64,000 bases of DNA from contig NZ_CABVHU010000013.1 in the NCBI RefSeq assembly GCF_902497855.1, positions 1 to 64,000 of the forward strand, read 5' to 3'. Origin of the DNA: Pseudomonas fluorescens. Its GTDB lineage: Bacteria; Pseudomonadota; Gammaproteobacteria; Pseudomonadales; Pseudomonadaceae. Each line of letters starts with the position of its first letter. Positions within the stretch are counted from its first letter, which is position 1. A model generated the notes under the pieces. The model did no database searches. It was not told the DNA's origin and saw only the letters and a program-made list of their open reading frames with translations. Below are positions 1-64,000 of the stretch, piece after piece. Position numbers and translations under genes: made by a program.

Positions 1-2
1 CA

Positions 3-221
3 AAAATCGGCTCAGTGAGTGTGCGTGCAGGCCTCTACATGCCAGGCCTGGTAGCGTTGCAGCATAACGAGGCGATCAAGGCCATGAAAGACCGCCTGAA
101 GGCCAACGGCAAGGCCCCCAAGCAGATCATCTGTGCGGCGATGCGCAAGCTGCTGCACTTCGTTTACGGTGTGCTCAAGTCGGGCCAACCCTACGACCCG
201 AAACTTGCGCTTGCCCGGTGA
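3..221 (+). mobile_element. IS110-family transposase, C-terminal fragment
   Basis: An open frame enters from the left edge (KIGSVSVRAG...) and stops at 219-221, so the gene begins outside the window. The residues LYMPGLVALQHNEAIKAM followed by MRKLLHFVYGVLK match the end of the transposase IS116/IS110/IS902 C-terminal domain, where a hydrophobic LYMP.LVA.RHN motif precedes a conserved A.MRKLL helix. IS110 elements move by a DEDD transposase with a serine residue in the C-terminal domain and usually lack terminal inverted repeats, so no right-hand end can be marked here. Whether the full element is intact cannot be judged from the visible 72 codons. Confidence 0.8.
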
Positions 222-381
222 GGTTCAAGACGGTATCTACCCCCAGTTTCTTCTATATGGGCTGTTCGAACCCCTCCTGACCGGCCTAATATTCAACCAG
301 AACGTGGCGAACTCCGTATCACAGGCGTCTGATCTCCAGACACTGCGCCACCTCCCAATCGGTTACCAAAGGAGTTACATC

Positions 382-699
382 ATGTCCCGTCTTCGCCTGT
401 TCAGCGCTGCAGCCCTGCTTGCCGTGGCAGCCAATGCCCACGCCACCAGCTTCATCGTGACCACCGATGCCGTCGTCGGCGCACTCAAGGCCACATCCGA
501 TGCGACCTCCGATGTCACTTCCTCCTTCCGCGACGACAAGATCGTACGCGCTGCCCGCGACGACGCCGCCAGCTTCGTCGCCAGTGAAGGCGCCATTCGT
601 GGTGTGAAACTGGAAAGCGCCCTCGACCACATTCGCCAACAGGCGCCTCAACTGAGCGCCACGGATGCGCAGCTGGCCCAGGCCATCCTGACGATCTAA
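382..699 (+). CDS. DUF2388 secreted protein, copy 1
   Basis: A 105-residue exported protein. The N-terminal 23 residues form a typical signal peptide ending in ANAHA, so the mature product should be periplasmic or secreted. The mature part carries the DUF2388 signature seen in all three neighbours: SFRDDKIVRAARDDAASFVASEG, then RG.KLE.AL and a C-terminal AT.AQLAQAIL. An open frame extends further upstream, but the ATG at 382 is preceded by AAAGGAG at a good distance and gives the signal peptide, so it is chosen. First of three tandem paralogues leading into the DUF4105 gene. The molecular function of the family is not known to me; a role in the envelope is inference from export alone. Confidence 0.88.
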   Translation: MSRLRLFSAAALLAVAANAHATSFIVTTDAVVGALKATSDATSDVTSSFRDDKIVRAARDDAASFVASEGAIRGVKLESALDHIRQQAPQLSATDAQLAQAILTI

Positions 700-713
700 G
701 CGACGCCGTTCAC

Positions 714-738
714 TTGGGACACGCACGTAGTGTCCCAA
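714..738. terminator. Hairpin after first DUF2388 gene
   Basis: A perfect 9-bp stem, TTGGGACAC at 714-722 and GTGTCCCAA at 730-738, begins 15 bp after the stop of the first DUF2388 gene. The downstream T-tract is weak (TGTTTC), so it may attenuate transcription or stabilise the 3' end rather than terminate fully. Confidence 0.5.
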
Positions 739-806
739 TGTTTCAACGCTGGCTCTAGACCGGGCGTTGCGCTAGCCTTGGGACTCGCTTCCAGCTATCG
801 AGCCTC

Positions 807-1124
807 ATGCGTTTTCTTTCAAATTTGTTGATCACTCCGTTTTTCGCGACAACCTGCTGGGTGGGTTCGGCCCATGCCTACGACGCTTTCAACCTGTCGA
901 CACAAGGCATCGTCGCCACCGGCTACGCCACCACCATGGTGTCCGCCGCCCCCTTCGACCGTAAACTGCTATTCGCCGCCCAGGATGACGCTGCGGCGTT
1001 CATCGCCAGTGACGGCGAACTGCGGGGCGCGCAACTGGAGGCCGCCCTGATCTACCTGCGCAGCGCCCAACCAAAACTTCATGCAAGCGACCTTGAACTG
1101 GCGCAGGCAATTCTCGTCCAATAG
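807..1124 (+). CDS. DUF2388 secreted protein, copy 2
   Basis: A 105-residue paralogue of the genes on both sides. The N-terminus MRFLSNLLITPFFATTCWVGSAHA is a signal peptide. The conserved block is FDRKLLFAAQDDAAAFIASDG followed by LRGAQLEAALIYLR and a terminal ASDLELAQAIL. This copy lacks the polar DATSDVTSSFRDDKI stretch of copies 1 and 3 and has an aromatic and hydrophobic replacement there, so it is the most diverged of the three. Only 25 bp separate it from the next gene, so copies 2 and 3 and the DUF4105 gene are probably one transcript. Function unknown. Confidence 0.85.
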   Translation: MRFLSNLLITPFFATTCWVGSAHAYDAFNLSTQGIVATGYATTMVSAAPFDRKLLFAAQDDAAAFIASDGELRGAQLEAALIYLRSAQPKLHASDLELAQAILVQ

Positions 1125-1149
1125 TTATCCTTATCTGCGGAGTCGTTCC

Positions 1150-1470
1150 ATGCGTAGCCCCCTGATTGCTGCTGCCCTTGGCCTGTTGTTGTTGGCCGAT
1201 GTGACCCAGGCGCACACCCTGGTCGCCACCAGTAACATCATCATCGATGCCTCCCGGCGCACCATTGATTTCACATCCGACACCACCACGTCCATTCGCG
1301 ATTCGAAAATCATCCGCGAAGCCCACGACGATGCGGCCAGCTTCGTTGCCAGCGAAGGTGAAATTCGCGGTGCACAGCTGGAAGCTGCCTTCGACACATT
1401 GCGCACCCGCGTGCCGGAAGCCCGGGACGCCAGTGACCAGGTGCTCGCCGAAGCCATCCTCGCACTGTGA
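1150..1470 (+). CDS. DUF2388 secreted protein, copy 3
   Basis: A 106-residue exported protein with signal peptide MRSPLIAAALGLLLLADVTQA. The core matches copy 1 closely: SIRDSKIIREAHDDAASFV, then ASEGEIRGAQLEAAFDTLR and a terminal VLAEAILAL. The ATG at 1150 sits 8-12 bp after GCGGAG and gives a clean signal peptide, so the longer upstream frame is not used. Its stop codon TGA shares its final A with the ATG of the following DUF4105 gene, which implies translational coupling and a functional link between the small secreted protein and the large one. Function unknown. Confidence 0.87.
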   Translation: MRSPLIAAALGLLLLADVTQAHTLVATSNIIIDASRRTIDFTSDTTTSIRDSKIIREAHDDAASFVASEGEIRGAQLEAAFDTLRTRVPEARDASDQVLAEAILAL

Positions 1471-3428
1471 TGTCGCCTGTCGCCTGGCTATTGGCCGGGG
1501 TCCTGCTGCTGCTTGGCAACACGGCCCAGGCTGCCCTGCAATTACAGCTCAAGACCCAGGGGTTGAGCCCCGCACAGCAGCAGGCCAGTCAGGCCCTGCT
1601 CGATGAGGCCATGCAGGCTTTGCCGCCGCGCTTCATCGAGCAACTGGATCGCAGAATCGACGTCGGCTGGACCGATGAGATGCCAGGCGATGCTTACGGT
1701 CAGGCGTCTCTGGTGTCCGAACTCGACTTGAATCGCAACCTGCTCGCCAGCCTCACCGACGGCAGCGCTGCGACAAAGAAAACGTATCGCCCCCACGGCA
1801 CTGTGCGCCGGGAATTGCTGGCCACAGTGCTGCACGAACTCACTCACATCTATGACCGCTCGCGCCTGTGGCCCGACGCGGAGCGCAAGCTGATTCAACG
1901 CTGCACCCGGCGTAACGGCAGCTCGGGGCTGATCGGCATGCCCGACGAATGTCGCGGCCAGGCCGATCGACGCTTTACCCTCAGCGACGACCCGCGCCTG
2001 CTCGACCTTGCTGGCTGGCCCCAGTACGTCGGCCGCCGCGGCGAGCGCGAACAGTACAATCGACAAATTGCCCGCAGCCCGGACATCTACGAGACGAGCA
2101 GCCCCAAGGAGTTCGTCGCGGTAAACATGGAATATTTCCTGCTCGACCCGAGCTACGCTTGTCGACGTCCTGCCCTGTACCGCTACTACCAGGAACATTT
2201 CGGCTGGGCGCCCGCCGCCAAAGACACCTGCGGCAAATCCTTTGCGTTTCTCAATGCCGGCAACGACTTCGCCAAACAACCCCTGGGCCAGGTCGACCCG
2301 GAACGGGTGTACGCCGTCGACTATCTGTTGGCCGAAGCCAACCAGAATTGGGTCAGCCGCTGGGGCCACAGTATGTTGCGCCTGGTGATCTGCGCACCCG
2401 GTCGGCCACGCGGGCCGGATTGCCGGCTGGACCTGGATCAGCACCTGGTGCTGTCCTACCGCGCCTTCGTCGGTGATGTACAGCTATCGAGCTGGGACGG
2501 CCTGGTGGGCAAATACCCGTCCCGCCTGTTTGTCCTGCCGCTGGCTCAGGTGATCGACGAATACACCAAGACCGAACTGCGCAGCCTGGCCTCTGTGCCG
2601 CTGAACCTGTCGCGTAACGAAATCGAAAACGTGGTGGAACATGCCGCCGAGATGCACTGGAGCTACGACGGCAACTATTTCTTCCTGTCCAATAACTGCG
2701 CGGTAGAAGGACTGAAACTGTTGCGCAGCGGCACTAACAATTCGCAGCTGGTCGGGCTGGACAGCATCATGCCCAACGGTTTGCTGGAAGTGCTCAAGGG
2801 TCGCGGACTGGCCGATACCAGCGTGCTGGACGATCCCCGCGAAGCGCTGCGCCTGGGCTATCGCTTCGACTCCTTCCGCGATCGTTATCAAGCGATGTTC
2901 GAAGTGCTGAAGAAGCACCTGCCGATCAAGCAGGAAAAGGTCGAAGACTGGCTGGCGTTGAAAGCCGGGGAACGCCGGCAATGGATCGACCGGGCCGACT
3001 TGCGCACCAGCGCGGCATTGCTGTTATTGGAGCAGGCCGCCTTCCGCCAACAGTTGGTACTGGCCCAGGACGAAGTAAAGCAGCGCTATCTGGGCGCTCG
3101 GGAATTGAAGAACGGCGGCATGGACAAGGCCAACGCAACCTTGCAGCAGATTCTCGCCAACAGCGGCTTCCTCAGCCGTCCGGCGGAGTTGCTCGGTACT
3201 GGTGGTTATGGCTTGCCGCAGCCGAGTGAATGGCAGCGCCTGGAATCGGAAAGCAGCCTGCGACAGAAACAGCTTCAAGCGCTGACCGGCGATCTGGACA
3301 AGGAAGTGAGGGCGCTGCTCGAACCGAGCCGGGCGGCCGAGATGGCCGCCAATGAAGCCAACCTGAAGCAGGTTGGCGAGCATTTGAGGAAGTTGCACAA
3401 GGCAGCGGGCGGGTTGGAGTTGCCGTAA
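1470..3428 (+). CDS. Exported DUF4105 protein with HELTH zinc motif
   Basis: A 652-residue protein with an N-terminal signal peptide ending near NTAQA. The first half holds an LLATVLHELTHIYD segment with H122 and H126 in an HExxH arrangement and a later NMEYFLLDP that could supply a third ligand, so a gluzincin-like site is plausible. The middle (from about residue 280) contains AEANQNWVSRWGHSMLRLVIC and LSNNCAVEGLKLL, the conserved DUF4105 region with its invariant H and C residues, which resembles papain-like or transglutaminase-like folds. The C-terminal 200 residues are helical and charged. The start ATG shares one base with the stop of the last DUF2388 gene. Its stop abuts the trpA stop on the other strand with no gap. 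A protease or amidase role is inference. Confidence 0.82.
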   Translation: MSPVAWLLAGVLLLLGNTAQAALQLQLKTQGLSPAQQQASQALLDEAMQALPPRFIEQLDRRIDVGWTDEMPGDAYGQASLVSELDLNRNLLASLTDGSAATKKTYRPHGTVRRELLATVLHELTHIYDRSRLWPDAERKLIQRCTRRNGSSGLIGMPDECRGQADRRFTLSDDPRLLDLAGWPQYVGRRGEREQYNRQIARSPDIYETSSPKEFVAVNMEYFLLDPSYACRRPALYRYYQEHFGWAPAAKDTCGKSFAFLNAGNDFAKQPLGQVDPERVYAVDYLLAEANQNWVSRWGHSMLRLVICAPGRPRGPDCRLDLDQHLVLSYRAFVGDVQLSSWDGLVGKYPSRLFVLPLAQVIDEYTKTELRSLASVPLNLSRNEIENVVEHAAEMHWSYDGNYFFLSNNCAVEGLKLLRSGTNNSQLVGLDSIMPNGLLEVLKGRGLADTSVLDDPREALRLGYRFDSFRDRYQAMFEVLKKHLPIKQEKVEDWLALKAGERRQWIDRADLRTSAALLLLEQAAFRQQLVLAQDEVKQRYLGARELKNGGMDKANATLQQILANSGFLSRPAELLGTGGYGLPQPSEWQRLESESSLRQKQLQALTGDLDKEVRALLEPSRAAEMAANEANLKQVGEHLRKLHKAAGGLELP

Positions 3429-4237
3429 CTAGACGCGGGCTTGACGCACGCCGTCGGCCAGGGCCGCGCACAGGCTCAACACCCCGTCGACCGCCTGATC
3501 CGGCGTCGACGCATTGGCGATGTGATCGATCAACGCCGACCCCACCACCACACCATCCGCCAGACGAGCGATGGAGGCGGCTTGCTCCGGTGTGCGAATG
3601 CCAAAACCGATGCTGATCGGCAGATCGGTGTGGCGACGCAAGCGGGCAACCGCTTCTTCAACGTGTTCCAGAGTCGCCGCACCTGCGCCGGTCACCCCCG
3701 CTACAGAGACGTAGTAGACGAAGCCCGAGCTGCCATTCAAAACAGTCGGCAGACGAACATCATCGGTGGTCGGCGTAGTCAGACGAATGAAGTCGATACC
3801 CGCAGCCTGGGCCGGGTCGCACAACTCGCCGTTATGCTCAGGTGGCAGGTCGACCACGATCAGACCGTCAACACCGGCCTCTTTGGCGTCGGCAATGAAA
3901 CGTGGCACGCCATACATGTGGATCGGGTTGAAGTAACCCATCAACACCAACGGCGTATCGGTATTGCCTTTGCGGAACTCGCGAACCATTTGCAGGGTTT
4001 TCACCAGGTTTTGCTTGGCGCCCAAGGCACGGATGTTCGCCAGCTGGATCGCCGGGCCATCGGCCATCGGATCGGTGAAGGGCATGCCCAACTCGATCAC
4101 GTCGGCGCCGGCACCGGGCAAGCCTTTGAGGATCGCCAGGGACGTGTCGTAGCTCGGGTCGCCAGCGGTGACAAAAGTCACCAGGGCGGCGCGGTTCTGT
4201 TCCTTGAGTTCGGCAAAACGCGTTTGCAGGCGGCTCA

Positions 4238-4238
<1 letters not shown>
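3429..4238 (-). CDS. trpA: Tryptophan synthase alpha subunit
   Basis: TrpA (269 residues) cleaves indole-3-glycerol phosphate to indole and glyceraldehyde 3-phosphate and channels indole to TrpB in the cytoplasmic alpha2-beta2 complex. The TIM-barrel motifs are visible: the catalytic Glu in [18 protein letters not shown], the second catalytic Asp in the same loop, and the phosphate-binding [12 protein letters not shown] and VVVGSALID. The ATG at 4238 overlaps the trpB stop by one base, so an upstream in-frame extension is rejected. With trpB it forms the pseudomonad trpBA operon, induced by indoleglycerol phosphate through TrpI rather than by tryptophan attenuation. Confidence 0.98.
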
Positions 4239-6460
<2,222 letters not shown>

Positions 6461-6488
<28 letters not shown>

Positions 6489-6787
6489 GCAGCGAGCAAG
6501 CCCAGCGCACCCACAGCGACACCCGCTGTAGTCCAAGGGTGTTCCTGGGCGTAGTCCCGTGTGGCAATCCCGGTTTCGCGGGTTTTGACTTTGACTTCTT
6601 CGTACGCGTCGCTGAGCAGATGACGCGAATGCTTCAGTGCGTTTTCGGCGTTTGTTTTCAATACTTTAAGGGTTTTACGCGACTCGTCCGAGGCGTCGTC
6701 CTTAAGGCTTTCCAGAGACTTGAGCAAACTCTCGATCTCGGCTTCCATGCTTTGCAATGAGGCTTTACGTAAAGAAGTGGTGGCCAT
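6461..6787 (-). CDS. DUF883 / ElaB-YqjD family membrane-anchored protein
   Basis: A 108-residue protein with a long helical, probably coiled-coil N-terminal part ([23 protein letters not shown] onward to residue 80) and one C-terminal membrane helix ([19 protein letters not shown]) ending in KRGE. This layout is that of the ElaB/YqjD/YgaM family, whose E. coli members are stationary-phase inner-membrane tail-anchored proteins that bind ribosomes. The role in Pseudomonas is inferred from E. coli. RBS GGAGAG lies just before the ATG. The stop lies inside the 3' end of trpI on the opposite strand, a 28-bp convergent overlap. Confidence 0.85.
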
Positions 6788-6907
6788 GGTGGCTCTCCTG
6801 CATTGGTTGAGTTGCGTGTGTTGGTTGGGACTTCAGGGGTTCAAGAAAGTGCAGTAAATCTGAACTTCAACGTGGGATTAGCCGACAGAAGTAATAAGAA
6901 AATCACT

Positions 6908-6919
6908 GCTAGGCTGTAA
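6908..6919 (+). promoter_or_regulatory. Possible RpoS-type -10 element before dodecin gene
   Basis: GCTAGGCTGTAA resembles the extended stationary-phase -10 (KCTAYACTTAA), about 22 bp before the dodecin ATG and 11 bp before its RBS CTGAGGAG. Read by eye only; no -35 is obvious. Confidence 0.3.
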
Positions 6920-6940
6920 TCAAACCCTGAGGAGAACGCC

Positions 6941-7156
6941 ATGACAGATCATCACACCTACAAAAAAGTCGAGCTGGTCGGCTCATCCGCCAGCAGCATA
7001 GAAGACGCCATCAACAACGCCTTGGCCGAAGCCAATAAAAGCCTCAAGTACATGGAATGGTTCGAGGTGACCGAAACCCGCGGGCATATCAAGGACGGTA
7101 AGGCTGCCCATTTCCAGGTGACGCTCAAGGTCGGGTTCCGGATTGCGAGCAGCTGA
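6941..7156 (+). CDS. Dodecin, flavin-storage protein
   Basis: A 71-residue protein with the dodecin fold signature: KKVELVGSSASSIEDAINNAL, the LKYMEWFEVTETRG strand with the flavin-stacking Trp, and a C-terminal FQVTLKVGFRI strand. Dodecins assemble as hollow dodecamers that sequester flavin (FMN or FAD) dimers and protect the cell from photo- and redox-active free flavin. Start supported by CTGAGGAGAACGCC immediately upstream. The gene stands alone between a DUF883 gene on the other strand and a DUF1161 gene; the neighbourhood as a whole looks like stationary-phase or stress functions. Confidence 0.95.
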   Translation: MTDHHTYKKVELVGSSASSIEDAINNALAEANKSLKYMEWFEVTETRGHIKDGKAAHFQVTLKVGFRIASS

Positions 7157-7226
7157 GTGTGAGCTAGTCTTCCGAACTGGCTTGCTGGCCGAGTGCCATA
7201 GGGATTGGCAACACGTGACACAAGAA

Positions 7227-7247
7227 CATCCGGCTGATAGCCGGATG
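7227..7247. terminator. Hairpin between dodecin and DUF1161 genes
   Basis: CATCCGGCT (7227-7235) and AGCCGGATG (7239-7247) form a perfect 9-bp stem with a 3-base loop, 70 bp after the dodecin stop. There is no T-tract, so full termination is uncertain. Confidence 0.45.
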
Positions 7248-7278
7248 CCCCCTATTGATCCGACCAGAGAATGCACAG

Positions 7279-7500
7279 ATGAAGAAGTTTATTTTGGCGG
7301 TAGGTTTGCTGAGCCTTGCGGGTATCGCCTTTGCTGAGGGCAAGTCGTGCGAACAGCTAAAAGCCGAGATCGCAGCGGGACTTGATGCCAAGGGCGTATC
7401 AGGTTATTCGCTGGAGATCGTCGAAAAAGGCACGGCTACTGATGGGAAAGTCGTCGGCACTTGTGAAAAGGGCACCAAGGAAATCGTCTACAAGAGGTAA
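7279..7500 (+). CDS. DUF1161 secreted small protein, copy 1
   Basis: A 73-residue exported protein: signal peptide MKKFILAVGLLSLAGIAFA, then a mature domain of about 54 residues with the DUF1161 pattern KSCEQLKAEI, a GYSLEIV strand and VGTCEKGTKEIVY at the end. The two cysteines (SCE and GTCE) are conserved with the second copy at 9433 and could form a disulfide in the periplasm. The longer frame starting at 7255 is rejected because the ATG at 7279 begins the signal peptide. Function unknown. It is followed by an intrinsic terminator. Confidence 0.85.
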   Translation: MKKFILAVGLLSLAGIAFAEGKSCEQLKAEIAAGLDAKGVSGYSLEIVEKGTATDGKVVGTCEKGTKEIVYKR

Positions 7501-7521
7501 TCTGATGCCCGCTAAAAATAG

Positions 7522-7550
7522 AAAAGCCGACGCAATGACGGCGGCTTTTT
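7522..7550. terminator. Bidirectional intrinsic terminator
   Basis: AAAAGCCG at 7522-7529 pairs with CGGCTTTT at 7542-7549, with T-tracts on both strands. It lies between the stop codons of the DUF1161 gene and the convergent flavin oxidoreductase gene and probably serves both. Confidence 0.8.
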
Positions 7551-7568
7551 GCGGGCAAGGCTCGAGCG

Positions 7569-8570
7569 TCAGCCCTTCATGACCTGCGCCAACAGTTCAT
7601 AGGAATGCACCCGATCGGCATGTTCATACAGGTCACACGTGAAGATCAGCTCGTCTGCCTGGGTTTGCTCGATCAGCACTTCCAGTTTGGCGCGGATCTT
7701 CTGCGGGCTGCCGACCATGGCCAGGCCGAGGAAATCTCCTACCGCTTCCTTCTCATGGGGCAGCCACAGGCCGTCCATGGTTTTCACTGGCGGCCGTTGC
7801 ACCAGGCTCTGGCCACGCATCAACGCGAGAATCCGCTGGTAGACCGAGGTCGCCAGATAGTCGGCTTGCTCGTCGGTGTCGGCGGCTACCAAGGGTACGC
7901 CGAGCATCACGTAGGGCTTGTCCAATACGGCAGAAGGCTTGAAGTGGTTGCGGTAGACGCGAATCGCCTCATGCATGAAGCGCGGTGCGAAATGGGAAGC
8001 GAAGGCGTAGGGCAAACCGCGCTCACCGGCCAGTTGGGCACTGAACAGGCTCGAACCCAGTAACCAGACCGGGACGTTGGTGCCGGTGCCCGGCATAGCG
8101 ATAATTCGCTGGTCCGGGGTGCGTGGGCCGAGGTAGCGCATCAGTTCGGTCACGTCTTGCGGAAACTCGTCAGCGCTCCCGGAGCGTTCACGACGCAAAG
8201 CGCGGGCAGTCATTTGATCGGAACCGGGAGCGCGGCCCAGGCCCAGATCGATCCGGCCCGGGTAAAGACTTTCAAGCGTGCCGAACTGCTCGGCGATGAC
8301 CAGCGGGGCGTGGTTGGGCAACATCACACCGCCCGAGCCGACGCGAATGGTCGAAGTGCCGCCGGCCAGATAACCCAGCAGTACCGAGGTCGCCGAACTG
8401 GCAATGCCATCCATATTGTGGTGTTCGGCGACCCAGAAGCGGTTGTAGCCAAACTTCTCGACGTGCTGCGCCAGGTCCAGGGAATTGCGCAGCGACTGGG
8501 CCGCACTGCCATTCTCTCGCACTGGCACCAGATCGAGGGTCGAGAACTTGATATCGGACAGTCGTTTCAT
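7569..8570 (-). CDS. LLM-class flavin-dependent oxidoreductase
   Basis: A 333-residue bacterial luciferase-like monooxygenase of the group-1 type (E. coli YhbW-like, MsnO8-like). Visible hallmarks are LSTLDLVP-type N-terminus ([12 protein letters not shown]), the [12 protein letters not shown] motif, [16 protein letters not shown] for flavin binding, [16 protein letters not shown], and the substrate-lid region containing [15 protein letters not shown]. Such enzymes use FMNH2 from a separate reductase and oxygen, but the natural substrate of this group is not known. No reductase is next to it. It diverges from the OsmC gene, suggesting shared redox-stress control, which is inference. Confidence 0.9.
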
Positions 8571-8594
8571 AAGCCTGCTTCTCCAATTGAGGGC

Positions 8595-8624
8595 GCAGGT
8601 TTTTTCTTACAAACGAAAACCTGC
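8595..8624. repeat. Inverted repeat upstream of LLM gene
   Basis: GCAGGTTTT (8595-8603) and AAAACCTGC (8616-8624) are perfect 9-bp arms 12 bp apart, 25 bp before the LLM start codon. It could be an operator or a hairpin in its leader. Confidence 0.5.
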
Positions 8625-8775
8625 CGAATCCATAAGCGTGTTTCATGCAATGAGGGCATATACCCGAGTTTCAATAGCACAGACGAAATTCCCGCAAAAT
8701 GAGGCATCAATTAGAATCGCGATGAACTTTGCATCACCGTCTATCCTCAGAACCCTAGCAACCGAAAACCACGAA

Positions 8776-8793
8776 GGCGCGACGATTCGCGCC
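8776..8793 (+). promoter_or_regulatory. GC-rich dyad in the osmC-like leader
   Basis: GGCGCG (8776-8781) and CGCGCC (8788-8793) are perfect 6-bp arms around ACGATT, ending 8 bp before the RBS GAGGAGGC of the OsmC gene. It may be a regulator site or a leader hairpin. Confidence 0.4.
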
Positions 8794-8812
8794 GGATCTT
8801 GAGGAGGCAGAC

Positions 8813-9244
8813 ATGGCTATCACGAAGAAAGCATCGGCTCATTGGGAAGGTGATCTGAAAACCGGCATCGGCTCGATTTCCACGGAAACCGGTGTACTCA
8901 GAGAAGCACCCTACGGCTTCAAGGCGCGTTTCGAAGGCGGCAAGGGCACCAATCCGGAAGAGCTGATCGGTGCGGCACATGCGGGTTGCTTTTCCATGGC
9001 GTTTTCAATGATTCTCGGCGATGCCGGTCTCAAGGCTGACAGCATCGATACCAATGCCGAGGTCACGCTGGACCAGGTGGACGGTGGCTTTGCGATCACG
9101 GCAGTGAAACTGATCCTCAAGGCGAAAATCCCCGGGGCGAGCCAGGCGCAGTTCGAGGAATTGAGCAACAAGGCCAAAGAAGGCTGCCCGGTGTCCAAGG
9201 TGCTGAATGCGAAGATCAGCCTGGATGCGACGCTGATCAGCTAG
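8813..9244 (+). CDS. OsmC-family peroxiredoxin
   Basis: A 143-residue OsmC/Ohr superfamily thiol peroxidase. The two reactive cysteines are visible in AAHAGCFSMAFSMIL (peroxidatic) and KEGCPVSKVLNAKI (resolving), and the N-terminal Arg-bearing strand precedes them. The N-terminus ITKKASAHWEGDLKTGIGSI places it with OsmC rather than Ohr. OsmC reduces organic hydroperoxides and is induced by osmotic and stationary-phase stress in E. coli. Strong RBS GAGGAGGC at 8801. Followed by a REP hairpin with a T-tract that should end the transcript. Confidence 0.94.
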   Translation: MAITKKASAHWEGDLKTGIGSISTETGVLREAPYGFKARFEGGKGTNPEELIGAAHAGCFSMAFSMILGDAGLKADSIDTNAEVTLDQVDGGFAITAVKLILKAKIPGASQAQFEELSNKAKEGCPVSKVLNAKISLDATLIS

Positions 9245-9261
9245 ATCTTTGTTGCACGTTG

Positions 9262-9337
9262 AAAGATCGCAGGCTTCGGCAGCGCCTACAGGGGTTGAGT
9301 AAACCTGTAGGCGCTGGCGGCGTCTGCGATCTTTTTT
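9262..9337. repeat. REP palindrome acting as terminator
   Basis: Two inverted arms, AAAGATCGCAGGCTTCGGCA to CTACAGG and CCTGTAGGCG to CTGCGATC, form a long imperfect hairpin followed by TTTTTT. Its GATCGCAG outer sequence differs from the TGTAGGAGC-type REPs elsewhere in the window, so it belongs to a second REP class. Position after the osmC stop suggests a terminator. Confidence 0.8.
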
Positions 9338-9432
9338 GTGCTGAAACAAACCTGATTGGCGAAAATGTGGTCGAATAAATGACAGCAGCAAAACGCATCG
9401 ATGTGCGCGCTGCCTGCAAAGGAGCTTCAACC

Positions 9433-9666
9433 ATGAAACGTTTTGCCCTGGCGATCATCTGTTGCGCGCTGGCCACATCGGCCCTCGCGGCACCGAAATC
9501 CTGTGAAGAACTCAAGGCCGAAATCGAAGCCAAGATCCAGGCCAATAATGTCTCGTCCTACACCCTGGAAATTGTCACCAATGATGAAGTGCACGATCAG
9601 AACATGGTCGTTGGTACGTGTGAAGGCGGCACCAAAAAAATCATCTACCAGAAGAACGACCGCTGA
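9433..9666 (+). CDS. DUF1161 secreted small protein, copy 2
   Basis: A 77-residue paralogue of the protein at 7279. The signal peptide MKRFALAIICCALATSALA is followed by PKSCEELKAEIEAKIQ, SSYTLEIV and VVGTCEGGTKKIIYQ. Both mature cysteines are kept at matching positions, while the middle of the protein differs. ATG at 9433 preceded by AAAGGAGC; the longer frame from 9379 would bury the signal peptide. The two copies are about 1.9 kb apart, separated by the LLM and OsmC genes, so a local duplication is likely. Function unknown. Confidence 0.85.
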   Translation: MKRFALAIICCALATSALAAPKSCEELKAEIEAKIQANNVSSYTLEIVTNDEVHDQNMVVGTCEGGTKKIIYQKNDR

Positions 9667-9672
9667 TTCACC

Positions 9673-10098
9673 TCATAGGAGGCAATAGGATTCTCGATCT
9701 TGCGCGACGATTTCACGCTTGGCGTTGTACAGGCGAGCGCCGGGAGTGAAGGCGATCGAACGCCCTTCCAGCACATAACGCTGGCCGGCTTCGAAATGAT
9801 CATAGCGGATGGTCAGGTAACACAAACGTTCCGTGGGACCGCTCATCATACTCAAGCCCCCGCCCCCTCCGGGCACTTCGAAGTCGAATCGAACGATCAA
9901 CTCATGGCTACCGGGGGTAACCTGGAAAAAACGCCCGTCGCGCAATCGCTGTTTGTCCAATCGTTCGGCCATCAACAATTTGTCGTTGGGGAATGGCGTA
10001 GAAAACTCGACCCAGGCCATCTGCGGATTAACCGCCGGCAATGGGCTCTGGCAGCCGGCAATGACACTTGCAGCCAGTAATAGCATTGACCTGCGCAT
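9673..10098 (-). CDS. Small lipoprotein, paralogue of next gene
   Basis: A 141-residue predicted lipoprotein. The signal peptide ends in the lipobox VIAGC, with Ser after Cys (CQS), favouring outer-membrane sorting. The mature protein shares with its neighbour the pattern FFQVTPGSHEL.VRF.FEV, a short Cys-containing strand (ERLCYLTI), then FEAGQRYVLE, a basic LYNAKREIV strand and a final Cys. The frame continues upstream but the ATG at 10098 begins MRRSMLLLAASV, the real signal sequence. It is downstream of the 10139-10561 gene by 40 bp, so both form one operon. No function can be named; the beta-rich layout suggests a small sandwich or PEGA-like fold. Confidence 0.8.
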   Translation of the reverse strand: MRRSMLLLAASVIAGCQSPLPAVNPQMAWVEFSTPFPNDKLLMAERLDKQRLRDGRFFQVTPGSHELIVRFDFEVPGGGGGLSMMSGPTERLCYLTIRYDHFEAGQRYVLEGRSIAFTPGARLYNAKREIVAQDRESYCLL

Positions 10099-10138
10099 GA
10101 TGAATTCCCAAGGATGGGGTCCTTCAGGATAACGCCGA

Positions 10139-10561
10139 TCAGGTCCGTTGGCAGCCAGCCGGTGTACCTTGGCCAATCACTTTTCGCTGTCGATCATAGA
10201 GCTTTGCCCACGGCCGGAAACCGATATTGCCCGCTTGCAGCTGATACCGCTCGCCTGCGTTGAAATCCTTGAATTTCACGCTCAACTGACAGTCACGCCA
10301 TAGCGGCTCGGCATCGGGGCCGATATTGGTTGGCGCGACAGCAAACTGGTAACGCACCGTCAGCTCATGGCTACCGGGATGAACCTCGAAGTAGCGCTTG
10401 TCGGTGGCGGCCTTGTCATCGACTTCCAGCGCTTGCAGCGCTGTATCTTCTTGCTGCGAATCCAGGTCGATCCACGCCTGGGCCGGATCAGGGCGAGGTA
10501 ATCCGAATCCGGCACAACCTGTCAGCAACAACAGGCTTCCTGTCAGCATCAACGTGCGCAT
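10139..10561 (-). CDS. Small lipoprotein, paralogue of previous gene
   Basis: A 140-residue predicted lipoprotein with lipobox LLTGC (CAG after cleavage). The mature domain matches its downstream paralogue: YFEVHPGSHELTVRYQFAV, WRDCQLSVKF, FNAGERYQLQ and LYDRQRKVIGQ with a C-terminal Cys. The paired internal and terminal cysteines are conserved in both copies and could form a disulfide. The gene diverges from a lipoprotein peptidase gene at 10621 with only 59 bp between starts, so a shared control region is likely. Function unknown. Confidence 0.8.
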   Translation of the reverse strand: MRTLMLTGSLLLLTGCAGFGLPRPDPAQAWIDLDSQQEDTALQALEVDDKAATDKRYFEVHPGSHELTVRYQFAVAPTNIGPDAEPLWRDCQLSVKFKDFNAGERYQLQAGNIGFRPWAKLYDRQRKVIGQGTPAGCQRT

Positions 10562-10620
10562 AGCGGAGCTCCAGTCAGGCGGGATAGTCTTGCGGACAGA
10601 CTTTCCAGGGATGATTCATT

Positions 10621-11697
10621 TTGATCAGGCCGTTTCCAAGCCTTGGGTTACTTGATCGCGTTTTACGCATTTTGTTTCCGGGCGTGTTGTTTTTGTTGCT
10701 CAACGGTTGCGCCAGCGTCAGCTATTACGGCCAATTGGCCAGTGGTCAGCTGCAACTGCTGCGGGCACGGGAGCCGGTTTCCAGCGTGATTGCCGATCCC
10801 GGTCGCGATCAGCAATTGCGTGCGCACCTGACTCAATCACAAAAGGCCCGCACGTTCGCCAGCCAGCATCTGCACCTGCCGGACAATCAGAGCTATCGTC
10901 TTTACGCCGACATTGGCCGGCCATTCGTCGTCTGGAATGTGTTTGCCACGCCGGAGTTTTCCCTGACGCCGCAGAACCATTGTTTCCCCATTGCCGGTTG
11001 CGTCGCCTATCGCGGCTACTACAGCCAGAGCGCAGCCCGCGGTGAAGCGGCCTTGCAACGACTGCAAGGTATGGACGTGTCGATCGGCGGTGTCGAGGCC
11101 TATTCGACGCTCGGCTGGTTCAACGATCCGATCATCAGTTCAATGATGGGTTGGGGCGACGAGCGGCTGGCGACATTGATCTTTCACGAACTGGCGCATC
11201 AGCGCTTGTATGTGAAGGACGACACCGAGTTCAACGAGTCTTTCGCCTCTTTCGTCGAACAGGAAGGCACCCGCCAATGGCGCGCATTCCGAGGCCTGGC
11301 GCCGGACGATGGCGTACAGGTGCAGCGACGCGAGCAATTCCTTCAATTGATTCTGGATACCCGCAGGCACCTCGAATGGCTGTACAGCCTGCCCCTACCC
11401 ACCGACCAGATGCGCCAACGCAAGGCGGCAACGTTCGAGCGCCTGCGAGGTGATTATCGACTGCTGCGTGACAGTCAATGGGCTGGGGACAATCGCTACG
11501 ATACCTGGATCAATGCGCCGATGAACAATGCCCGGCTGTTACCGTTTGGGTTATATGACCAACGGGTGCCGGCGTTTGCCGTGTTGTTCCGGCAGGTGGG
11601 CGGGGACTGGGTGAAGTTTTATGCGGCGGCCGAGAAGCTGGGGACCCTGCCGGTCGAAAAGCGCCAGGCGGCGTTGGAGGTTTTGGCTAAACCATAA
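10621..11697 (+). CDS. Lipoprotein zinc aminopeptidase-like protein (PF10023 type)
   Basis: A 358-residue protein with a TTG start. No ATG exists before the signal peptide, and AGGGA at 10607-10611 is well placed for TTG at 10621. The signal peptide ends in LLLNGC, a lipobox with Cys30. The catalytic segment LATLIFHELAHQRLYVKDDTEFNES contains HExxH and a downstream FNESFA glutamate, typical of the predicted aminopeptidase family PF10023. The last 120 residues are helical. The family is annotated as putative aminopeptidase from sequence, so substrate is unknown. It shares a 59-bp divergent promoter region with the paired small lipoproteins, suggesting a common envelope function. Confidence 0.85.
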   Translation: MIRPFPSLGLLDRVLRILFPGVLFLLLNGCASVSYYGQLASGQLQLLRAREPVSSVIADPGRDQQLRAHLTQSQKARTFASQHLHLPDNQSYRLYADIGRPFVVWNVFATPEFSLTPQNHCFPIAGCVAYRGYYSQSAARGEAALQRLQGMDVSIGGVEAYSTLGWFNDPIISSMMGWGDERLATLIFHELAHQRLYVKDDTEFNESFASFVEQEGTRQWRAFRGLAPDDGVQVQRREQFLQLILDTRRHLEWLYSLPLPTDQMRQRKAATFERLRGDYRLLRDSQWAGDNRYDTWINAPMNNARLLPFGLYDQRVPAFAVLFRQVGGDWVKFYAAAEKLGTLPVEKRQAALEVLAKP

Positions 11698-11719
11698 AGC
11701 TTCAGTGGCTGAACGGGCC

Positions 11720-11743
11720 CCTTCGCGAGCAGGCTCGCGAAGG
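11720..11743. terminator. Hairpin from a truncated REP arm
   Basis: CCTTCGCGAG and CTCGCGAAGG form a perfect 10-bp stem with a 4-base loop between the convergent stops of the peptidase gene and the HAD gene. The sequence matches the inner half of the REP palindromes found elsewhere in the window but without the TGTAGGAGC outer arms. Confidence 0.65.
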
Positions 11744-11751
11744 CCGTTTGA

Positions 11752-12402
11752 CTAGCGCTGCAAAAACGCCTGATGCAACTCATCCAGCGTCTCAAAGTGA
11801 TAGGCCGGCGCTTCTGCGCTCAACTCTTCACGACTACCAAAACCGTAGCCCACCGCCGCGGCATCCAGCCCATTGCTCCGCGCGCCGATCAGGTCGTGTT
11901 TACGATCGCCGATCATCAAGGTGTTGCTCGGGTCCAGGCCTTCTTCGGCCATCAGATGGGCGATCAGCTCGACTTTATTGGTACGGGTCCCGTCCAGTTC
12001 GCTGCCGTAGATCACCTTGAAGTGTTTCGCAAAGTCGAAGTGCCTGGCGATTTCCCGGGCGAAGATCCAGGGTTTGGAGGTCGCTATGTACAGCTGGCGC
12101 CCTTGCCCGCCGAGGGTTTCCAGCAACGGCGTGACGCCGTCGAAGACACGGTTCTCGTAAAGGCCGGTGACCTTGAAGCGTTCGCGGTAGAAGTTGACCG
12201 CTTCCCAGGCCTTGGGCTCGTCGAAGTCGTAGAACTGCATGAACGCCTGCAACAATGGCGGGCCGATAAAGTGTTCGAGTTTGGTCAGGTCGGGTTCATC
12301 GACCCCCAATTTTCCCAGGGCAAACTGGATCGAACGGGTAATGCCCTCGCGCGGATCGGTCAGGGTGCCATCAAGGTCGAATAAAACGGTTTGGTAATGC
12401 AT
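11752..12402 (-). CDS. HAD-superfamily phosphatase, phosphoglycolate phosphatase-like
   Basis: A 216-residue HAD hydrolase of subfamily IA. Motif I is FDLDGTLTD (nucleophile D9, acid D11), motif II IATSKPW, motif III a Lys in the TNKVEL segment, and motif IV MIGDRKHDLIGA. A helical cap occupies residues 18-85. It resembles Gph and 5'-nucleotidase-like HADs of pseudomonads; the exact substrate cannot be read from sequence. It lies 44 bp downstream of the gamma carbonic anhydrase gene on the same strand and may be cotranscribed. Confidence 0.9.
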   Translation of the reverse strand: MHYQTVLFDLDGTLTDPREGITRSIQFALGKLGVDEPDLTKLEHFIGPPLLQAFMQFYDFDEPKAWEAVNFYRERFKVTGLYENRVFDGVTPLLETLGGQGRQLYIATSKPWIFAREIARHFDFAKHFKVIYGSELDGTRTNKVELIAHLMAEEGLDPSNTLMIGDRKHDLIGARSNGLDAAAVGYGFGSREELSAEAPAYHFETLDELHQAFLQR

Positions 12403-12446
12403 GAAAATTCCTGAGCAATAGCGGGACGTTTTCCGTTAACAGGAGC

Positions 12447-12992
12447 TTAGATCTGGTCGTAGCCTTCGGCTATATGCAGGTCCTTGAGCTTTACGTAATT
12501 CGCCGCGCTGTAGGTGAAAAAGGCTTTTTCCTTGTCGGTCAGCGTACGGATCTGTTTTACCGGGCTGCCCACATAGAGGAATCCGCTTTCCAGGCGCTTG
12601 CCGGGCGGCACCAGGCTGCCGGCGCCGATGATCACGTCATCTTCCACCACCGCGCCATCCATCACGATGCTGCCCATGCCGATCAGAACCCGGCTGCCCA
12701 CGCTGCAACCGTGCAGCATGACTTTATGCGCGATGGTCACGTCATCGCCGATCAGCAACGGGAAGCCATCGGGATTGAACGGACCGGCATGGGTGATGTG
12801 CAGCACGCAGCCGTCCTGGACACTGGTGCGCGCCCCCACGCGGATGCGATGCATGTCGCCACGGATCACCGTCAGCGGCCAGACCGAACTGTCTTCGCCG
12901 ATTTCAACGTCGCCGATCACCACGGCCGAGCAGTCGACAAAAGCGCTTTTGCCGAGCAGCGGCGTATGGTTCTGATACTTGCGAAGGGTCAC
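12447..12992 (-). CDS. Gamma carbonic anhydrase-like protein
   Basis: A 181-residue left-handed beta-helix protein of the YrdA/PaaY group. Hexapeptide repeats run through the chain (VVIGDVEIGEDSSVW, VLIGMGSIVMDGAVV), and zinc-ligand histidines are seen in DMHRIRV, HITHAG and IAHKVMLHG. These trimers bind metal between subunits and some have carbonic anhydrase activity. The start is a GTG at 12992 giving MTLRKYQNHTPLLG; no nearby ATG gives the usual N-terminus and the longer frame runs over the prlC promoter. It diverges from prlC, whose start is 101 bp away. Confidence 0.92.
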   Translation of the reverse strand: MTLRKYQNHTPLLGKSAFVDCSAVVIGDVEIGEDSSVWPLTVIRGDMHRIRVGARTSVQDGCVLHITHAGPFNPDGFPLLIGDDVTIAHKVMLHGCSVGSRVLIGMGSIVMDGAVVEDDVIIGAGSLVPPGKRLESGFLYVGSPVKQIRTLTDKEKAFFTYSAANYVKLKDLHIAEGYDQI

Positions 12993-13093
12993 GATAGGCT
13001 CTCTCTCTATTGCTGATAGCTGCGGTCGACGTCGATTGTAATTAAGATGGGGCCATGTTTCTTCCAGCGTTTCTTCCAGCCAAGGTGCCAACC

Positions 13094-15145
13094 GTGAGCG
13101 TGAACAACCCTCTTTTGCAGTCCTACGACCTGCCGCCGTTCTCGGCGATCCGTGCCGAGCACGTGCAACCGGCCATTGAACAGATCCTGGCTGACAACCG
13201 CGCCGCCATTATCGAGATCCTCAAAACCGAGGGCAAACAACCGACCTGGGCCGGCCTGGTGCTGGCAATGGACGAACTCAACGATCGCCTCGGCGCAGCC
13301 TGGAGCCCGGTCAGCCACCTGAACGCCGTGTGCAACAGCGCCGAATTGCGTGAAGCCTACGAGTCCTGCCTGCCAGCCTTGAGCGCCTATTCCACCGAAC
13401 TGGGGCAAAACCGCGAGTTGTTCCAGGCCTTCGAAGCCCTGGCCAACAGCCCGGAAGCGGCCGGTTTCGATGTGGCGCAAAAAACCATTCTGGAACACTC
13501 CCTGCGTGACTTCCGCCTGTCGGGTATCGACCTGCCGGAAACCGAACAAAAGCGTTATGCCGAAGTGCAGAGCAAATTGTCGGAGTTGGGCAGCCGTTTC
13601 TCCAACCAGTTGCTCGACGCGACTCAAGCCTGGACCAAGCACGTCACCGATGAGGCGGTCCTCGCCGGCCTGACCGATTCGGCCAAGGCCCAAATGGCCG
13701 CAGCAGCCCAGGCCAAAGACCTGGATGGCTGGCTGATCACCCTGGAATTCCCGAGCTACTACGCAGTAATGACCTACGCCCAGGACCGCAGCCTGCGCGA
13801 AGAAGTCTACGCGGCCTACTGCACCCGTGCGTCGGACCAAGGCCCGAATGCCGGTCAGAACGATAACGGCCCGGTCATGGAAGAAATCCTCGACCTGCGT
13901 CAGGAACTGGCCAGACTCCTGGGTTTCGCCAGCTTTTCGGAGCTGAGCCTGGCCACCAAAATGGCCGAATCCAGCGACCAGGTCATCAGTTTCCTGCGCG
14001 ATCTGGCCAAGCGCAGCAAGCCGTTCGCCGCCCAGGATCTGGAACAGCTCAAAGCCTATGCCGCCGAACAAGGCTGCCCGGACCTGCAAAGCTGGGACAG
14101 CGGTTTCTTCGGCGAAAAACTCCGCGAGCAGCGCTACAGCGTTGCCCAGGAAGCCCTTCGCGCCTACTTCCCGATCGACAAGGTACTGGGAGGTCTGTTC
14201 GCTATCGTCCAGCGGCTGTATGGCATTGAAATCGCCGAGCAGAAAGGCTTCGACACCTGGCACCCGGATGTTCGCCTGTTCGAAATCAAGGAAAACGGCC
14301 AGCACGTCGGTCGCTTCTTCTTTGACCTCTACGCCCGCGCCAACAAGCGCGGCGGTGCCTGGATGGACGGTGCCCGTGATCGTCGCCGCACCGCCGAAGG
14401 CATACTGCAGAGCCCGGTGGCCAATCTGGTGTGCAACTTCACCCCGGCCGACAGCGGCAAGCCAGCGCTGCTGACCCACGATGAAGTAACGACGCTGTTC
14501 CACGAATTCGGTCACGGCTTGCATCACCTGCTGACCCGCGTCGAGCACGCCGGTGTTTCGGGTATCAACGGCGTAGCCTGGGATGCGGTCGAGTTGCCAA
14601 GCCAGTTCATGGAGAACTGGTGCTGGGAGCCGGAAGGCCTGGCGCTGATCTCCGGTCACTACGAAACCGGCGAGCCGCTGCCGCAGGACCTGCTGGAAAA
14701 AATGCTCGCGGCGAAGAACTTCCAGTCCGGCCTGATGATGGTTCGCCAGCTGGAATTCTCGCTGTTCGACTTCGAACTGCATGCCACCCATGGCGACGGC
14801 CGCAGCGTGCTGCAAGTACTCGAAGGCGTGCGCGACGAGGTCTCGGTCATGCGTCCGCCGGCCTACAACCGCTTCCCTAACAGTTTTGCGCATATCTTCG
14901 CCGGCGGTTACGCGGCGGGCTACTACAGCTATAAATGGGCGGAAGTGCTGTCGGCGGATGCTTTTTCGAAATTCGAAGAAGACGGCGTGCTCAATGCCGC
15001 CACCGGTCGCGCGTTCCGCGAGGCGATCCTGGCGCGCGGCGGTTCTCAGGAACCGATGGTGCTGTTCGTCGATTTCCGGGGACGGCCACCGTCGATTGAC
15101 GCACTCTTGCGCCACAGTGGCCTGAGTGAGGTCACAGCCGCATGA
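13094..15145 (+). CDS. prlC: Oligopeptidase A (M3 metallopeptidase)
   Basis: A 683-residue thimet-type oligopeptidase. The zinc site LFHEFGHGLHH provides HExxH with a following conserved His, and the third ligand Glu lies in the next helix (ELPSQFMENW). Oligopeptidase A degrades signal peptides and short peptides in the cytoplasm. The start GTG at 13094 gives MSVNNPLLQSYDLPPFSAIRAEHV without extra residues; a longer frame to 13055 adds an unlikely leader. The last four bases overlap the ATG of the zinc-ribbon gene (ATGA), so the two are coupled. Confidence 0.96.
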   Translation: MSVNNPLLQSYDLPPFSAIRAEHVQPAIEQILADNRAAIIEILKTEGKQPTWAGLVLAMDELNDRLGAAWSPVSHLNAVCNSAELREAYESCLPALSAYSTELGQNRELFQAFEALANSPEAAGFDVAQKTILEHSLRDFRLSGIDLPETEQKRYAEVQSKLSELGSRFSNQLLDATQAWTKHVTDEAVLAGLTDSAKAQMAAAAQAKDLDGWLITLEFPSYYAVMTYAQDRSLREEVYAAYCTRASDQGPNAGQNDNGPVMEEILDLRQELARLLGFASFSELSLATKMAESSDQVISFLRDLAKRSKPFAAQDLEQLKAYAAEQGCPDLQSWDSGFFGEKLREQRYSVAQEALRAYFPIDKVLGGLFAIVQRLYGIEIAEQKGFDTWHPDVRLFEIKENGQHVGRFFFDLYARANKRGGAWMDGARDRRRTAEGILQSPVANLVCNFTPADSGKPALLTHDEVTTLFHEFGHGLHHLLTRVEHAGVSGINGVAWDAVELPSQFMENWCWEPEGLALISGHYETGEPLPQDLLEKMLAAKNFQSGLMMVRQLEFSLFDFELHATHGDGRSVLQVLEGVRDEVSVMRPPAYNRFPNSFAHIFAGGYAAGYYSYKWAEVLSADAFSKFEEDGVLNAATGRAFREAILARGGSQEPMVLFVDFRGRPPSIDALLRHSGLSEVTAA

Positions 15146-15429
15146 GTGAGGGTCCTGTGATCACGAAAAAACGCTTTATCGCCGGCGCAGTCTGCCCGGC
15201 ATGCAGCGAGCCGGACAAGTTGATGATGTGGAACGAAGACCAGGTCCCGCATCGCGAGTGCGTGGGCTGCGGTTATTCCGACACGCTAAATGAACAGGGT
15301 CAGTCGGTGCCCAAGGAGTTGGGCACCCGGGTCAACACCTCGGCGCTGAAAGTGCCGGACGCCAAGGTTCAGCCCGTGCAGTTCTTCCCCAACCCCAAGC
15401 TGAAGAAAAAGCCGGACGAACAGCATTGA
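15142..15429 (+). CDS. YheV-type zinc-ribbon protein
   Basis: A 95-residue protein with a zinc-ribbon knuckle pair: CPACSEPDKLMMW and CVGCGYSDTLNE, together CxxC-x~20-CxxC. The remaining C-terminus is basic and poorly ordered (PKLKKKPDEQH). It matches the YheV family of putative metal-binding proteins encoded after prlC in gammaproteobacteria. Function not established. The ATG overlaps the prlC stop by four bases. Confidence 0.9.
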   Translation: MSEGPVITKKRFIAGAVCPACSEPDKLMMWNEDQVPHRECVGCGYSDTLNEQGQSVPKELGTRVNTSALKVPDAKVQPVQFFPNPKLKKKPDEQH

Positions 15430-15431
15430 AT

Positions 15432-15470
15432 CAAAACCACCTTCCAGTCCTGAACAGACTGGAAGGTGGT
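15432..15470. terminator. Strong 14-bp hairpin terminator
   Basis: ACCACCTTCCAGTC (15436-15449) and GACTGGAAGGTGGT (15457-15470) are perfect complements with a 7-base loop. On the minus strand the stem is followed by TTTTGA, so it best fits termination of the small gene at 15519-15821, but it also lies 6 bp after the plus-strand zinc-ribbon gene. Confidence 0.8.
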
Positions 15471-15518
15471 ATCTATTTACCACCTTTTGCCAAGGGTATT
15501 AGATACGTTCTCTCACTA

Positions 15519-15821
15519 TCAGGGATTAACTATTTTCGAATAAGCTTTCGCCAGTGCCACCAGAACTGCTTTGTCCTGAGAGTCGATATCACCGTCATCG
15601 TCCACATCTGGAGTCGTTTTCATAGTGAAGGTCGCGCCGCCATCATTCGATACGGCTTCGCGAGTCTGGGCGTCGAGCAAAGAATAGGTAGGCTCCCGAC
15701 TGGCGGGGTCGTAACCCTCTGCCTTCAGAGCAAACTGCATGGAAACCCGGACTTCGTTTGGGTTGACGACAGAGGGGCGTAACAGTTGAAGAAATATGCC
15801 ACGCTGATTGTAGAACGACAT
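15519..15821 (-). CDS. Orphan 100-residue protein with a dockerin-type EF-hand loop
   Basis: A 100-residue protein of no recognised family. Residues 22-70 look like beta strands (EVRVSMQFALKAEGY, GATFTMKTT). Residues 72-83 (DVDDDGDIDSQD) form a perfect 12-residue calcium loop of the DxDxDGxIxxxD type, followed by an amphipathic helix (KAVLVALAKAYSKIV), as in a single dockerin or EF-hand half. There is no signal peptide. The start at 15821 has AAAGGA 9 bp upstream and the gene ends before a strong terminator, so it is a self-contained unit. Base use in and around it (15480-15980) looks more AT-rich than the flanking core genes, hinting at acquisition by transfer. Confidence 0.7.
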   Translation of the reverse strand: MSFYNQRGIFLQLLRPSVVNPNEVRVSMQFALKAEGYDPASREPTYSLLDAQTREAVSNDGGATFTMKTTPDVDDDGDIDSQDKAVLVALAKAYSKIVNP

Positions 15822-15980
15822 TAATTAAATCCTTTTAATAATGAATTCACGGCCATGCCGTGTGAAGGGGATGGTACTGATGAATGTTCAAATAACGCCA
15901 CGGGCAAAATATTGCTCGTCGTTACATGAAACTTTCAGAATTAACTTAACAAGCACATCTAATTGGACAGGAATAAACCA

Positions 15981-15996
15981 AGTGCCGAACGGCACT
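15981..15996. repeat. Short palindrome AGTGCCGAACGGCACT
   Basis: Seven-base arms around AA lie 25 bp before the LexA box of the radical SAM gene. It may be a hairpin or an operator; the 199-bp gap between the orphan gene and the LexA box otherwise shows no gene. Confidence 0.4.
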
Positions 15997-16020
15997 GGCG
16001 GCTGTCACCGGGCTCCTATA

Positions 16021-16036
16021 CTGTATGCACATACAG
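16021..16036 (+). promoter_or_regulatory. LexA (SOS) box
   Basis: CTGTATGCACATACAG matches the gammaproteobacterial LexA operator CTGT-N8-ACAG and is palindromic apart from its centre. It lies 16 bp upstream of the radical SAM start, overlapping where the promoter must be. From memory the orthologous P. aeruginosa gene PA0069 is in the LexA regulon, which supports the call. Confidence 0.9.
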
Positions 16037-16052
16037 CTAAAGGATCGCATCG

Positions 16053-17111
16053 ATGGCTACTCCTCTACCTCCCCGCGGTCGCGGCACCGCCAGCAATCCG
16101 CACAATCGCTTCGCCCCGAACCGTTCGGTGGCCGAGGATGACGGCTGGTATCAGGAAGTCCCCGTCACTCAAGGCACCGAGGTGCGCATTGAAACGGCAA
16201 AAACCATCATCACCCGCAACAACTCCCCGGATTTGCCCTTCGATCGCTCGATCAATCCCTATCGCGGGTGCGAACACGGTTGCATTTATTGTTACGCACG
16301 GCCCAGCCATGCCTATTGGGACATGTCGCCGGGGCTGGATTTCGAAACAAAGCTGATCGCCAAGACCAATGCCGCGCAGGTGTTGGAGGAACAACTCTCC
16401 AGACGCGGCTATCAATGTGCGCCGATCAACCTGGGTTCCAACACCGATCCTTATCAGCCCATCGAACGCGAACACCAGATCACTCGTAAAACACTGGAAG
16501 TGTTGCTGCGTTACCGCCACCCGGTGACCATCATTACCAAAGGTTCGCTGATCCTGCGCGATCTGGACCTGCTGGCCGAGCTCGCCGAGCAAAGACTGGT
16601 GGCCGTGATGATCAGCCTGACCACCCTGGACGACGAGCTCAAGCGTATCCTCGAACCCCGCGCGGCTGCGCCCAAGGCCCGATTGCGAGCTATCCGGGTG
16701 ATGCGTGAAGCAGGAATTACGGTGGGGGTCCTGTGCTCGCCGATGATTCCAATGATCAACGACAGCGAACTCGAAAGCCTGCTTACCGAAGCCCATGGGG
16801 CCGGCGCACAAAGTGCAGCCTACATGATGCTGCGCCTGCCCCTGGAAGTGGCGCCGCTGTTCGAAGAATGGCTGGCGGCCCATTATCCTCAGCGTGCTGC
16901 CCATGTATTGAGCCTGATCCGCCAGAGTCGTGGCGGTGAGCTCTACGACAGCCGGTTCGGCAGTCGGATGCGCGGCGAAGGTCCATTTGCCGACCTGCTG
17001 GCGCAACGCTTTGCCAAAACGATCAAACGCCTGGGACTCAATCGTCGGGAAGGTTTCAATCTGGACTGCACAGCCTTCTGTCCGCCAGGGCGTCAGATGT
17101 CATTGATTTGA
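16053..17111 (+). CDS. SOS-controlled radical SAM protein (PA0069 family)
   Basis: A 352-residue radical S-adenosylmethionine enzyme. The [4Fe-4S] cluster motif is RGCEHGCIYCYA with C73, C77 and C80. The core TIM-barrel region includes NLGSNTDPYQPIER, TIITKGSLI and SLTTLDDELKRILEP, resembling the SplB/DNA-repair-like branch annotated as PA0069 family. The SPL-like resemblance plus the LexA box just upstream point to DNA damage response, but the substrate is unknown. Length is normal for the family. RBS AAAGGAT lies before the ATG. Confidence 0.93.
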   Translation: MATPLPPRGRGTASNPHNRFAPNRSVAEDDGWYQEVPVTQGTEVRIETAKTIITRNNSPDLPFDRSINPYRGCEHGCIYCYARPSHAYWDMSPGLDFETKLIAKTNAAQVLEEQLSRRGYQCAPINLGSNTDPYQPIEREHQITRKTLEVLLRYRHPVTIITKGSLILRDLDLLAELAEQRLVAVMISLTTLDDELKRILEPRAAAPKARLRAIRVMREAGITVGVLCSPMIPMINDSELESLLTEAHGAGAQSAAYMMLRLPLEVAPLFEEWLAAHYPQRAAHVLSLIRQSRGGELYDSRFGSRMRGEGPFADLLAQRFAKTIKRLGLNRREGFNLDCTAFCPPGRQMSLI

Positions 17112-17162
17112 GAGCAATTGGCCTATGGTTGAGTAGAAGAAGACAGGCATCACAGTTGCTCT

Positions 17163-17181
17163 GGTCACGTTTTCTGTGACC
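17163..17181. repeat. Inverted repeat GGTCAC-N7-GTGACC
   Basis: Perfect 6-bp arms lie 52 bp after the radical SAM stop and 178 bp before the carbonic anhydrase gene. With no T-tract it is more like an operator than a terminator. Nothing else is recognised in the 247-bp gap. Confidence 0.45.
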
Positions 17182-17358
17182 TGGAACACACGTACTAGAG
17201 CGTTTCATTCAGTTTCAATTAAGTTTCGACGGCTACCTTGTTCATCGAGTGACTGACGGGTCGGGAGGTTCGACCTGGATGTTTTTTAAACAGCCACTGG
17301 CTTCACATCGGATAACACGGGAAGATTCCCTGACTGACTCCGCCAAAGAGGATGAATC

Positions 17359-18090
17359 ATGAGTGACAAGGATAAACAGCCGTTGGCTGCGTCGGCTTCA
17401 GCCCCACTGGAGGCGGAAACCGCCGATGCAGCGCTGCAGCATATCGTTGACGGCTTTTTGCATTTTCATCACGAGGTTTTTCCACAGCAGGAAGAACTGT
17501 TCAAGAAACTCGCCACGGCCCAGAGCCCCAGGGCGATGTTCATCGCCTGCGCCGATTCGCGCATCGTTCCCGAGTTGATCACCCAAAGCGCCCCTGGCGA
17601 TCTGTTCGTGACCCGTAACGTCGGCAATGTGGTTCCGCCGTACGGGCAAATGAACGGCGGTGTTTCCACTGCGATCGAATACGCGGTACTGGCCCTCGGC
17701 GTGCAGCACATCATCATTTGCGGGCACTCCGACTGCGGCGCCATGCGTGCGGTACTCAACCCGCAAAGCCTGGAAAAAATGCCGACGGTCAAAGCCTGGT
17801 TGCGCCACGCCGAAGTGGCGAAAACCATGGTCCAGGAAAACTGTCATTGCGCTGACGAAAACGAAAGCATGCACGTCCTCACTGAGGAGAATGTGATCGC
17901 CCAGCTGCAACATTTGCGCACGCACCCGTCGGTTGCCTCGCGCATGGCCAATGGTCAGCTGTTTATCCATGGTTGGATCTACAACATCGAAACCAGCGAA
18001 ATCAGAGCTTACGACGCGGACAAGGGTTGTTTCCTGCCGCTCGATGGCAGCCATCCGATTCCGGTGGCGACGCCCAAAGCGCGCTTCTAA
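17359..18090 (+). CDS. Beta-class carbonic anhydrase
   Basis: A 243-residue cytoplasmic beta carbonic anhydrase interconverting CO2 and bicarbonate. Zinc ligands are C64 in ACADSRIV and H123 and C126 in CGHSDCG, with the D66-R68 dyad present. RBS AGAGGAT. A SulP transporter follows after 90 bp, and the pair matches the PA0102-PA0103 arrangement known from P. aeruginosa, where the enzyme is psCA1. Coupling suggests conversion of bicarbonate delivered by the transporter. Confidence 0.95.
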   Translation: MSDKDKQPLAASASAPLEAETADAALQHIVDGFLHFHHEVFPQQEELFKKLATAQSPRAMFIACADSRIVPELITQSAPGDLFVTRNVGNVVPPYGQMNGGVSTAIEYAVLALGVQHIIICGHSDCGAMRAVLNPQSLEKMPTVKAWLRHAEVAKTMVQENCHCADENESMHVLTEENVIAQLQHLRTHPSVASRMANGQLFIHGWIYNIETSEIRAYDADKGCFLPLDGSHPIPVATPKARF

Positions 18091-18180
18091 ATCTTCCTAA
18101 ATTACTGTGTGGTTTAGCCGAGGCTGCTGATCAAGCAGCCCGGCTTCGCCACGCCTGAAGAAAACTTCGGGAGAGTCACC

Positions 18181-19707
18181 ATGCGTGCTGCTCAACTTAA
18201 AGCTGTTCTGCCACGGGAGCTGCTGGCGTCCGTGGTTGTGTTTCTCGTCGCCCTGCCCTTGTGCATGGGCATCGCCATCGCCTCGGGGCTGCCGCCGTCC
18301 AAAGGCTTGATCACCGGGATCATCGGTGGCCTGGTGGTGGGCTGGATTGCCGGTTCGCCACTGCAAGTCAGCGGCCCGGCAGCCGGTTTGGCGGTTCTGG
18401 TGTTCGAACTGGTTCGCCAGCATGGCATCGACATGCTCGGGCCAATCCTGCTGCTGGCCGGTTTTCTGCAACTGGTGGCTGGGCGTTTAAAGCTGGGCTG
18501 CTGGTTTCGGGTCACGGCGCCTGCGGTGGTGTACGGCATGCTCGCCGGGATTGGTGTACTGATCGTGTTGTCACAGGTGCATGTGATGCTCGACGCCGTG
18601 CCCAAGCCTTCCGGGCTGGATAACCTGGCGGCCTTCCCGGCTGCCGTCGTGCAGGCCTTGCCGTCCTTGGGTTGGCAAGCCGGGTTGCTCGGGCTGTCGA
18701 CGATTGCGGTGATGTGGCTGTGGGAGAAATTCCGCCCCCATTCCCTGCGCTTCATTCCCGGCGCACTGCTGGGTGTAGGCCTGGCGACCGTCGCCAGCCT
18801 GGTGCTCGCCTTGCAGGTCAAACGAGTGGAGGTCCCGGCCAACCTGGCGGAAGCCATCGACTGGCTGAAACCCGCAGACTTACTCAACCTCGCTGACCCG
18901 ACACTGCTAATCGCCGCATTTGCCGTGGCGTTTATCGCCAGCGCCGAAACCCTGCTCTCGGCCGCCGCGGTCGACCGCATGCACAGTGGCCAGCGCTCGG
19001 ACTTCGACCGGGAATTGTCGGCCCAAGGCGTCGGCAACATGCTCTGCGGTTTGCTCGGCGCACTGCCGATGACCGGCGTGATTGTGCGCAGTTCGGCCAA
19101 CGTCCAGGCGGGTGCCACCACGCGAATGTCGACGATCTTCCATGGCCTGTGGTTGCTGGCTTTCGTGTTGCTGCTGTCCAGCGTGCTGCAAAGCATTCCG
19201 GTGGCGAGCCTGGCGGGCGTTCTGGTTTATACCGGTTTCAAACTGGTCGACCTCAAGGCCTTCCGCGGTCTGGGCCGATATGGCCGGATGCCGATGTTCA
19301 CCTACGCGGCAACAGCCCTGGCGATCATCTTCACCGACCTGCTGACCGGCGTGCTGATCGGCTTCGGCCTGACCCTGGCCAAACTGGCCTGGAAGGCTTC
19401 GCGGCTGAAAATCAGCCTGATCGATCTACCCAAGGACGGCGAAATGGAACTGCGATTGACAGGTGCAGCGACCTTTCTCAAAGTGCCGGCGCTGACCCAG
19501 GTTCTGGGGACCATTCCGGCAGGCGCGACGGTGCATGTGCCGCTAAATAACCTGAGCTACATCGATCACTCGTGTCTGGAGTTGCTGGAGGAATGGGGTC
19601 GGGCCAATGCGGCCAAGGGATCAAAACTGTTGATTGAAGCGCGGGGGTTGAAGCGCAGGCTGGAAGGGCGATTGCGGACCACGACGGGCGTCGGTTCGGC
19701 CGCGTAA
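18181..19707 (+). CDS. SulP-family inorganic anion transporter
   Basis: A 508-residue membrane protein with about 11-12 hydrophobic segments. The SulP signature is visible: LPLCMGIAIASGLPPSKGLITGIIGG at the N-terminus and AAVDRMHSGQRSDFDRELSAQGVGN in the middle. The C-terminal 90 residues are soluble (EMELRLTGAATFLKVPALTQ) and resemble a short STAS-like domain. SulP proteins carry sulfate or bicarbonate; linkage to a carbonic anhydrase favours bicarbonate here, by inference. A REP pair follows the stop. Confidence 0.92.
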   Translation: MRAAQLKAVLPRELLASVVVFLVALPLCMGIAIASGLPPSKGLITGIIGGLVVGWIAGSPLQVSGPAAGLAVLVFELVRQHGIDMLGPILLLAGFLQLVAGRLKLGCWFRVTAPAVVYGMLAGIGVLIVLSQVHVMLDAVPKPSGLDNLAAFPAAVVQALPSLGWQAGLLGLSTIAVMWLWEKFRPHSLRFIPGALLGVGLATVASLVLALQVKRVEVPANLAEAIDWLKPADLLNLADPTLLIAAFAVAFIASAETLLSAAAVDRMHSGQRSDFDRELSAQGVGNMLCGLLGALPMTGVIVRSSANVQAGATTRMSTIFHGLWLLAFVLLLSSVLQSIPVASLAGVLVYTGFKLVDLKAFRGLGRYGRMPMFTYAATALAIIFTDLLTGVLIGFGLTLAKLAWKASRLKISLIDLPKDGEMELRLTGAATFLKVPALTQVLGTIPAGATVHVPLNNLSYIDHSCLELLEEWGRANAAKGSKLLIEARGLKRRLEGRLRTTTGVGSAA

Positions 19708-19715
19708 ATCACCCT

Positions 19716-19796
19716 CCTGTAGGAGCGAAGGCTTGCCCGCGAAGGCGTCTTCAAGTACGCCAAAAGCTTCGCGGGCAAGCCTCGCTCCTACAGGGG
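19716..19796. repeat. REP palindrome pair
   Basis: Inverted arms CCTGTAGGAGCGAAGGCTTG and CAAGCCTCGCTCCTACAGG flank an inner CCCGCGAAGG/CTTCGCGGG stem. Typical Pseudomonas extragenic repeat between convergent genes. Confidence 0.9.
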
Positions 19797-19805
19797 GATA
19801 TTGCA

Positions 19806-20456
19806 TTAGGCCGCTGGCTGATCCAGTTCCAGGCCCACGCCTAACCGACGCGACATGCACGGCCAGCGCTTCCACGCAGCGCCAGTGTCCGGGCTGCTTA
19901 GCTTTCCACGGTAGGCTTCCACCGACTCCAGCGCGAAGCTTTCGTCGTCGAGCATCTCGTCCACGGCGTGATGTACAGCCTCATCCAGTTGGTTGGCGAA
20001 CTCCTCACCGATCAGTTGGTGGGCAATCAGGTTGGCGACAGTCATGTCCAAGGGGATCAGTGGCTGGCCAAAATGTTTGATGTACAGGTCGTTGACCTCT
20101 TCGACAAAACGGTGCGCCAGATAGGCTTCGTCCAGCAGGCTGTCGAGCCCGATGTGCCCAGCCATTATCGTCGGCGGCTGGAGGAAGTACTGTTCGGCAA
20201 TTTTCAGCACCGGTTTGATCTGTGCCTCGATACCCGCTTCCCTGGCAACTTCATTGGCTGCATCCAGCAGATCAGGAACTTCATCGATGTAGGCGGCGAC
20301 AAAACGCGTCAGCACACCATTGGCGTCCGCTTCCGGCAATTGGATGGATGGGTGTAGATGAGGCAGTTTGCTTTCCAGCTGACGAGTCAGCAGGCCGGTT
20401 TCGGCTTCGTGTTGTTGGGCTTTTTGGATCTGCTCGCGCAATGCGGCGGTGTTCAT
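19806..20456 (-). CDS. Conserved pseudomonad protein of unknown function
   Basis: A 216-residue, largely helical, acidic protein with no signal peptide or membrane segment. Recognisable conserved stretches are IDEVPDLLDAANEVAREAG, LQPPTIMAGHIGLDSLLDEAYLAHR and QPLIPLDMTVANLIAHQLIG. It corresponds in position to the gene between the SulP transporter and coxB in P. aeruginosa (PA0104). The ATG at 20456 has GGAG upstream; the longer frame lacks a Shine-Dalgarno. No function can be assigned. Confidence 0.82.
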   Translation of the reverse strand: MNTAALREQIQKAQQHEAETGLLTRQLESKLPHLHPSIQLPEADANGVLTRFVAAYIDEVPDLLDAANEVAREAGIEAQIKPVLKIAEQYFLQPPTIMAGHIGLDSLLDEAYLAHRFVEEVNDLYIKHFGQPLIPLDMTVANLIAHQLIGEEFANQLDEAVHHAVDEMLDDESFALESVEAYRGKLSSPDTGAAWKRWPCMSRRLGVGLELDQPAA

Positions 20457-20824
20457 GAAAACTCCAGGAAACAAAGGCAATGAAATAGGGAAGACATAAC
20501 TTAGCTGCCTTATGAACAATGCTAAGACGCATTTTTCATAAGTGTTTCATCCTTGAGACATCTCCGTTATATCGAATGCTGACCGCTGGTCTGCATCCTT
20601 CTCCATTTGTGATCTAGAACGCAAGTCCCACCTGTTTCACTCGATTTACGCCGCCACGTTGCGAGGTGCCAGTCGCTGTCTATACTCGGGTGGGAATGGA
20701 GTTAGCTGATGCGCCCGACTGCACATGCAGCAAGGCCTGGCGATTCAAGTTCGTAGTCTGAAAGCCGCTCCCTTGCCGCAGGTGAAAGCCGGCGGGATAA
20801 AAAGAACGATAAGGGGAACCCGCA
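20457..20824. promoter_or_regulatory. Intergenic control region of the cox operon
   Basis: This 368-bp gap separates the divergent conserved gene from coxB and contains no credible gene. CTATACT at 20680-20686, with TTGCGA 16 bp upstream, is a good match to an RpoS-type promoter about 140 bp before coxB. In P. aeruginosa the aa3-type oxidase is induced by RpoS under nutrient limitation, which fits. The long leader after this point is unexplained. Confidence 0.5.
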
Positions 20825-21952
20825 ATGATGCGACATCCACATGTCTGGATGGGCCTCCTGTTGTGGTCGATTTTCAGTCCGGCACACGCCGCATGGACTG
20901 TGAATATGGCGCCGGGAGCGACTGAAATCAGTCACGCAGTATTTGACCTGCACATGACCATTTTCTGGATCTGTGTAGTGATCGGCATCATCGTCTTCGG
21001 CGCCATGTTCTGGTCGATGATTCTCCACCGCCGCTCCACCGGGCAGGTGGCCGCAAAATTTCATGAAAGCACCACCGTCGAAATCCTCTGGACCATCGTG
21101 CCCTTCCTGATTCTGGTGGCCATGGCGATTCCAGCGACTGCAACCCTGATCAAGATGTACGACACCACCGAACCGGATATCGATATCCAGGTCACCGGTT
21201 ATCAGTGGAAGTGGCACTACAAATACCTGGGCCAGGACGTTGAGTTCTTCAGCAACCTGACCACCCCCGCCGATCAGATCCACAACAAGGAAGCCAAGGG
21301 CGAGCACTACTTGCTTGAGGTTGATAAGCCTTTGGTGCTGCCGATCGGTGCCAAGGTGCGCTTCCTGGTGACTTCCGCCGATGTCATCCACTCATGGTGG
21401 GTGCCGGCCTTTGCGGTCAAGCGCGATGCGATTCCGGGGTTCGTCAACGAAGCCTGGACCCGCGTCGACAAACCCGGCCTCTACCGCGGTCAATGCGCCG
21501 AATTGTGCGGCAAGGACCACGGCTTCATGCCGATCGTGGTCGAGGTCAAGGAAAAGGCCGACTACGAAAAATGGCTGGGCGAACGCAAGGCTGAAGCGGC
21601 GCAACTCAAAGAGCTGACCAGCAAGGATTGGACCCTCGACGAGCTCAAGGAGCGCGGTGACAAGGTCTATCACACCACTTGCGTGGCCTGTCACCAGGCC
21701 GAAGGCCAAGGCCTGCCACCGATGTTCCCGGCGCTCAAGGGCTCGAAAATCGCTACCGGACCGATCAAGGATCACCTGAGCATTGTCTTCCACGGCAAGC
21801 CCGGCACCTCCATGGCGGCGTTCGGCAAGCAACTCTCGGAAGTCGATATCGCAGCGGTCGTAACCTACGAACGTAACGCCTGGGGCAACAACAAGGGCGA
21901 CATGGTCACCCCTAAAGAAGTGCTGGAGCTGAAACAGGCGGAAAGCAAATGA
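20825..21952 (+). CDS. coxB: Cytochrome c oxidase subunit II with fused cytochrome c
   Basis: A 375-residue caa3-type subunit II. It has a signal sequence (ending PAHA), two membrane helices, a CuA cupredoxin domain with GQCAELCGKDHGFM (CxxxC, His and Met ligands) and a C-terminal cytochrome c domain with the heme motif CVACH. The fused heme domain means electrons can arrive from a membrane-bound or soluble cytochrome c before passing to CuA and subunit I. RBS AAGGGGAA. First gene of the operon coxB-coxA-cox11-coxC. Confidence 0.97.
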   Translation: MMRHPHVWMGLLLWSIFSPAHAAWTVNMAPGATEISHAVFDLHMTIFWICVVIGIIVFGAMFWSMILHRRSTGQVAAKFHESTTVEILWTIVPFLILVAMAIPATATLIKMYDTTEPDIDIQVTGYQWKWHYKYLGQDVEFFSNLTTPADQIHNKEAKGEHYLLEVDKPLVLPIGAKVRFLVTSADVIHSWWVPAFAVKRDAIPGFVNEAWTRVDKPGLYRGQCAELCGKDHGFMPIVVEVKEKADYEKWLGERKAEAAQLKELTSKDWTLDELKERGDKVYHTTCVACHQAEGQGLPPMFPALKGSKIATGPIKDHLSIVFHGKPGTSMAAFGKQLSEVDIAAVVTYERNAWGNNKGDMVTPKEVLELKQAESK

Positions 21953-22034
21953 CCCGGTCTATTGCGCACGTAAGGAACCAGTCGGGGCATCGCGCCCCGG
22001 CCTGCCCAGCCCATCTGTTTGCAGGAGACAGGAC

Positions 22035-23627
22035 ATGACTGCTGTAGTCGATGACCATGTTCATACCGGCACCGCCCACGCCCACGGCCCCGCCAAAGGC
22101 TTGATGCGCTGGGTGCTGACTACCAACCACAAGGATATCGGCACGCTGTACCTGTGGTTTGCGTTTTCCATGTTCTTGCTCGGCGGCTCGTTCGCGATGG
22201 TAATCCGCGCCGAACTGTTTCAGCCGGGGCTGCAAATCGTCCAGCCGGAATTCTTCAACCAGATGACCACCATGCATGGTCTGGTGATGGTGTTCGGTGC
22301 GGTGATGCCGGCGTTCGTCGGCCTCGCCAACTGGATGATCCCGCTGATGATCGGTGCGCCGGACATGGCCCTGCCGCGGATGAACAACTTCAGCTTCTGG
22401 CTATTGCCGGCGGCATTCATCCTGCTGGTGTCGACCCTGTTCACCCCCGGCGGCGGGCCGAACTTCGGCTGGACGTTCTACGCCCCGCTGTCGACGACCT
22501 ATGCACCGGAAAGCGTGACCTTCTTCATCTTCGCCATCCACTTGATGGGGATCAGTTCGATCATGGGCGCGATCAACGTGATCGCCACCATCCTCAACCT
22601 GCGCGCCCCCGGCATGACGCTGATGAAAATGCCCCTGTTCGTCTGGACCTGGTTGATTACCGCGTTCCTGTTGATCGCGGTAATGCCGGTACTGGCCGGG
22701 TGCGTGACGATGATGCTGATGGACATCCACTTCGGCACCAGCTTCTTCAGTGCCGCCGGTGGCGGTGACCCGGTACTGTTCCAGCACGTGTTCTGGTTCT
22801 TCGGTCACCCCGAGGTGTACATCATGATCCTGCCGGCCTTCGGTGCCGTCAGCTCGATCATTCCGGCCTTCTCACGCAAGCCACTGTTTGGCTACACCTC
22901 GATGGTCTATGCGACGGCGAGTATCGCGTTCCTGTCGTTCATCGTCTGGGCGCACCACATGTTCGTGGTCGGCATTCCGCTGGTGGGCGAGTTGTTCTTC
23001 ATGTACGCCACGCTGCTGATCGCGGTACCTACCGGGGTCAAGGTGTTCAACTGGGCCAGCACCATGTGGCAAGGCTCGCTGACCTTCGAGACGCCGATGC
23101 TGTTTGCAGTGGCGTTTGTGATTCTGTTCTCCATCGGCGGCTTCTCCGGCCTGATGCTGGCCATCGCCCCGGCGGACTTCCAGTACCAGGACACCTACTT
23201 TGTGGTCGCGCACTTCCACTATGTACTGGTACCGGGGGCGATCTTCGGGATCTTCGCCTCCGCCTACTACTGGCTGCCGAAATGGACCGGCCACATGTAC
23301 GACGAAACCCTCGGCAAGCTGCACTTCTGGCTGTCGTTCATCGGTATGAACATGGCGTTCTTCCCGATGCACTTCGTGGGACTGGCGGGCATGCCGCGGC
23401 GGATTCCGGACTACAACCTGCAATTCGCCGACTTCAACATGGTGTCGTCGATCGGCGCGTTCATGTTCGGCGCCACGCAGATCTTCTTCCTGTTCATCGT
23501 GATCAAGACCATTCGCGGCGGCGCGCCGGCACCGGCCAAACCGTGGGATGGGGCCGAGGGCCTGGAGTGGAGCATTCCGTCACCGGCGCCGTATCACACC
23601 TTCACCACGCCGCCGGAAGTGAAATGA
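22035..23627 (+). CDS. coxA: Cytochrome c oxidase subunit I
   Basis: A 530-residue, 12-helix heme-copper oxidase subunit. The low-spin heme and binuclear-centre ligands are visible: HGLVM near residue 80, HPEVYI with the CuB His and Tyr (WFFGHPEVYIMILPAFG), the HH pair in WAHHMFVVGIP, and HFHYVLVPG. It reduces oxygen to water and pumps protons. The K-channel Tyr and D-channel NxxN regions are kept. RBS GCAGGAGAC just upstream. A REP pair separates it from cox11. Confidence 0.98.
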   Translation: MTAVVDDHVHTGTAHAHGPAKGLMRWVLTTNHKDIGTLYLWFAFSMFLLGGSFAMVIRAELFQPGLQIVQPEFFNQMTTMHGLVMVFGAVMPAFVGLANWMIPLMIGAPDMALPRMNNFSFWLLPAAFILLVSTLFTPGGGPNFGWTFYAPLSTTYAPESVTFFIFAIHLMGISSIMGAINVIATILNLRAPGMTLMKMPLFVWTWLITAFLLIAVMPVLAGCVTMMLMDIHFGTSFFSAAGGGDPVLFQHVFWFFGHPEVYIMILPAFGAVSSIIPAFSRKPLFGYTSMVYATASIAFLSFIVWAHHMFVVGIPLVGELFFMYATLLIAVPTGVKVFNWASTMWQGSLTFETPMLFAVAFVILFSIGGFSGLMLAIAPADFQYQDTYFVVAHFHYVLVPGAIFGIFASAYYWLPKWTGHMYDETLGKLHFWLSFIGMNMAFFPMHFVGLAGMPRRIPDYNLQFADFNMVSSIGAFMFGATQIFFLFIVIKTIRGGAPAPAKPWDGAEGLEWSIPSPAPYHTFTTPPEVK

Positions 23628-23636
23628 ACGCGGCCC

Positions 23637-23727
23637 TTGTAGGAGCCGGCTTGCTGGCGAAGAACGATAACGCGGTTTATCTGACAGACCGCGGTGTTTG
23701 CATCGCCAGCAAGCCGGCTCCTACAGG
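23637..23727. repeat. REP pair with long conserved spacer
   Basis: Arms TTGTAGGAGCCGGCTTGCTG and CAGCAAGCCGGCTCCTACAG enclose a spacer AAGAACGATAACGCGGT that is almost identical to the spacer of the REP at 57962. It lies inside the cox operon between coxA and cox11 and could stabilise the upstream mRNA. Confidence 0.88.
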
Positions 23728-23750
23728 AATCTCGGCGGAGGTTGGGAATC

Positions 23751-24302
23751 ATGGCTGATTCGATTTCGATGAAGAAGCTGGTCACCCGCCTGCTGTTGGT
23801 GGTGGTGGCGATGTTTGTCTTCGGCTTTGCCCTGGTGCCGATCTACGACGTGATGTGCAAGGCGTTCGGCATCAATGGCAAGACCGGCGGGCAGTATGAA
23901 GGCGAACAAACGGTCGATACCTCGCGGCAAGTGCGCGTGCAGTTTCTGTCGACCAACTCCGCCGACATGTCCTGGGAGTTCTACCCCAAGAGCGACGAAT
24001 TGACGGCCAACCCGGGGGCGGTGAACGAGATGATCTTCATCGCCCACAACCCGACCGATCGCCCCATGAGTGCCCAGGCAGTACCGAGCATCGCGCCCAG
24101 CGCGGCGGCGGCGTACTTCCACAAGACCGAATGTTTCTGCTTTACCCAGCAAGTGCTGCAGCCCGGTCAACGGATCGAGATGCCGGTACGTTTCATCGTT
24201 GACCGTGACATGCCCAAGGATGTGAAGCACCTGACGCTGTCCTACACGCTGTTCGACATCACCGCCCGACACCCACCGGTAGCTGTAAACACTGGCGGCT
24301 GA
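23751..24302 (+). CDS. cox11: Cytochrome c oxidase copper chaperone Cox11/CtaG
   Basis: A 183-residue protein with one N-terminal membrane helix (RLLLVVVAMFVFGFALVPIYDVMC) and a periplasmic Ig-like domain. The copper-binding motif FHKTECFCFTQQVL contains the CFCF cysteines. Cox11 delivers CuB to subunit I. The ATG at 23751 follows GCGGAGG at a good spacing; the upstream frame passes through the REP and is rejected. Confidence 0.95.
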   Translation: MADSISMKKLVTRLLLVVVAMFVFGFALVPIYDVMCKAFGINGKTGGQYEGEQTVDTSRQVRVQFLSTNSADMSWEFYPKSDELTANPGAVNEMIFIAHNPTDRPMSAQAVPSIAPSAAAAYFHKTECFCFTQQVLQPGQRIEMPVRFIVDRDMPKDVKHLTLSYTLFDITARHPPVAVNTGG

Positions 24303-24327
24303 GCGTGCCCGATAAGGAGAACAATAA

Positions 24328-25215
24328 ATGGCAACTCATGAACACTATTACGTTCCGGCACAGAGCAAATGGCCGATCATTGCTACGGTCGGTATGTTCG
24401 TCACCGTGTTCGGCCTGGCCACCTGGTTCAACGACCTGAAGGCGGCGCGGCCGGATTCCCACGGCCCGCTGATCTTTTTCGTAGGTGGCCTGCTGCTGGC
24501 CTACATGCTGTTCGGCTGGTTCGGTACGGTGATCAAGGAAAGCCGTCAGGGGTTGTACAGCGCACAGATGGATCGCTCGTTCCGCTGGGGCATGAGCTGG
24601 TTCATCTTCTCGGAGGTGATGTTCTTCATTGCCTTCTTCGGTGCCCTGTTTTATGTACGCAACATCACTGGCCCGTCACTGGGCGGTGAAGGTGCCAAAG
24701 GCCTGGCCCACATGCTGTGGCCGACATTTGAATTCACTTGGCCATTGCTGAATAACCCGGACCCGAAACTCTTCCCGGCCCCCAAGGACGTGATTAGCCC
24801 GTGGGGCCTGCCGCTTCTGAATACCGTGCTGCTGGTCAGTTCCAGCATCACCGTGACCATCGCCCACCACGCCTTGAAAAAGGGTCATCGTGGCGCACTG
24901 AAAATCTGGCTGGCACTGACCGTATTGCTCGGTTGCGCGTTCCTCGGTTTCCAGGCCGAAGAGTACATCCATGCCTACCACGAACTGGGCCTGACCCTCG
25001 GTTCGGGCATCTACGGCGCGACCTTCTTCATGCTCACCGGCTTCCACGGCGCCCACGTGACCATCGGCACCATCATCTTGTTTGTGATGTTGATGCGGAT
25101 CATGCGCGGGCATTTCGACGCGGATCATCAGTTCGCGTTTGAAGCGGCGAGTTGGTACTGGCACTTCGTGGACGTGGTGTGGATCGGGTTGTTCGTTTTC
25201 GTCTACGTGCTGTAG
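24328..25215 (+). CDS. coxC: Cytochrome c oxidase subunit III
   Basis: A 295-residue membrane protein with seven predicted helices and the subunit III motifs SEVMFFIAFFGA, HHALKKGHR, GFQAEEYIHAY, LTGFHGAHVTIGT and ASWYWHFVDVVW. It lacks metal centres and stabilises the proton-pumping core. RBS TAAGGAG. Its stop codon TAG lies within the first arm of the following REP (TGTAGGAGC), so the gene end and repeat overlap. Confidence 0.96.
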   Translation: MATHEHYYVPAQSKWPIIATVGMFVTVFGLATWFNDLKAARPDSHGPLIFFVGGLLLAYMLFGWFGTVIKESRQGLYSAQMDRSFRWGMSWFIFSEVMFFIAFFGALFYVRNITGPSLGGEGAKGLAHMLWPTFEFTWPLLNNPDPKLFPAPKDVISPWGLPLLNTVLLVSSSITVTIAHHALKKGHRGALKIWLALTVLLGCAFLGFQAEEYIHAYHELGLTLGSGIYGATFFMLTGFHGAHVTIGTIILFVMLMRIMRGHFDADHQFAFEAASWYWHFVDVVWIGLFVFVYVL

Positions 25216-25309
25216 GAGCGAGGTAGCTCCGGGCGGCGTTCCGACGAAGGTGTGTCAGACACGTTGATTTCGACTGAGACACCTTCGCGAGCAAGCTTGC
25301 TCCTACAAC
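25210..25309. repeat. REP pair overlapping the coxC stop
   Basis: CTGTAGGAGCGAGGTAGCTCC at the left and GAGCAAGCTTGCTCCTACAA at the right are inverted. The left arm supplies the stop codon of coxC. Separates coxC from a convergent small gene. Confidence 0.82.
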
Positions 25310-25311
25310 AG

Positions 25312-25515
25312 CTACCAAGGTACGTGCGACACCAACTGGCCGCTGAAAAAACCCCAGGCAATCAAGCCGACGGTAATGGCGGCCAGCGCAACACGCACAC
25401 TCAAGGCAATGACGAGGCGGTTCGAGCTGCTGTCGTCCTTGACCAGAAAAAACAGGCCGCTGAACAGGCTGACAACCGTGGCAATCAGCATCAGGACGAT
25501 GGCTGCTTTGAGCAT
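25312..25515 (-). CDS. DUF2909-type twin-helix membrane protein
   Basis: A 67-residue protein with two membrane helices (AAIVLMLIATVVSLFSGLFFLV and VALAAITVGLIAWGFFSG) joined by a short polar turn DDSSSNR. This is the layout of the DUF2909 twin-transmembrane family found beside coxC and surf1 in pseudomonads, encoded against the operon. Position suggests a small accessory of the oxidase, but no function is established. It faces coxC tail to tail and diverges from surf1 with 70 bp between starts. Confidence 0.85.
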   Translation of the reverse strand: MLKAAIVLMLIATVVSLFSGLFFLVKDDSSSNRLVIALSVRVALAAITVGLIAWGFFSGQLVSHVPW

Positions 25516-25585
25516 GGTGAGACTCCGGGGGACAGGCGATGCACTTGAGTATAGCTATCGCGACTACCGACTTTCTGGCGACGCC

Positions 25586-26326
25586 ATGAAGCGTTTCCGG
25601 CCGGGCATCGTGCCGACCCTGGTGGTCGCGGTGTTGTTGCCCATGCTGGTGTCACTCGGGTTCTGGCAATTGGGCCGGGGCGCAGAGAAAAGCGCGCTGC
25701 TGCAAAGCTACACTGAGCGCCGCGCTGCTGAACCGATGGCCAGCACCGAGCTGCAACCCACCGCAGATCCAGCCTTCCGCCGGGTTCACCTGCACGGCCA
25801 GTTCGATGCCGCCCACAGCCTGTTGCTGGATAACCGTCAGCGCAACGGCAAGGTTGGCGTCGAACTGCTGCAACCGTTTCAGGATCAGGCGACCGGGCTC
25901 TGGCTGCTGGTCAATCGCGGCTGGCTGCCGTGGCCGGATCGCCGCACCCCTCCGCAATTCAGCACACCGACTCAGGCCTTGAGTCTCGTTGCCTGGGTCT
26001 ACGTCTCCCCCGGCGCCACTTTCCAGTTGCACGCCGACCCGAACACCACGACCTGGCCACAACTGATCACCGCTGTCGATCCGGCCAGGCTCTGGACGGC
26101 GCTGGATCGCGAAGGTTTTGCCTACGAATTACGCGCAGAAAGCGGTCCCGCGACTTACCAGGCTGATTGGCCGGTAGTCGCCATGGGGCCGGAAAAACAC
26201 CTGGCTTATGCCGTGCAGTGGTTCGCCATGTCGATCGCCCTGTTCGGCCTCTATCTCTATCTCGGCTGGCACAACGCAAAGGAGAAACACCATGGGAGCG
26301 GCCATGAATCCACCCAGCATGTCTGA
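25586..26326 (+). CDS. SURF1 family cytochrome oxidase assembly protein
   Basis: A 246-residue protein with two membrane helices at the ends: VPTLVVAVLLPMLVSLGFWQLGRG and HLAYAVQWFAMSIALFGLYLYLG. SURF1 motifs FWQLGR..EK and LVNRGWLP are clear, and the final HLAYAVQWF contains the conserved His. SURF1 binds heme a and inserts it into subunit I. The ATG at 25586 gives the usual MKRFRPG start. It overlaps the next gene by 35 bp. Confidence 0.94.
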   Translation: MKRFRPGIVPTLVVAVLLPMLVSLGFWQLGRGAEKSALLQSYTERRAAEPMASTELQPTADPAFRRVHLHGQFDAAHSLLLDNRQRNGKVGVELLQPFQDQATGLWLLVNRGWLPWPDRRTPPQFSTPTQALSLVAWVYVSPGATFQLHADPNTTTWPQLITAVDPARLWTALDREGFAYELRAESGPATYQADWPVVAMGPEKHLAYAVQWFAMSIALFGLYLYLGWHNAKEKHHGSGHESTQHV

Positions 26327-26885
26327 GACGAAATCGCCGGTGAGTCGGCGCAAGGGTCGCTTGCAGTTGCTGCTGATCCTGCTCGGGGTGATCGGTCCGA
26401 TGATCCTCGCCACCGGCATGTACAAATTGCAGTTCTGGGTGCCGGAAGGTCGCAGCTATCACGGCGAACTGATCGGCAACGGCCAGACCCGCGCCGACCT
26501 CGGGGTGCAGGCGCAGGAGGATCGTTGGCAGATACTGGTGACCGCGCCCAAGGATTGCTCGGTGGACTGCCAGCAACTGGTGTACCTGGCGCGGCAGATC
26601 CAGATCGGCCTCGGCCGTGATGCCGGGCGCGCCAGTCATGCCTTGGCCGCGGCACAACCGCTGAGCAGTGAATACGACGCCAAGCTGACGCGCGAGTATC
26701 CTCAATTACAGCGTTATCCACTGAATTTGACCGACTTCCATAAGACCGCCGGCGACCAGTCAGTGCCGCAGCTGTGGATCATCGACCCTCACGGCAATCT
26801 GGTGCTGCGCTATGACCCGACGGTGAAGGGTAAGGATCTGCTCAACGACCTGCGCCATTTGCTGAAACTGTCGAACATCGGATAA
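26292..26885 (+). CDS. Cox-operon membrane protein of unknown role
   Basis: A 197-residue protein with one N-terminal membrane helix (LQLLLILLGVIGPMILATGMY) and a periplasmic domain with a thioredoxin-like layout: WQILVTAPKDCSVDCQQLVYLARQ and PQLWIIDPHGNLVLRYDP. The CSVDC pair, in the place of a Sco CxxxC metal site, is notable. The start at 26292 has AAAGGAG upstream and lies inside surf1; a second ATG follows at 26304. It corresponds by position to PA0111. Copper or thiol handling during oxidase assembly is inference. Confidence 0.85.
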   Translation: MGAAMNPPSMSETKSPVSRRKGRLQLLLILLGVIGPMILATGMYKLQFWVPEGRSYHGELIGNGQTRADLGVQAQEDRWQILVTAPKDCSVDCQQLVYLARQIQIGLGRDAGRASHALAAAQPLSSEYDAKLTREYPQLQRYPLNLTDFHKTAGDQSVPQLWIIDPHGNLVLRYDPTVKGKDLLNDLRHLLKLSNIG

Positions 26886-26895
26886 GGGCATCGTC

Positions 26896-27975
26896 ATGGC
26901 CAAACCTGGATTTCGCCTCGCGCTGTTTGCCACGTTGCTGGCACTGATTGTGGTGTTGCTCGGCGCCTACACCCGCCTGACCCACGCCGGCCTCGGCTGT
27001 CCGGACTGGCCGGGTTGCTATGGCTTTATCAGCGTGCCGCAAAGCGAAGTTCAATTGGCCCATGCCGAACTGCATTTTCCTGATGCGCCCGTCGAAGCCC
27101 ATAAGGGCTGGAACGAGATGGTTCACCGCTACTTCGCCGGCACGCTGGGGCTGTTGATCTCGGTATTGGCCGGCCGCGCCTGGGTTCATCGTCGTCACCC
27201 GGGGCAGCCGGTGAAGTTGCCGTTGTTTTTGCTGGCAGTGGTGATTGCCCAAGCGGCATTCGGCATGTGGACGGTGACGCTCAAGCTCTGGCCGCAAGTG
27301 GTCACCGGGCATTTACTCGGTGGCTTTGCGACGTTGAGCCTGCTGTTTTTGCTGACGTTGCGATTGTCCGGCGTGTTGCCGGCCCTGACCGTGCCACGGC
27401 GTTTGCAGTACTGGGCGACCGCCGGGTTGCTGCTGGTGATCCTGCAAATTGCCTTGGGTGGATGGGTCAGTTCCAACTACGCGGCAGTGGCCTGTATCGA
27501 TTTCCCGACCTGTCATGGGCAATGGCTGCCGCCCGCGGACTTCGCCAACGGCTTTCACCTGACCCAACACATCGGCCCCAATTACCTCGGCGGGCAACTG
27601 GACAGTGATGCCCGTACCGCGATTCATTTGACCCACCGCATTGGCGCTTTGCTGGTGACCCTGGTATTGCTGGGGCTGGCCTGGCAACTGAAGGTGGTCG
27701 GCATGACGCGCTTGGCCGGGATGGTGCTGATCGCACTCGCCGCACAAATCACCCTCGGCATCAGCAATGTTCTGTTTCACCTGCCGCTGCCAGTGGCCGT
27801 CGCGCATAACGCAGGCGGCGCGGCACTGTTGCTGACGATTGTGCTGGTCAATTATCACGCGCGAACCAGTCTGGTTCGGGTCAAGCAGCAACCCCCTGCG
27901 CGCTGGCGGTTCAGCCCGCGCAAACACTCAGCCGGGCCCATAACAATAAAAGGAGAGATGCCATGGCGACTCTGA
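26896..27975 (+). CDS. ctaA: Heme A synthase (COX15/CtaA)
   Basis: A 359-residue, eight-helix membrane enzyme that oxidises the C8 methyl of heme O to a formyl group. Conserved features: [19 protein letters not shown] with paired cysteines, [13 protein letters not shown], a central duplicated half with [16 protein letters not shown], and [10 protein letters not shown], supplying the heme-ligand histidines. The gene overlaps cyoE by 13 bp, consistent with the sequential use of their products. Confidence 0.95.
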
Positions 27976-28862
27976 TCGGCGCACGTCACAGTCAGGCGAT
28001 CTGGCGTGATTACCTGGAGCTGACCAAGCCGAAAGTGGTGGTGCTGATGCTCATCACCTCGCTGGTCGGCATGTTCCTCGCGACCCGCGCCGGGGTACCG
28101 TGGACGGTGCTGGTGTTCGGCAACCTGGGGATCGCCTTGTGTGCCGGTGGTGCGGCAGCCGTCAATCATGTGGTGGACCGACGCATCGATGCGGTCATGG
28201 CCCGCACGCACAAACGGCCCCTGGCCGAAGGTCGAGTGTCACCGGCAGCCGCGCTGACGTTTGCCTTGGTATTGGCGGTGCTTGGGCAAGCCATACTGCT
28301 GGCCTTCACCAATCCACTGACGGCGTGGCTGACCCTGGCCTCGCTGCTCGGCTATGCGGTGGTCTACACCGGTTTTCTCAAACGCGCGACGCCGCAGAAC
28401 ATCGTCATCGGCGGACTGGCCGGCGCCGCCCCGCCACTGCTCGGCTGGACCGCCGCCACCGGCCACGTCAGCGCCGAACCCCTGTTGCTGGTGCTGATCA
28501 TCTTCGCCTGGACTCCGCCGCACTTCTGGGCCCTGGCCATTCACCGCAAAGAGGAATACGCCAAGGCCGACATCCCGATGCTGCCGGTGACCCATGGCGA
28601 GCATTACACCAAGGTTCACATTCTGCTTTACACCTTTGCGCTGCTGGCCGTTAGCCTGATGCCTTATGTGATCCACATGAGCGGCATCCTCTACCTGATT
28701 TGCGCACTGGGCCTGGGCGCGAGGTTTCTGCAATGGGCCGTGGTGCTGTACCGTGGCACTCGGCCGCACGCGGCGATCAACACCTTCAAGTACTCTATCT
28801 ACTACTTGTTCCTGCTGTTTATCGCGCTGCTCGTAGACCACTACTTACTGTTGAACCTATGA
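27963..28862 (+). CDS. cyoE: Heme O synthase (protoheme IX farnesyltransferase)
   Basis: A 299-residue UbiA-superfamily prenyltransferase that adds farnesyl diphosphate to heme B. The Asp-rich motif [20 protein letters not shown] and the second motif [17 protein letters not shown] are present, with nine predicted helices. RBS AAAGGAG lies inside ctaA. The start ATG overlaps the end of ctaA and the stop overlaps the Sco gene by four bases, so the three are translationally linked. Also named ctaB. Confidence 0.96.
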
Positions 28863-29494
28863 CTCGAACCCAGAAAACCGTCTTCATCCTCGTCGCCCTG
28901 ATCGCGCTGGTCCTGGGCCTGACCATCAACAAAGTCCTGTCCGGCAAAGGCCAGGGTGACCCGACGGAACTGATCGACGCCGGGATCATCCTGCTGCCGC
29001 AGAGCCGCAACCTGCCGGATGTGACGATGACCGATCAGGACGGCAAGCCGGTCACGGTCAACGAGTTGAACGGCAAATGGTCGCTGCTGTTCTTCGGCTA
29101 CACCTTCTGCCCGGACATCTGCCCGACCACCCTCGCCCAGCTGCGCCAGATCAAGAGCGAACTGCCGCCCGAGGCCGTGGACAAGCTGCAGATTGTGCTG
29201 ATCAGCGTCGACCCGAATCGCGACACGCCCAAGCAGCTCAAGCAGTACCTGGGCTACTTCGATCCGCAGTTCATAGGGCTGACGGCGTCTTCGGTCGAAG
29301 ACATTCAGAAGCTGGCGAATGCGGTGAGCATTCCGTTCATTCCAGCGGACACCAGCAAGCCGAATTACACGGTTGATCACAGTGGCAATCTGGCAGTGAT
29401 CGGGCCGGACGGGACGCAGCGCGGGTTTATTCGGGCGCCGCTGAATAATGTGAAGTTGGTCGCGCAGCTGCCGGTAATGCTAAACCGAAAATAA
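28859..29494 (+). CDS. SCO1/SenC family copper chaperone
   Basis: A 211-residue protein with one N-terminal membrane anchor and a periplasmic thioredoxin fold. The copper site CPDICP (CxxxC) follows [18 protein letters not shown], and the distal His lies in [13 protein letters not shown]. Sco proteins deliver copper to CuA of subunit II. The ATGA overlap with cyoE shows it closes the assembly operon. Confidence 0.94.
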
Positions 29495-29507
29495 ACACGA
29501 CACGATA

Positions 29508-29579
29508 CCTGTAGGAGCCCGGCTTGCCGGCGAAGGCGTCCGTGAGATCGCCTTCGCCGGCAAGCCGGGCTCCTACAGG
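29508..29579. repeat. REP palindrome pair
   Basis: CCTGTAGGAGCCCGGCTTGC and GCAAGCCGGGCTCCTACAGG enclose an inner CCGGCGAAGGCG/CGCCTTCGCCGG stem: an almost perfect 30-bp inverted repeat. It marks the end of the cox assembly operon and the switch to the met operon. Confidence 0.92.
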
Positions 29580-29596
29580 GTTGGGGTTTCAGGCAT

Positions 29597-29622
29597 AAAA
29601 AAAGGGCGCATTGATTGCGCCC
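29597..29622 (-). terminator. Terminator of the metNIQ operon
   Basis: GGGCGCA (29604-29610) and TGCGCCC (29616-29622) form the stem; on the minus strand it is followed by a run of seven T. Located 22 bp after the metQ stop. Confidence 0.88.
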
Positions 29623-29644
29623 CTGTTTTATTGCTTTGAACCTA

Positions 29645-30418
29645 TCAGAACGCCGGCACTACCGCGCCTTTGTACTTCTCGAGAATGAACGCCTTCACTT
29701 CCGGGCTGTGCAGTGCAGCAACCAGTTTCTGCATGGCAGCACTGTCCTTGTCGTCCGGACGGGACACGAGAATGTTCACGTACGGCGAATCGCTGCCTTC
29801 GATAACCAGCGCATCCTTGGCCGGATCGAGCTTGGCTTCCAGCGCGTAGTTGGTGTTGATCAGCGCCAGGTCGACCTGGGTCAGCACGCGGGGGATGGTC
29901 GCAGCTTCCAGTTCACGGAATTTCAGGTCCTTGGAGTTCTCGGTGATGTCCTTCACGGTCGACAGGATATTGTTCGAATCCTTCAACTTGATCAGGCCGG
30001 CCTTCGCCAGCAGCAACAGCGCACGGCCGCCGTTGGTGGCATCGTTCGGGATCACGACGTTGGCACCGCCCGGCAGCTCCGCCAGCGTCTTGTACTTGCT
30101 GGAGTAAGCGCCCAGCGGTTCCAGGTGTACGCCGGTCACGGCGACCAGATTGGTGGTCTTGGCCTTGTTGAATTCATCGAGGTACGGCTGGTGCTGGAAG
30201 AAGTTGGCGTCCAGACGCTTCTCGGCCACCTGCACGTTCGGCTGGATGTAGTCGGTGAAGACCTTGACCCTCAGGTCCACGCCTTCCTTGGCCAGGGCCG
30301 GTTTGACGAATTCGAGGATTTCCGCGTGCGGGACCGGGGTGGCCGCGACGGTCAGGGTGTCGGCAGCGTGGGCGGAAAAGGCTGCAACGGCAGCGAATGC
30401 GACGAGTAGTTTTTTCAT
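29645..30418 (-). CDS. metQ: D-methionine ABC transporter binding protein
   Basis: A 257-residue periplasmic protein of the NlpA/MetQ family. Signal peptide ends in AFSAHA with no lipobox, so it is probably a soluble binding protein rather than a lipoprotein. Conserved stretches: TPVPHAEILEFVKP, DANFFQHQPYLDEFN, IPNDATNGGRALLLL and LALINTNYALEA. It captures methionine for MetNI. Follows metI by 77 bp in the operon metN-metI-metQ. Confidence 0.95.
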   Translation of the reverse strand: MKKLLVAFAAVAAFSAHAADTLTVAATPVPHAEILEFVKPALAKEGVDLRVKVFTDYIQPNVQVAEKRLDANFFQHQPYLDEFNKAKTTNLVAVTGVHLEPLGAYSSKYKTLAELPGGANVVIPNDATNGGRALLLLAKAGLIKLKDSNNILSTVKDITENSKDLKFRELEAATIPRVLTQVDLALINTNYALEAKLDPAKDALVIEGSDSPYVNILVSRPDDKDSAAMQKLVAALHSPEVKAFILEKYKGAVVPAF

Positions 30419-30495
30419 TCAGCTAACTCCATGTGAGGCGCCTGTCTTCGGCGCCTGCCAGCGAATGGCCGGCTCATGCATTTATTTAAAAAAGC

Positions 30496-31170
30496 TCATT
30501 TACGAGAAAAATGGACAACCAACTTGTCGCCAACAGTTTGCAGCACTTGCACCAACACCAGCAGCAACACCACGGTAACCACCATCACATCAGTCTGGAA
30601 ACGCTGGTAACCGAAACGGATCGCCAGGTCACCCAGGCCGCCGGCGCCGACCACACCGGCCATCGCCGTGTAGGACACCAGGGTAATGGCGGTCACCGTA
30701 ATGGCTGCGAAGATGCCCGGGCGAGCTTCCGGCAGCAGGGCATTGGTGATGATCTGCCGCGTCGTCGCGCCCATCGCCTGGGTCGCCTCGATGATGCCGC
30801 GATCCACTTCACGCAGCGCGGTTTCCACCAGGCGCGCAAAGAATGGCGTGGCGCCCACCACCAGTGGCGGGATCGCACCGGCGACCCCCAGCGAAGTGCC
30901 GGTGATCAATACCGTGAACGGAATCATCACGATCAACAGAATGATGAACGGCAGCGAACGCAGGATGTTCACCACCAGCGACAACATCGCATAGACGCCC
31001 TTGGCTTCCAGCAATTGACGCGGGCTGCAGAGGAACAGCAATACGCCCAGGGGCAAGCCCAGCAGCACGGTGAACAACAGCGAACCGAAGAGCATCAGCA
31101 GGGTATCGCCGGTGGCCAGCCAGATTTCGAACCAGTCGATATTGACGAAGAAACTTGTCAGGACTTCCAT
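30496..31170 (-). CDS. metI: D-methionine ABC transporter permease
   Basis: A 224-residue permease with five hydrophobic segments. The coupling loop ATQAMGATTRQIITNALLPEARPGI is the EAA motif that contacts MetN. Its ATG shares one base with the metN stop (TAATG). Operon position and length are standard. Confidence 0.96.
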   Translation of the reverse strand: MEVLTSFFVNIDWFEIWLATGDTLLMLFGSLLFTVLLGLPLGVLLFLCSPRQLLEAKGVYAMLSLVVNILRSLPFIILLIVMIPFTVLITGTSLGVAGAIPPLVVGATPFFARLVETALREVDRGIIEATQAMGATTRQIITNALLPEARPGIFAAITVTAITLVSYTAMAGVVGAGGLGDLAIRFGYQRFQTDVMVVTVVLLLVLVQVLQTVGDKLVVHFSRK

Positions 31171-32177
31171 TAGCGCAGGACCTCCATGTGGACGTCAGCC
31201 GCGGTGAAGCGAGCGAATGCCGCTTCCATGTCGCCACCGGTCACGGCCAGGGTCAACTGCCCGTAGGGAACGTCTTTGATGCGGTCGATGCGACCGGCCA
31301 GAATGCTGTAGTCCACGCCCGTTTCCCGAGCGACGGTTCCCAGCAACGGTGCGTAGGTCGCCTCGCCCTGGAAAGTCAGGCGCACAATGCGACCCGGTAC
31401 GTGAGCGAAGTCATCGCGCTGCTCGCTTTCATCGATCTGCTCGTCTTCTTGCACGAAGCGTTTGGTCGTCGGGTGGCTAGGATGCAGGAACACCTCGGCC
31501 ACCGTACCTTGCTCGACGATCACCCCGGCGTCCATCACCGCCACCTGGTCGCAGACCCGGCGGATCACGTCCATCTCGTGGGTGATCAGGACGATGGTCA
31601 GCTTGAGCTCGCGATTGATCTCGGCCAGCAATTGCAGGACCGACGCAGTGGTCTGCGGGTCCAGGGCGCTGGTCGCCTCATCGCACAAGAGGATTTTCGG
31701 CTTGGTTGCCAGGGCGCGGGCGATACCGACGCGCTGCTTCTGGCCGCCAGACAATTGCGCCGGGTACTTTCTCGCGTGGTCGGACAAGCCCACCCGCGCC
31801 AGCAACTCGGCCACACGCCGGTCGATCTCGGTGCGGGACAGTTCACCCGCCAGGGTCAGCGGCAGCGCGACATTGTCGGCCACGGTCTTGGACGCCAGCA
31901 GGTTGAAGTGCTGGAAAATCATCCCGACCTGCTGACGGAAGCGCCGCAGGCTGTTGGCGTCAAGCGCGGTGACTTCTTCGCCATCGACGAAGATCTTGCC
32001 GCCGCTGGCGTTTTCCAGGCGATTGATCAGGCGCAGCAGGGTACTTTTTCCCGCGCCGGAATGGCCGATCAGGCCGAATACCTGACCGTTTTCAATCGTC
32101 AGACTGGTCGGGTGCAGGGCGGGAATATCCTTACCGGCGACGCGGTAGGTTTTGTGGACGTTTTGAAACTCGATCAC
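31170..32177 (-). CDS. metN: D-methionine ABC transporter ATPase
   Basis: A 335-residue ATPase. Walker [10 protein letters not shown] (38-46), signature LSGGQKQR, Walker [13 protein letters not shown] and H-loop LITHEMDV are all intact. The C-terminal 95 residues form the NIL domain, which in E. coli MetN binds methionine and inhibits transport when the cell is replete. First gene of the operon, diverging from katE with a 271-bp gap. Confidence 0.96.
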
Positions 32178-32448
32178 GTAGCGAACCTTGTGGGGCGCGT
32201 TAGAAAAGGATCAGCGGATAGCCGGGCGCGCATTTTAGCCTGTCCGTATAGAGGTTCTTAGCATTTATTTCGTATTCAACCTGTCATTTGGCAATAACGC
32301 GATCAAAGGTCAGAAAAAAGGAACGGCTAAAAATGTCACCAGTCATTAATTAAGCAACTCGAAAACGCCCCCGGTAGCCGTGCCTGGGGATATCGCCCAA
32401 GAGTCCTGGCTAAGACGGACGGGAATTGAAACGAGGAGTTTAAGACTG

Positions 32449-34590
32449 ATGAGTACCAAAAAGCCTGCCGCCCCCAAAAGCGCACTGGCCGGGACCGATA
32501 CCCTGGACCGCGGCAACACCAATGCCAAGCTCGACAGCCTGGAAAAATTTCGCTCCGACGCCACTGAACAGGCCCTGCGCACCAATCAGGGCGTGAAGGT
32601 TGCGGACAACCAGAACACGTTGAAGGTCGGCGCCCGCGGGCCATCGCTGCTGGAAGACTTCATCATGCGTGAAAAGATCACGCATTTTGACCATGAGCGC
32701 ATTCCCGAACGCATCGTGCATGCCCGCGGCACCGGGGCCCACGGTTACTTTCAGTCATACGAAAATCATTCCGTGCTGACCAAGGCCGGCTTCCTGCAAG
32801 ACCCCGCCAAACAAACCCCGGTGTTCGTACGCTTCTCCACGGTACAGGGCCCTCGAGGGTCGGGCGATACCGTGCGCGACGTACGAGGTTTCGCCGTGAA
32901 GTTCTTCACCGACGAAGGCAACTTCGACTTGGTGGGCAACAACATGCCGGTGTTCTTCATTCAGGATGCCATCAAGTTTCCGGATTTCGTGCACGCGGTG
33001 AAACCCGAGCCCCACAACGAGATTCCTACCGGCGGTTCGGCTCACGACACCTTCTGGGACTTCGTTTCCCTGGTGCCGGAATCGGCACACATGGTGATGT
33101 GGGCCATGTCCGACCGGGCGATCCCTAAAAGCCTGCGCAGCATGCAGGGTTTTGGCGTGCACACCTTCCGCCTGATCAACGCCGAAGGTAAATCACGCTT
33201 CGTCAAATTCCATTGGCGCCCTACTGCCGGGACCTGCTCGCTGGTCTGGGATGAAGCGCAGAAACTCGCCGGCAAAGATACCGATTACCACCGTCGCGAT
33301 CTGTGGGAGTCGATCGAGATGGGGGATTACCCGGAATGGGAGCTGGGCGTCCAGGTGGTCGAGGAGGAAAACGAGCACACTTTCGACTTCGACCTGCTCG
33401 ACCCGACCAAAATCATTCCAGAGGAAATCGTGCCGATTACCCCGCTGGGCAAGATGGTGCTCAACCGCAACCCGGACAACTTCTTTGCCGAAACCGAGCA
33501 GGTCGCGTTTTGCCCCGGGCATATCGTGCCGGGGATCGACTTCTCCAACGATCCACTGCTGCAAGGGCGACTGTTTTCCTACACCGATACGCAAATCAGC
33601 CGACTCGGTGGGCCGAATTTTCATGAGATTCCGATTAACCGTCCGGTCGCGCCGTTTCACAATGGTCAGCGGGACGCGCAACACCGCACCACCATCGACA
33701 AGGGCCGCGCCTCCTACGAGCCGAACTCCATTGACGGCGGCTGGCCGAAAGAAACCCCGCCCGCCGCACAAAATGGCGGTTTCGAGACCCATCCGGAGCG
33801 CATCGATGCCAACAAGATCCGCCAGCGCAGCGAGTCCTTCGGCGACCACTTCTCCCAGGCGCGGCTGTTCTTCCATAGCATGAGCAAGCACGAGCAGGAG
33901 CACATCATTGCCGCTTACAGCTTTGAGTTGGGCAAGGTCGAGCGTGAGCACATCCGCGCACGGGAGGTGAATGAGATCCTCGCCAACATCGATCTGGAAC
34001 TGGCCGGGCGCGTTGCGCAGAACCTCGGCCTGCCAGCGCCGAAAGCCGGAACGGTCGATGTACCGAAAATCTCTCTGGAGCGTTCACCGGCCTTGAGCCA
34101 GGCCAACTTGCTGCCGGGCGATATCAAGACGCGCAAGGTCGCGATTCTGGCGGCCAATGGTGTCGACGGCGCGGCGATCGATGCGATGAAGAAAGCGTTG
34201 AAGGCCGAAGGTGCCCACGCCAAATTGCTTGGCCCTACCTCGGCGCCGGTAACCACCGCCGATGGCAAAGCACTGCCCGTGGATGCGTCGATGGAAGGTC
34301 TGCCATCCATCGCGTTCGACGCGGTATTCGTGCCCGGTGGCGCGGCGTCGATCAAGGCGTTGAGCACCGATGGCGTGGCGCTGCATTACCTGCTTGAAGC
34401 GTACAAACACTTGAAGGCAATCGCGTTGCACGGTGAGGCGAAGCAGTTGCTGGATGTGTTGAAACTGGAGGTTGATGCGGGGTTGATCGTAGGGCCGGAT
34501 GCCGCCCAGTTGACCAAGGCGTTTTTTACCGCGATCGGGCAGCATCGGGTGTGGGCTCGGGAGCCTAAGGCCAAGGGGATTCCAGCCTAA
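32449..34590 (+). CDS. katE: Large-subunit monofunctional catalase HPII
   Basis: A 713-residue clade-2 catalase. Catalytic His91 lies in [14 protein letters not shown] and the distal Asn in [11 protein letters not shown]; the heme-ligand Tyr is in [14 protein letters not shown]. The N-terminal 60 residues are an extended arm and the last 150 residues ([26 protein letters not shown]) form the flavodoxin- or GATase-like domain that sets large catalases apart. It decomposes hydrogen peroxide in the cytoplasm, often in stationary phase. The ATG at 32449 has AGGAG at 32434; the frame open to 32380 is an artefact. In PAO1 katE lies elsewhere, so this position may be an insertion. Confidence 0.96.
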
Positions 34591-34613
34591 GGTTTTATAT
34601 AGATAGGGAGGGC

Positions 34614-34706
34614 GCCTTCGCGAGCAGGCTCGCTCCCACAATGATTGGGTGATCACATACTTGTGGTCAACCTCATACCCTGTGGGAGCGAGCCTGCTCG
34701 CGAAGC
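34614..34706. repeat. REP palindrome pair
   Basis: CCTTCGCGAGCAGGCTCGCT and AGCGAGCCTGCTCGCGAAG are inverted, with a TGTGGGAGCG outer arm, 62 bp spacer. The right arm ends 3 bp before the stop of the convergent lipoprotein gene. Confidence 0.88.
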
Positions 34707-34708
34707 TT

Positions 34709-35425
34709 TTAGGGTTTACGCGGGCTTAGAACGATCTGTGCCGGAATGTTACGCAAAATCTGCTTATCCAGGTTCAGATCAAACCCCGAATCCAGCTTCT
34801 TCACCCGCTTGGTCAGCAAGGTGGCCAACCAGGGATAATCCTGGGTGCGCGGCGCCTGAATGCTGACGTCGCACTGATAATTCACCACATCGGCGGCGAT
34901 AGCATCCAGTTGCCGACGAAGTTTTCCCATATCCGTGAGGTTCAGCGCCACCGTGGTGCTTTCTGCCGTCGGATCGATGACTTTGGCCTGCGGCTTGGCT
35001 TCGGCCGCCATGAGCGCCGCTTCAGCCCTGTCGAGCTCGGCTTTACGGGCATTGACGATCGCGTTGTTGACCCCACCGGTCAAGGCGGGAGCCGTGGGCA
35101 TCAATGCCCGGGCGCGGCTCAGCGCAGTGGCGGCAGCGTTCACATCACCTTTTTGCAGCACTATCTGGCTACGGCGCAGATAAGCTTCGGCCAGTTGCCG
35201 CTGATATTGCTCAAGGGACTGATCGTTGGGCGACTCGGCCTGCAAGGCGGCCAGTTGACCTTCCGCGGTGGCCAATTCGCTGCTGGCGAGGCTTTGTTCC
35301 AGCTGTGCAATGGCCGTTGCCCGTGCATCGGCGGGCTCGGTGGCCGCCGGTGGCGTGCTTTGGCAAGCGCCCAGCAGCAGAGAAAATGCGACAAGGAGCA
35401 GATAACGGGAGGCGAACGGCTTCAT
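34709..35425 (-). CDS. Lipoprotein with helical N-terminal domain (PA5502 type)
   Basis: A 238-residue predicted lipoprotein; lipobox LLLGAC gives Cys21 followed by QS, an outer-membrane sorting signal. Residues 35-150 are strongly helical with heptad-like leucines (QLEQSLASSELATAEGQLAAL, QYQRQLAEAYLRRSQIVLQ) resembling TPR-like helices. The C-terminal part is beta-rich and ends in IPAQIVLSPRKP. It matches the PA5502 position beside the znu locus. No enzymatic motif is seen; a role linked to zinc uptake is only suggested by location. Confidence 0.85.
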   Translation of the reverse strand: MKPFASRYLLLVAFSLLLGACQSTPPAATEPADARATAIAQLEQSLASSELATAEGQLAALQAESPNDQSLEQYQRQLAEAYLRRSQIVLQKGDVNAAATALSRARALMPTAPALTGGVNNAIVNARKAELDRAEAALMAAEAKPQAKVIDPTAESTTVALNLTDMGKLRRQLDAIAADVVNYQCDVSIQAPRTQDYPWLATLLTKRVKKLDSGFDLNLDKQILRNIPAQIVLSPRKP

Positions 35426-35462
35426 TCCTGCGACTCTCTATTTGCGCAAAAAACGAGCAAGT

Positions 35463-36251
35463 CTACACCCCTCGACGGGGCAGGACAAAACTCAGCAGAA
35501 ACAGCGCGGCGGCGGCCACCACAATCGACGGGCCCGCCGGGGTGTCCTTGAACCACGACAACGCCAACCCGCCACAGACCGCGAGCATGCCCAGCAGGCT
35601 CGCGCCCAGCGCCATCTGCTCCGGTGACCGGGCGTGACGTTGTGCCGCAGCCGCCGGGATGATCAGCAGCGAAGTAATCAGCAATACACCGACGATCTTC
35701 ATCGCCACCGCAATGACGACGGCGATCAACAGCATCAGGGCCAGGCGCAACGCCGCGACCGGCAAACCTTCCACCCTGGCCAGCTCTTCATGGACCGTAA
35801 TCGCCAGCATTGGCCGCCACAGCGTCACCAGCAAGGCCAGCACCCCCGCACTGCCGCCGAGTATCCAGGCCAGGTCGGTTGGACTGATCGCCAGCAGGTC
35901 GCCGAACAGATAGGCCATCAGGTCGATCCGCACTTCATGCATGAAGCTTAGTACCACCAGGCCCAGAGAGAGGGTGCTGGGTGCGAGAATTCCCAAAAGC
36001 GTGTCGGACGCCAGCGGCTGGCGCTGTTGCAAGGTCACCAGCAATACGGCCAACAGCAGGCAGCCTACGGTGACTGCGACAGTCGGGCTGACATCCAGCA
36101 AAAAGCCCAGCGCCACGCCGAGCAGTGCGGCATGGGACAGGGTATCGCCGAAATAGGCCATGCGCCGCCAGACCACGAACGAACCCAACGGGCCTGCGAC
36201 CAGCGCCAGGGCCAGACCTGCAAGCAGGGCGTAGAGCAGAAAATCAGCCAT
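35463..36251 (-). CDS. znuB: Zinc ABC transporter permease
   Basis: A 262-residue permease of the ABC-3 metal family with eight or more helices. Characteristic segments are [19 protein letters not shown], the [19 protein letters not shown] helix and [21 protein letters not shown]. ZnuB forms the channel for Zn2+ delivered by ZnuA. The ATG at 36251 overlaps the znuC end by 8 bp; the longer frame would start inside znuC and is rejected. Confidence 0.95.
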
Positions 36252-37029
36252 GCTTGCAGCTATCTCCGTGAACGTGGGTAGGGGTCGCCGGGTTGGCGCT
36301 GACCACCGAACCATGCAGGTCGTGGGCGTGGTCGTGATGGTGGTGATAAATCGCCAGGCTTTGCGCATTCTTGCCGAACAGCTCGACGAACGCCGGGTCG
36401 CCGCTGACCTGCTCGGGATGCCCGGAGCAGCAGACGTGACGATTCAGGCAGACCACCTGGTCGGTGGTGCTCATCACCAGGTGCAAGTCATGGGACACCA
36501 TCAATACCCCGCAACCGTGACGGTCGCGCAAGCGAGTGATCAGGCTATAAAGTTCGGCCTGACCGGCCACATCCACGCCTTGTACCGGCTCGTCGAGCAC
36601 CAACAGTTCCGGCTCGCGCAGCAATGCCCGAGCCAGCAGCACGCGCTGCATTTCACCGCCGGAAACACTTTGCACCGGGCTGTCGATCACCTGCTCGGCA
36701 CCGACTTCCTTGAGCGCGGCCAATGCCCGGGCGCGATCCACACCCGGCACCAGACGCAAAAAGCGCAGCACGGACAGCGGCAGCGTCGGATCGACATGCA
36801 GTTTTTGCGGCATGTAGCCGACCCGCAGTTTCGGCTTGCGCCAGACGCTGCCGCTGTCCGGCTTCAACAGGCCCAGCACGGCGCGAACCAGGGTGGTCTT
36901 GCCCGCGCCATTGGGGCCGATCAGGGTCACGATCTGCCCCGGCTCGACGCTCAGCTCGATGTTGTCCAGCACGTTTTGCCCGGCGAAGGTGACGGCAACC
37001 TGTTCGAGGCGAATCAGCGCGTTGCTCAT
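36244..37029 (-). CDS. znuC: Zinc ABC transporter ATPase
   Basis: A 261-residue ATPase: Walker [10 protein letters not shown] (38-46), signature VSGGEMQR, Walker [13 protein letters not shown] and H-loop MVSHDLHLV. The C-terminus is rich in histidine ([23 protein letters not shown]), a metal-binding tail that could buffer zinc at the membrane. The ATG shares one base with the zur stop, so synthesis of transporter and repressor is coupled. Confidence 0.95.
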
Positions 37030-37511
37030 CAAGCCCCCTGGCAACCCGAGCAGAGGCCGACCACTTCCACGGTCTGGCCTTCGACAACGAATCCGACCTC
37101 TTTGGCGCTGCCGATGATCGCGTCACTGATGGACGTCTGTTCGAGCTCGATAGCGGCATGGCATGCGCGGCAGATCAGGAACTGACCCTGGTGAGCATGT
37201 CCCGGGTGGTTGCAACCGACGAAAGAGTTCAACGAGGAAATGCGGTGGACGAGGCCGTTGTCCAGCAGGAAATCCAGCGCGCGGTACACCGTCGGCGGCG
37301 CGGCGCGGCGGCCATCCTGCTCGCTGAGCACCGCGAGTATGTCGTAGGCGCCCAATGGCTTGTGGCTTTGCCAGACCAGTTCCAGCACCCGCCGACGCAA
37401 GGCAGTCAGGCGCAGGCCCTGACGCGTGCACAGGGCATCGGCCTCAGACAGTGCGCTATGAACGCAGTGAGAGTGGTCGTGGGGACGGCTGGCGATCGGT
37501 GTTTTAGGCAT
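37029..37511 (-). CDS. zur: Zinc uptake regulator, Fur family
   Basis: A 160-residue Fur-family repressor. The HTH region is [35 protein letters not shown]. Metal sites include [19 protein letters not shown] and the terminal CSGC structural zinc knuckle, and the N-terminus has extra His/Cys (HDHSHCVHS). Zinc-loaded Zur represses znuA and its own operon; here it heads zur-znuC-znuB and diverges from znuA. Also called np20 in P. aeruginosa. Confidence 0.96.
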
Positions 37512-37537
37512 GAGCGGCGACGAGGTTTGTGAGAGAC

Positions 37538-37550
37538 GTTATTATGTTAC
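37538..37550. promoter_or_regulatory. Candidate Zur operator
   Basis: GTTATTATGTTAC in the 66-bp gap between the divergent zur and znuA genes resembles the proteobacterial Zur box (GTTATAnnATAAC) with two mismatches. Position between the two transcripts is where one shared operator is expected. Confidence 0.6.
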
Positions 37551-37577
37551 CCGTTCTCGCCTCTTCGAGTGGTCATC

Positions 37578-38498
37578 GTGTCCCGACTTTTTTCTATCTT
37601 TGTCGCATTTATCGCAACTTTTCTGCTGATCGGTTCGGCGCAAGCCGACGTCAAGGTCCTTACCAGCATCAAGCCCCTGCAGCTGATCGCCGCGGCGGTG
37701 CAGGATGGCGTGGCCATACCCGAAGTCCTGTTGCCGCCCGGTGCCTCGCCGCATAACTATGCCTTGCGCCCATCCGACGTGCGGAAGGTGCAATCGGTGG
37801 ATCTGCTGTACTGGATCGGGGCGGACATGGAAGGTTTCTTGCCTCGCGTGCTGAACGGTCGCACGCTGCCCAGCGTCACCGTACAAGATCTGCCTGGCCT
37901 GAAATTGCGCCGCTTCGCCGAAGATAGCCACTCCCACGCCGAAGAAGCCGACGAGCATGACCACGATCACCGCCCCGGCAGCCTGGACGCGCATCTTTGG
38001 TTGTCGCCGGTCAACGCGCGCGTGATCGCGGCAAAAATGGCCGCCGACCTGAGTGCTGCCGACCCGGACAATGCGGCCCGCTACCAGAGCAATCTCAAGG
38101 CCTTCGATGAACGTCTGGATGCGCTGGATCTGCGCTTGAAGAAACGTCTGGCTGGCATTGAAGGCAAGCCTTATTTCGTGTTCCACGAAGCCTTCGATTA
38201 CTTCGAAGACGCCTATGACCTCAAGCATGCCGGCGTGTTCAGCGTCGCCGCCGAAGTACAGCCTGGCGCCCAGCACGTCGCGGCGATGCGCACCCGACTG
38301 CAGGAGGTCGGCAAGACCTGTGTATTCAGCGAGCCGCCACTGCGTCCGCGGCTGGCGGAAACCCTGGTGGCCGGCTTGCCGGTGAAACTGGCGGAGCTGG
38401 ATGCGCTGGGCGGATACACGCCGGCGACTGCTCAGGGGTATGAGCAGGTGCTGGAGAAGCTGGGGAATGATTTGGCGGGGTGTCTGGAGTCGTTGTAA
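37578..38498 (+). CDS. znuA: Zinc ABC transporter binding protein
   Basis: A 306-residue cluster A-I metal-binding protein. Signal peptide MSRLFSIFVAFIATFLLIGSAQA. Zinc ligands are the His in PPGASPHNYALRP, the His in DAHLWLSP and the His in VFHEAFDYF, and a flexible His-rich loop (HSHAEEADEHDHDH) typical of ZnuA. Both candidate starts are GTG (37569 or 37578); the second gives the common N-terminus and has GAGTGG upstream. Divergent from zur. Confidence 0.93.
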   Translation: MSRLFSIFVAFIATFLLIGSAQADVKVLTSIKPLQLIAAAVQDGVAIPEVLLPPGASPHNYALRPSDVRKVQSVDLLYWIGADMEGFLPRVLNGRTLPSVTVQDLPGLKLRRFAEDSHSHAEEADEHDHDHRPGSLDAHLWLSPVNARVIAAKMAADLSAADPDNAARYQSNLKAFDERLDALDLRLKKRLAGIEGKPYFVFHEAFDYFEDAYDLKHAGVFSVAAEVQPGAQHVAAMRTRLQEVGKTCVFSEPPLRPRLAETLVAGLPVKLAELDALGGYTPATAQGYEQVLEKLGNDLAGCLESL

Positions 38499-38520
38499 CC
38501 CGAAAATTTGTGTCGTCCCC

Positions 38521-38630
38521 ATTCGCGGGCAAGCCTCGCTCCTACAGGATTTGTGGAGTTCACCTATATTATGAACGGCACAAATCCTGTAGGAGCGAGC
38601 GGTGCGGCGATCCGACTTGCCCGCGAAGCT
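38521..38630. repeat. REP pair with 16-bp insert in one arm
   Basis: Arms ATTCGCGGGCAAGCCTCGCT and AGCGAG...CTTGCCCGCGAAG are inverted, and the inner AGGATTTGTG/CACAAATCCT extends the palindrome. The right arm contains an extra CGGTGCGGCGATCCGA (38600-38615), the complement of the insert seen in REPs at 42853 and 58041. Confidence 0.88.
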
Positions 38631-38631
38631 T

Positions 38632-39582
38632 TTAGAGGGCGAAAGGTAGCGGTGTGCTGACCTTCTGCCGCTGCGCCAACCGCTGCTCAAACTCCACCGG
38701 ATCGTGAATCAACACATCCTGCCCGGCAAACGACTCGGCCGCGATCAACCGCGACAACCAGAACCGCACACAGGCCACCCGCAGCATGGTCGGCCACAGC
38801 TCGGCTTCTGCAGCGGTGAATGGCCGCAACGCAGCATAAGCGCCCAGCAACGCCCGCGCCCGCGGCCCGTCGATCTTCCCGTCCTCGTCCGAACACCAGT
38901 CATTCAAGGCAATCGCCACGTCGTAGAGCATCGGCCCCGAGCAGGCGTTGTAGAAGTCGATCAACCCGGTCAGGTGCGTGCCTTCGAACATCGCGTTGTC
39001 GCGGAACAGGTCGGCGTGGATGTTGGCGCGCGGCAGGGCCAGAATTTTCGTCTTCTGCCGGGTGATTTCGTCCAGCGCCCGCTGCAACAGATCGCTCTGC
39101 CCGGCATTCAGATGCGACAGCAACTGCGTGCCCTCCTCCTGCATCCAGTCCAGGCCGCGATCGGTCTTGCGCTTGATCATGTTGGCCTGGGTCGCCAGGT
39201 GCAGATGAGCCAGCAGCTCGCCGACCTGAGCACAATGCTGGGCGTTGGCCTCCTTGATATGCTTGCCGGCCAGACGCGGTTGCAGCAGCGCCGGTTTGCC
39301 GGCCAGCTCGCGCAAGGCGACGCCATCCGTAGTGCGCAGGGCATAGGGCACGGGCAGGTCGGCGTCGTGCAGTACATCGAGCAGCTCGATGAAAAACGGC
39401 ATTTCCTGAACCGGGCCGCGCTCCACCAGGGTCAGGACAAATTCGCCCTGCTCCAGGCTGATAAAGAAATTGGTGTTTTCGCTACCGGCGGCAATCCCCT
39501 GGAAATCAAGCAGGCGGCCGAGCCCGTATGGGGCGAGAAAGGTTTCCAGCTCGGGCCGAGCCAGCGGGGTGAACACAGACAT
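38632..39582 (-). CDS. thrB: Homoserine kinase (ThrB2-type)
   Basis: A 316-residue kinase of the aminoglycoside-phosphotransferase fold used by pseudomonads for homoserine phosphorylation in threonine synthesis. Catalytic loop LPRANIHADLFRDNAMF and DFG-equivalent LTGLIDFYNACSG are clear, and the N-terminus MSVFTPLARPELETFL is standard. The ATG at 39582 is chosen over an extended frame. Followed by a DUF2782 gene upstream on the same strand, the usual order in Pseudomonas. Confidence 0.94.
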   Translation of the reverse strand: MSVFTPLARPELETFLAPYGLGRLLDFQGIAAGSENTNFFISLEQGEFVLTLVERGPVQEMPFFIELLDVLHDADLPVPYALRTTDGVALRELAGKPALLQPRLAGKHIKEANAQHCAQVGELLAHLHLATQANMIKRKTDRGLDWMQEEGTQLLSHLNAGQSDLLQRALDEITRQKTKILALPRANIHADLFRDNAMFEGTHLTGLIDFYNACSGPMLYDVAIALNDWCSDEDGKIDGPRARALLGAYAALRPFTAAEAELWPTMLRVACVRFWLSRLIAAESFAGQDVLIHDPVEFEQRLAQRQKVSTPLPFAL

Positions 39583-39641
39583 GGTTAAAACTGCCAGTAC
39601 GGGCGCTGCCACTTGAGCCAGCGCCGATTGAAATTAGGAAT

Positions 39642-39932
39642 CTATTTCCACTCGAAGATCTTCCACGACGGAATCAGCATATCGGGCTGATCCGAGCGGA
39701 TGAAGTTTGCATCTGTCCCGTCCGCGCGCACCAGAAAATACGGCGGAGCGCCCTTCGGCGTAACCTTGATCGCGTACAGGAAACCGTTTTGGCGGTACTC
39801 CTGGATGGTTTTATCCCCTTCCGTGCGGATAGTGACTTCAGGCTCTGGAGTCGGCGCATCATCTGCCGCCATGACGGCGAACGGAACGGTTGCAAACAAG
39901 CCAGCCAACAGCAAGCGATTTAGTGTGCGCAT
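39642..39932 (-). CDS. DUF2782 exported small protein
   Basis: A 96-residue protein with signal peptide MRTLNRLLLAGLFATVPFAVMA. The mature part has the DUF2782 pattern TIRTEGDKTIQEYRQNGFLYAIKVTPKGAPPYFLVRADGT and ends FEWK. Found between thrB and polA in most pseudomonads. Function unknown. Confidence 0.9.
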   Translation of the reverse strand: MRTLNRLLLAGLFATVPFAVMAADDAPTPEPEVTIRTEGDKTIQEYRQNGFLYAIKVTPKGAPPYFLVRADGTDANFIRSDQPDMLIPSWKIFEWK

Positions 39933-40006
39933 GATAACCTTGTCCCTTTGTCGTCAACGGTCCCGCTATTCTAGCGCCGGACCCGCCGAAAAGGTTGATC
40001 CTGCTC

Positions 40007-42775
40007 ATGAGCCAAGCCCCCCTCGTCCTGGTGGACGGTTCTTCTTACCTGTATCGCGCGTTTCACGCCCTGCCACCGCTCACCACGTCCAAAGGCCTGC
40101 CGACCGGTGCGGTCAAAGGCGTGTTGAACATGCTCAAGAGCCTGCGCAAGCAGTACCCGGACAGCCCGTTCGCCGTGGTGTTCGACGCTAAGGGCGGGAC
40201 ATTCCGCGACGAAATGTTCGCCGAATACAAAGCCAACCGTCCGAGCATGCCCGATGACATGCGCGTCCAGATCGAGCCATTGCACGCCAGCGTCAAGGCC
40301 CTGGGCTTCCCGTTGTTGTGCGTGGACAACGTCGAAGCGGACGACGTAATCGGCACCCTGGCCCGCAGCAGCGCCGCGGCCGACCGCCCGGTAGTGATCT
40401 CCACCGGTGACAAGGACATGGCGCAACTGGTCGACGGGCACATTACCTTGGTCAACACCATGACCGGTAGCGCGCTGGATGTGGAGGGCGTGAAGGAGAA
40501 ATTCGGCGTCGCTCCCGAGCAGATCATCGATTATCTGGCGCTGATGGGTGATTCGTCCGACAACATTCCGGGCGTTCCGGGCATCGGTCCGAAGACCGCT
40601 TCCGGCCTGTTGGTGGGCGTGAATGGCGGCCTGACCGAGCTCTACGCGCAGCTCGATATCGTGCCGACCCTGCCGATACGCGGGGCCAAGACCCTGCCGG
40701 CCAAGCTCGAAGAGCACAAGGAGATGGCGTTTCTCTCCTACCGGCTGGCGACGATCAAGATCGATGTACCGCTGGATGTCGGCCTGGACGACTTGCAAAT
40801 GGGCAAGCCGGACCACGACAAGCTCGCCGAGCTCTACACCCTGCTGGAATTCAAGAGTTGGTTCGAAGAGAACCAGCGCGACGCCAAACGTTCGGGGCAG
40901 GACATTGTCGAGGTCGTCGACGAGCAACCGGGCGCCGTCGAAGCGAAGTACGAGACCATCCTCGACCAGAAGCGCTTCGAGGCCTGGCTGGACAAGCTCG
41001 CCAAGGCACCGCTGATCGCTTTTGTCACCGAGACCAATGGCAACGATGCCCAACACTCGCAACTGGTGGGCCTGTCGTTTTCCGTCGCGGCCAACGAAGC
41101 GGCCTACATCCCGCTGACCCATTCCTACATGGGCGTGCCGGAACAACTGGATCGCGACACGGTGCTGCTGGCGCTGAAGCCGCTGCTGGAAAACCCGAAT
41201 AAATTGAAAGTCGGCCAGCACGCCAAGTTCGAAACCAACATCCTCGCCAATTGCGCCATCGGTGGCGATCAGAGCAACGGGATTATCGTTCAGGGTATTG
41301 CCTACGACACCATGCTCGAGTCTTACGTACTCGACTCGACGGCCACCCGTCACGACATGGACAGCCTGGCGCTCAAGTACCTGGGCCAAAGCAAGACCGA
41401 CATTCACGAGATCGCGGGCAAAGGCGTCAAGCAGCTGACCTTTGACCAGATCTCCCTCGAGCTGGCGGGCCCCTATGCCGCCGAAGACGCCGATGTCACC
41501 TTCCGCCTGCACCTGGCCTTGCAGGAAAAACTGGCCGCCACGCCAAGCCTGGGCAAAGTGCTGAACGAGATTGAAATGCCGCTGATGCCGGTACTGGCCC
41601 GTATCGAACGCCAGGGCGCGCTCGTGGACGCCAACCTGCTGGGCATCCAGAGCGTCGAGTTGGGCGAGAAACTGGTCGCCCTGGAGCGGGAAGCCTTTGC
41701 CATCGCCGGTGAAGAATTCAACCTCGGCTCGCCGAAACAGCTGGGGGTGATCCTTTACGAAAAGCTCGGCTTGCCCGTTCTCAGTAAAACCGCCAAGGGC
41801 CAGGCCTCGACGGCCGAAGCGGTGTTGGCCGAGTTGGCCGAACAGGACTACCCGCTGCCCAAGGTGCTGATGCAGTACCGCTCGCTGAGTAAACTCAAAA
41901 GCACCTATACCGACCGTTTGCCGGAGCAGATCAACGCTCGCACCGGCCGCATCCATACGTCTTATCAGCAAGCCGTTGCCGCCACCGGACGCTTGTCGTC
42001 GATCGATCCGAACCTGCAGAACATTCCGATCCGTACCGCCGAAGGCCGGCGGATTCGTCAGGCATTCGTCGCGCCAAAAGGCTACAAACTGCTGGCCGCG
42101 GACTATTCGCAAATCGAACTGCGGATCATGGCTCACCTGGCCAAGGACGAAGGCTTGCTGTACGCCTTCCGCAACGACCTGGACGTGCACAAGGCCACGG
42201 CGGCGGAGGTCTTCGGGGTCGAGCTGGACGCGGTCACCACCGACCAGCGGCGTAGCGCCAAGGCGATCAATTTCGGTTTGATCTACGGCATGAGCGCCTT
42301 TGGCCTGGCCAAGCAGATAGGCGTCGATCGCAAGCAATCCCAGGCTTATATCGATCGCTACTTCACCCGTTATCCCGGCGTGCTGGAGTACATGGAGCGC
42401 ACCCGCGCCCAGGCCGCCGAGCAAGGTTTCGTCGAAACCATCTTCGGTCGTCGGCTGTATCTGCCGGAAATCAACGCGAAAAACCCGGCCCTGCGCAAAG
42501 GTGCCGAGCGCACGGCGATCAACGCGCCGATGCAAGGCACCGCAGCGGACATCATCAAGAAGGCCATGGTCGCCGTGGATAACTGGCTGACCTCGTCAGG
42601 CCTCGACGCCAAAGTCATCCTGCAGGTGCACGATGAATTGGTGCTTGAAGTGCGCGAAGACCTGATTGATAAGGTTAGTGAGGAAATTCGCGTGCACATG
42701 AGCGCAGCCGCGCAGCTGGACGTGCCGCTGCTGGTCGAGGTTGGGGTAGGCAATAACTGGGATGAGGCGCACTAG
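40007..42775 (+). CDS. polA: DNA polymerase I with altered proofreading site
   Basis: A 922-residue DNA polymerase I: 5' nuclease domain (about 1-295), 3'-5' exonuclease domain (about 320-520) and family A polymerase domain (520-922). The polymerase motifs A ([13 protein letters not shown]), B ([14 protein letters not shown]) and C (VHDELVLEV) are intact, and the 5' nuclease has its acidic cluster. In the exonuclease domain the first catalytic Asp (E. coli D355) is Val340 in AFVTETNG, and the third (D424) is Glu409 in AKFETNIL; the second (E342) and fourth (D494) acids and the Tyr of YAAEDADVT remain. Proofreading is therefore probably reduced or lost. The ATG at 40007 is used rather than an upstream TTG. 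Confidence 0.97.
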
Positions 42776-42790
42776 AGCGCCGCATTCTGT

Positions 42791-42937
42791 CTGTAGGAGC
42801 AAGCTTGCTCGCGATGGTCTCAAGATCGCTGCGTTCTGTAGGAGCTGGCTTGTCGGATCGCCGCACCGCAGCGAAGGCGGCCTCGAGTCTTGCAGCGCCA
42901 GTGAAAACGCCTTCGCCAGCAAGCCGGCTCCTACAGG
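42791..42937. repeat. REP cluster with shared insert
   Basis: Three REP arms follow polA: CTGTAGGAGCAAGCTTGCTC, then CTGTAGGAGCTGGCTTG and the inverse CAAGCCGGCTCCTACAGG. The middle arm carries TCGGATCGCCGCACCG at 42853-42868, identical to inserts in two other REPs of the window. Confidence 0.85.
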
Positions 42938-42993
42938 GGCACCATAGTCCGGAAAATGCGCGGGCTTATTTCCAATGGTTTTTTATCCCTTCA

Positions 42994-43022
42994 GGAACTA
43001 AACCCGTGAAATGCCACTCAGA
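42994..43022 (+). promoter_or_regulatory. AlgU (sigma-22)-type promoter of ersA
   Basis: GGAACT (42994-42999) and TCAGA (43018-43022) fit the AlgU/sigma-E consensus GAACTT-N16/17-TCTGA with near-ideal spacing. It lies just before the predicted 5' end of ErsA, whose P. aeruginosa counterpart is transcribed by the envelope-stress sigma factor. Confidence 0.8.
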
Positions 43023-43028
43023 GTTACT

Positions 43029-43159
43029 GAATGGCTGGTGAAGCCCTTCGATGCTCCTATGTTGTGTTAAGTGTTGGCAGATATCTGGACCCCGCCCTAA
43101 CGGTCCGGAGCTTGAACCCCGGAACTTCCCCCTCCCCATAGAAGTCCGGGGTTTTTTTT
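43029..43159 (+). ncRNA. ersA: Small regulatory RNA ErsA
   Basis: A sRNA of about 130 nt in the polA-engB gap, the location of ErsA in Pseudomonas and Spot 42 in E. coli. The 3' end is an intrinsic terminator: ACCCCGGAACTTC (43116-43128) pairs with GAAGTCCGGGGT (43141-43152), leaving a CCCCTCCCCATA loop and then eight T. The C-rich loop is suited to pairing with ribosome-binding sites. An internal stem GGACC/GGTCC (43087-43106) is also present. In P. aeruginosa ErsA is AlgU-dependent and represses algC and other envelope genes. The exact 5' end is inferred from the promoter. Confidence 0.88.
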
Positions 43160-43182
43160 GCCCGCGATTTGACCTGTCGACC

Positions 43183-43824
43183 TTACTCGGCAACCTCGGC
43201 GCCCTTGTCCGCCAGTTCCATCCAGCCTGCCAACACAGTGTAGGCGTCTTCCAGGCCCATGCGTTTCGGTGCGGAAAACAACTGAATCGTCACGGCATCG
43301 CCCCAGCCTTTACGGATTTCCGCCTGGACCTTGAGCAGCGTGTTTTTCGCCGCGCCATAGGTCAGCTTGTCCGCTTTGGTCAGCAGAATGTGCATCGGCA
43401 TGCCGGCGGCGACGGCCCAGTCAAGCATCAGAAGGTCGAAATCGGTCATTGGATGACGGATATCCATCATCAGAATCAGACCCTTCAAACTTTCGCGGCC
43501 GCCCAGATAGGCTTCCAGGTGACGCTGCCAGTGCATCTTCAATGGGATCGGTACTTTTGCGTAACCGTAACCCGGCAGGTCGACCAGACGGCGTTCATCG
43601 TCTAGCTTGAAGAAGTTCAACAGCTGCGTGCGCCCCGGGGTTTTCGAGGTTCGCGCCAGGCTGGCGTGCGTCAGGGTGTTCAGCGCGCTGGACTTGCCGG
43701 CGTTGGAACGCCCGGCGAAGGCCACTTCAAAGCCTTCGTCGTCGGGACATTGATCGACTTTGGCAGCGCTGAGCATGAAGGTGGACTGTTGGCACAGGCC
43801 GAGGATGGGGTTCTTGAATTGCAT
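43183..43824 (-). CDS. engB: Ribosome biogenesis GTPase EngB/YihA
   Basis: A 213-residue small GTPase. G1 is [13 protein letters not shown]3 [10 protein letters not shown]4 LTKADKL and G5 FSAPK. It acts in assembly of the large ribosomal subunit. The ATG at 43824 gives [20 protein letters not shown]; the frame continues upstream over the divergent cytochrome promoter. Its 3' end lies 24 bp beyond the ersA terminator, on the opposite strand. Confidence 0.96.
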
Positions 43825-44015
43825 GGGATTTCCGATGTGGGCGGCGCCGGGAATGGACGCGGCAAGCGGTGTCGTTTCCGTTTCAGTGACGCCAGTATAT
43901 AATGCCGCAGATTTTGTGTGCGCTTTGTCCCAGCGTAGGATGAAGTTCACGAGAGCGATTGACCTTGATTGCGCATTAGAACGCAGAACGCTCTCAACCC
44001 TGAAAAGGTCGTTTT

Positions 44016-44306
44016 ATGACGAAATGGCTGCTAGCTGCCGGTGTCTTGATGCCGCTTTACAGCGCTCAGGCTACACAGGATCCGGAAGCTGTGTACAACC
44101 GTGTTTGTGGTGCCTGTCATTCCGGCCAACTACCCATGGCGCCCAGAAAGGGCGATCAGGAAGCTTGGACGCCGAGGTTGGCGAAAGGTATGGAGACGCT
44201 GGTGCAACACGTGACCCAGGGTTTCAAGGCGATGCCGCCGCGTGGTTTGTGCATGGACTGCAGTGCCGAGGATTACCGAGCCATCATCCAGTGGATGAGC
44301 GAGTGA
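44016..44306 (+). CDS. Cytochrome c5-like protein
   Basis: A 96-residue monoheme cytochrome c with signal peptide MTKWLLAAGVLMPLYSAQA. The heme motif CGACH follows AVYNRVCGACHSGQLPMAP, and the axial Met is probably in FKAMPPRGLCMDCS, whose CMDC pair matches the conserved disulfide of cytochrome c5. A periplasmic electron carrier. Followed after 46 bp by the cytochrome c4 gene, and by dsbA, so the trio supplies c-type cytochromes and disulfide formation. Confidence 0.92.
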   Translation: MTKWLLAAGVLMPLYSAQATQDPEAVYNRVCGACHSGQLPMAPRKGDQEAWTPRLAKGMETLVQHVTQGFKAMPPRGLCMDCSAEDYRAIIQWMSE

Positions 44307-44352
44307 TTCCGGTCCATAACTCTTTAACCCTTAGCCGTAGTTGGATTAGCTG

Positions 44353-44964
44353 ATGAACAAATTGATCGTGAGTCTGCTGTTGACCGTGGGGATCTCCGGC
44401 GTAGCCCATGCTGCAGGTGATGCAACTGCTGGTCAGGCGAAAGCCGCAGTATGTGGCGCCTGTCATGGCCCGGATGGCAACAGCATGGCGCCTAACTTTC
44501 CGAAACTGGCGGGCCAGGGCGAACGTTATCTGAACAAGCAGTTGCACGACATCAAGTCCGGCAAACGCACGGTACTGGAAATGACCGGCCTGCTGACCAA
44601 CCTGAGCGATCAGGACCTGGCCGATATCTCCGCCTACTTCGCCAGCCAGAAAGGCAGCGTTGGCGCCGCCGACCCGAAAGTCGTGTCTCGCGGTGAAGCC
44701 TTGTTCCGCGGCGGCGATCTGGCCAAGGGCCTGCCCTCCTGCACCGGCTGCCACTCGCCAGACGGCAAGGGCAACGCAGCGGCCGGCTTCCCTCACCTGG
44801 GCGGTCAACATGCGCAATACATTGCCAAGCAACTGACCGATTTCCGCAAGGAAGAAGGCGGCCGGGCCAACGATGGCGATACCAAACCGATGCAAAGCAT
44901 CGCCAAAAAGCTGAGCGACGAAGATATCGCAGCAGTCTCCAGTTACATTCAAGGCCTGCACTGA
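44353..44964 (+). CDS. Diheme cytochrome c4
   Basis: A 203-residue diheme protein: signal peptide MNKLIVSLLLTVGISGVAHA, then two homologous halves with CGACHGPDGNSMAPNFPKLAGQ and CTGCHSPDGKGNAAAGFPHLGGQ. Each heme has a later Met ligand (VLEMTGLL and KPMQSIAK). Cytochrome c4 carries electrons to terminal oxidases, particularly cbb3 and aa3 types in pseudomonads. A terminator follows at 45041. Confidence 0.95.
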   Translation: MNKLIVSLLLTVGISGVAHAAGDATAGQAKAAVCGACHGPDGNSMAPNFPKLAGQGERYLNKQLHDIKSGKRTVLEMTGLLTNLSDQDLADISAYFASQKGSVGAADPKVVSRGEALFRGGDLAKGLPSCTGCHSPDGKGNAAAGFPHLGGQHAQYIAKQLTDFRKEEGGRANDGDTKPMQSIAKKLSDEDIAAVSSYIQGLH

Positions 44965-45040
44965 GACCGCCGAGGGGACGTTGCGAGGGATGTACATCTC
45001 TTGCAATGTTAACGCTCGATTAATCTGTCGATGCAAGCAT

Positions 45041-45069
45041 AAAAAGGGTGGCCTTGGCCGCCCTTTTTT
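45041..45069. terminator. Intrinsic terminator after cytochrome c4
   Basis: AAAAAGGGTGGCC (45041-45053) pairs with GGCCGCCCTTTTTT (45056-45069) around a two-base loop with one unpaired T/G position, ending in six T. Confidence 0.85.
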
Positions 45070-45163
45070 GTGGCCGCTGCCGTTACACTACAGAACTCAA
45101 GCCCGCCAGGATCTGTCTGAAAACAGGTCGCGCGAGGCGACCCCATTTGTCCAGGAGTAAAGC

Positions 45164-45805
45164 ATGCGTAATCTGATCATCAGCGCCGCATTCGTCGCTG
45201 CCAGCCTGTTCGGCATGACTGCCCAAGCCGCCGAAGCACCCGCCGCCCCTTATGTAGAACTGAGCAACCCGGTTCCAGTCGCCGTGCCTGGCAAGATCGA
45301 AGTGGTGGAACTGTTCTGGTATGGCTGCCCGCATTGCTACGCATTTGAGCCGGTGATCAATCCCTGGGTTGAGAAATTGCCTTCCGATGTGAACTTCGTG
45401 CGCATTCCAGCCATGTTCGGTGGCCCGTGGAACGCACACGGCCAGCTGTTCCTGACCCTTGAAGCCATGGGCGTCGAAGAAAAGGTTCACGCTGCGGTGT
45501 TCAACGCCATTCAGAAAGAGCACAAGAAGCTGGTCGACAAGGATGAAATGGCAGACTTCCTGGCCACCCAGGGCGTAGACAAAGACAAGTTCCTGGCCAC
45601 CTTCGACTCGTTCGCGATCAAGGGCCAGATCGTCAAGGCCACTGACCTGGCCAAAAAATATGAAATCACCGGCGTTCCGACCATGATCGTCAACGGCAAG
45701 TATCGCTTCGACGTAGGCTCTGCCGGCGGTGCCGAGCAGGCATTGCAACTGGCCGACAAGCTGATCGACAAAGAGCGAGCGGCTAACAAGGCTGCCGCCA
45801 ACTAA
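45164..45805 (+). CDS. dsbA: Thiol:disulfide interchange protein DsbA
   Basis: A 213-residue periplasmic thioredoxin-fold oxidase. Signal peptide ends in TAQA. The active site CPHC is in VELFWYGCPHCYAFEP and the cis-Pro in GVPTMIVNGKY. It introduces disulfides into exported proteins; several products in this window (DUF1161, small lipoproteins, Ivy-like protein) carry paired cysteines. RBS CAGGAG. Confidence 0.97.
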   Translation: MRNLIISAAFVAASLFGMTAQAAEAPAAPYVELSNPVPVAVPGKIEVVELFWYGCPHCYAFEPVINPWVEKLPSDVNFVRIPAMFGGPWNAHGQLFLTLEAMGVEEKVHAAVFNAIQKEHKKLVDKDEMADFLATQGVDKDKFLATFDSFAIKGQIVKATDLAKKYEITGVPTMIVNGKYRFDVGSAGGAEQALQLADKLIDKERAANKAAAN

Positions 45806-45819
45806 GCGCGGGGCCTGCC

Positions 45820-46698
45820 ATGCGCCGCTGGGGTACTGAACGCGTCGTTGGCCTGCATGATCCGCGGGTCAACGAGCATCACCTGGAATCGACGGGGCTG
45901 CCCGCAGACAGCCGCCTGCGCTTGCTCAGTTTCAATATCCAGGTCGGCATCAGTACCGAGCGGTATCGGCACTATCTGACCCGAGGCTGGCAACATCTGT
46001 TGCCGCACACCGGGCGTGCCGACAATCTGCAAAAAATCGGCAATCTGCTGGGCGACTTCGATCTGGTCGCCCTGCAGGAAGTCGATGGCGGCAGCCTGCG
46101 ATCCGGCTACGTCAACCAGGTCGAACACCTGGCTCAGCTCGGTGCGTTCCCTTACTGGTATCAACAACTCAACCGCAACCTCGGTCGCCTCGGCCAGCAC
46201 AGCAATGGCGTGCTCAGCCGCCTGCGCCCGTGGGCGATTGAAGATCATCCGCTGCCGGGACCCAAGGGTCGCGGAGCAATCCTGGTCCGTTTCGGCGAGG
46301 GTCCGGAAGCGCTGGTGGTGGTCATGATGCACCTGGCACTGGGTGCCCGCGCCCGCACCATGCAGCTGGCTTACATTCGCGAGCTGATCGGGGGTTTTAA
46401 ACACCAGGTGCTGATGGGCGACATGAATACCCATGCCAGTGACCTGCTGCAAAACTCGCCATTGCGCGACCTCGGCCTGCTCGCACCGCAACTGGAAGCG
46501 ACCTTCCCCAGCTGGCGCCCGCAACGCTGCCTGGACCATATTCTGCTGAGCCCGACCCTGACCCTGGAAAAGGTCGAGGTGCTGGCACAACCCATTTCCG
46601 ATCACCTGCCGGTCGCGGTAGAGATTCGTCTGCCGGGTTCGCTCACGGCCGATGCATTGCCCGCGCTGAGTCCTGCCCATCGCGGACCCCATGAATGA
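45820..46698 (+). CDS. Endonuclease/exonuclease/phosphatase-family protein
   Basis: A 292-residue EEP-superfamily hydrolase. Conserved motifs are LSFNIQVG with the metal Asn, LVALQEVDG with the metal Glu, LMGDMNTH with the catalytic Asp-Asn, and ISDHLPVAVEI with the terminal Asp-His pair. No signal peptide or clear membrane anchor. Substrate unknown; relatives cleave phosphodiesters in nucleic acids, phospholipids or inositol phosphates. Its stop overlaps the ATG of the diguanylate cyclase gene by four bases. Confidence 0.9.
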   Translation: MRRWGTERVVGLHDPRVNEHHLESTGLPADSRLRLLSFNIQVGISTERYRHYLTRGWQHLLPHTGRADNLQKIGNLLGDFDLVALQEVDGGSLRSGYVNQVEHLAQLGAFPYWYQQLNRNLGRLGQHSNGVLSRLRPWAIEDHPLPGPKGRGAILVRFGEGPEALVVVMMHLALGARARTMQLAYIRELIGGFKHQVLMGDMNTHASDLLQNSPLRDLGLLAPQLEATFPSWRPQRCLDHILLSPTLTLEKVEVLAQPISDHLPVAVEIRLPGSLTADALPALSPAHRGPHE

Positions 46699-48722
46699 GC
46701 GACGAAACACAGCGCTGGAAAGAAAAATACCTCAAAAGCATCGAACACCAGGAAAAGCTCGACCGCCGATGGGACGCCCGGCTCGACTTGTTGCGCCGTG
46801 GGCTGGTGCGCAGCACGTTGGCGGCCGAGGGCACCGACCGCGCGGTTGACGAGTGCATGAAGGAAATGCGCGACGTCATCCGCACCAATGACATGGACGC
46901 CGGCCTGGCTGCCCTGCTGCCTCGGCTGGAAAAAGCCGTGCTCGACTCTGAACAACGCCGCGAAACCCGAGTCAATCAGACCGGTGCCGCACTGACCGCA
47001 CTGGTTGCGCAACTGCAAACATTGCCGCTGCCCCGGGAAGTCAGCCGCCCCCTCAAGACTTTCGCCAGGCGGTTGGATGCACGCGTCAGTCAGGCGCGCG
47101 AAATTCCGTTGCTGCTCAGCGAACTGAGTAGCCTGCAAGGCAAAGCCCTGAATCAGCTTGAAACCCCGGCAGAACCCGATCGCCCCGGCCTGTTGCAACG
47201 GCTGTTCGGTCACCGTGAGGCCGATGAAGCAGCGCCCGTGATCGTTCTCTCAGCGCAGGCATCCACCCTGCAGCATGCCGAAGCCGTCCCGGCGCCGATC
47301 GCCGCGACACGGTTCGCCACCGCTGCTGTCGGTCTCGCCTCTGCCGTCGCCCCCGTGGCCGTGATCGAACCGCAAAAGGTCCAGGCATCAGCCAATACGG
47401 TGGAGCCCGCCACTCTGGCGGCCCCTGTCCCGACGATCATTGCGCCGCAGCAAGAAGGCGAGCTACACATTCAAGGGGATGCTGAACAACCCGATGTGGC
47501 GGTTACCCACCACATGGTCGCTCCATCCATTGTGACTGAACCAGCCAACACTCCCCACGAACCGACTACCCTACAACTGCCCGATCCCCCACCACTGCCT
47601 TCAGCCCTGGCCATTGTCGATCCACACCTGTCCGAGCACGACTTGCTCTACGCTCTGCCCGACTCCCCGGAGCCATCCTACAGCTCGGTGGCCAGACACA
47701 TCGAAGACACGCTGCTGGGGTTGCTCGACGACCTGACGCTGCCCGAGCGACACCGCCCGCAAGCCGAATCAATGCGTGAGCGTCTGAAAAATGGCTTGAA
47801 CTGGTACGAGCTGCTACCGATCCTCGACGATCTGGCGAGCTTGATGTTGGCGATTTCCGACAGCGGCCAACACGAATTCGACACCTACCTGCAGCGCCTC
47901 AACGAGCGCCTGGAGTCGTTCCAGAGCAATCTGCAAGCCGCCAGCGCCGGCCACGCCGACAGCCGTTTTGCCGCACAGGCAATGGATACGCAGATCCGCG
48001 AACAGGTCGATGGCTTGCAGAGCAGCATGCACGAAGCGGCCGACCTGGGCGATCTCAAGCACGTCCTGGAAAACCATCTCGAAGGCCTGCTCGATACCAT
48101 GGAACAGCACCGCCAGCAGCGCGACGAGCGTGAGCAAGAGATGGCAGGTCGCCTGCACAGCCTGGCCGAACGGGTTGCCCACATGGAGCAGGAAGCCCTG
48201 GGTTTTCGCGAACACCTCGAAGAGCAGCGCCAGAAAGCCTTGATCGACCCGCTGACCGGCCTGCCCAACCGGGCGGCCTGGAGCGAACGGCTGGACCATG
48301 AGATCAGCCAATGGCAGCAACAGGGCAATACGTTGTTGCTGGCAATGCTTGACCTCGACCATTTCAAACGCATCAACGATAACTACGGCCACCTGGCGGG
48401 TGACAAAGTGCTGAAAATTATCGCCGGTGTGCTGCGCAAGCGCCTTCGCGGAACAGATTTCATTGCCCGTTTCGGCGGAGAGGAGTTTGTACTGCTGATG
48501 CCCGCCACAGAAGCGGTGGCCGGCGCCAAATTGCTAGAAAAACTGCGAAGCTTTATCGAAGCCTGCCCTTTCCACTTCAAGGGTGAGCCGGTGACCATCA
48601 CCCTTTCCATTGGGCTGAGCACATTCAAAGCGGGCGAACATAGCGATCTGGTATTAAAAAGAGCCGATCAAGCGCTATACAGGGCGAAACACGCCGGTCG
48701 AAATCAGGTGCAAATTGGCTAG
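46695..48722 (+). CDS. Cytoplasmic diguanylate cyclase
   Basis: A 675-residue GGDEF protein without membrane segments. The N-terminal 450 residues are helical and partly low complexity (Pro/Ala/Val-rich region 180-310); a coiled coil near residues 450-510 precedes the cyclase domain. The active site is GGEEF at 594-598, so cyclic di-GMP synthesis is expected, and RGTD five residues earlier is the RxxD product-inhibition site. It matches the PA5487 (DgcH) position. An ATGA overlap couples it to the EEP hydrolase gene. Confidence 0.93.
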   Translation: MSDETQRWKEKYLKSIEHQEKLDRRWDARLDLLRRGLVRSTLAAEGTDRAVDECMKEMRDVIRTNDMDAGLAALLPRLEKAVLDSEQRRETRVNQTGAALTALVAQLQTLPLPREVSRPLKTFARRLDARVSQAREIPLLLSELSSLQGKALNQLETPAEPDRPGLLQRLFGHREADEAAPVIVLSAQASTLQHAEAVPAPIAATRFATAAVGLASAVAPVAVIEPQKVQASANTVEPATLAAPVPTIIAPQQEGELHIQGDAEQPDVAVTHHMVAPSIVTEPANTPHEPTTLQLPDPPPLPSALAIVDPHLSEHDLLYALPDSPEPSYSSVARHIEDTLLGLLDDLTLPERHRPQAESMRERLKNGLNWYELLPILDDLASLMLAISDSGQHEFDTYLQRLNERLESFQSNLQAASAGHADSRFAAQAMDTQIREQVDGLQSSMHEAADLGDLKHVLENHLEGLLDTMEQHRQQRDEREQEMAGRLHSLAERVAHMEQEALGFREHLEEQRQKALIDPLTGLPNRAAWSERLDHEISQWQQQGNTLLLAMLDLDHFKRINDNYGHLAGDKVLKIIAGVLRKRLRGTDFIARFGGEEFVLLMPATEAVAGAKLLEKLRSFIEACPFHFKGEPVTITLSIGLSTFKAGEHSDLVLKRADQALYRAKHAGRNQVQIG

Positions 48723-48824
48723 GGACAATTGTTCCAATTTGTTTAAATCACCGCGCCGTCCGTCTCCATGCAAAGCAGTACGTTACACTGTTGCATTATT
48801 GTCTTGCGCGTACTGCCTCCCGCC

Positions 48825-49607
48825 ATGAAATTTCTTGCTCTCTTCGCCTCGTTGGCTCTACTGGCCGGTTGCGCCAGCGGCCCCCGGTACGACACCAGTC
48901 ATATCTCAGTCAACCACGACAGCCGCATTCAATTCGTCGTGCTGCATTACACCTCCGCTTCGCAGGAGCGTTCGTTGCAGCTGCTGACCCATGGCGAAGT
49001 GAGCAGTCATTACCTGATCGGCGACGACAAAAAAGCCACTATCTATAAGCTGATGGATGAAAACATGCGGGCATGGCATGCCGGCGAGAGCGAGTGGCAA
49101 GGCCGAACCTGGTTGAACTCCAGTTCCCTCGGCATTGAAATCGTCAATCCCGGCTTCAAGGACACCCCGACCGGGGAGCGTCTCTGGTACCCCTACAGCG
49201 AAGCCCAGGTCCAGTCCCTGATTGTGCTGCTCAAGGACATCGGCAAGCGCTACGCCATCAGCCCGCGCAACATCATCGGTCATAGCGACATAGCACCGTT
49301 GCGCAAGCTGGATCCGGGACCGCTGTTCCCCTGGAAACGCCTGGCAGCCGAAGGTTTGGGCGTCTGGCCGAACGAGCAGGCCGTGGCGCGCCAGCAAGTG
49401 CAGTTCGACGTCCAGTTGCCGAGCATCGGCTGGTATCAGGCGCAGCTGGCCCGCCTGGGTTACTCCACGCCGCAAACAGGCGAACTGGATGTTGCCACGC
49501 GCCATGTGATTGCGGCCTTCCAGATGCATTTCCGACCGACCCGCTTCGACGGCATCCCGGATGCGCAAACCGCGGCCCTTCTACAAGTTTTGAATCAGAC
49601 AAAATAA
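48825..49607 (+). CDS. ampDh2: Outer-membrane N-acetylmuramoyl-L-alanine amidase
   Basis: A 260-residue AmpD-like amidase. Lipobox LLAGC puts Cys16 at the mature N-terminus with ASG after it, suggesting outer-membrane attachment. Zinc ligands of the Amidase_2 domain are H41 (VVLHYTS), the His in GHSDIAPLRKLDPG and the Asp of the same loop. A peptidoglycan-binding domain forms the last 65 residues (WYQAQLARLGYSTPQTGELD). It matches AmpDh2, which cleaves muropeptides in the periplasm. The ATG at 48825 begins the signal peptide; the longer frame is not supported. Confidence 0.93.
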   Translation: MKFLALFASLALLAGCASGPRYDTSHISVNHDSRIQFVVLHYTSASQERSLQLLTHGEVSSHYLIGDDKKATIYKLMDENMRAWHAGESEWQGRTWLNSSSLGIEIVNPGFKDTPTGERLWYPYSEAQVQSLIVLLKDIGKRYAISPRNIIGHSDIAPLRKLDPGPLFPWKRLAAEGLGVWPNEQAVARQQVQFDVQLPSIGWYQAQLARLGYSTPQTGELDVATRHVIAAFQMHFRPTRFDGIPDAQTAALLQVLNQTK

Positions 49608-49682
49608 TGACGCCCGCCCGACGGTAAGGGCTTTTTCTCAATCAGCAGCTATAACTCATTGGTAATTCTTCGGATATACCCA

Positions 49683-51296
49683 ATGCCTGCTGCTAGAGAG
49701 ACATTACGTAGTTGGTTTTATCGCCCCTGGTTTTTGGCGATGCTTGCTGCTGCCTTGAGCGCAACCCTGTTAATGACGGGCAGCCTGTTTGTGGCCATGC
49801 ATCAGGTCGAGCAGAGCGAAAGCGAGGAGATGAACGCCCAGGGCGAACGCTTCCTGGCCCGTCTGGAGCAGCTTTTCGGCCAATTGCGTGAAAGCCTCGA
49901 CGACCTCGAAGCGCAGCCGCTGCGGGGCTGCGATGACGAAATGATCGCGACCTTGCAGCAAGTCAGTTTCAATTACCGTTTCGTTTACGAAGCGGCTTAC
50001 AGGGACGATTCGCGAATCTGCTCCAACCGCCCCCGCCAGGAAGGGCTGTCGCTGATACGGCCGCCGGATATCCAGGGCCCCACCTATAGCTATTGGCTGA
50101 ACACCACCACCGAACCTGATGAAAACCGTGCTGCGCTGATGCTCGGGCGCGGTAATTTCCGCGTCGCGACCTCTCGCGGGCATTTGACCGATATGGTCGA
50201 CCTGTCGCCCGGGAGCAGCCTGCTGGTGGTACTCGACCACGGCACGCGGGCGATTCCGGTACTGGGTGTGTCGCAGGCCTGGCCCCCGACCGAACCCTGG
50301 CCCCCGAAAAGTCCCGATGCGCTGCAAGTCACGCAAAGACGCTTGATTTACCGTATGCCCACCAACAATCCGGAATACCAGCTTGTACTTATTACCCCGC
50401 GTACCGGCATGCATGTGCCTGCGGTCTGGTGGTGGCTGTTGCCCGCCAGCCTGGCACTGGGCATCTGCGTGGGTTTTCTGGTGTTCCTGTTGGTCAAGCA
50501 GCGACAGTCGATGGATGCCGAACTGACTGGCGCCATTCGGCGAGGCGAGTTGCAGGTCTTGTATCAACCGATTTTCGATCTCGACAGCCGCAACTGTGTC
50601 GGGGCAGAGGCCTTGCTACGTTGGCGCAGACCGGATGGCACCCTGACCAGCCCTGACCTGTTTATTCCGATGGCGGAAAACACCGGCCAGATTCGCCAGA
50701 TGACCGACTTCGTCCTGCAACGCCTGCTTGAGCAGCTTGGTCATTTGTTGCGGGCCAATCCGCAGTTGTACATCTCGGTCAACCTCGCAGCCTGCGACGT
50801 CATGGTGCCGCGCATCGGCCAAGTGATGGCGCGCTTGCTGACGTTGCATCGGGTCGCAGCCAAGCAGATCGCCTTCGAGGTCACCGAGCGAGGCTTGATC
50901 GATGTGGTGGTGGCCCGGGAAAACCTGCAGGCCTTGCGCGATGTCGGGCATCAGGTGCTGATCGACGATTTCGGCACCGGCTACTGCAGCCTCGCCTACC
51001 TGCAAACCCTGCCGGTGGATTGCCTTAAAATCGACAAGGCCTTTATCGATGCACTGGGCCACGACGCCGCCAGCAGTGGCGTCGCACCGCACATCATTCA
51101 TATGGCCCAGGCCCTGAATCTGAAAGTGATTGCCGAAGGCATCGAACATGAAGCGCAAGCGGAGTTTCTGAGCAGCGAAGGCGTGAAATACGGTCAGGGC
51201 TGGTTGTTCGCCCATGCGTTGAGTGCAGTGCAGTTCATTGAACTGATTACCCGTGGCCGCCGGCTGGCAGGCAGGCGTCTGGATGACGAAGCGTGA
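49683..51296 (+). CDS. Membrane EAL phosphodiesterase with CSS-like sensor
   Basis: A 537-residue cyclic di-GMP phosphodiesterase. Two membrane helices (near residues 15-40 and 250-272) bracket a periplasmic domain with RGCDDEM and SRICSNRP, a variant of the redox-sensing CSS motif (Cys-Ser-Asn here). The EAL domain has GAEALLRW (E309), SVNLAA, FEVTERG, IDDFGTGYCS, KIDKAF, EGIE and GQGWLF, so all catalytic residues are present. In E. coli CSS-type enzymes are controlled by periplasmic thiol state via DsbA/DsbB, which are the neighbours' chemistry. Not present at this position in PAO1, so a local gain. Confidence 0.92.
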   Translation: MPAARETLRSWFYRPWFLAMLAAALSATLLMTGSLFVAMHQVEQSESEEMNAQGERFLARLEQLFGQLRESLDDLEAQPLRGCDDEMIATLQQVSFNYRFVYEAAYRDDSRICSNRPRQEGLSLIRPPDIQGPTYSYWLNTTTEPDENRAALMLGRGNFRVATSRGHLTDMVDLSPGSSLLVVLDHGTRAIPVLGVSQAWPPTEPWPPKSPDALQVTQRRLIYRMPTNNPEYQLVLITPRTGMHVPAVWWWLLPASLALGICVGFLVFLLVKQRQSMDAELTGAIRRGELQVLYQPIFDLDSRNCVGAEALLRWRRPDGTLTSPDLFIPMAENTGQIRQMTDFVLQRLLEQLGHLLRANPQLYISVNLAACDVMVPRIGQVMARLLTLHRVAAKQIAFEVTERGLIDVVVARENLQALRDVGHQVLIDDFGTGYCSLAYLQTLPVDCLKIDKAFIDALGHDAASSGVAPHIIHMAQALNLKVIAEGIEHEAQAEFLSSEGVKYGQGWLFAHALSAVQFIELITRGRRLAGRRLDDEA

Positions 51297-51303
51297 AAGC
51301 CGC

Positions 51304-53094
51304 TTACACCGCCAGCGCCATATAGAACTGAGTCCCCTGCCCCGGCCGCGAATAGACGCCCATCCGTCCGCCATGCAACTGCACGATTTCCTTGCACAGC
51401 GCGAGGCCGAGCCCGGCACCGCCCTTTTTACGGCCGACCTGCACAAAGGGTTCGAAGATCCGTCCCTGCTGGCCGTAGGCAATGCCTTCGCCGTTGTCTT
51501 CAACGCTGATGATCACCCGCTCCCCATGGCGCCGAGCCTGCAAACGTATCTGCCCGTCGGTACCGGTATGGCGCAAGGCGTTGTCTATCAGGTTGTCCAG
51601 CACCCGGTCCAGCTGAGGCTGATCGGCCTGTAGCCAGGGCAATGGGCCCTGCACTTCCACCAACAGGCTGATGCCCTTCTCCACCGCCACGCCGGCATAA
51701 CGTTCACGCGCCTGCTCCAGCAAATCATCGATGGAACACGGCGCCAGCGTGAGTTTCTGCAATCCGTTCTGATAGCGGGAGAAGTTGAGCAGGTCGTTGA
51801 TCAACTGCATCAAGCGCTGCATCTCTTCATTCACGGTGTCCAGCAGATCGGCTTCGCGGGAGTCCTGGGCGAAATGCGCGCGCTCGCGGAACAGCCCGAA
51901 CGCCATGTGCATGCCAGTGACCGGTGTGCGCAATTCATGGGAGGCGCGCAACACGAACTCGCTGCGTACCCGTTCAAATGCACGCTGCTCGGTGACGTCA
52001 TGCAACACCATCACGGCGCCGAGAATATGGCCCTGGGTGTGACTGACAGGGGTCAGGCTATAGGTCAACAATCGCGACTCACCATCGACCTCGATGCTCA
52101 AATCTTCCGGCGCCCGCTCCAGGGTCCCGCCGCGCAGTACCAGTTGCAGTTGTCCATCAAGCTCGGGGCGCTCCAGAGCGCTGCCCAGCCCCTGGCCGAG
52201 TCGATCGGTGTCCCAACCCAATTGACGCTGTGCCACGGGGTTGAGGTGTTCCAGATGCCCTTCACGGTCGATCATCAGCAACCCGTCGTCGATGCTGTCG
52301 AGTACCGCCTGCAAACGCTGCTGACCGGCGAGCAGTTCGTCGATATTGGTCGCTTGATGCTCGCGCAGGGCCTCGGCCATGATCCCGAAGCGCTTGGTCA
52401 GCTGGTTCATTTCCTCTGCCGAAGAAATAGGCAGGGTCACTTCGTAATTGCCTTGCCCGATATTATCCGCCGCCTGGGCCAAGGCCTCTATCGGTGCGCC
52501 GAAACGCCGGGCGATGGCGTGTGCGGTCACGAAGCCAATGATCAGCACCGCCAACCCCACCAGCCCGAGCAGACCGGCTACCAGCAGCGCCCGCTCCCGA
52601 GCCTGGCGCTCGATGACATTGATGTAATCCAGCGCACGCTTGTGCTCGGCGATCAAGCCATTGCGCAGCGCATTGAATTTTTCGGTGAGTTCACTGCCAC
52701 CCCTCCATACGCGCGACGTCTCGGGTGTCTGGTCGTACACCTGCATGAAGCTCTGGTAGTCAGCCTTGGCCTGTGCAAAACCGTATTGAACGTCGTTGCC
52801 GGAATCGGCAAGGGCAATGCCTTCATCCAGCAACCGATAGTAATGCTGCCTGGACTGCTCGAATGCAGCAGCATCCGGCTGCTCGCTGAGCATGATGATC
52901 AACTGGTCGCCAAGGGTCTGGCGCAATTTAAGCCCCAGGTCGAGGGTGACGAAGTTGTTTCGGATCAGCGCTTCCTGAGTGCCCGCCATCTGCATCACGC
53001 TGACCAGCCCGAGCAAGAGCCCGAGCAGCGCGACGGTGATCAATGCGGAAATGCTCAGAAACAGCCGAGTTCGCAACTTCATAGCCAGTTTCAT
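51304..53094 (-). CDS. kinB: Sensor histidine kinase KinB
   Basis: A 596-residue sensor kinase: two membrane helices around a periplasmic helical sensor domain, then HAMP, a PAS domain (MIDREGHLEHLNPVAQRQLG) and HisKA/HATPase. The phospho-accepting His386 lies in RASHELRTPVTG, and the ATP site motifs are NLIDNALRHTG, DNGEGI and GGAGLGLALCKEIV. KinB phosphorylates AlgB and controls alginate production and virulence in P. aeruginosa. It follows algB by 10 bp. Confidence 0.95.
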   Translation of the reverse strand: MKLAMKLRTRLFLSISALITVALLGLLLGLVSVMQMAGTQEALIRNNFVTLDLGLKLRQTLGDQLIIMLSEQPDAAAFEQSRQHYYRLLDEGIALADSGNDVQYGFAQAKADYQSFMQVYDQTPETSRVWRGGSELTEKFNALRNGLIAEHKRALDYINVIERQARERALLVAGLLGLVGLAVLIIGFVTAHAIARRFGAPIEALAQAADNIGQGNYEVTLPISSAEEMNQLTKRFGIMAEALREHQATNIDELLAGQQRLQAVLDSIDDGLLMIDREGHLEHLNPVAQRQLGWDTDRLGQGLGSALERPELDGQLQLVLRGGTLERAPEDLSIEVDGESRLLTYSLTPVSHTQGHILGAVMVLHDVTEQRAFERVRSEFVLRASHELRTPVTGMHMAFGLFRERAHFAQDSREADLLDTVNEEMQRLMQLINDLLNFSRYQNGLQKLTLAPCSIDDLLEQARERYAGVAVEKGISLLVEVQGPLPWLQADQPQLDRVLDNLIDNALRHTGTDGQIRLQARRHGERVIISVEDNGEGIAYGQQGRIFEPFVQVGRKKGGAGLGLALCKEIVQLHGGRMGVYSRPGQGTQFYMALAV

Positions 53095-53104
53095 CGGGCG
53101 GGGC

Positions 53105-54451
53105 TCACAGGTTGTACTGCTTGCGCTTGCGGTACAGCGTCGAGGCGTCGATGCCCAACGTCTTGGCGGCTTGGTCCAGTGTGTCGGCGGTGGCAAGAAC
53201 GGCGCCGATGTGAGCCTTTTCCAACTCATCCAGACTCAACGCGGCGCCGATGCGGGGCGCGTTGTTGGCCGGGGTTTCGGCCATGCCCAGGTGGCTGATT
53301 TCTACCCGCTCCTGCGGACAGATAATGCTCGCCCGCTCCACGACGTTGCGCAGCTCGCGGATGTTGCCAGGCCAACGGTAGCCGAGCAGTGCTTCTCGAG
53401 CCGCATCGCTGAAACCCCGGGCCGGACGCGCGTATTCCTTGACGAAACGAGCCAGAAAACGATCGGCCAGGTTGAGGATGTCTTCTCTGCGCTCCCGTAA
53501 AGGCGGCAGGTGCAAGGTGATCACATTCAGGCGATAGAGGAGGTCTTCACGAAAACGGCCGTCGCGCACCATGTCCTCCAGATTGAGGTTGGTGGCGGCA
53601 AGAATTCGCACATCGGCTCGGCGGGTGACCGGGTCGCCGACGCGCTCGTATTCCTTGTCTTGAATAAAACGCAGCAACTTTGGCTGCAATGTAAGGGGAA
53701 AGTCGCCGATCTCGTCAAGAAACAGCGTTCCTCCATCGGCCTGATTGACACGTCCCAAGGTACTTTCGCTGGCGCCCGTGAAGGCACCACGGCTGTGACC
53801 GAAGAGCTCGCTTTCCATGAGTTCGGCGGTCAGGGAGGGGCAGTTGATCGTGACGCAGGATTTCTTTGCACGCTTGCTCCAGCCGTGTATGGCCTGGGAC
53901 AGCTCGCCTTTACCGGTACCGGACTCGCCAAGAATCAAAATGTTGGCATCGGTGCTGGCAACCTGGCGGGCGGTTTCGAGCACCACTTTCATCGCCGGGC
54001 TGTGGGAGTCCAGACCATCCTTGGGCTTGCGCACTTCACCTTCCAGAGCTTCCAGGCGGGCCGACAACTGTCGAACTTCCAGTTGCTTGGCGGTGGCCAG
54101 GCGCAGTTGGTCGGGGCTGCAAGGTTTGACCAGGTAATCGGCGGCACCGGCCTGGATCGCGTCCACTGCAGTGTCGACCGCCGAGTGCGCGGTGACGATG
54201 ACCACACGCATCCACGGCGCTTGGATGCGCATTTGCGCCAGCACATCCAGACCATTGTCTTCACCCAGGCGCAAATCGAGGAAGCACAAGTCGAAGACCT
54301 GACGTTGCAACAAGGCATCGGCCTGTGCAGCGCTGTTGGCGGTCGCGACGCTGTAGCCTTCATCTTCAAGGCAATAGCGAAATGTACGCAGGATGGCGGA
54401 TTCATCGTCCACCAGCAGAATGCGGCCTTGGTGCTCAGTGGCTGATTCCAT
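53105..54451 (-). CDS. algB: Alginate response regulator AlgB
   Basis: A 448-residue NtrC-family regulator: receiver domain with D59 in LDLRLGEDNG, an AAA+ core with Walker A GESGTGKGE, the RGAFTGA sigma-54 contact loop, Walker B GGTLFLDEIGD, and a Fis-type HTH at the C-terminus (LDQAAKTLGIDASTLYRKRKQY). AlgB controls algD and, with KinB, many genes. The intact GAFTGA loop means it should be able to activate sigma-54 promoters, one of which is predicted in its own intergenic region at 54799. Confidence 0.96.
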   Translation of the reverse strand: MESATEHQGRILLVDDESAILRTFRYCLEDEGYSVATANSAAQADALLQRQVFDLCFLDLRLGEDNGLDVLAQMRIQAPWMRVVIVTAHSAVDTAVDAIQAGAADYLVKPCSPDQLRLATAKQLEVRQLSARLEALEGEVRKPKDGLDSHSPAMKVVLETARQVASTDANILILGESGTGKGELSQAIHGWSKRAKKSCVTINCPSLTAELMESELFGHSRGAFTGASESTLGRVNQADGGTLFLDEIGDFPLTLQPKLLRFIQDKEYERVGDPVTRRADVRILAATNLNLEDMVRDGRFREDLLYRLNVITLHLPPLRERREDILNLADRFLARFVKEYARPARGFSDAAREALLGYRWPGNIRELRNVVERASIICPQERVEISHLGMAETPANNAPRIGAALSLDELEKAHIGAVLATADTLDQAAKTLGIDASTLYRKRKQYNL

Positions 54452-54688
54452 TTTCCTACGCTCCTTAATGAATGATCTTGGTTAGTCCCGGAAAAATCGG
54501 GCAAGTTGCATGGTTGATTCTGGTCGATTCCGGCTACAACAGGGTAGCTCTCTCCTCACCCTACGGCTAATCGCCTGATTTTGTTGTTTTTTTATCAGAT
54601 AGCCGGTCTGCACGCGGATTACCGATCCCCTTTGTGACATCCGCGCCCTCCTCGCAATTCAAAAAACTTCCAGGCATCCGACGATCGA

Positions 54689-54705
54689 TCGTGCATTACG
54701 CACGA
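54689..54705. promoter_or_regulatory. Candidate activator site
   Basis: TCGTGC-ATTAC-GCACGA is a perfect palindrome of 6-bp arms, 94 bp upstream of the predicted -24 element, the usual distance for a sigma-54 activator-binding site. A related ATCGTGCAGGATGCG follows at 54719. Which regulator binds is unknown; AlgB is the nearest candidate. Confidence 0.55.
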
Positions 54706-54798
54706 CCGCTGGCGGAGCATCGTGCAGGATGCGTCCGATCCTATTTTCGTACCATCTATAACCATTTGATTTTATTAGATTTTTTTCAAACAAAAAGC

Positions 54799-54814
54799 TG
54801 GCATGCAGGCTGCA
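54799..54814 (+). promoter_or_regulatory. Sigma-54 (-24/-12) promoter
   Basis: TGGCATGCAGGCTGCA has the invariant GG (54800-54801) and GC (54812-54813) ten bases apart and matches TGGCAC-N5-TTGCW closely. Start of transcription is expected near 54825, 62 bp before the small gene's ATG. Found by eye, no matrix score. Confidence 0.8.
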
Positions 54815-54886
54815 ATGTCTTAGTTAACCAGGGCATTCGAACCGTTGCCCTCACCAAAATCACCACAGTGTGGGAGGAGCTTCAGG

Positions 54887-55174
54887 ATGAGTCGCCAACG
54901 TGCCGCCCAAATGCGTATCTCGCCACTGCACATCCAGCAAGGTCTGTTTGCTGTTCTTGCGCTGTTGATCACGTTGATCGGCGGCCAGCAGTTTCAGCGT
55001 TGGGAGCAGAACTCGCACCAGGAAGCGTCGCGCGTGACGATTCAGCATCCGGTCCAGACCCACTTCAGCGCCGCCAGCAGCAACCAGGCTGACCTCGCCC
55101 CGATGCGAATGATGGACGTCGACCAGGCACAGCCTGTGGATGAGATGCCCCGTCTGGAACGTTGGGTGTTCTAA
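54887..55174 (+). CDS. Small membrane-anchored protein beside algB
   Basis: A 95-residue protein with one N-terminal membrane helix (LHIQQGLFAVLALLITLIGG) and a 60-residue hydrophilic tail rich in Gln, Asp and Met. No known domain. Strong RBS GGGAGGAGC at 54872. It is the first gene behind the predicted sigma-54 promoter and is followed by a DUF1328 gene and an Ivy-like gene, so all three probably form one transcript. Corresponds by position to PA5482, but no function is known. Confidence 0.8.
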   Translation: MSRQRAAQMRISPLHIQQGLFAVLALLITLIGGQQFQRWEQNSHQEASRVTIQHPVQTHFSAASSNQADLAPMRMMDVDQAQPVDEMPRLERWVF

Positions 55175-55247
55175 CCAACAAAGCTTGAATCAACAGAGCT
55201 TGGCGTGCTGGCTGCGCCGGGAAAAGCACCACAAGCATCACCTCTAA

Positions 55248-55436
<189 letters not shown>

Positions 55437-55438
55437 AG

Positions 55439-55903
55439 ATGAGCGTTTCCTTCAAGACACTGGCAGCCGCCCTGCTCCTGGGCGGTAGTGCCATGGCCAT
55501 GGCCGCCAATGATGGCCAGACGCGGGCCAACGAGCTGCTGAGCGCTGACCCTCAATACCGTGAAACCTGGCAAGGCGTTGTGAAGAAAGAAGAACGCCTG
55601 CCGGAATGGGTGATGAACCTGTCCGGAGATGCCGAACAAATGAATGCCGTTGAAGAAGACGGCGACAAGTATCTGGTGGGGCCGCTGTGCGAATCGAAGG
55701 CCACATGCCTGAATAATCGATTAATAGTCGCCGTCAGCTTCGACAAAAATCATGCCTACGCTATGCTGGTTGAAGTGCCTGCGGGATTGCCGGCTGACAA
55801 GTCGCCGACGCGCCATGCCACCTATCGTTTTCTGGGAAAACCAGATCAGGGTATGCAGAATTTGCTGATGGAACAGCTGAAGAAAGATCCAAACTGGTAC
55901 TGA
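55439..55903 (+). CDS. Ivy-family lysozyme inhibitor homologue with altered loop
   Basis: A 154-residue periplasmic protein with signal peptide MSVSFKTLAAALLLGGSAMAMA. The fold matches Ivy (YRETWQGVVKKEERLPEWV and LNNRLIVAVSFDKNHAYAMLVEVP). In true Ivy proteins a CKPHDC loop inserts its His into lysozyme; here the loop is CESKATC (C84-C90), one residue longer and without the His, so lysozyme inhibition is unlikely. It resembles the second P. aeruginosa homologue (PA5481 position), which from memory is a poor inhibitor. Starts 2 bp after the DUF1328 stop. Confidence 0.88.
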   Translation: MSVSFKTLAAALLLGGSAMAMAANDGQTRANELLSADPQYRETWQGVVKKEERLPEWVMNLSGDAEQMNAVEEDGDKYLVGPLCESKATCLNNRLIVAVSFDKNHAYAMLVEVPAGLPADKSPTRHATYRFLGKPDQGMQNLLMEQLKKDPNWY

Positions 55904-55914
55904 TTTTGAAGTAT

Positions 55915-55938
55915 GAAAGAAGCCACACGGCTTCTTTC
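55915..55938. terminator. Intrinsic terminator after the Ivy-like gene
   Basis: GAAAGAAGCC (55915-55924) and GGCTTCTTTC (55929-55938) form a perfect 10-bp stem with an ACAC loop, 12 bp after the stop. Confidence 0.85.
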
Positions 55939-56619
55939 CAAATGCGCTACCCGAGAACGGTAGACGCATGACCAAGGGGTCGGGATGTTCTGCCTGTTTC
56001 AGGGGCGGAGTGACCTACGGGTACATGGGGTGCCTGCGCGAGGGCCGGGTCAGGCAAAAAGCTGCGACGCAAGTTCGCCGATCACAGATGCTCGACGGAC
56101 TTGCGAAGAGCTTCTACGTGCAAAGCGTTGAATTAGAGCGATCCTCCCCATTTCGTCGCTTCACCCTCCAAAGATTGCCACGCCGCTTGGAAAGTCCTTT
56201 TCCGGTGGTCCACGCACGACCGTACATCGAGAAATATCAGCCCCCTTTTGCGGTTAATTTTCCCTGAAAATTGTCGGATTTTCCTGAAAAACACCCCTCG
56301 CCTGACTGATCAAAAAACAGTCAACCGGCCCTGAGATGGCCGGTTCACGGCACTTATGCCTGCCGAAATGTCGTATTCGAACCGGTTGGGACGCGAGTTT
56401 CACTATAAAAAGCTCATGCCGATTCGGCATAGGGTAGGCATTTACGGCATTAGACGTCGCTTCCTTGCATCGGAATAGTTGCGCCTTTTTTCGCCTGCCA
56501 GAGAGCCACTAACAAGCGCTCCGGGGTGCCTTATACGGGGGCAGATGCACAAGACTTTTTCGCCACAAGCGTTCCAGTTGCTGCATCGGCCTGAGTCAAA
56601 CGCAAGTAAGGGTAAAGAT
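55939..56619. other. 681-bp region without recognisable gene
   Basis: No convincing coding sequence: the open frames lack ribosome sites and any familiar motif. Structured elements are present: a bulged hairpin at 56059-56113 (CGCAAGTTCG pairing with CGGACTTGCG, flanked by AAGCT/AGCTT), a perfect 8-bp stem AACCGGCC/GGCCGGTT at 56323-56345, and ATGCCG-ATT-CGGCAT at 56416-56430 shortly before gltP. The first two could belong to an unannotated RNA; the last could be an operator or part of the gltP leader. Confidence 0.5.
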
Positions 56620-57951
56620 ATGAAGAAGGCAAAGCTTAGCCTCGCCTGGCAGATCCTCATCGGTCTGGTATTGGGGATTGCAATCGGTGCGCTGCTCAAC
56701 CATTTCAGTGCCGAAAAGGCCTGGTGGATCAGTAACGTTCTGCAACCGGCAGGCGATATCTTTATCCGTCTGATCAAGATGATCGTGATTCCGATCGTGA
56801 TTTCCTCGTTGATCGTCGGTATCGCGGGTGTCGGCGATGCGAAGAAGCTCGGCAGCATCGGCCTGAAGACCATCATCTACTTTGAAATCGTGACCACGAT
56901 TGCCATCGTCGTCGGCCTGGTCCTGGCCAACCTGTTCCACCCGGGTACCGGCATCGACATGAGCACGCTGGGTACCGTCGATATTTCCAAGTACCAGGCC
57001 ACGGCCGCCGAGGTACAGCATGAACACGCGTTCATCGAAACCATTCTCAACCTGATCCCGTCGAACATCTTCGCGGCTATCGCCCGTGGCGAGATGCTGC
57101 CGATCATCTTCTTCTCGGTGTTGTTCGGCCTCGGCTTGTCGAGCCTGAAACCCGATTTGCGCGACCCGCTGGTGAAGTTGTTCCAGGGCGTGTCGGAAAG
57201 CATGTTCAAAGTCACCCACATGATCATGAACTACGCCCCGATCGGCGTTTTCGCACTGATTGCGGTGACCGTGGCCAACTTCGGCTTCGCCTCCCTGCTG
57301 CCGCTGGCCAAACTGGTGCTCCTGGTTTACTTCGCCATCGCCTTCTTCGCCTTCATGGTGCTGGGCCTGATTGCTCGCCTGTTCGGTTTCTCGGTGATCA
57401 AGCTGATGCGCATCTTCAAGGATGAGCTGGTGCTGGCCTACTCCACCGCCAGTTCCGAAACCGTGCTGCCACGTGTCATCGAGAAGATGGAAGCCTACGG
57501 TGCACCGAAAGCCATCTGCAGCTTCGTGGTACCGACCGGTTACTCGTTCAACCTCGACGGCTCGACCCTGTACCAGAGCATTGCGGCGATTTTCATTGCC
57601 CAGCTGTATGGCATCGACCTGTCCATCAGCCAGCAATTGCTGCTGGTGCTGACGTTGATGGTGACCTCCAAAGGCATCGCCGGCGTGCCGGGCGTGTCCT
57701 TCGTGGTGCTGCTGGCAACGTTGGGCAGCGTGGGCATTCCATTGGAAGGCCTGGCGTTCATCGCCGGTGTCGACCGCATCATGGACATGGCCCGTACCGC
57801 ACTGAACGTGATCGGCAACGCGTTGGCCGTATTGGTCATCTCCCGTTGGGAAGGCATGTACGACGACGCCAAGGGCCAGCGCTACTGGAACTCCCTGCCG
57901 CACTGGCGCAGCAAGGAAAAGCTGCCGGCTGGCGAGATTTCCAACAACTGA
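56620..57951 (+). CDS. gltP: Proton/glutamate-aspartate symporter
   Basis: A 443-residue dicarboxylate/amino acid:cation symporter with eight helices and two re-entrant loops. The substrate-binding SSETVLPRVIEK, the VVPTGYSFNLDGSTLY motif and the final DRIMDMARTALNVIGNALAV are present. RBS TAAGGG at 56607. An in-frame upstream extension from 56479 is not conserved-looking and is rejected. Symbol gltP follows the pseudomonad name for this locus. Confidence 0.95.
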   Translation: MKKAKLSLAWQILIGLVLGIAIGALLNHFSAEKAWWISNVLQPAGDIFIRLIKMIVIPIVISSLIVGIAGVGDAKKLGSIGLKTIIYFEIVTTIAIVVGLVLANLFHPGTGIDMSTLGTVDISKYQATAAEVQHEHAFIETILNLIPSNIFAAIARGEMLPIIFFSVLFGLGLSSLKPDLRDPLVKLFQGVSESMFKVTHMIMNYAPIGVFALIAVTVANFGFASLLPLAKLVLLVYFAIAFFAFMVLGLIARLFGFSVIKLMRIFKDELVLAYSTASSETVLPRVIEKMEAYGAPKAICSFVVPTGYSFNLDGSTLYQSIAAIFIAQLYGIDLSISQQLLLVLTLMVTSKGIAGVPGVSFVVLLATLGSVGIPLEGLAFIAGVDRIMDMARTALNVIGNALAVLVISRWEGMYDDAKGQRYWNSLPHWRSKEKLPAGEISNN

Positions 57952-57961
57952 TCAATCTGCT

Positions 57962-58069
57962 CCTGTAGGAGCGTGGCTTGCCCGCGAAGAACGATAACGC
58001 GGTGTACCTGATACACCGCGGCGTCCCATTCGCGGGCAAGTCGGATCGCCGCACCGCTCGCTCCTACAG
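57962..58069. repeat. REP pair with conserved spacer and 16-bp insert
   Basis: Left arm CCTGTAGGAGCGTGGCTTGC, right arm GCAAG...CTCGCTCCTACAG. The spacer GAACGATAACGCGGTGTACC is nearly identical to that of the REP at 23637, and the right arm holds TCGGATCGCCGCACCG at 58041-58056, the same insert as at 38600 and 42853. Confidence 0.9.
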
Positions 58070-58095
58070 TACGGAGTTGACCGCGCAGACTCAAA

Positions 58096-58123
58096 ACAAA
58101 CCCCGGAGAAATCCGGGGTTTGT
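58096..58123. terminator. Intrinsic terminator
   Basis: ACAAACCCCGGA (58096-58107) pairs with TCCGGGGTTTGT (58112-58123) around a four-base loop. Located between gltP and the SpmAB-like gene. Confidence 0.85.
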
Positions 58124-58175
58124 CGTTTCTGGCTACCCCGTTATCATTCGCCGCATTCTTTGGGGGATTTAACTG

Positions 58176-59405
58176 ATGCTCAATGGCCTGTGGCTCGGCT
58201 TCTTCGTCGTGGCAGCCGTATCGGCGCTGGCGCAGTGGTTGATCGGTGGCAACGCCGGAATCTTCGCGGCGATGGTGGAAAGCATTTTCGCCATGGCCAA
58301 ACTGTCGGTCGAGGTCATGGTCTTGCTGTTCGGCACCCTCACCCTCTGGCTGGGCTTTCTGCGGATCGCCGAGAAAGCCGGGATCGTCGATTGGCTGGCC
58401 AAGGCACTGGGCCCATTGTTCCTGCGCCTGATGCCGGAAGTGCCGGCCGGCCACCCCGCTATCGGCCTGATCACGCTCAACTTCGCCGCCAATGGCCTGG
58501 GCCTGGACAACGCCGCCACGCCAATCGGCCTCAAGGCCATGAAGGCGCTGCAAGAGCTCAACCCCAGCGCCACCATCGCCAGCAATGCCCAGATCCTGTT
58601 CCTGGTGCTTAACGCCTCTTCCCTGACCCTGTTGCCGGTGACGATCTTCATGTACCGCGCCCAGCAAGGTGCGCCTGATCCGACGCTGGTATTCCTGCCG
58701 ATCCTGCTGGCGACCAGTTGCTCGACACTGGTAGGTCTGTTGTCAGTGGCGGTCATGCAACGCCTGCGCCTGTGGGACCCGGTGGTGCTCGCGTACCTGA
58801 TTCCCGGCGCCCTGATACTGGGTGGCTTCATGGCGCTGCTGGCGACGCTCTCGGCGACCGCTCTGGCCGGCCTGTCATCGATCCTCGGCAACCTGACGCT
58901 GTTCGGGCTGATCATGCTGTTCCTGGTGATCGGCGCGTTGCGCAAGGTGAAGGTCTACGAGGCGTTCATCGAAGGCGCCAAAGAAGGTTTCGATGTGGCG
59001 AAGAATCTGCTGCCGTATCTGGTGGCGATGCTCTGTGCAGTCGGCGTGCTGCGAGCCTCCGGGGCGCTGGATTTTGGTCTGGACGCGATTCGGCATCTGG
59101 TGGAGTGGGCCGGTTGGGACACACGCTTCGTCGATGCCTTGCCGACCGCCATGGTCAAACCGTTTTCGGGCAGTGCGGCACGGGCGATGCTGATCGAAAC
59201 CATGAAGACCTCAGGGGTGGACAGCTTCCCGGCGCTGGTCGCGGCGACGATTCAAGGCAGCACGGAAACGACATTCTATGTGCTGGCGGTGTACTTCGGT
59301 GCAGTGGGCATCCAGCGGGCGCGGCATGCGGTGGGGTGTGCGTTGTTGGCGGAACTGGCCGGTGTCCTGGGTGCCATCGGGGTTTGCTACTGGTTCTTCG
59401 GCTAA
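58176..59405 (+). CDS. Fused SpmA/SpmB-like nucleoside-recognition membrane protein
   Basis: A 409-residue protein with ten or more helices and two nucleoside-recognition (gate) domains. The N-terminal half has LITLNFAANGLGLDNAATPIGLKAMKAL, the SpmA signature; the C-terminal half has ALPTAMVKPFSGSAARAML and IQGSTETTFYVLAVYFGAVGI, the SpmB signature. In Bacillus SpmA and SpmB are separate and act in spore core dehydration, so in a non-sporing pseudomonad the fused protein must do something else, perhaps solute transport. Function unknown. Confidence 0.88.
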   Translation: MLNGLWLGFFVVAAVSALAQWLIGGNAGIFAAMVESIFAMAKLSVEVMVLLFGTLTLWLGFLRIAEKAGIVDWLAKALGPLFLRLMPEVPAGHPAIGLITLNFAANGLGLDNAATPIGLKAMKALQELNPSATIASNAQILFLVLNASSLTLLPVTIFMYRAQQGAPDPTLVFLPILLATSCSTLVGLLSVAVMQRLRLWDPVVLAYLIPGALILGGFMALLATLSATALAGLSSILGNLTLFGLIMLFLVIGALRKVKVYEAFIEGAKEGFDVAKNLLPYLVAMLCAVGVLRASGALDFGLDAIRHLVEWAGWDTRFVDALPTAMVKPFSGSAARAMLIETMKTSGVDSFPALVAATIQGSTETTFYVLAVYFGAVGIQRARHAVGCALLAELAGVLGAIGVCYWFFG

Positions 59406-59424
59406 CCGCGAACCCCTTACCGCC

Positions 59425-60453
59425 TTACTTTGCTTTGACCGATGTGCTGTCCGTGATTTCGAAGCGCAGCACCCCGATCAGTTGGCCGTCCTCGGTCAAC
59501 ACCCGAACCTGCCACTTGCCCGCGGGGTTGCCGGGGAAGTTCTGCTTGTGGGTCCAGGCCCGGTAGCCTTCCTTGCGCCCGCCGTGAATATCCAGGGCGA
59601 TGCGGTCGACCTCTTTGCCGTTGAACTGCCAGACGTGATAAATCCGCTCGTCCAGACCCCGCGGGGCATTGATCGCGGTGTAGGCGTACAGACCGCCGCC
59701 GCGAATCTGCTCGGCGCTGACCTCATCAAGGCTGTCGCCGGGAGTGCGGTCCTGCATTTGGGTGCTGATCGCCACATCGGTCATCCACAGCGTTGCCGGC
59801 GGCACCCACGATCGCAGCACCCAACCGACACCGCCGATGCCCACGGTGATACTCAGGATGGCCAGCGCGTTGCGCACGGTTCTGATCGGGAAGATCGACG
59901 CCAGGCTCGGGAAAGACAGCACGACTGCGGTGCCCAAAGCCAGTTTGAAACTTTGGGAAGTGGTCAGGTGCAGGATGACGGGCAGGGCGGTCAGCAGTGC
60001 CGCGAACAGCGTCAGCGTATGCAGCGCCAGGAACGCCCAGCGGCGCGGCGCCAGCCACTTGTAGTAGAGCGGGTCGATGATGGAAATCAGTGCGGCAATG
60101 CCCAGCATCCCGGTAAAGAACAACTGGCCACTGTTCCAAGTGGTGGTGATGAAAAAGAATGGCAGGACGAAGAACAGGCTTTCCTGGTGAATCATCTGCG
60201 TGGCGTAACGCAGCAACGGCCGGGGGATTTCGCGGTTGAAGATCCTGGCGAACAGCTTGGTCAGGCTGTTTTCCAGCATCAGCCAGATCCAGCTGATCAG
60301 CATGATGATGGTGATCCACGTCGCCAGGCCTTGCTGACGATCCACCAGCATGAAGCTGCCGACCCCGGAGATGAAACCGCCGAGCGCAATGACCCCTGGA
60401 TAGCGCTTCATCAATTCCAGGATGCGCTGTACGAAAAGGGTCAGGGTAGGCAT
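59425..60453 (-). CDS. DUF5924/DUF2914 membrane protein
   Basis: A 342-residue protein with seven or eight helices in the first 220 residues (VIALGGFISGVGSF, ITIIMLISWIWLMLENSL, LFFVLPFFFITTTW) and a soluble C-terminal beta domain (DERIYHVWQFNGKEVDRIALDI, GKWQVRVLTEDGQLIGVLRFEI). The C-terminal part fits DUF2914. ATG at 60453 has a weak RBS; an alternative Met lies 14 codons later. Function unknown. Corresponds by position to PA5477. Confidence 0.82.
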   Translation of the reverse strand: MPTLTLFVQRILELMKRYPGVIALGGFISGVGSFMLVDRQQGLATWITIIMLISWIWLMLENSLTKLFARIFNREIPRPLLRYATQMIHQESLFFVLPFFFITTTWNSGQLFFTGMLGIAALISIIDPLYYKWLAPRRWAFLALHTLTLFAALLTALPVILHLTTSQSFKLALGTAVVLSFPSLASIFPIRTVRNALAILSITVGIGGVGWVLRSWVPPATLWMTDVAISTQMQDRTPGDSLDEVSAEQIRGGGLYAYTAINAPRGLDERIYHVWQFNGKEVDRIALDIHGGRKEGYRAWTHKQNFPGNPAGKWQVRVLTEDGQLIGVLRFEITDSTSVKAK

Positions 60454-60529
60454 TCGGCGGTTCGCAATAGTCGTGGGAAAAATCCTCGACAGAGTACCGC
60501 CCGGTGGGCGGTGTGGCGAGGGGGAACGG

Positions 60530-61906
60530 TTACCGTCTGCGGTGGATTCGCCACCCCAGCAATCCCAGGACGATCAGCCCCATCACCCCGGCAATCGACC
60601 ACATAAACTGGTCATCGCTCATCAACGGTTTTTCGATCCGCAGATAGCCAGGTTGCAGCAACAATTCACGCATGGCCTTGTTCACCTCTACCAGCGTCAC
60701 CCCTCGCAGTTCCTTGGCCGGGTCGATGAAACGGCCGTCCTCGTAGCTGCCAAGGGCACTCCAATAATAATCGGCCAATGCACTGTTACCTTGCACGGCC
60801 CAGGCCTGGCGGGCGATGGCGGCCTGTTTGAGACGGTTGAAGGTGTCGGCATCCAGGCCGTCCTTGAGCAACCCGGCCTTCAATTCCTCCAGTACCTGTT
60901 TGGCCTCGGGCACGTCATCGCGGTCGAGGTCCGCGTTCAGGCTCATGAAGCCCACTCCGCCAAACACCTCGCGCTCGGCCGAGGGGCCGTAGGACAAACC
61001 ATGGGTCAGGCGCAGTTGGCGGTAGAGCGCCCAGTCCAGATAGTCCTTGAGCAAGTCGAAGGTCTGATCGTGCTGATCCTCCTGCACCGGCTCCGGTACC
61101 AGCCAGTGCAACTTGGCAGCACCGCCGACGAAACCATGATTCAGCGTGCGCTCATGGGCGGCGCTGGTCTTGATGTCCGGCAGGGGCGGGTGATCGCTAG
61201 GCTCGACCGCCTCAAGCGCACCATAGGTTCGCTCCAGATAAGCCGGCAGCAGGCGGTCGAGGTCGCCGACCACGATCAGGGTCATGTTGTTGGGTGCGTA
61301 CCAGGCCTTGCGCACTGTCTCCAGTTGTTCGCGGGTCAGGTAATCGACTTCGGGCCGCTCGGGGCATTTGAGGCCCAGTTCCACGGCCAGCTGATTACTC
61401 GCCGTATGGCCCAGGTCCTGGCGATCCAGCCAGCGTTGCAGGTGAGTGTAGTGGCCACCGTCTTCGCGCTCGACCACTTGTTTGGCGGCATTGATCGAGT
61501 TGTCGTCGATTCGGGTCTGGGTCAGCAGCGCCAACAACAGGTCGAGGACCTTACGCTGGTTTTTCGCCGGGGCCTCGATGACGAATGTGGTGTCGGCATT
61601 GCTGGTGAAAGCGTTCCACTCGCCGCCCAGGGCCTGCATGCGTTCCTCCAGGCCGCCTTCGCCAGTGGCATCGATGCCGGTGAACAGCAAATGCTCGAGC
61701 AGGTGCGGCAGCTCCTTGTCGGCACAGCTGAAATCATCGATACCGACGCCAACCACCAGACGAATCGCCACATGCCCGCGCTCCGTGCCAGGCTTGAGCA
61801 GCAATTGCAGGCCGTTGGGCAGGGTATAGCCTTCAACCTGGAAGCGATCCAGGGCAAATGAAGGGAATGAACCGAGTAACAGACAGGCGAACAACAGGCA
61901 ACGCAT
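60530..61906 (-). CDS. M16-family zinc peptidase, membrane-anchored
   Basis: A 458-residue peptidase with a signal peptide (ending SFA) and a C-terminal membrane helix (MWSIAGVMGLIVLGLLGW) with a basic tail. The inverted zinc motif HxxEH is HLLEHLLF, and the second Glu lies in AAKQVVEREDGGHY. Single-copy M16 proteins of this length form half-domain pairs. The membrane anchor places catalysis in the periplasm. Substrate unknown. Confidence 0.9.
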   Translation of the reverse strand: MRCLLFACLLLGSFPSFALDRFQVEGYTLPNGLQLLLKPGTERGHVAIRLVVGVGIDDFSCADKELPHLLEHLLFTGIDATGEGGLEERMQALGGEWNAFTSNADTTFVIEAPAKNQRKVLDLLLALLTQTRIDDNSINAAKQVVEREDGGHYTHLQRWLDRQDLGHTASNQLAVELGLKCPERPEVDYLTREQLETVRKAWYAPNNMTLIVVGDLDRLLPAYLERTYGALEAVEPSDHPPLPDIKTSAAHERTLNHGFVGGAAKLHWLVPEPVQEDQHDQTFDLLKDYLDWALYRQLRLTHGLSYGPSAEREVFGGVGFMSLNADLDRDDVPEAKQVLEELKAGLLKDGLDADTFNRLKQAAIARQAWAVQGNSALADYYWSALGSYEDGRFIDPAKELRGVTLVEVNKAMRELLLQPGYLRIEKPLMSDDQFMWSIAGVMGLIVLGLLGWRIHRRR

Positions 61907-61990
61907 AGCTGGCTTCCAGGCAATCGATCGGAGATCCGTGTCATCCTTCAGGTCGAATCAATGTTACTGACTGACCACTCTGCCAGACGT

Positions 61991-63649
61991 TCAAGGCGAA
62001 TGCGTAGTGTCTGCCAAATCATCGACAACCAGTGCGCCGGTGTCCGTCGTTTCCAGCACTACATAAGCGCTGCTGCAGAACAGCGAGTTCAGTCGCTTCA
62101 TGTCCGCGATCAGCTCCAGGTGCAGCGAACTGGTCTCGATACTCTGCACGATCTTACGTTGCAATCGACTGACGTGCGCATGGGCCAAACGGCGCTCCTG
62201 CGCGCGAAAGCGACGTTTCTCCCGCAGCAACTGGCGGGCGCTTTCCTTATCGGCACTGAGGAACACCGACAACCCGAGGCGCAAGTTGGCTATCAACTGG
62301 TGGTGCAGCCCCGCCAATTCTTCCAGCCCGACCTCGGAAAAAGACCGGCGCTGCGAGGTTTTCTGCTGCTGAACCTTGCGCAACATGCGCTCGATCAGGT
62401 CGCTGGCGAGTTTGAGATTGATCGCCAGCTCGATGATTTCCGCCCAGCGCCGACTGTCCTGGTCGCTGAGGTCTTCCCGGGGCATTTGCGCCAGATAGAG
62501 CTTGATGGCGCCGTAGAGCGACTCCACATCATCGGTCAGGCGACGCATTTCCTGGGTGACGGCGGTTTGCTTGCCGCGCAGCACGTCGAGCATGGCTTCA
62601 AGCATGTTGTCGATCAGATCGCCGATGCGCAGGGTTTCGCGGGCGGCGTTGGCCAGCGCCAGGCTGGGGGTGACCAACGCGGTCGGGTCAAGATGACGCG
62701 GTTTGGCGGTGCCGTTGACTTGCGGCCGCTCCGGCAGCACCCACGCACAGAACCTGGCCATCGGCCCGACACTGGGCAGCAGGATCAGGCAGCGGGCAGT
62801 GTTGTAGAGCAGGTGGAAGCCGATGACCATTTCCTGGGGGCTGAAGTCCAGGCTATCGATCCAGTGCACCAACGGGTCGAGTACCGGAATGATCAGCAGC
62901 AGGCCTATCAGCTTGTACAGCAGACTACCCAGCGCAACCTGGCGGCCAGCGGCGTTCTGCATGCTGGTGCTAAGGAAGGCGAGGATGCCGCTGCCAATGT
63001 TGGCGCCGATCACCAGGCCGATGGCCACGGGCAGACTGATCACCGCTGCACCGGCCAGGGTCGCCGTCAGCAGGACGGCAGCCAGGCTGGAATAGGAAAT
63101 CATTGCGAACAGTGCGCCGACCAGGGCATCGAGCAGAATATCGCCGGTCAGTGAGGCGAAGATCACTTTCACACCCTGGGCCTGGGTGATCGGCGCGGCG
63201 GCTTCGACAATCAGTTGCAATGCCAGAATGATCAGCCCCAGACCGATACTGACGCGGCCCATTTGCCCCAGCCGGGTCTGTTTGCGGGACAGGAAAAAAA
63301 TCACCCCGAGGAAGATCAGCAGCGGCGACAGCCACGACAGGTCGAGGGTCAGCACCCGCGCCATCAGCGCGGTGCCCACGTCGGCCCCGAGCATGGTCGC
63401 CAGGGCAGGGGTCAGCGCCATCAGGCCCTGACCGACAAAGGAGGTGACGAGCATGGCGGTGGCGTTGCTGCTCTGGACCATGGCCGTCACCACGATTCCC
63501 GAGATGAATGCCAACCAGCGCCTGGACATGTTCTGGCCGATGACGTGGCGCAAGTTGGAACCGTAGACCCGCAGGATGCCGGTTCGGACGATGTGCGTGC
63601 CCCAGATCAACAAGGCCACGGCTGATAACAAATTGAGCAGGGTGAGCAT
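61991..63649 (-). CDS. Na+/phosphate cotransporter family protein
   Basis: A 552-residue NptA-type protein. The first QSS repeat is QSSNATAMLVTSFVGQG; the second is SYSSLAAVLLTATLAG with Tyr in place of Gln. Residues 330-530 form a cytoplasmic PhoU-like helical region (DLIDNMLEAMLDVLRGKQ, LHLELIADMKRLNSLFCS). Probably imports phosphate with sodium, by family. Length is normal. It sits alone between the M16 peptidase and TerC genes. Confidence 0.9.
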   Translation of the reverse strand: MLTLLNLLSAVALLIWGTHIVRTGILRVYGSNLRHVIGQNMSRRWLAFISGIVVTAMVQSSNATAMLVTSFVGQGLMALTPALATMLGADVGTALMARVLTLDLSWLSPLLIFLGVIFFLSRKQTRLGQMGRVSIGLGLIILALQLIVEAAAPITQAQGVKVIFASLTGDILLDALVGALFAMISYSSLAAVLLTATLAGAAVISLPVAIGLVIGANIGSGILAFLSTSMQNAAGRQVALGSLLYKLIGLLLIIPVLDPLVHWIDSLDFSPQEMVIGFHLLYNTARCLILLPSVGPMARFCAWVLPERPQVNGTAKPRHLDPTALVTPSLALANAARETLRIGDLIDNMLEAMLDVLRGKQTAVTQEMRRLTDDVESLYGAIKLYLAQMPREDLSDQDSRRWAEIIELAINLKLASDLIERMLRKVQQQKTSQRRSFSEVGLEELAGLHHQLIANLRLGLSVFLSADKESARQLLREKRRFRAQERRLAHAHVSRLQRKIVQSIETSSLHLELIADMKRLNSLFCSSAYVVLETTDTGALVVDDLADTTHSP

Positions 63650-63824
63650 GCAGGCCCCCTGTGGTGGTAGCGCCCCAGTGGGGCAAAGTTGACGGTGCCG
63701 CGCTTTTTTCTACGTTCTGTACTTAAGCTGTAGTTGGCTAACGGTCTGGGCGCCAGCATCGCATAGCTAAAGAAGTGATTGAAACAAAACTGTCATGAAA
63801 ACAGTTTGATGCAGAGCAGATATG

Positions 63825-63848
63825 AAAAAGGGGCCAGAAGGCCCCTTT
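63825..63848. terminator. Bidirectional intrinsic terminator
   Basis: AAAGGGGCC (63827-63835) and GGCCCCTTT (63840-63848) form a 9-bp stem; on the minus strand it is followed by a run of T, fitting termination of the TerC gene. Confidence 0.85.
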
Positions 63849-63868
63849 GTCATCACATGGCATTCGGG

Positions 63869-64000
63869 TTACTGACCCGGAACATCCTTGCGCAGTTTCA
63901 CCGGATCCGGCTGTTTGCGCTTTTTCGCCATCGCGGTGCGCAGCTTGATGTTGATGGTCTCCACCGCCAGCGAGAACGCCATGGCGAAGTAGACGTAGCC
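63869..64000 (-). CDS. TerC-family integral membrane protein, C-terminal part
   Basis: Only the last 43 residues are in the window: GYVYFAMAFSLAVETINIKL, then RTAMAKKRKQPDPVKLRKDVPG ending in Gln. The GYVYFAMAFS motif and a helix followed by a basic tail are typical of the TerC family C-terminus (metal-stress related transport of Mn2+ or Ca2+). The start lies beyond the right edge. The stop at 63869 is followed by the terminator at 63825. Confidence 0.85.
   Translation of the reverse strand, partial: GYVYFAMAFSLAVETINIKLRTAMAKKRKQPDPVKLRKDVPGQ

Follow-up and report, generated by a model that had tools for sequence, protein, structure and literature searches.

A DNA polymerase I with a substituted proofreading site in Pseudomonas fluorescens and the probable exchange of its exonuclease domain within the genus

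The polA locus and its exonuclease active site

The window analyzed here, a stretch of 64,000 nucleotides of Pseudomonas fluorescens (contig NZ_CABVHU010000013.1, positions 1 to 64,000), carries on its forward strand the gene polA (40007..42775), identified by its open reading frame and Pfam domains as coding for a DNA polymerase I (Pol I) of 922 amino acids. Both the ATG start at 40007 and the stop ending at 42775 were upheld, the start given in the ORF listing being a TTG at 39995, 12 bases upstream. The protein displays the PolA1 architecture of 5′ nuclease and polymerase domains. It consists of the 5′-3′ nuclease domains PF02739 and PF01367 (residues 6-270; 40022..40816, + strand), a 3′-5′ exonuclease (exo) domain PF01612 with substituted catalytic residues (residues 315-509; 40949..41533, + strand), which matches its profile with an E-value of 1.7e-28 and a score of 100 bits (cut-off 23.6), and a polymerase domain PF00476 with intact motifs (residues 547-920; 41645..42766, + strand). 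The genome has no further Pol I, as the PolA protein has a single match there. An open frame of 854 codons antisense to polA (39971-42535, - strand) most likely results simply from the GC-rich codons of the gene. The Pseudomon-1/ErsA small RNA (43051-43167, + strand; Rfam RF01719, 130.4 bits) lies close downstream of polA, and an ivy-DE cis-regulatory RNA motif (RF02999, 91.6 bits) is found elsewhere in the window, at 55969-56060 (+ strand).

Residue equivalences were established by aligning the window PolA to the Klenow chains of the PDB, among which 1kln_A scored highest; this chain, which we take to be an engineered exo-minus protein, itself has Ala at D355 (E. coli numbering). The alignment pairs V340 with D355, E342 with E357, E409 with D424, Y490 with Y497, and D494 with D501, i.e., among the residues of an active DEDDy site D355 and D424 are replaced while E357, Y497, and D501 are present. 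D355 is the ligand common to both metals, and it is this ligand that is lost at Val340 (codon GTC, 41024..41026, + strand); Glu409 (codon GAA, 41231..41233, + strand) stands at the D424 position. Both substitutions had been named in the original prediction, and codons and Klenow alignment agree with it, as they do with its statement that the polymerase motifs are intact, the HDE motif being present in the same alignment. Two substitutions come in addition: Asn346 at the L361 position (41042..41044, + strand), which is hydrophobic (Ile, Leu, or Val) in 121/121 genes that have Asp at D355 (hereafter Asp-type), and Ile466 at the F473 position (41402..41404, + strand), which is Phe in all 121. The Exo III motif YAAED, spanning the Y497 and D501 positions, is retained (41474..41488, + strand). 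Phe at the Y423 position is not a mark of loss, being found in 73/121 Asp-type genes. An AlphaFold2 model of the exo domain is of low confidence (mean pLDDT 51.9).

Distribution and decay of the substituted domain

Although the original prediction concerned the Pol I of this strain, Val at D355 is common to many species and has a mosaic distribution. Among the best 80 loci kept from a scan of 531 named candidate relatives, the D355 position is Val in 36 and Asp in 44. The Val-type records among these 80 bear the names P. lini, P. mandelii, P. frederiksbergensis, P. farris, P. gregormendelii, P. violetae, P. brassicacearum, P. thivervalensis, P. kilonensis, P. corrugata, P. mediterranea, and others, and the Asp-type records include P. 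migulae, P. mucoides, P. helleri, P. lundensis, and P. chlororaphis. Asp is also found under the name P. mandelii in L048 and L052 and under that of P. frederiksbergensis in L056; since both names carry both types, species names are unreliable in this group. Alignment of PolA across Pseudomonas, suggested earlier as a check for a clade-wide trait, confirms that Val is widespread, but its carriers are scattered on species genes. A sequencing or assembly artefact of the strain, for which no supporting evidence was found, is ruled out for all practical purposes by the presence of Val in so many separately titled records.

Residues were scored in 233 (30+80+30+23+70) of the 398 genomes, one per species, that make up the genus sample. 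With group membership assigned partly from overall identity to the window protein, these comprise 36 genomes of group A, to which the window belongs, 29 of group B, one other partial loss, and 167 with all four carboxylates. Val occupies D355 in 65/233, a share that overstates its frequency because the queries ranked groups A and B to the top; it would be 65/398 if the 165 remaining genomes held none, and those may hold more. As in exo-inactive PolA1, substitution of the DEDDy site is therefore shared by relatives, be it counted among the best 80 loci or among the 233 genomes. The sequences of group B presumably resemble those of the P. syringae group. The other partial loss, G319 (L447), lies in another part of the genus and is the single case of its type among 70 extra genus genomes; it keeps D355 and D424, whereas E357 is replaced by Lys, L361 by Ala, F473 by Leu, and D501 by Glu. 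In G108 (L341), the four carboxylates are present in a polA open frame of only 728 aa vs. about 920-960 in the listed relatives, a difference that may come from a frameshift, a split gene, or a fault of the assembly.

Among other gammaproteobacteria, 105 of the 113 genomes searched gave a PolA match, and 69 of the 105 were scored (29 best, 20 middle, and 20 low-scoring loci, with six of the worst-scoring left out). All four carboxylates are kept in 65/69, the 4 exceptions all being among the 20 low-scoring loci. These four loci (L377, L379, L382, and L389) have lost two or three carboxylates, each in its own way, with the patterns DEVS, AEHN, NEDA, and RYDE at D355-E357-D424-D501.

Decay was followed in 204 distinct full-length genes (121 Asp-type, 54 of group A, and 29 of group B). 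Asp-type genes keep E357, D424, F473, Y497, and D501 in 121/121 cases each. Group A has Val at D355 in 54/54 genes and keeps E357 in 52/54, D424 in 5/54, and D501 in 54/54; for group B the corresponding figures are 0/29, 8/29, and 3/29. D424 is replaced by Glu in 49/54 group A genes and by Ala in 21/29 of group B, which also has Gln or Lys at E357 (29/29) and Glu at D501 (26/29). Within group A, L361 has become Gly, Ser, Thr, Asp, or Asn in 52/54 genes and F473 has become Ile in 30/54, and in a few Val-type members E357 or Y497 has decayed as well. Both V at D355 and N at residue 344 are common to the two groups. Positions conserved in at least 95% of Asp-type genes are changed more often in residues 301-525 than elsewhere, both in group A (9/127 vs. 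3/471, Fisher p = 8e-5) and in group B (10/127 vs. 9/471, p = 0.002). Judged from these sequences, the active site is decaying stepwise while the reading frame stays open.

The constraint on the domain was estimated by Nei-Gojobori dN/dS on up to 600 pairs per set, which are not independent, with pairs of dS outside 0.05-1.5 dropped. Mean values for the exo domain are 0.069 in group A and 0.113 in group B, vs. 0.034 in 28 matched Asp-type genes hand-picked from the same part of the tree; for the polymerase domain they are 0.034, 0.038, and 0.029, respectively. Because the exo domain also evolves faster than the polymerase domain in the 121 Asp-type genes taken together (0.158 vs. 0.084), the case for relaxed constraint rests on the matched set together with the active-site pattern.

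Conflicting trees and recombination tracts in polA

In a tree of the exo domain from 30 genomes, built with the motif columns removed, group A forms one clade (100/97) and group B another (95/88); the two are separate in this tree, but a single exo clade uniting them is not rejected (p = 0.108), and a common origin of both is conceivable. The distribution of states requires 2 changes on the exo tree of the 30 genomes vs. 7 on the polA ends (codons 1-239 and 760-921) and 7 on rpoB+gyrB, and across all 204 distinct genes 2 on the exo domain vs. 8 on the polA ends. The AU test rejects group A as one clade on the polA ends (1e-139), rpoB (6e-45), and gyrB (1.1e-6); on the combined rpoB+gyrB data of the 30 genomes, the constrained tree has a log-likelihood 418.5 lower (AU p = 2.3e-8). 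The domain tree hence conflicts with both the ends of its own gene and the species genes, as expected of an allele exchanged by recombination. Group B as one clade is likewise rejected on rpoB+gyrB, where G018, whose site is intact, groups with G334 of group B as its sister (100/100); the polA ends leave the placement of G018 unresolved. The G018/G334 pair suggests that group B may have undergone the same exchange process as group A.

Sister genomes of opposite type allow the exchanged tracts to be located. The trees of rpoB, gyrB, and the polA ends all pair G354 (Val) with G183 (Asp) as sisters (99-100 bootstrap). In 60-codon blocks the two differ by 0-4% in rpoB, by 0-9% in gyrB, and by 2-6% in the four blocks that open polA and the two that close it, vs. 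7-33% in polA codons 241-840. With G183 as the child, a three-sequence walk delimited a polA tract at codons 237-752 (217-752 with the other donor; p = 1e-4, the permutation floor), and the two G183 triples gave no signal in rpoB or gyrB. With G354 as the child the polA tract spans codons 295-745 (p at the same floor of 1e-4), together with a weak rpoB signal (p = 0.018). For G107 the tract spans codons 273/278-693/709, again at the floor (p = 1e-4), and for G210 as the child polA gave p = 0.019 with an ill-bounded tract (14-736). The G107/G210 triples are mosaic in rpoB as well (e.g., codons 351-970 with G000 as the second parent), and single-gene typing in this subgroup can therefore mislead. 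Among the controls, a Val/Val/Val triple was flat (p = 0.70), whereas two Asp/Asp/Asp triples showed short tracts (p = 0.016 and 0.0009); because of these control tracts and of the rpoB mosaic in G107/G210, general recombination is part of the picture.

The conflict of the group A exo clade with the flanks, rpoB, and gyrB, together with the divergence pattern of G354 and G183, argues that dead and live domains have been exchanged by recombination. Conflicting trees and breakpoints concur on the exchange itself, and its direction is a matter of inference. Because the nearest relatives of G183 by polA ends (G354, G000, and G366) carry Val, the simplest reading is that G183 descends from carriers of the dead domain and has taken an intact one back. 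The competing idea that each Val lineage of group A mutated D355 by itself, with no domain transfer, draws on the fact that Asp becomes Val by a single base change (GAC/GAT to GTC/GTT) and on the recurrence of exo-site losses in the genus, as in group B and G319. It is nevertheless highly improbable, given that the group A exo domain remains one clade even when the motif columns are removed, that it needs only 2 changes vs. 7-8 elsewhere, and that the divergence of G354 and G183 rises several-fold across the tract.

Proofreading and comparison with known systems

Proofreading has probably been lost from the window's Pol I. The loss is very likely because the site is deprived of two of its metal-binding carboxylates and because, in group A, nearby residues that contact the substrate are decaying too. 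The inference of poor proofreading made in the original prediction is thereby strengthened, and a precedent exists in Helicobacter pylori, whose Pol I (HP1470) is without D355, D424, and D501 and is without proofreading as a purified protein (PMC3121766). D424E is however a conservative change and 5/54 group A genes keep D424, so that residual activity is conceivable. A Val-type domain that still edits could use Glu409, Glu342, Asp494, and a shifted metal to keep a useful 3′-5′ activity, in line with the three acidic groups left in the window protein and with a domain that is open and under purifying selection. We regard continued editing as very unlikely, considering that the residue lost bridges both metals and that L361 and F473 decay along with it, as do E357 or Y497 in a few members. 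Klenow fragment is made exo-inactive by the double change D355A and E357A (PMC6457538).

In DnaQ, the replicative proofreader, the motifs DTETTG (Exo I) and HNAAFD (Exo II) are intact in 30/30 genomes, and as far as these two motifs tell, replicative editing seems to stand. The original prediction also held that mutation rates might be raised. Four-fold-site distances to five outgroup genomes, from rpoB+gyrB only, give no consistent signal of a lasting mutator: within the window's subgroup, the mean distances of 7 Val carriers (0.240-0.283) overlap those of 6 Asp genomes (0.251-0.307), and the two sister pairs point in opposite directions (G354, Val, 0.241 vs. G183, Asp, 0.262; G107 0.283 vs. 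G210 0.254). Three Val carriers of another subgroup, with no Asp-type sister in the set, are farther (0.295-0.327). Selection could still have favoured a non-editing Pol I, because it helps in lesion bypass or acts as a mildly beneficial mutator, with balancing selection keeping both versions. The coexistence and swapping of two versions across related species fit such an adaptive loss, as does the action in lesion bypass of the H. pylori and Bacillus subtilis Pol I enzymes that are without proofreading (PMC12926913; PMC3121766). However, the lack of a consistent rate difference at the four-fold sites speaks against it and neutral exchange gives the same pattern, which leaves adaptive loss unlikely, if plausible. 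Because the DnaQ motifs are kept and the four-fold sites give no consistent signal, a near-neutral or conditional loss is ranked ahead of a mutator strategy.

The account that we favour, and hold with good confidence as a whole, is that of a natural exo-dead Pol I whose group A domain has been exchanged by recombination in a genus where Pol I proofreading may be nearly neutral or conditional. Val at D355 and Glu at D424, which are observed, would prevent two-metal catalysis, and Pol I would then fill gaps and replace Okazaki primers without editing its own errors, extending or leaving mismatches. The exo domain, though presumably catalytically dead, remains an open, constrained sequence. A single origin would most simply explain the dead domain of group A, and the more decayed group B may be a separate or very old branch. 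Homologous recombination, in polA tracts about 1.2-1.6 kb long, would since have carried the group A domain from one species to another or put intact versions in its place. The persistence of this domain suggests that in Pseudomonas the loss of Pol I proofreading is close to neutral, or that such proofreading is of use only under some conditions, probably since most of the editing falls to DnaQ and mismatch repair and a Pol I that does not edit may pass lesions more easily. For the wider reading in which the genus can switch Pol I proofreading off and on, with two long-lived alleles crossing species borders and repeated loss and regain of editing, the chances appear to us evenly balanced. The exchange suggests that recombination can give back to a core replication gene the catalytic residues that it has lost.

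The apparent swapping of exo-dead and exo-live domains among many soil and plant Pseudomonas species offers a natural experiment on the part that Pol I proofreading plays in the fidelity of bacteria in nature. Since known Pol I losses follow phyla (PMC12926913), they lack near-identical controls. In Pseudomonas, sister genomes 0-4% apart in rpoB blocks differ in exo type, and mutation accumulation, damage tolerance, and fitness are therefore directly comparable. A survey of more than 3000 genomes found that about half of bacterial PolA1 have a substituted DEDDy site, the inactivation being largely phylum-specific and most cases lying in Firmicutes, Tenericutes, and Actinobacteria; the word "Pseudomonas" does not appear in the main text of that survey (PMC12926913). 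Titles and abstract openings in the literature searched, which mostly excluded subscription journals, gave no case in Pseudomonas of a Pol I exonuclease being lost or exchanged, and the available parts of PMC5544203 and PMC11253446 contain nothing on the subject.

The window PolA is an orthologue of E. coli Pol I with the same polymerase and exo domains, the proofreading residues being intact in E. coli. It shares with the engineered exo-minus Klenow enzymes (D355A; D355A+E357A) the first residue hit, but those are man-made and free of secondary decay. It resembles the Pol I of H. pylori in combining 5′ nuclease and polymerase with an exo domain in which metal carboxylates are missing; H. pylori, a species without translesion polymerases, has however also lost D501 (PMC3121766), whereas the Pseudomonas protein keeps E357 and D501. 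Unlike in H. pylori, one of two sister species in Pseudomonas may have the intact version and the other the dead one, and whereas the inactive DEDDy sites of the survey are distributed phylum by phylum (PMC12926913), here the state appears to vary within one genus by recombination. An exo-dead Pol I is thus of a known kind, and its apparent toggling, i.e., loss and regain by recombination inside one genus, is the new part.
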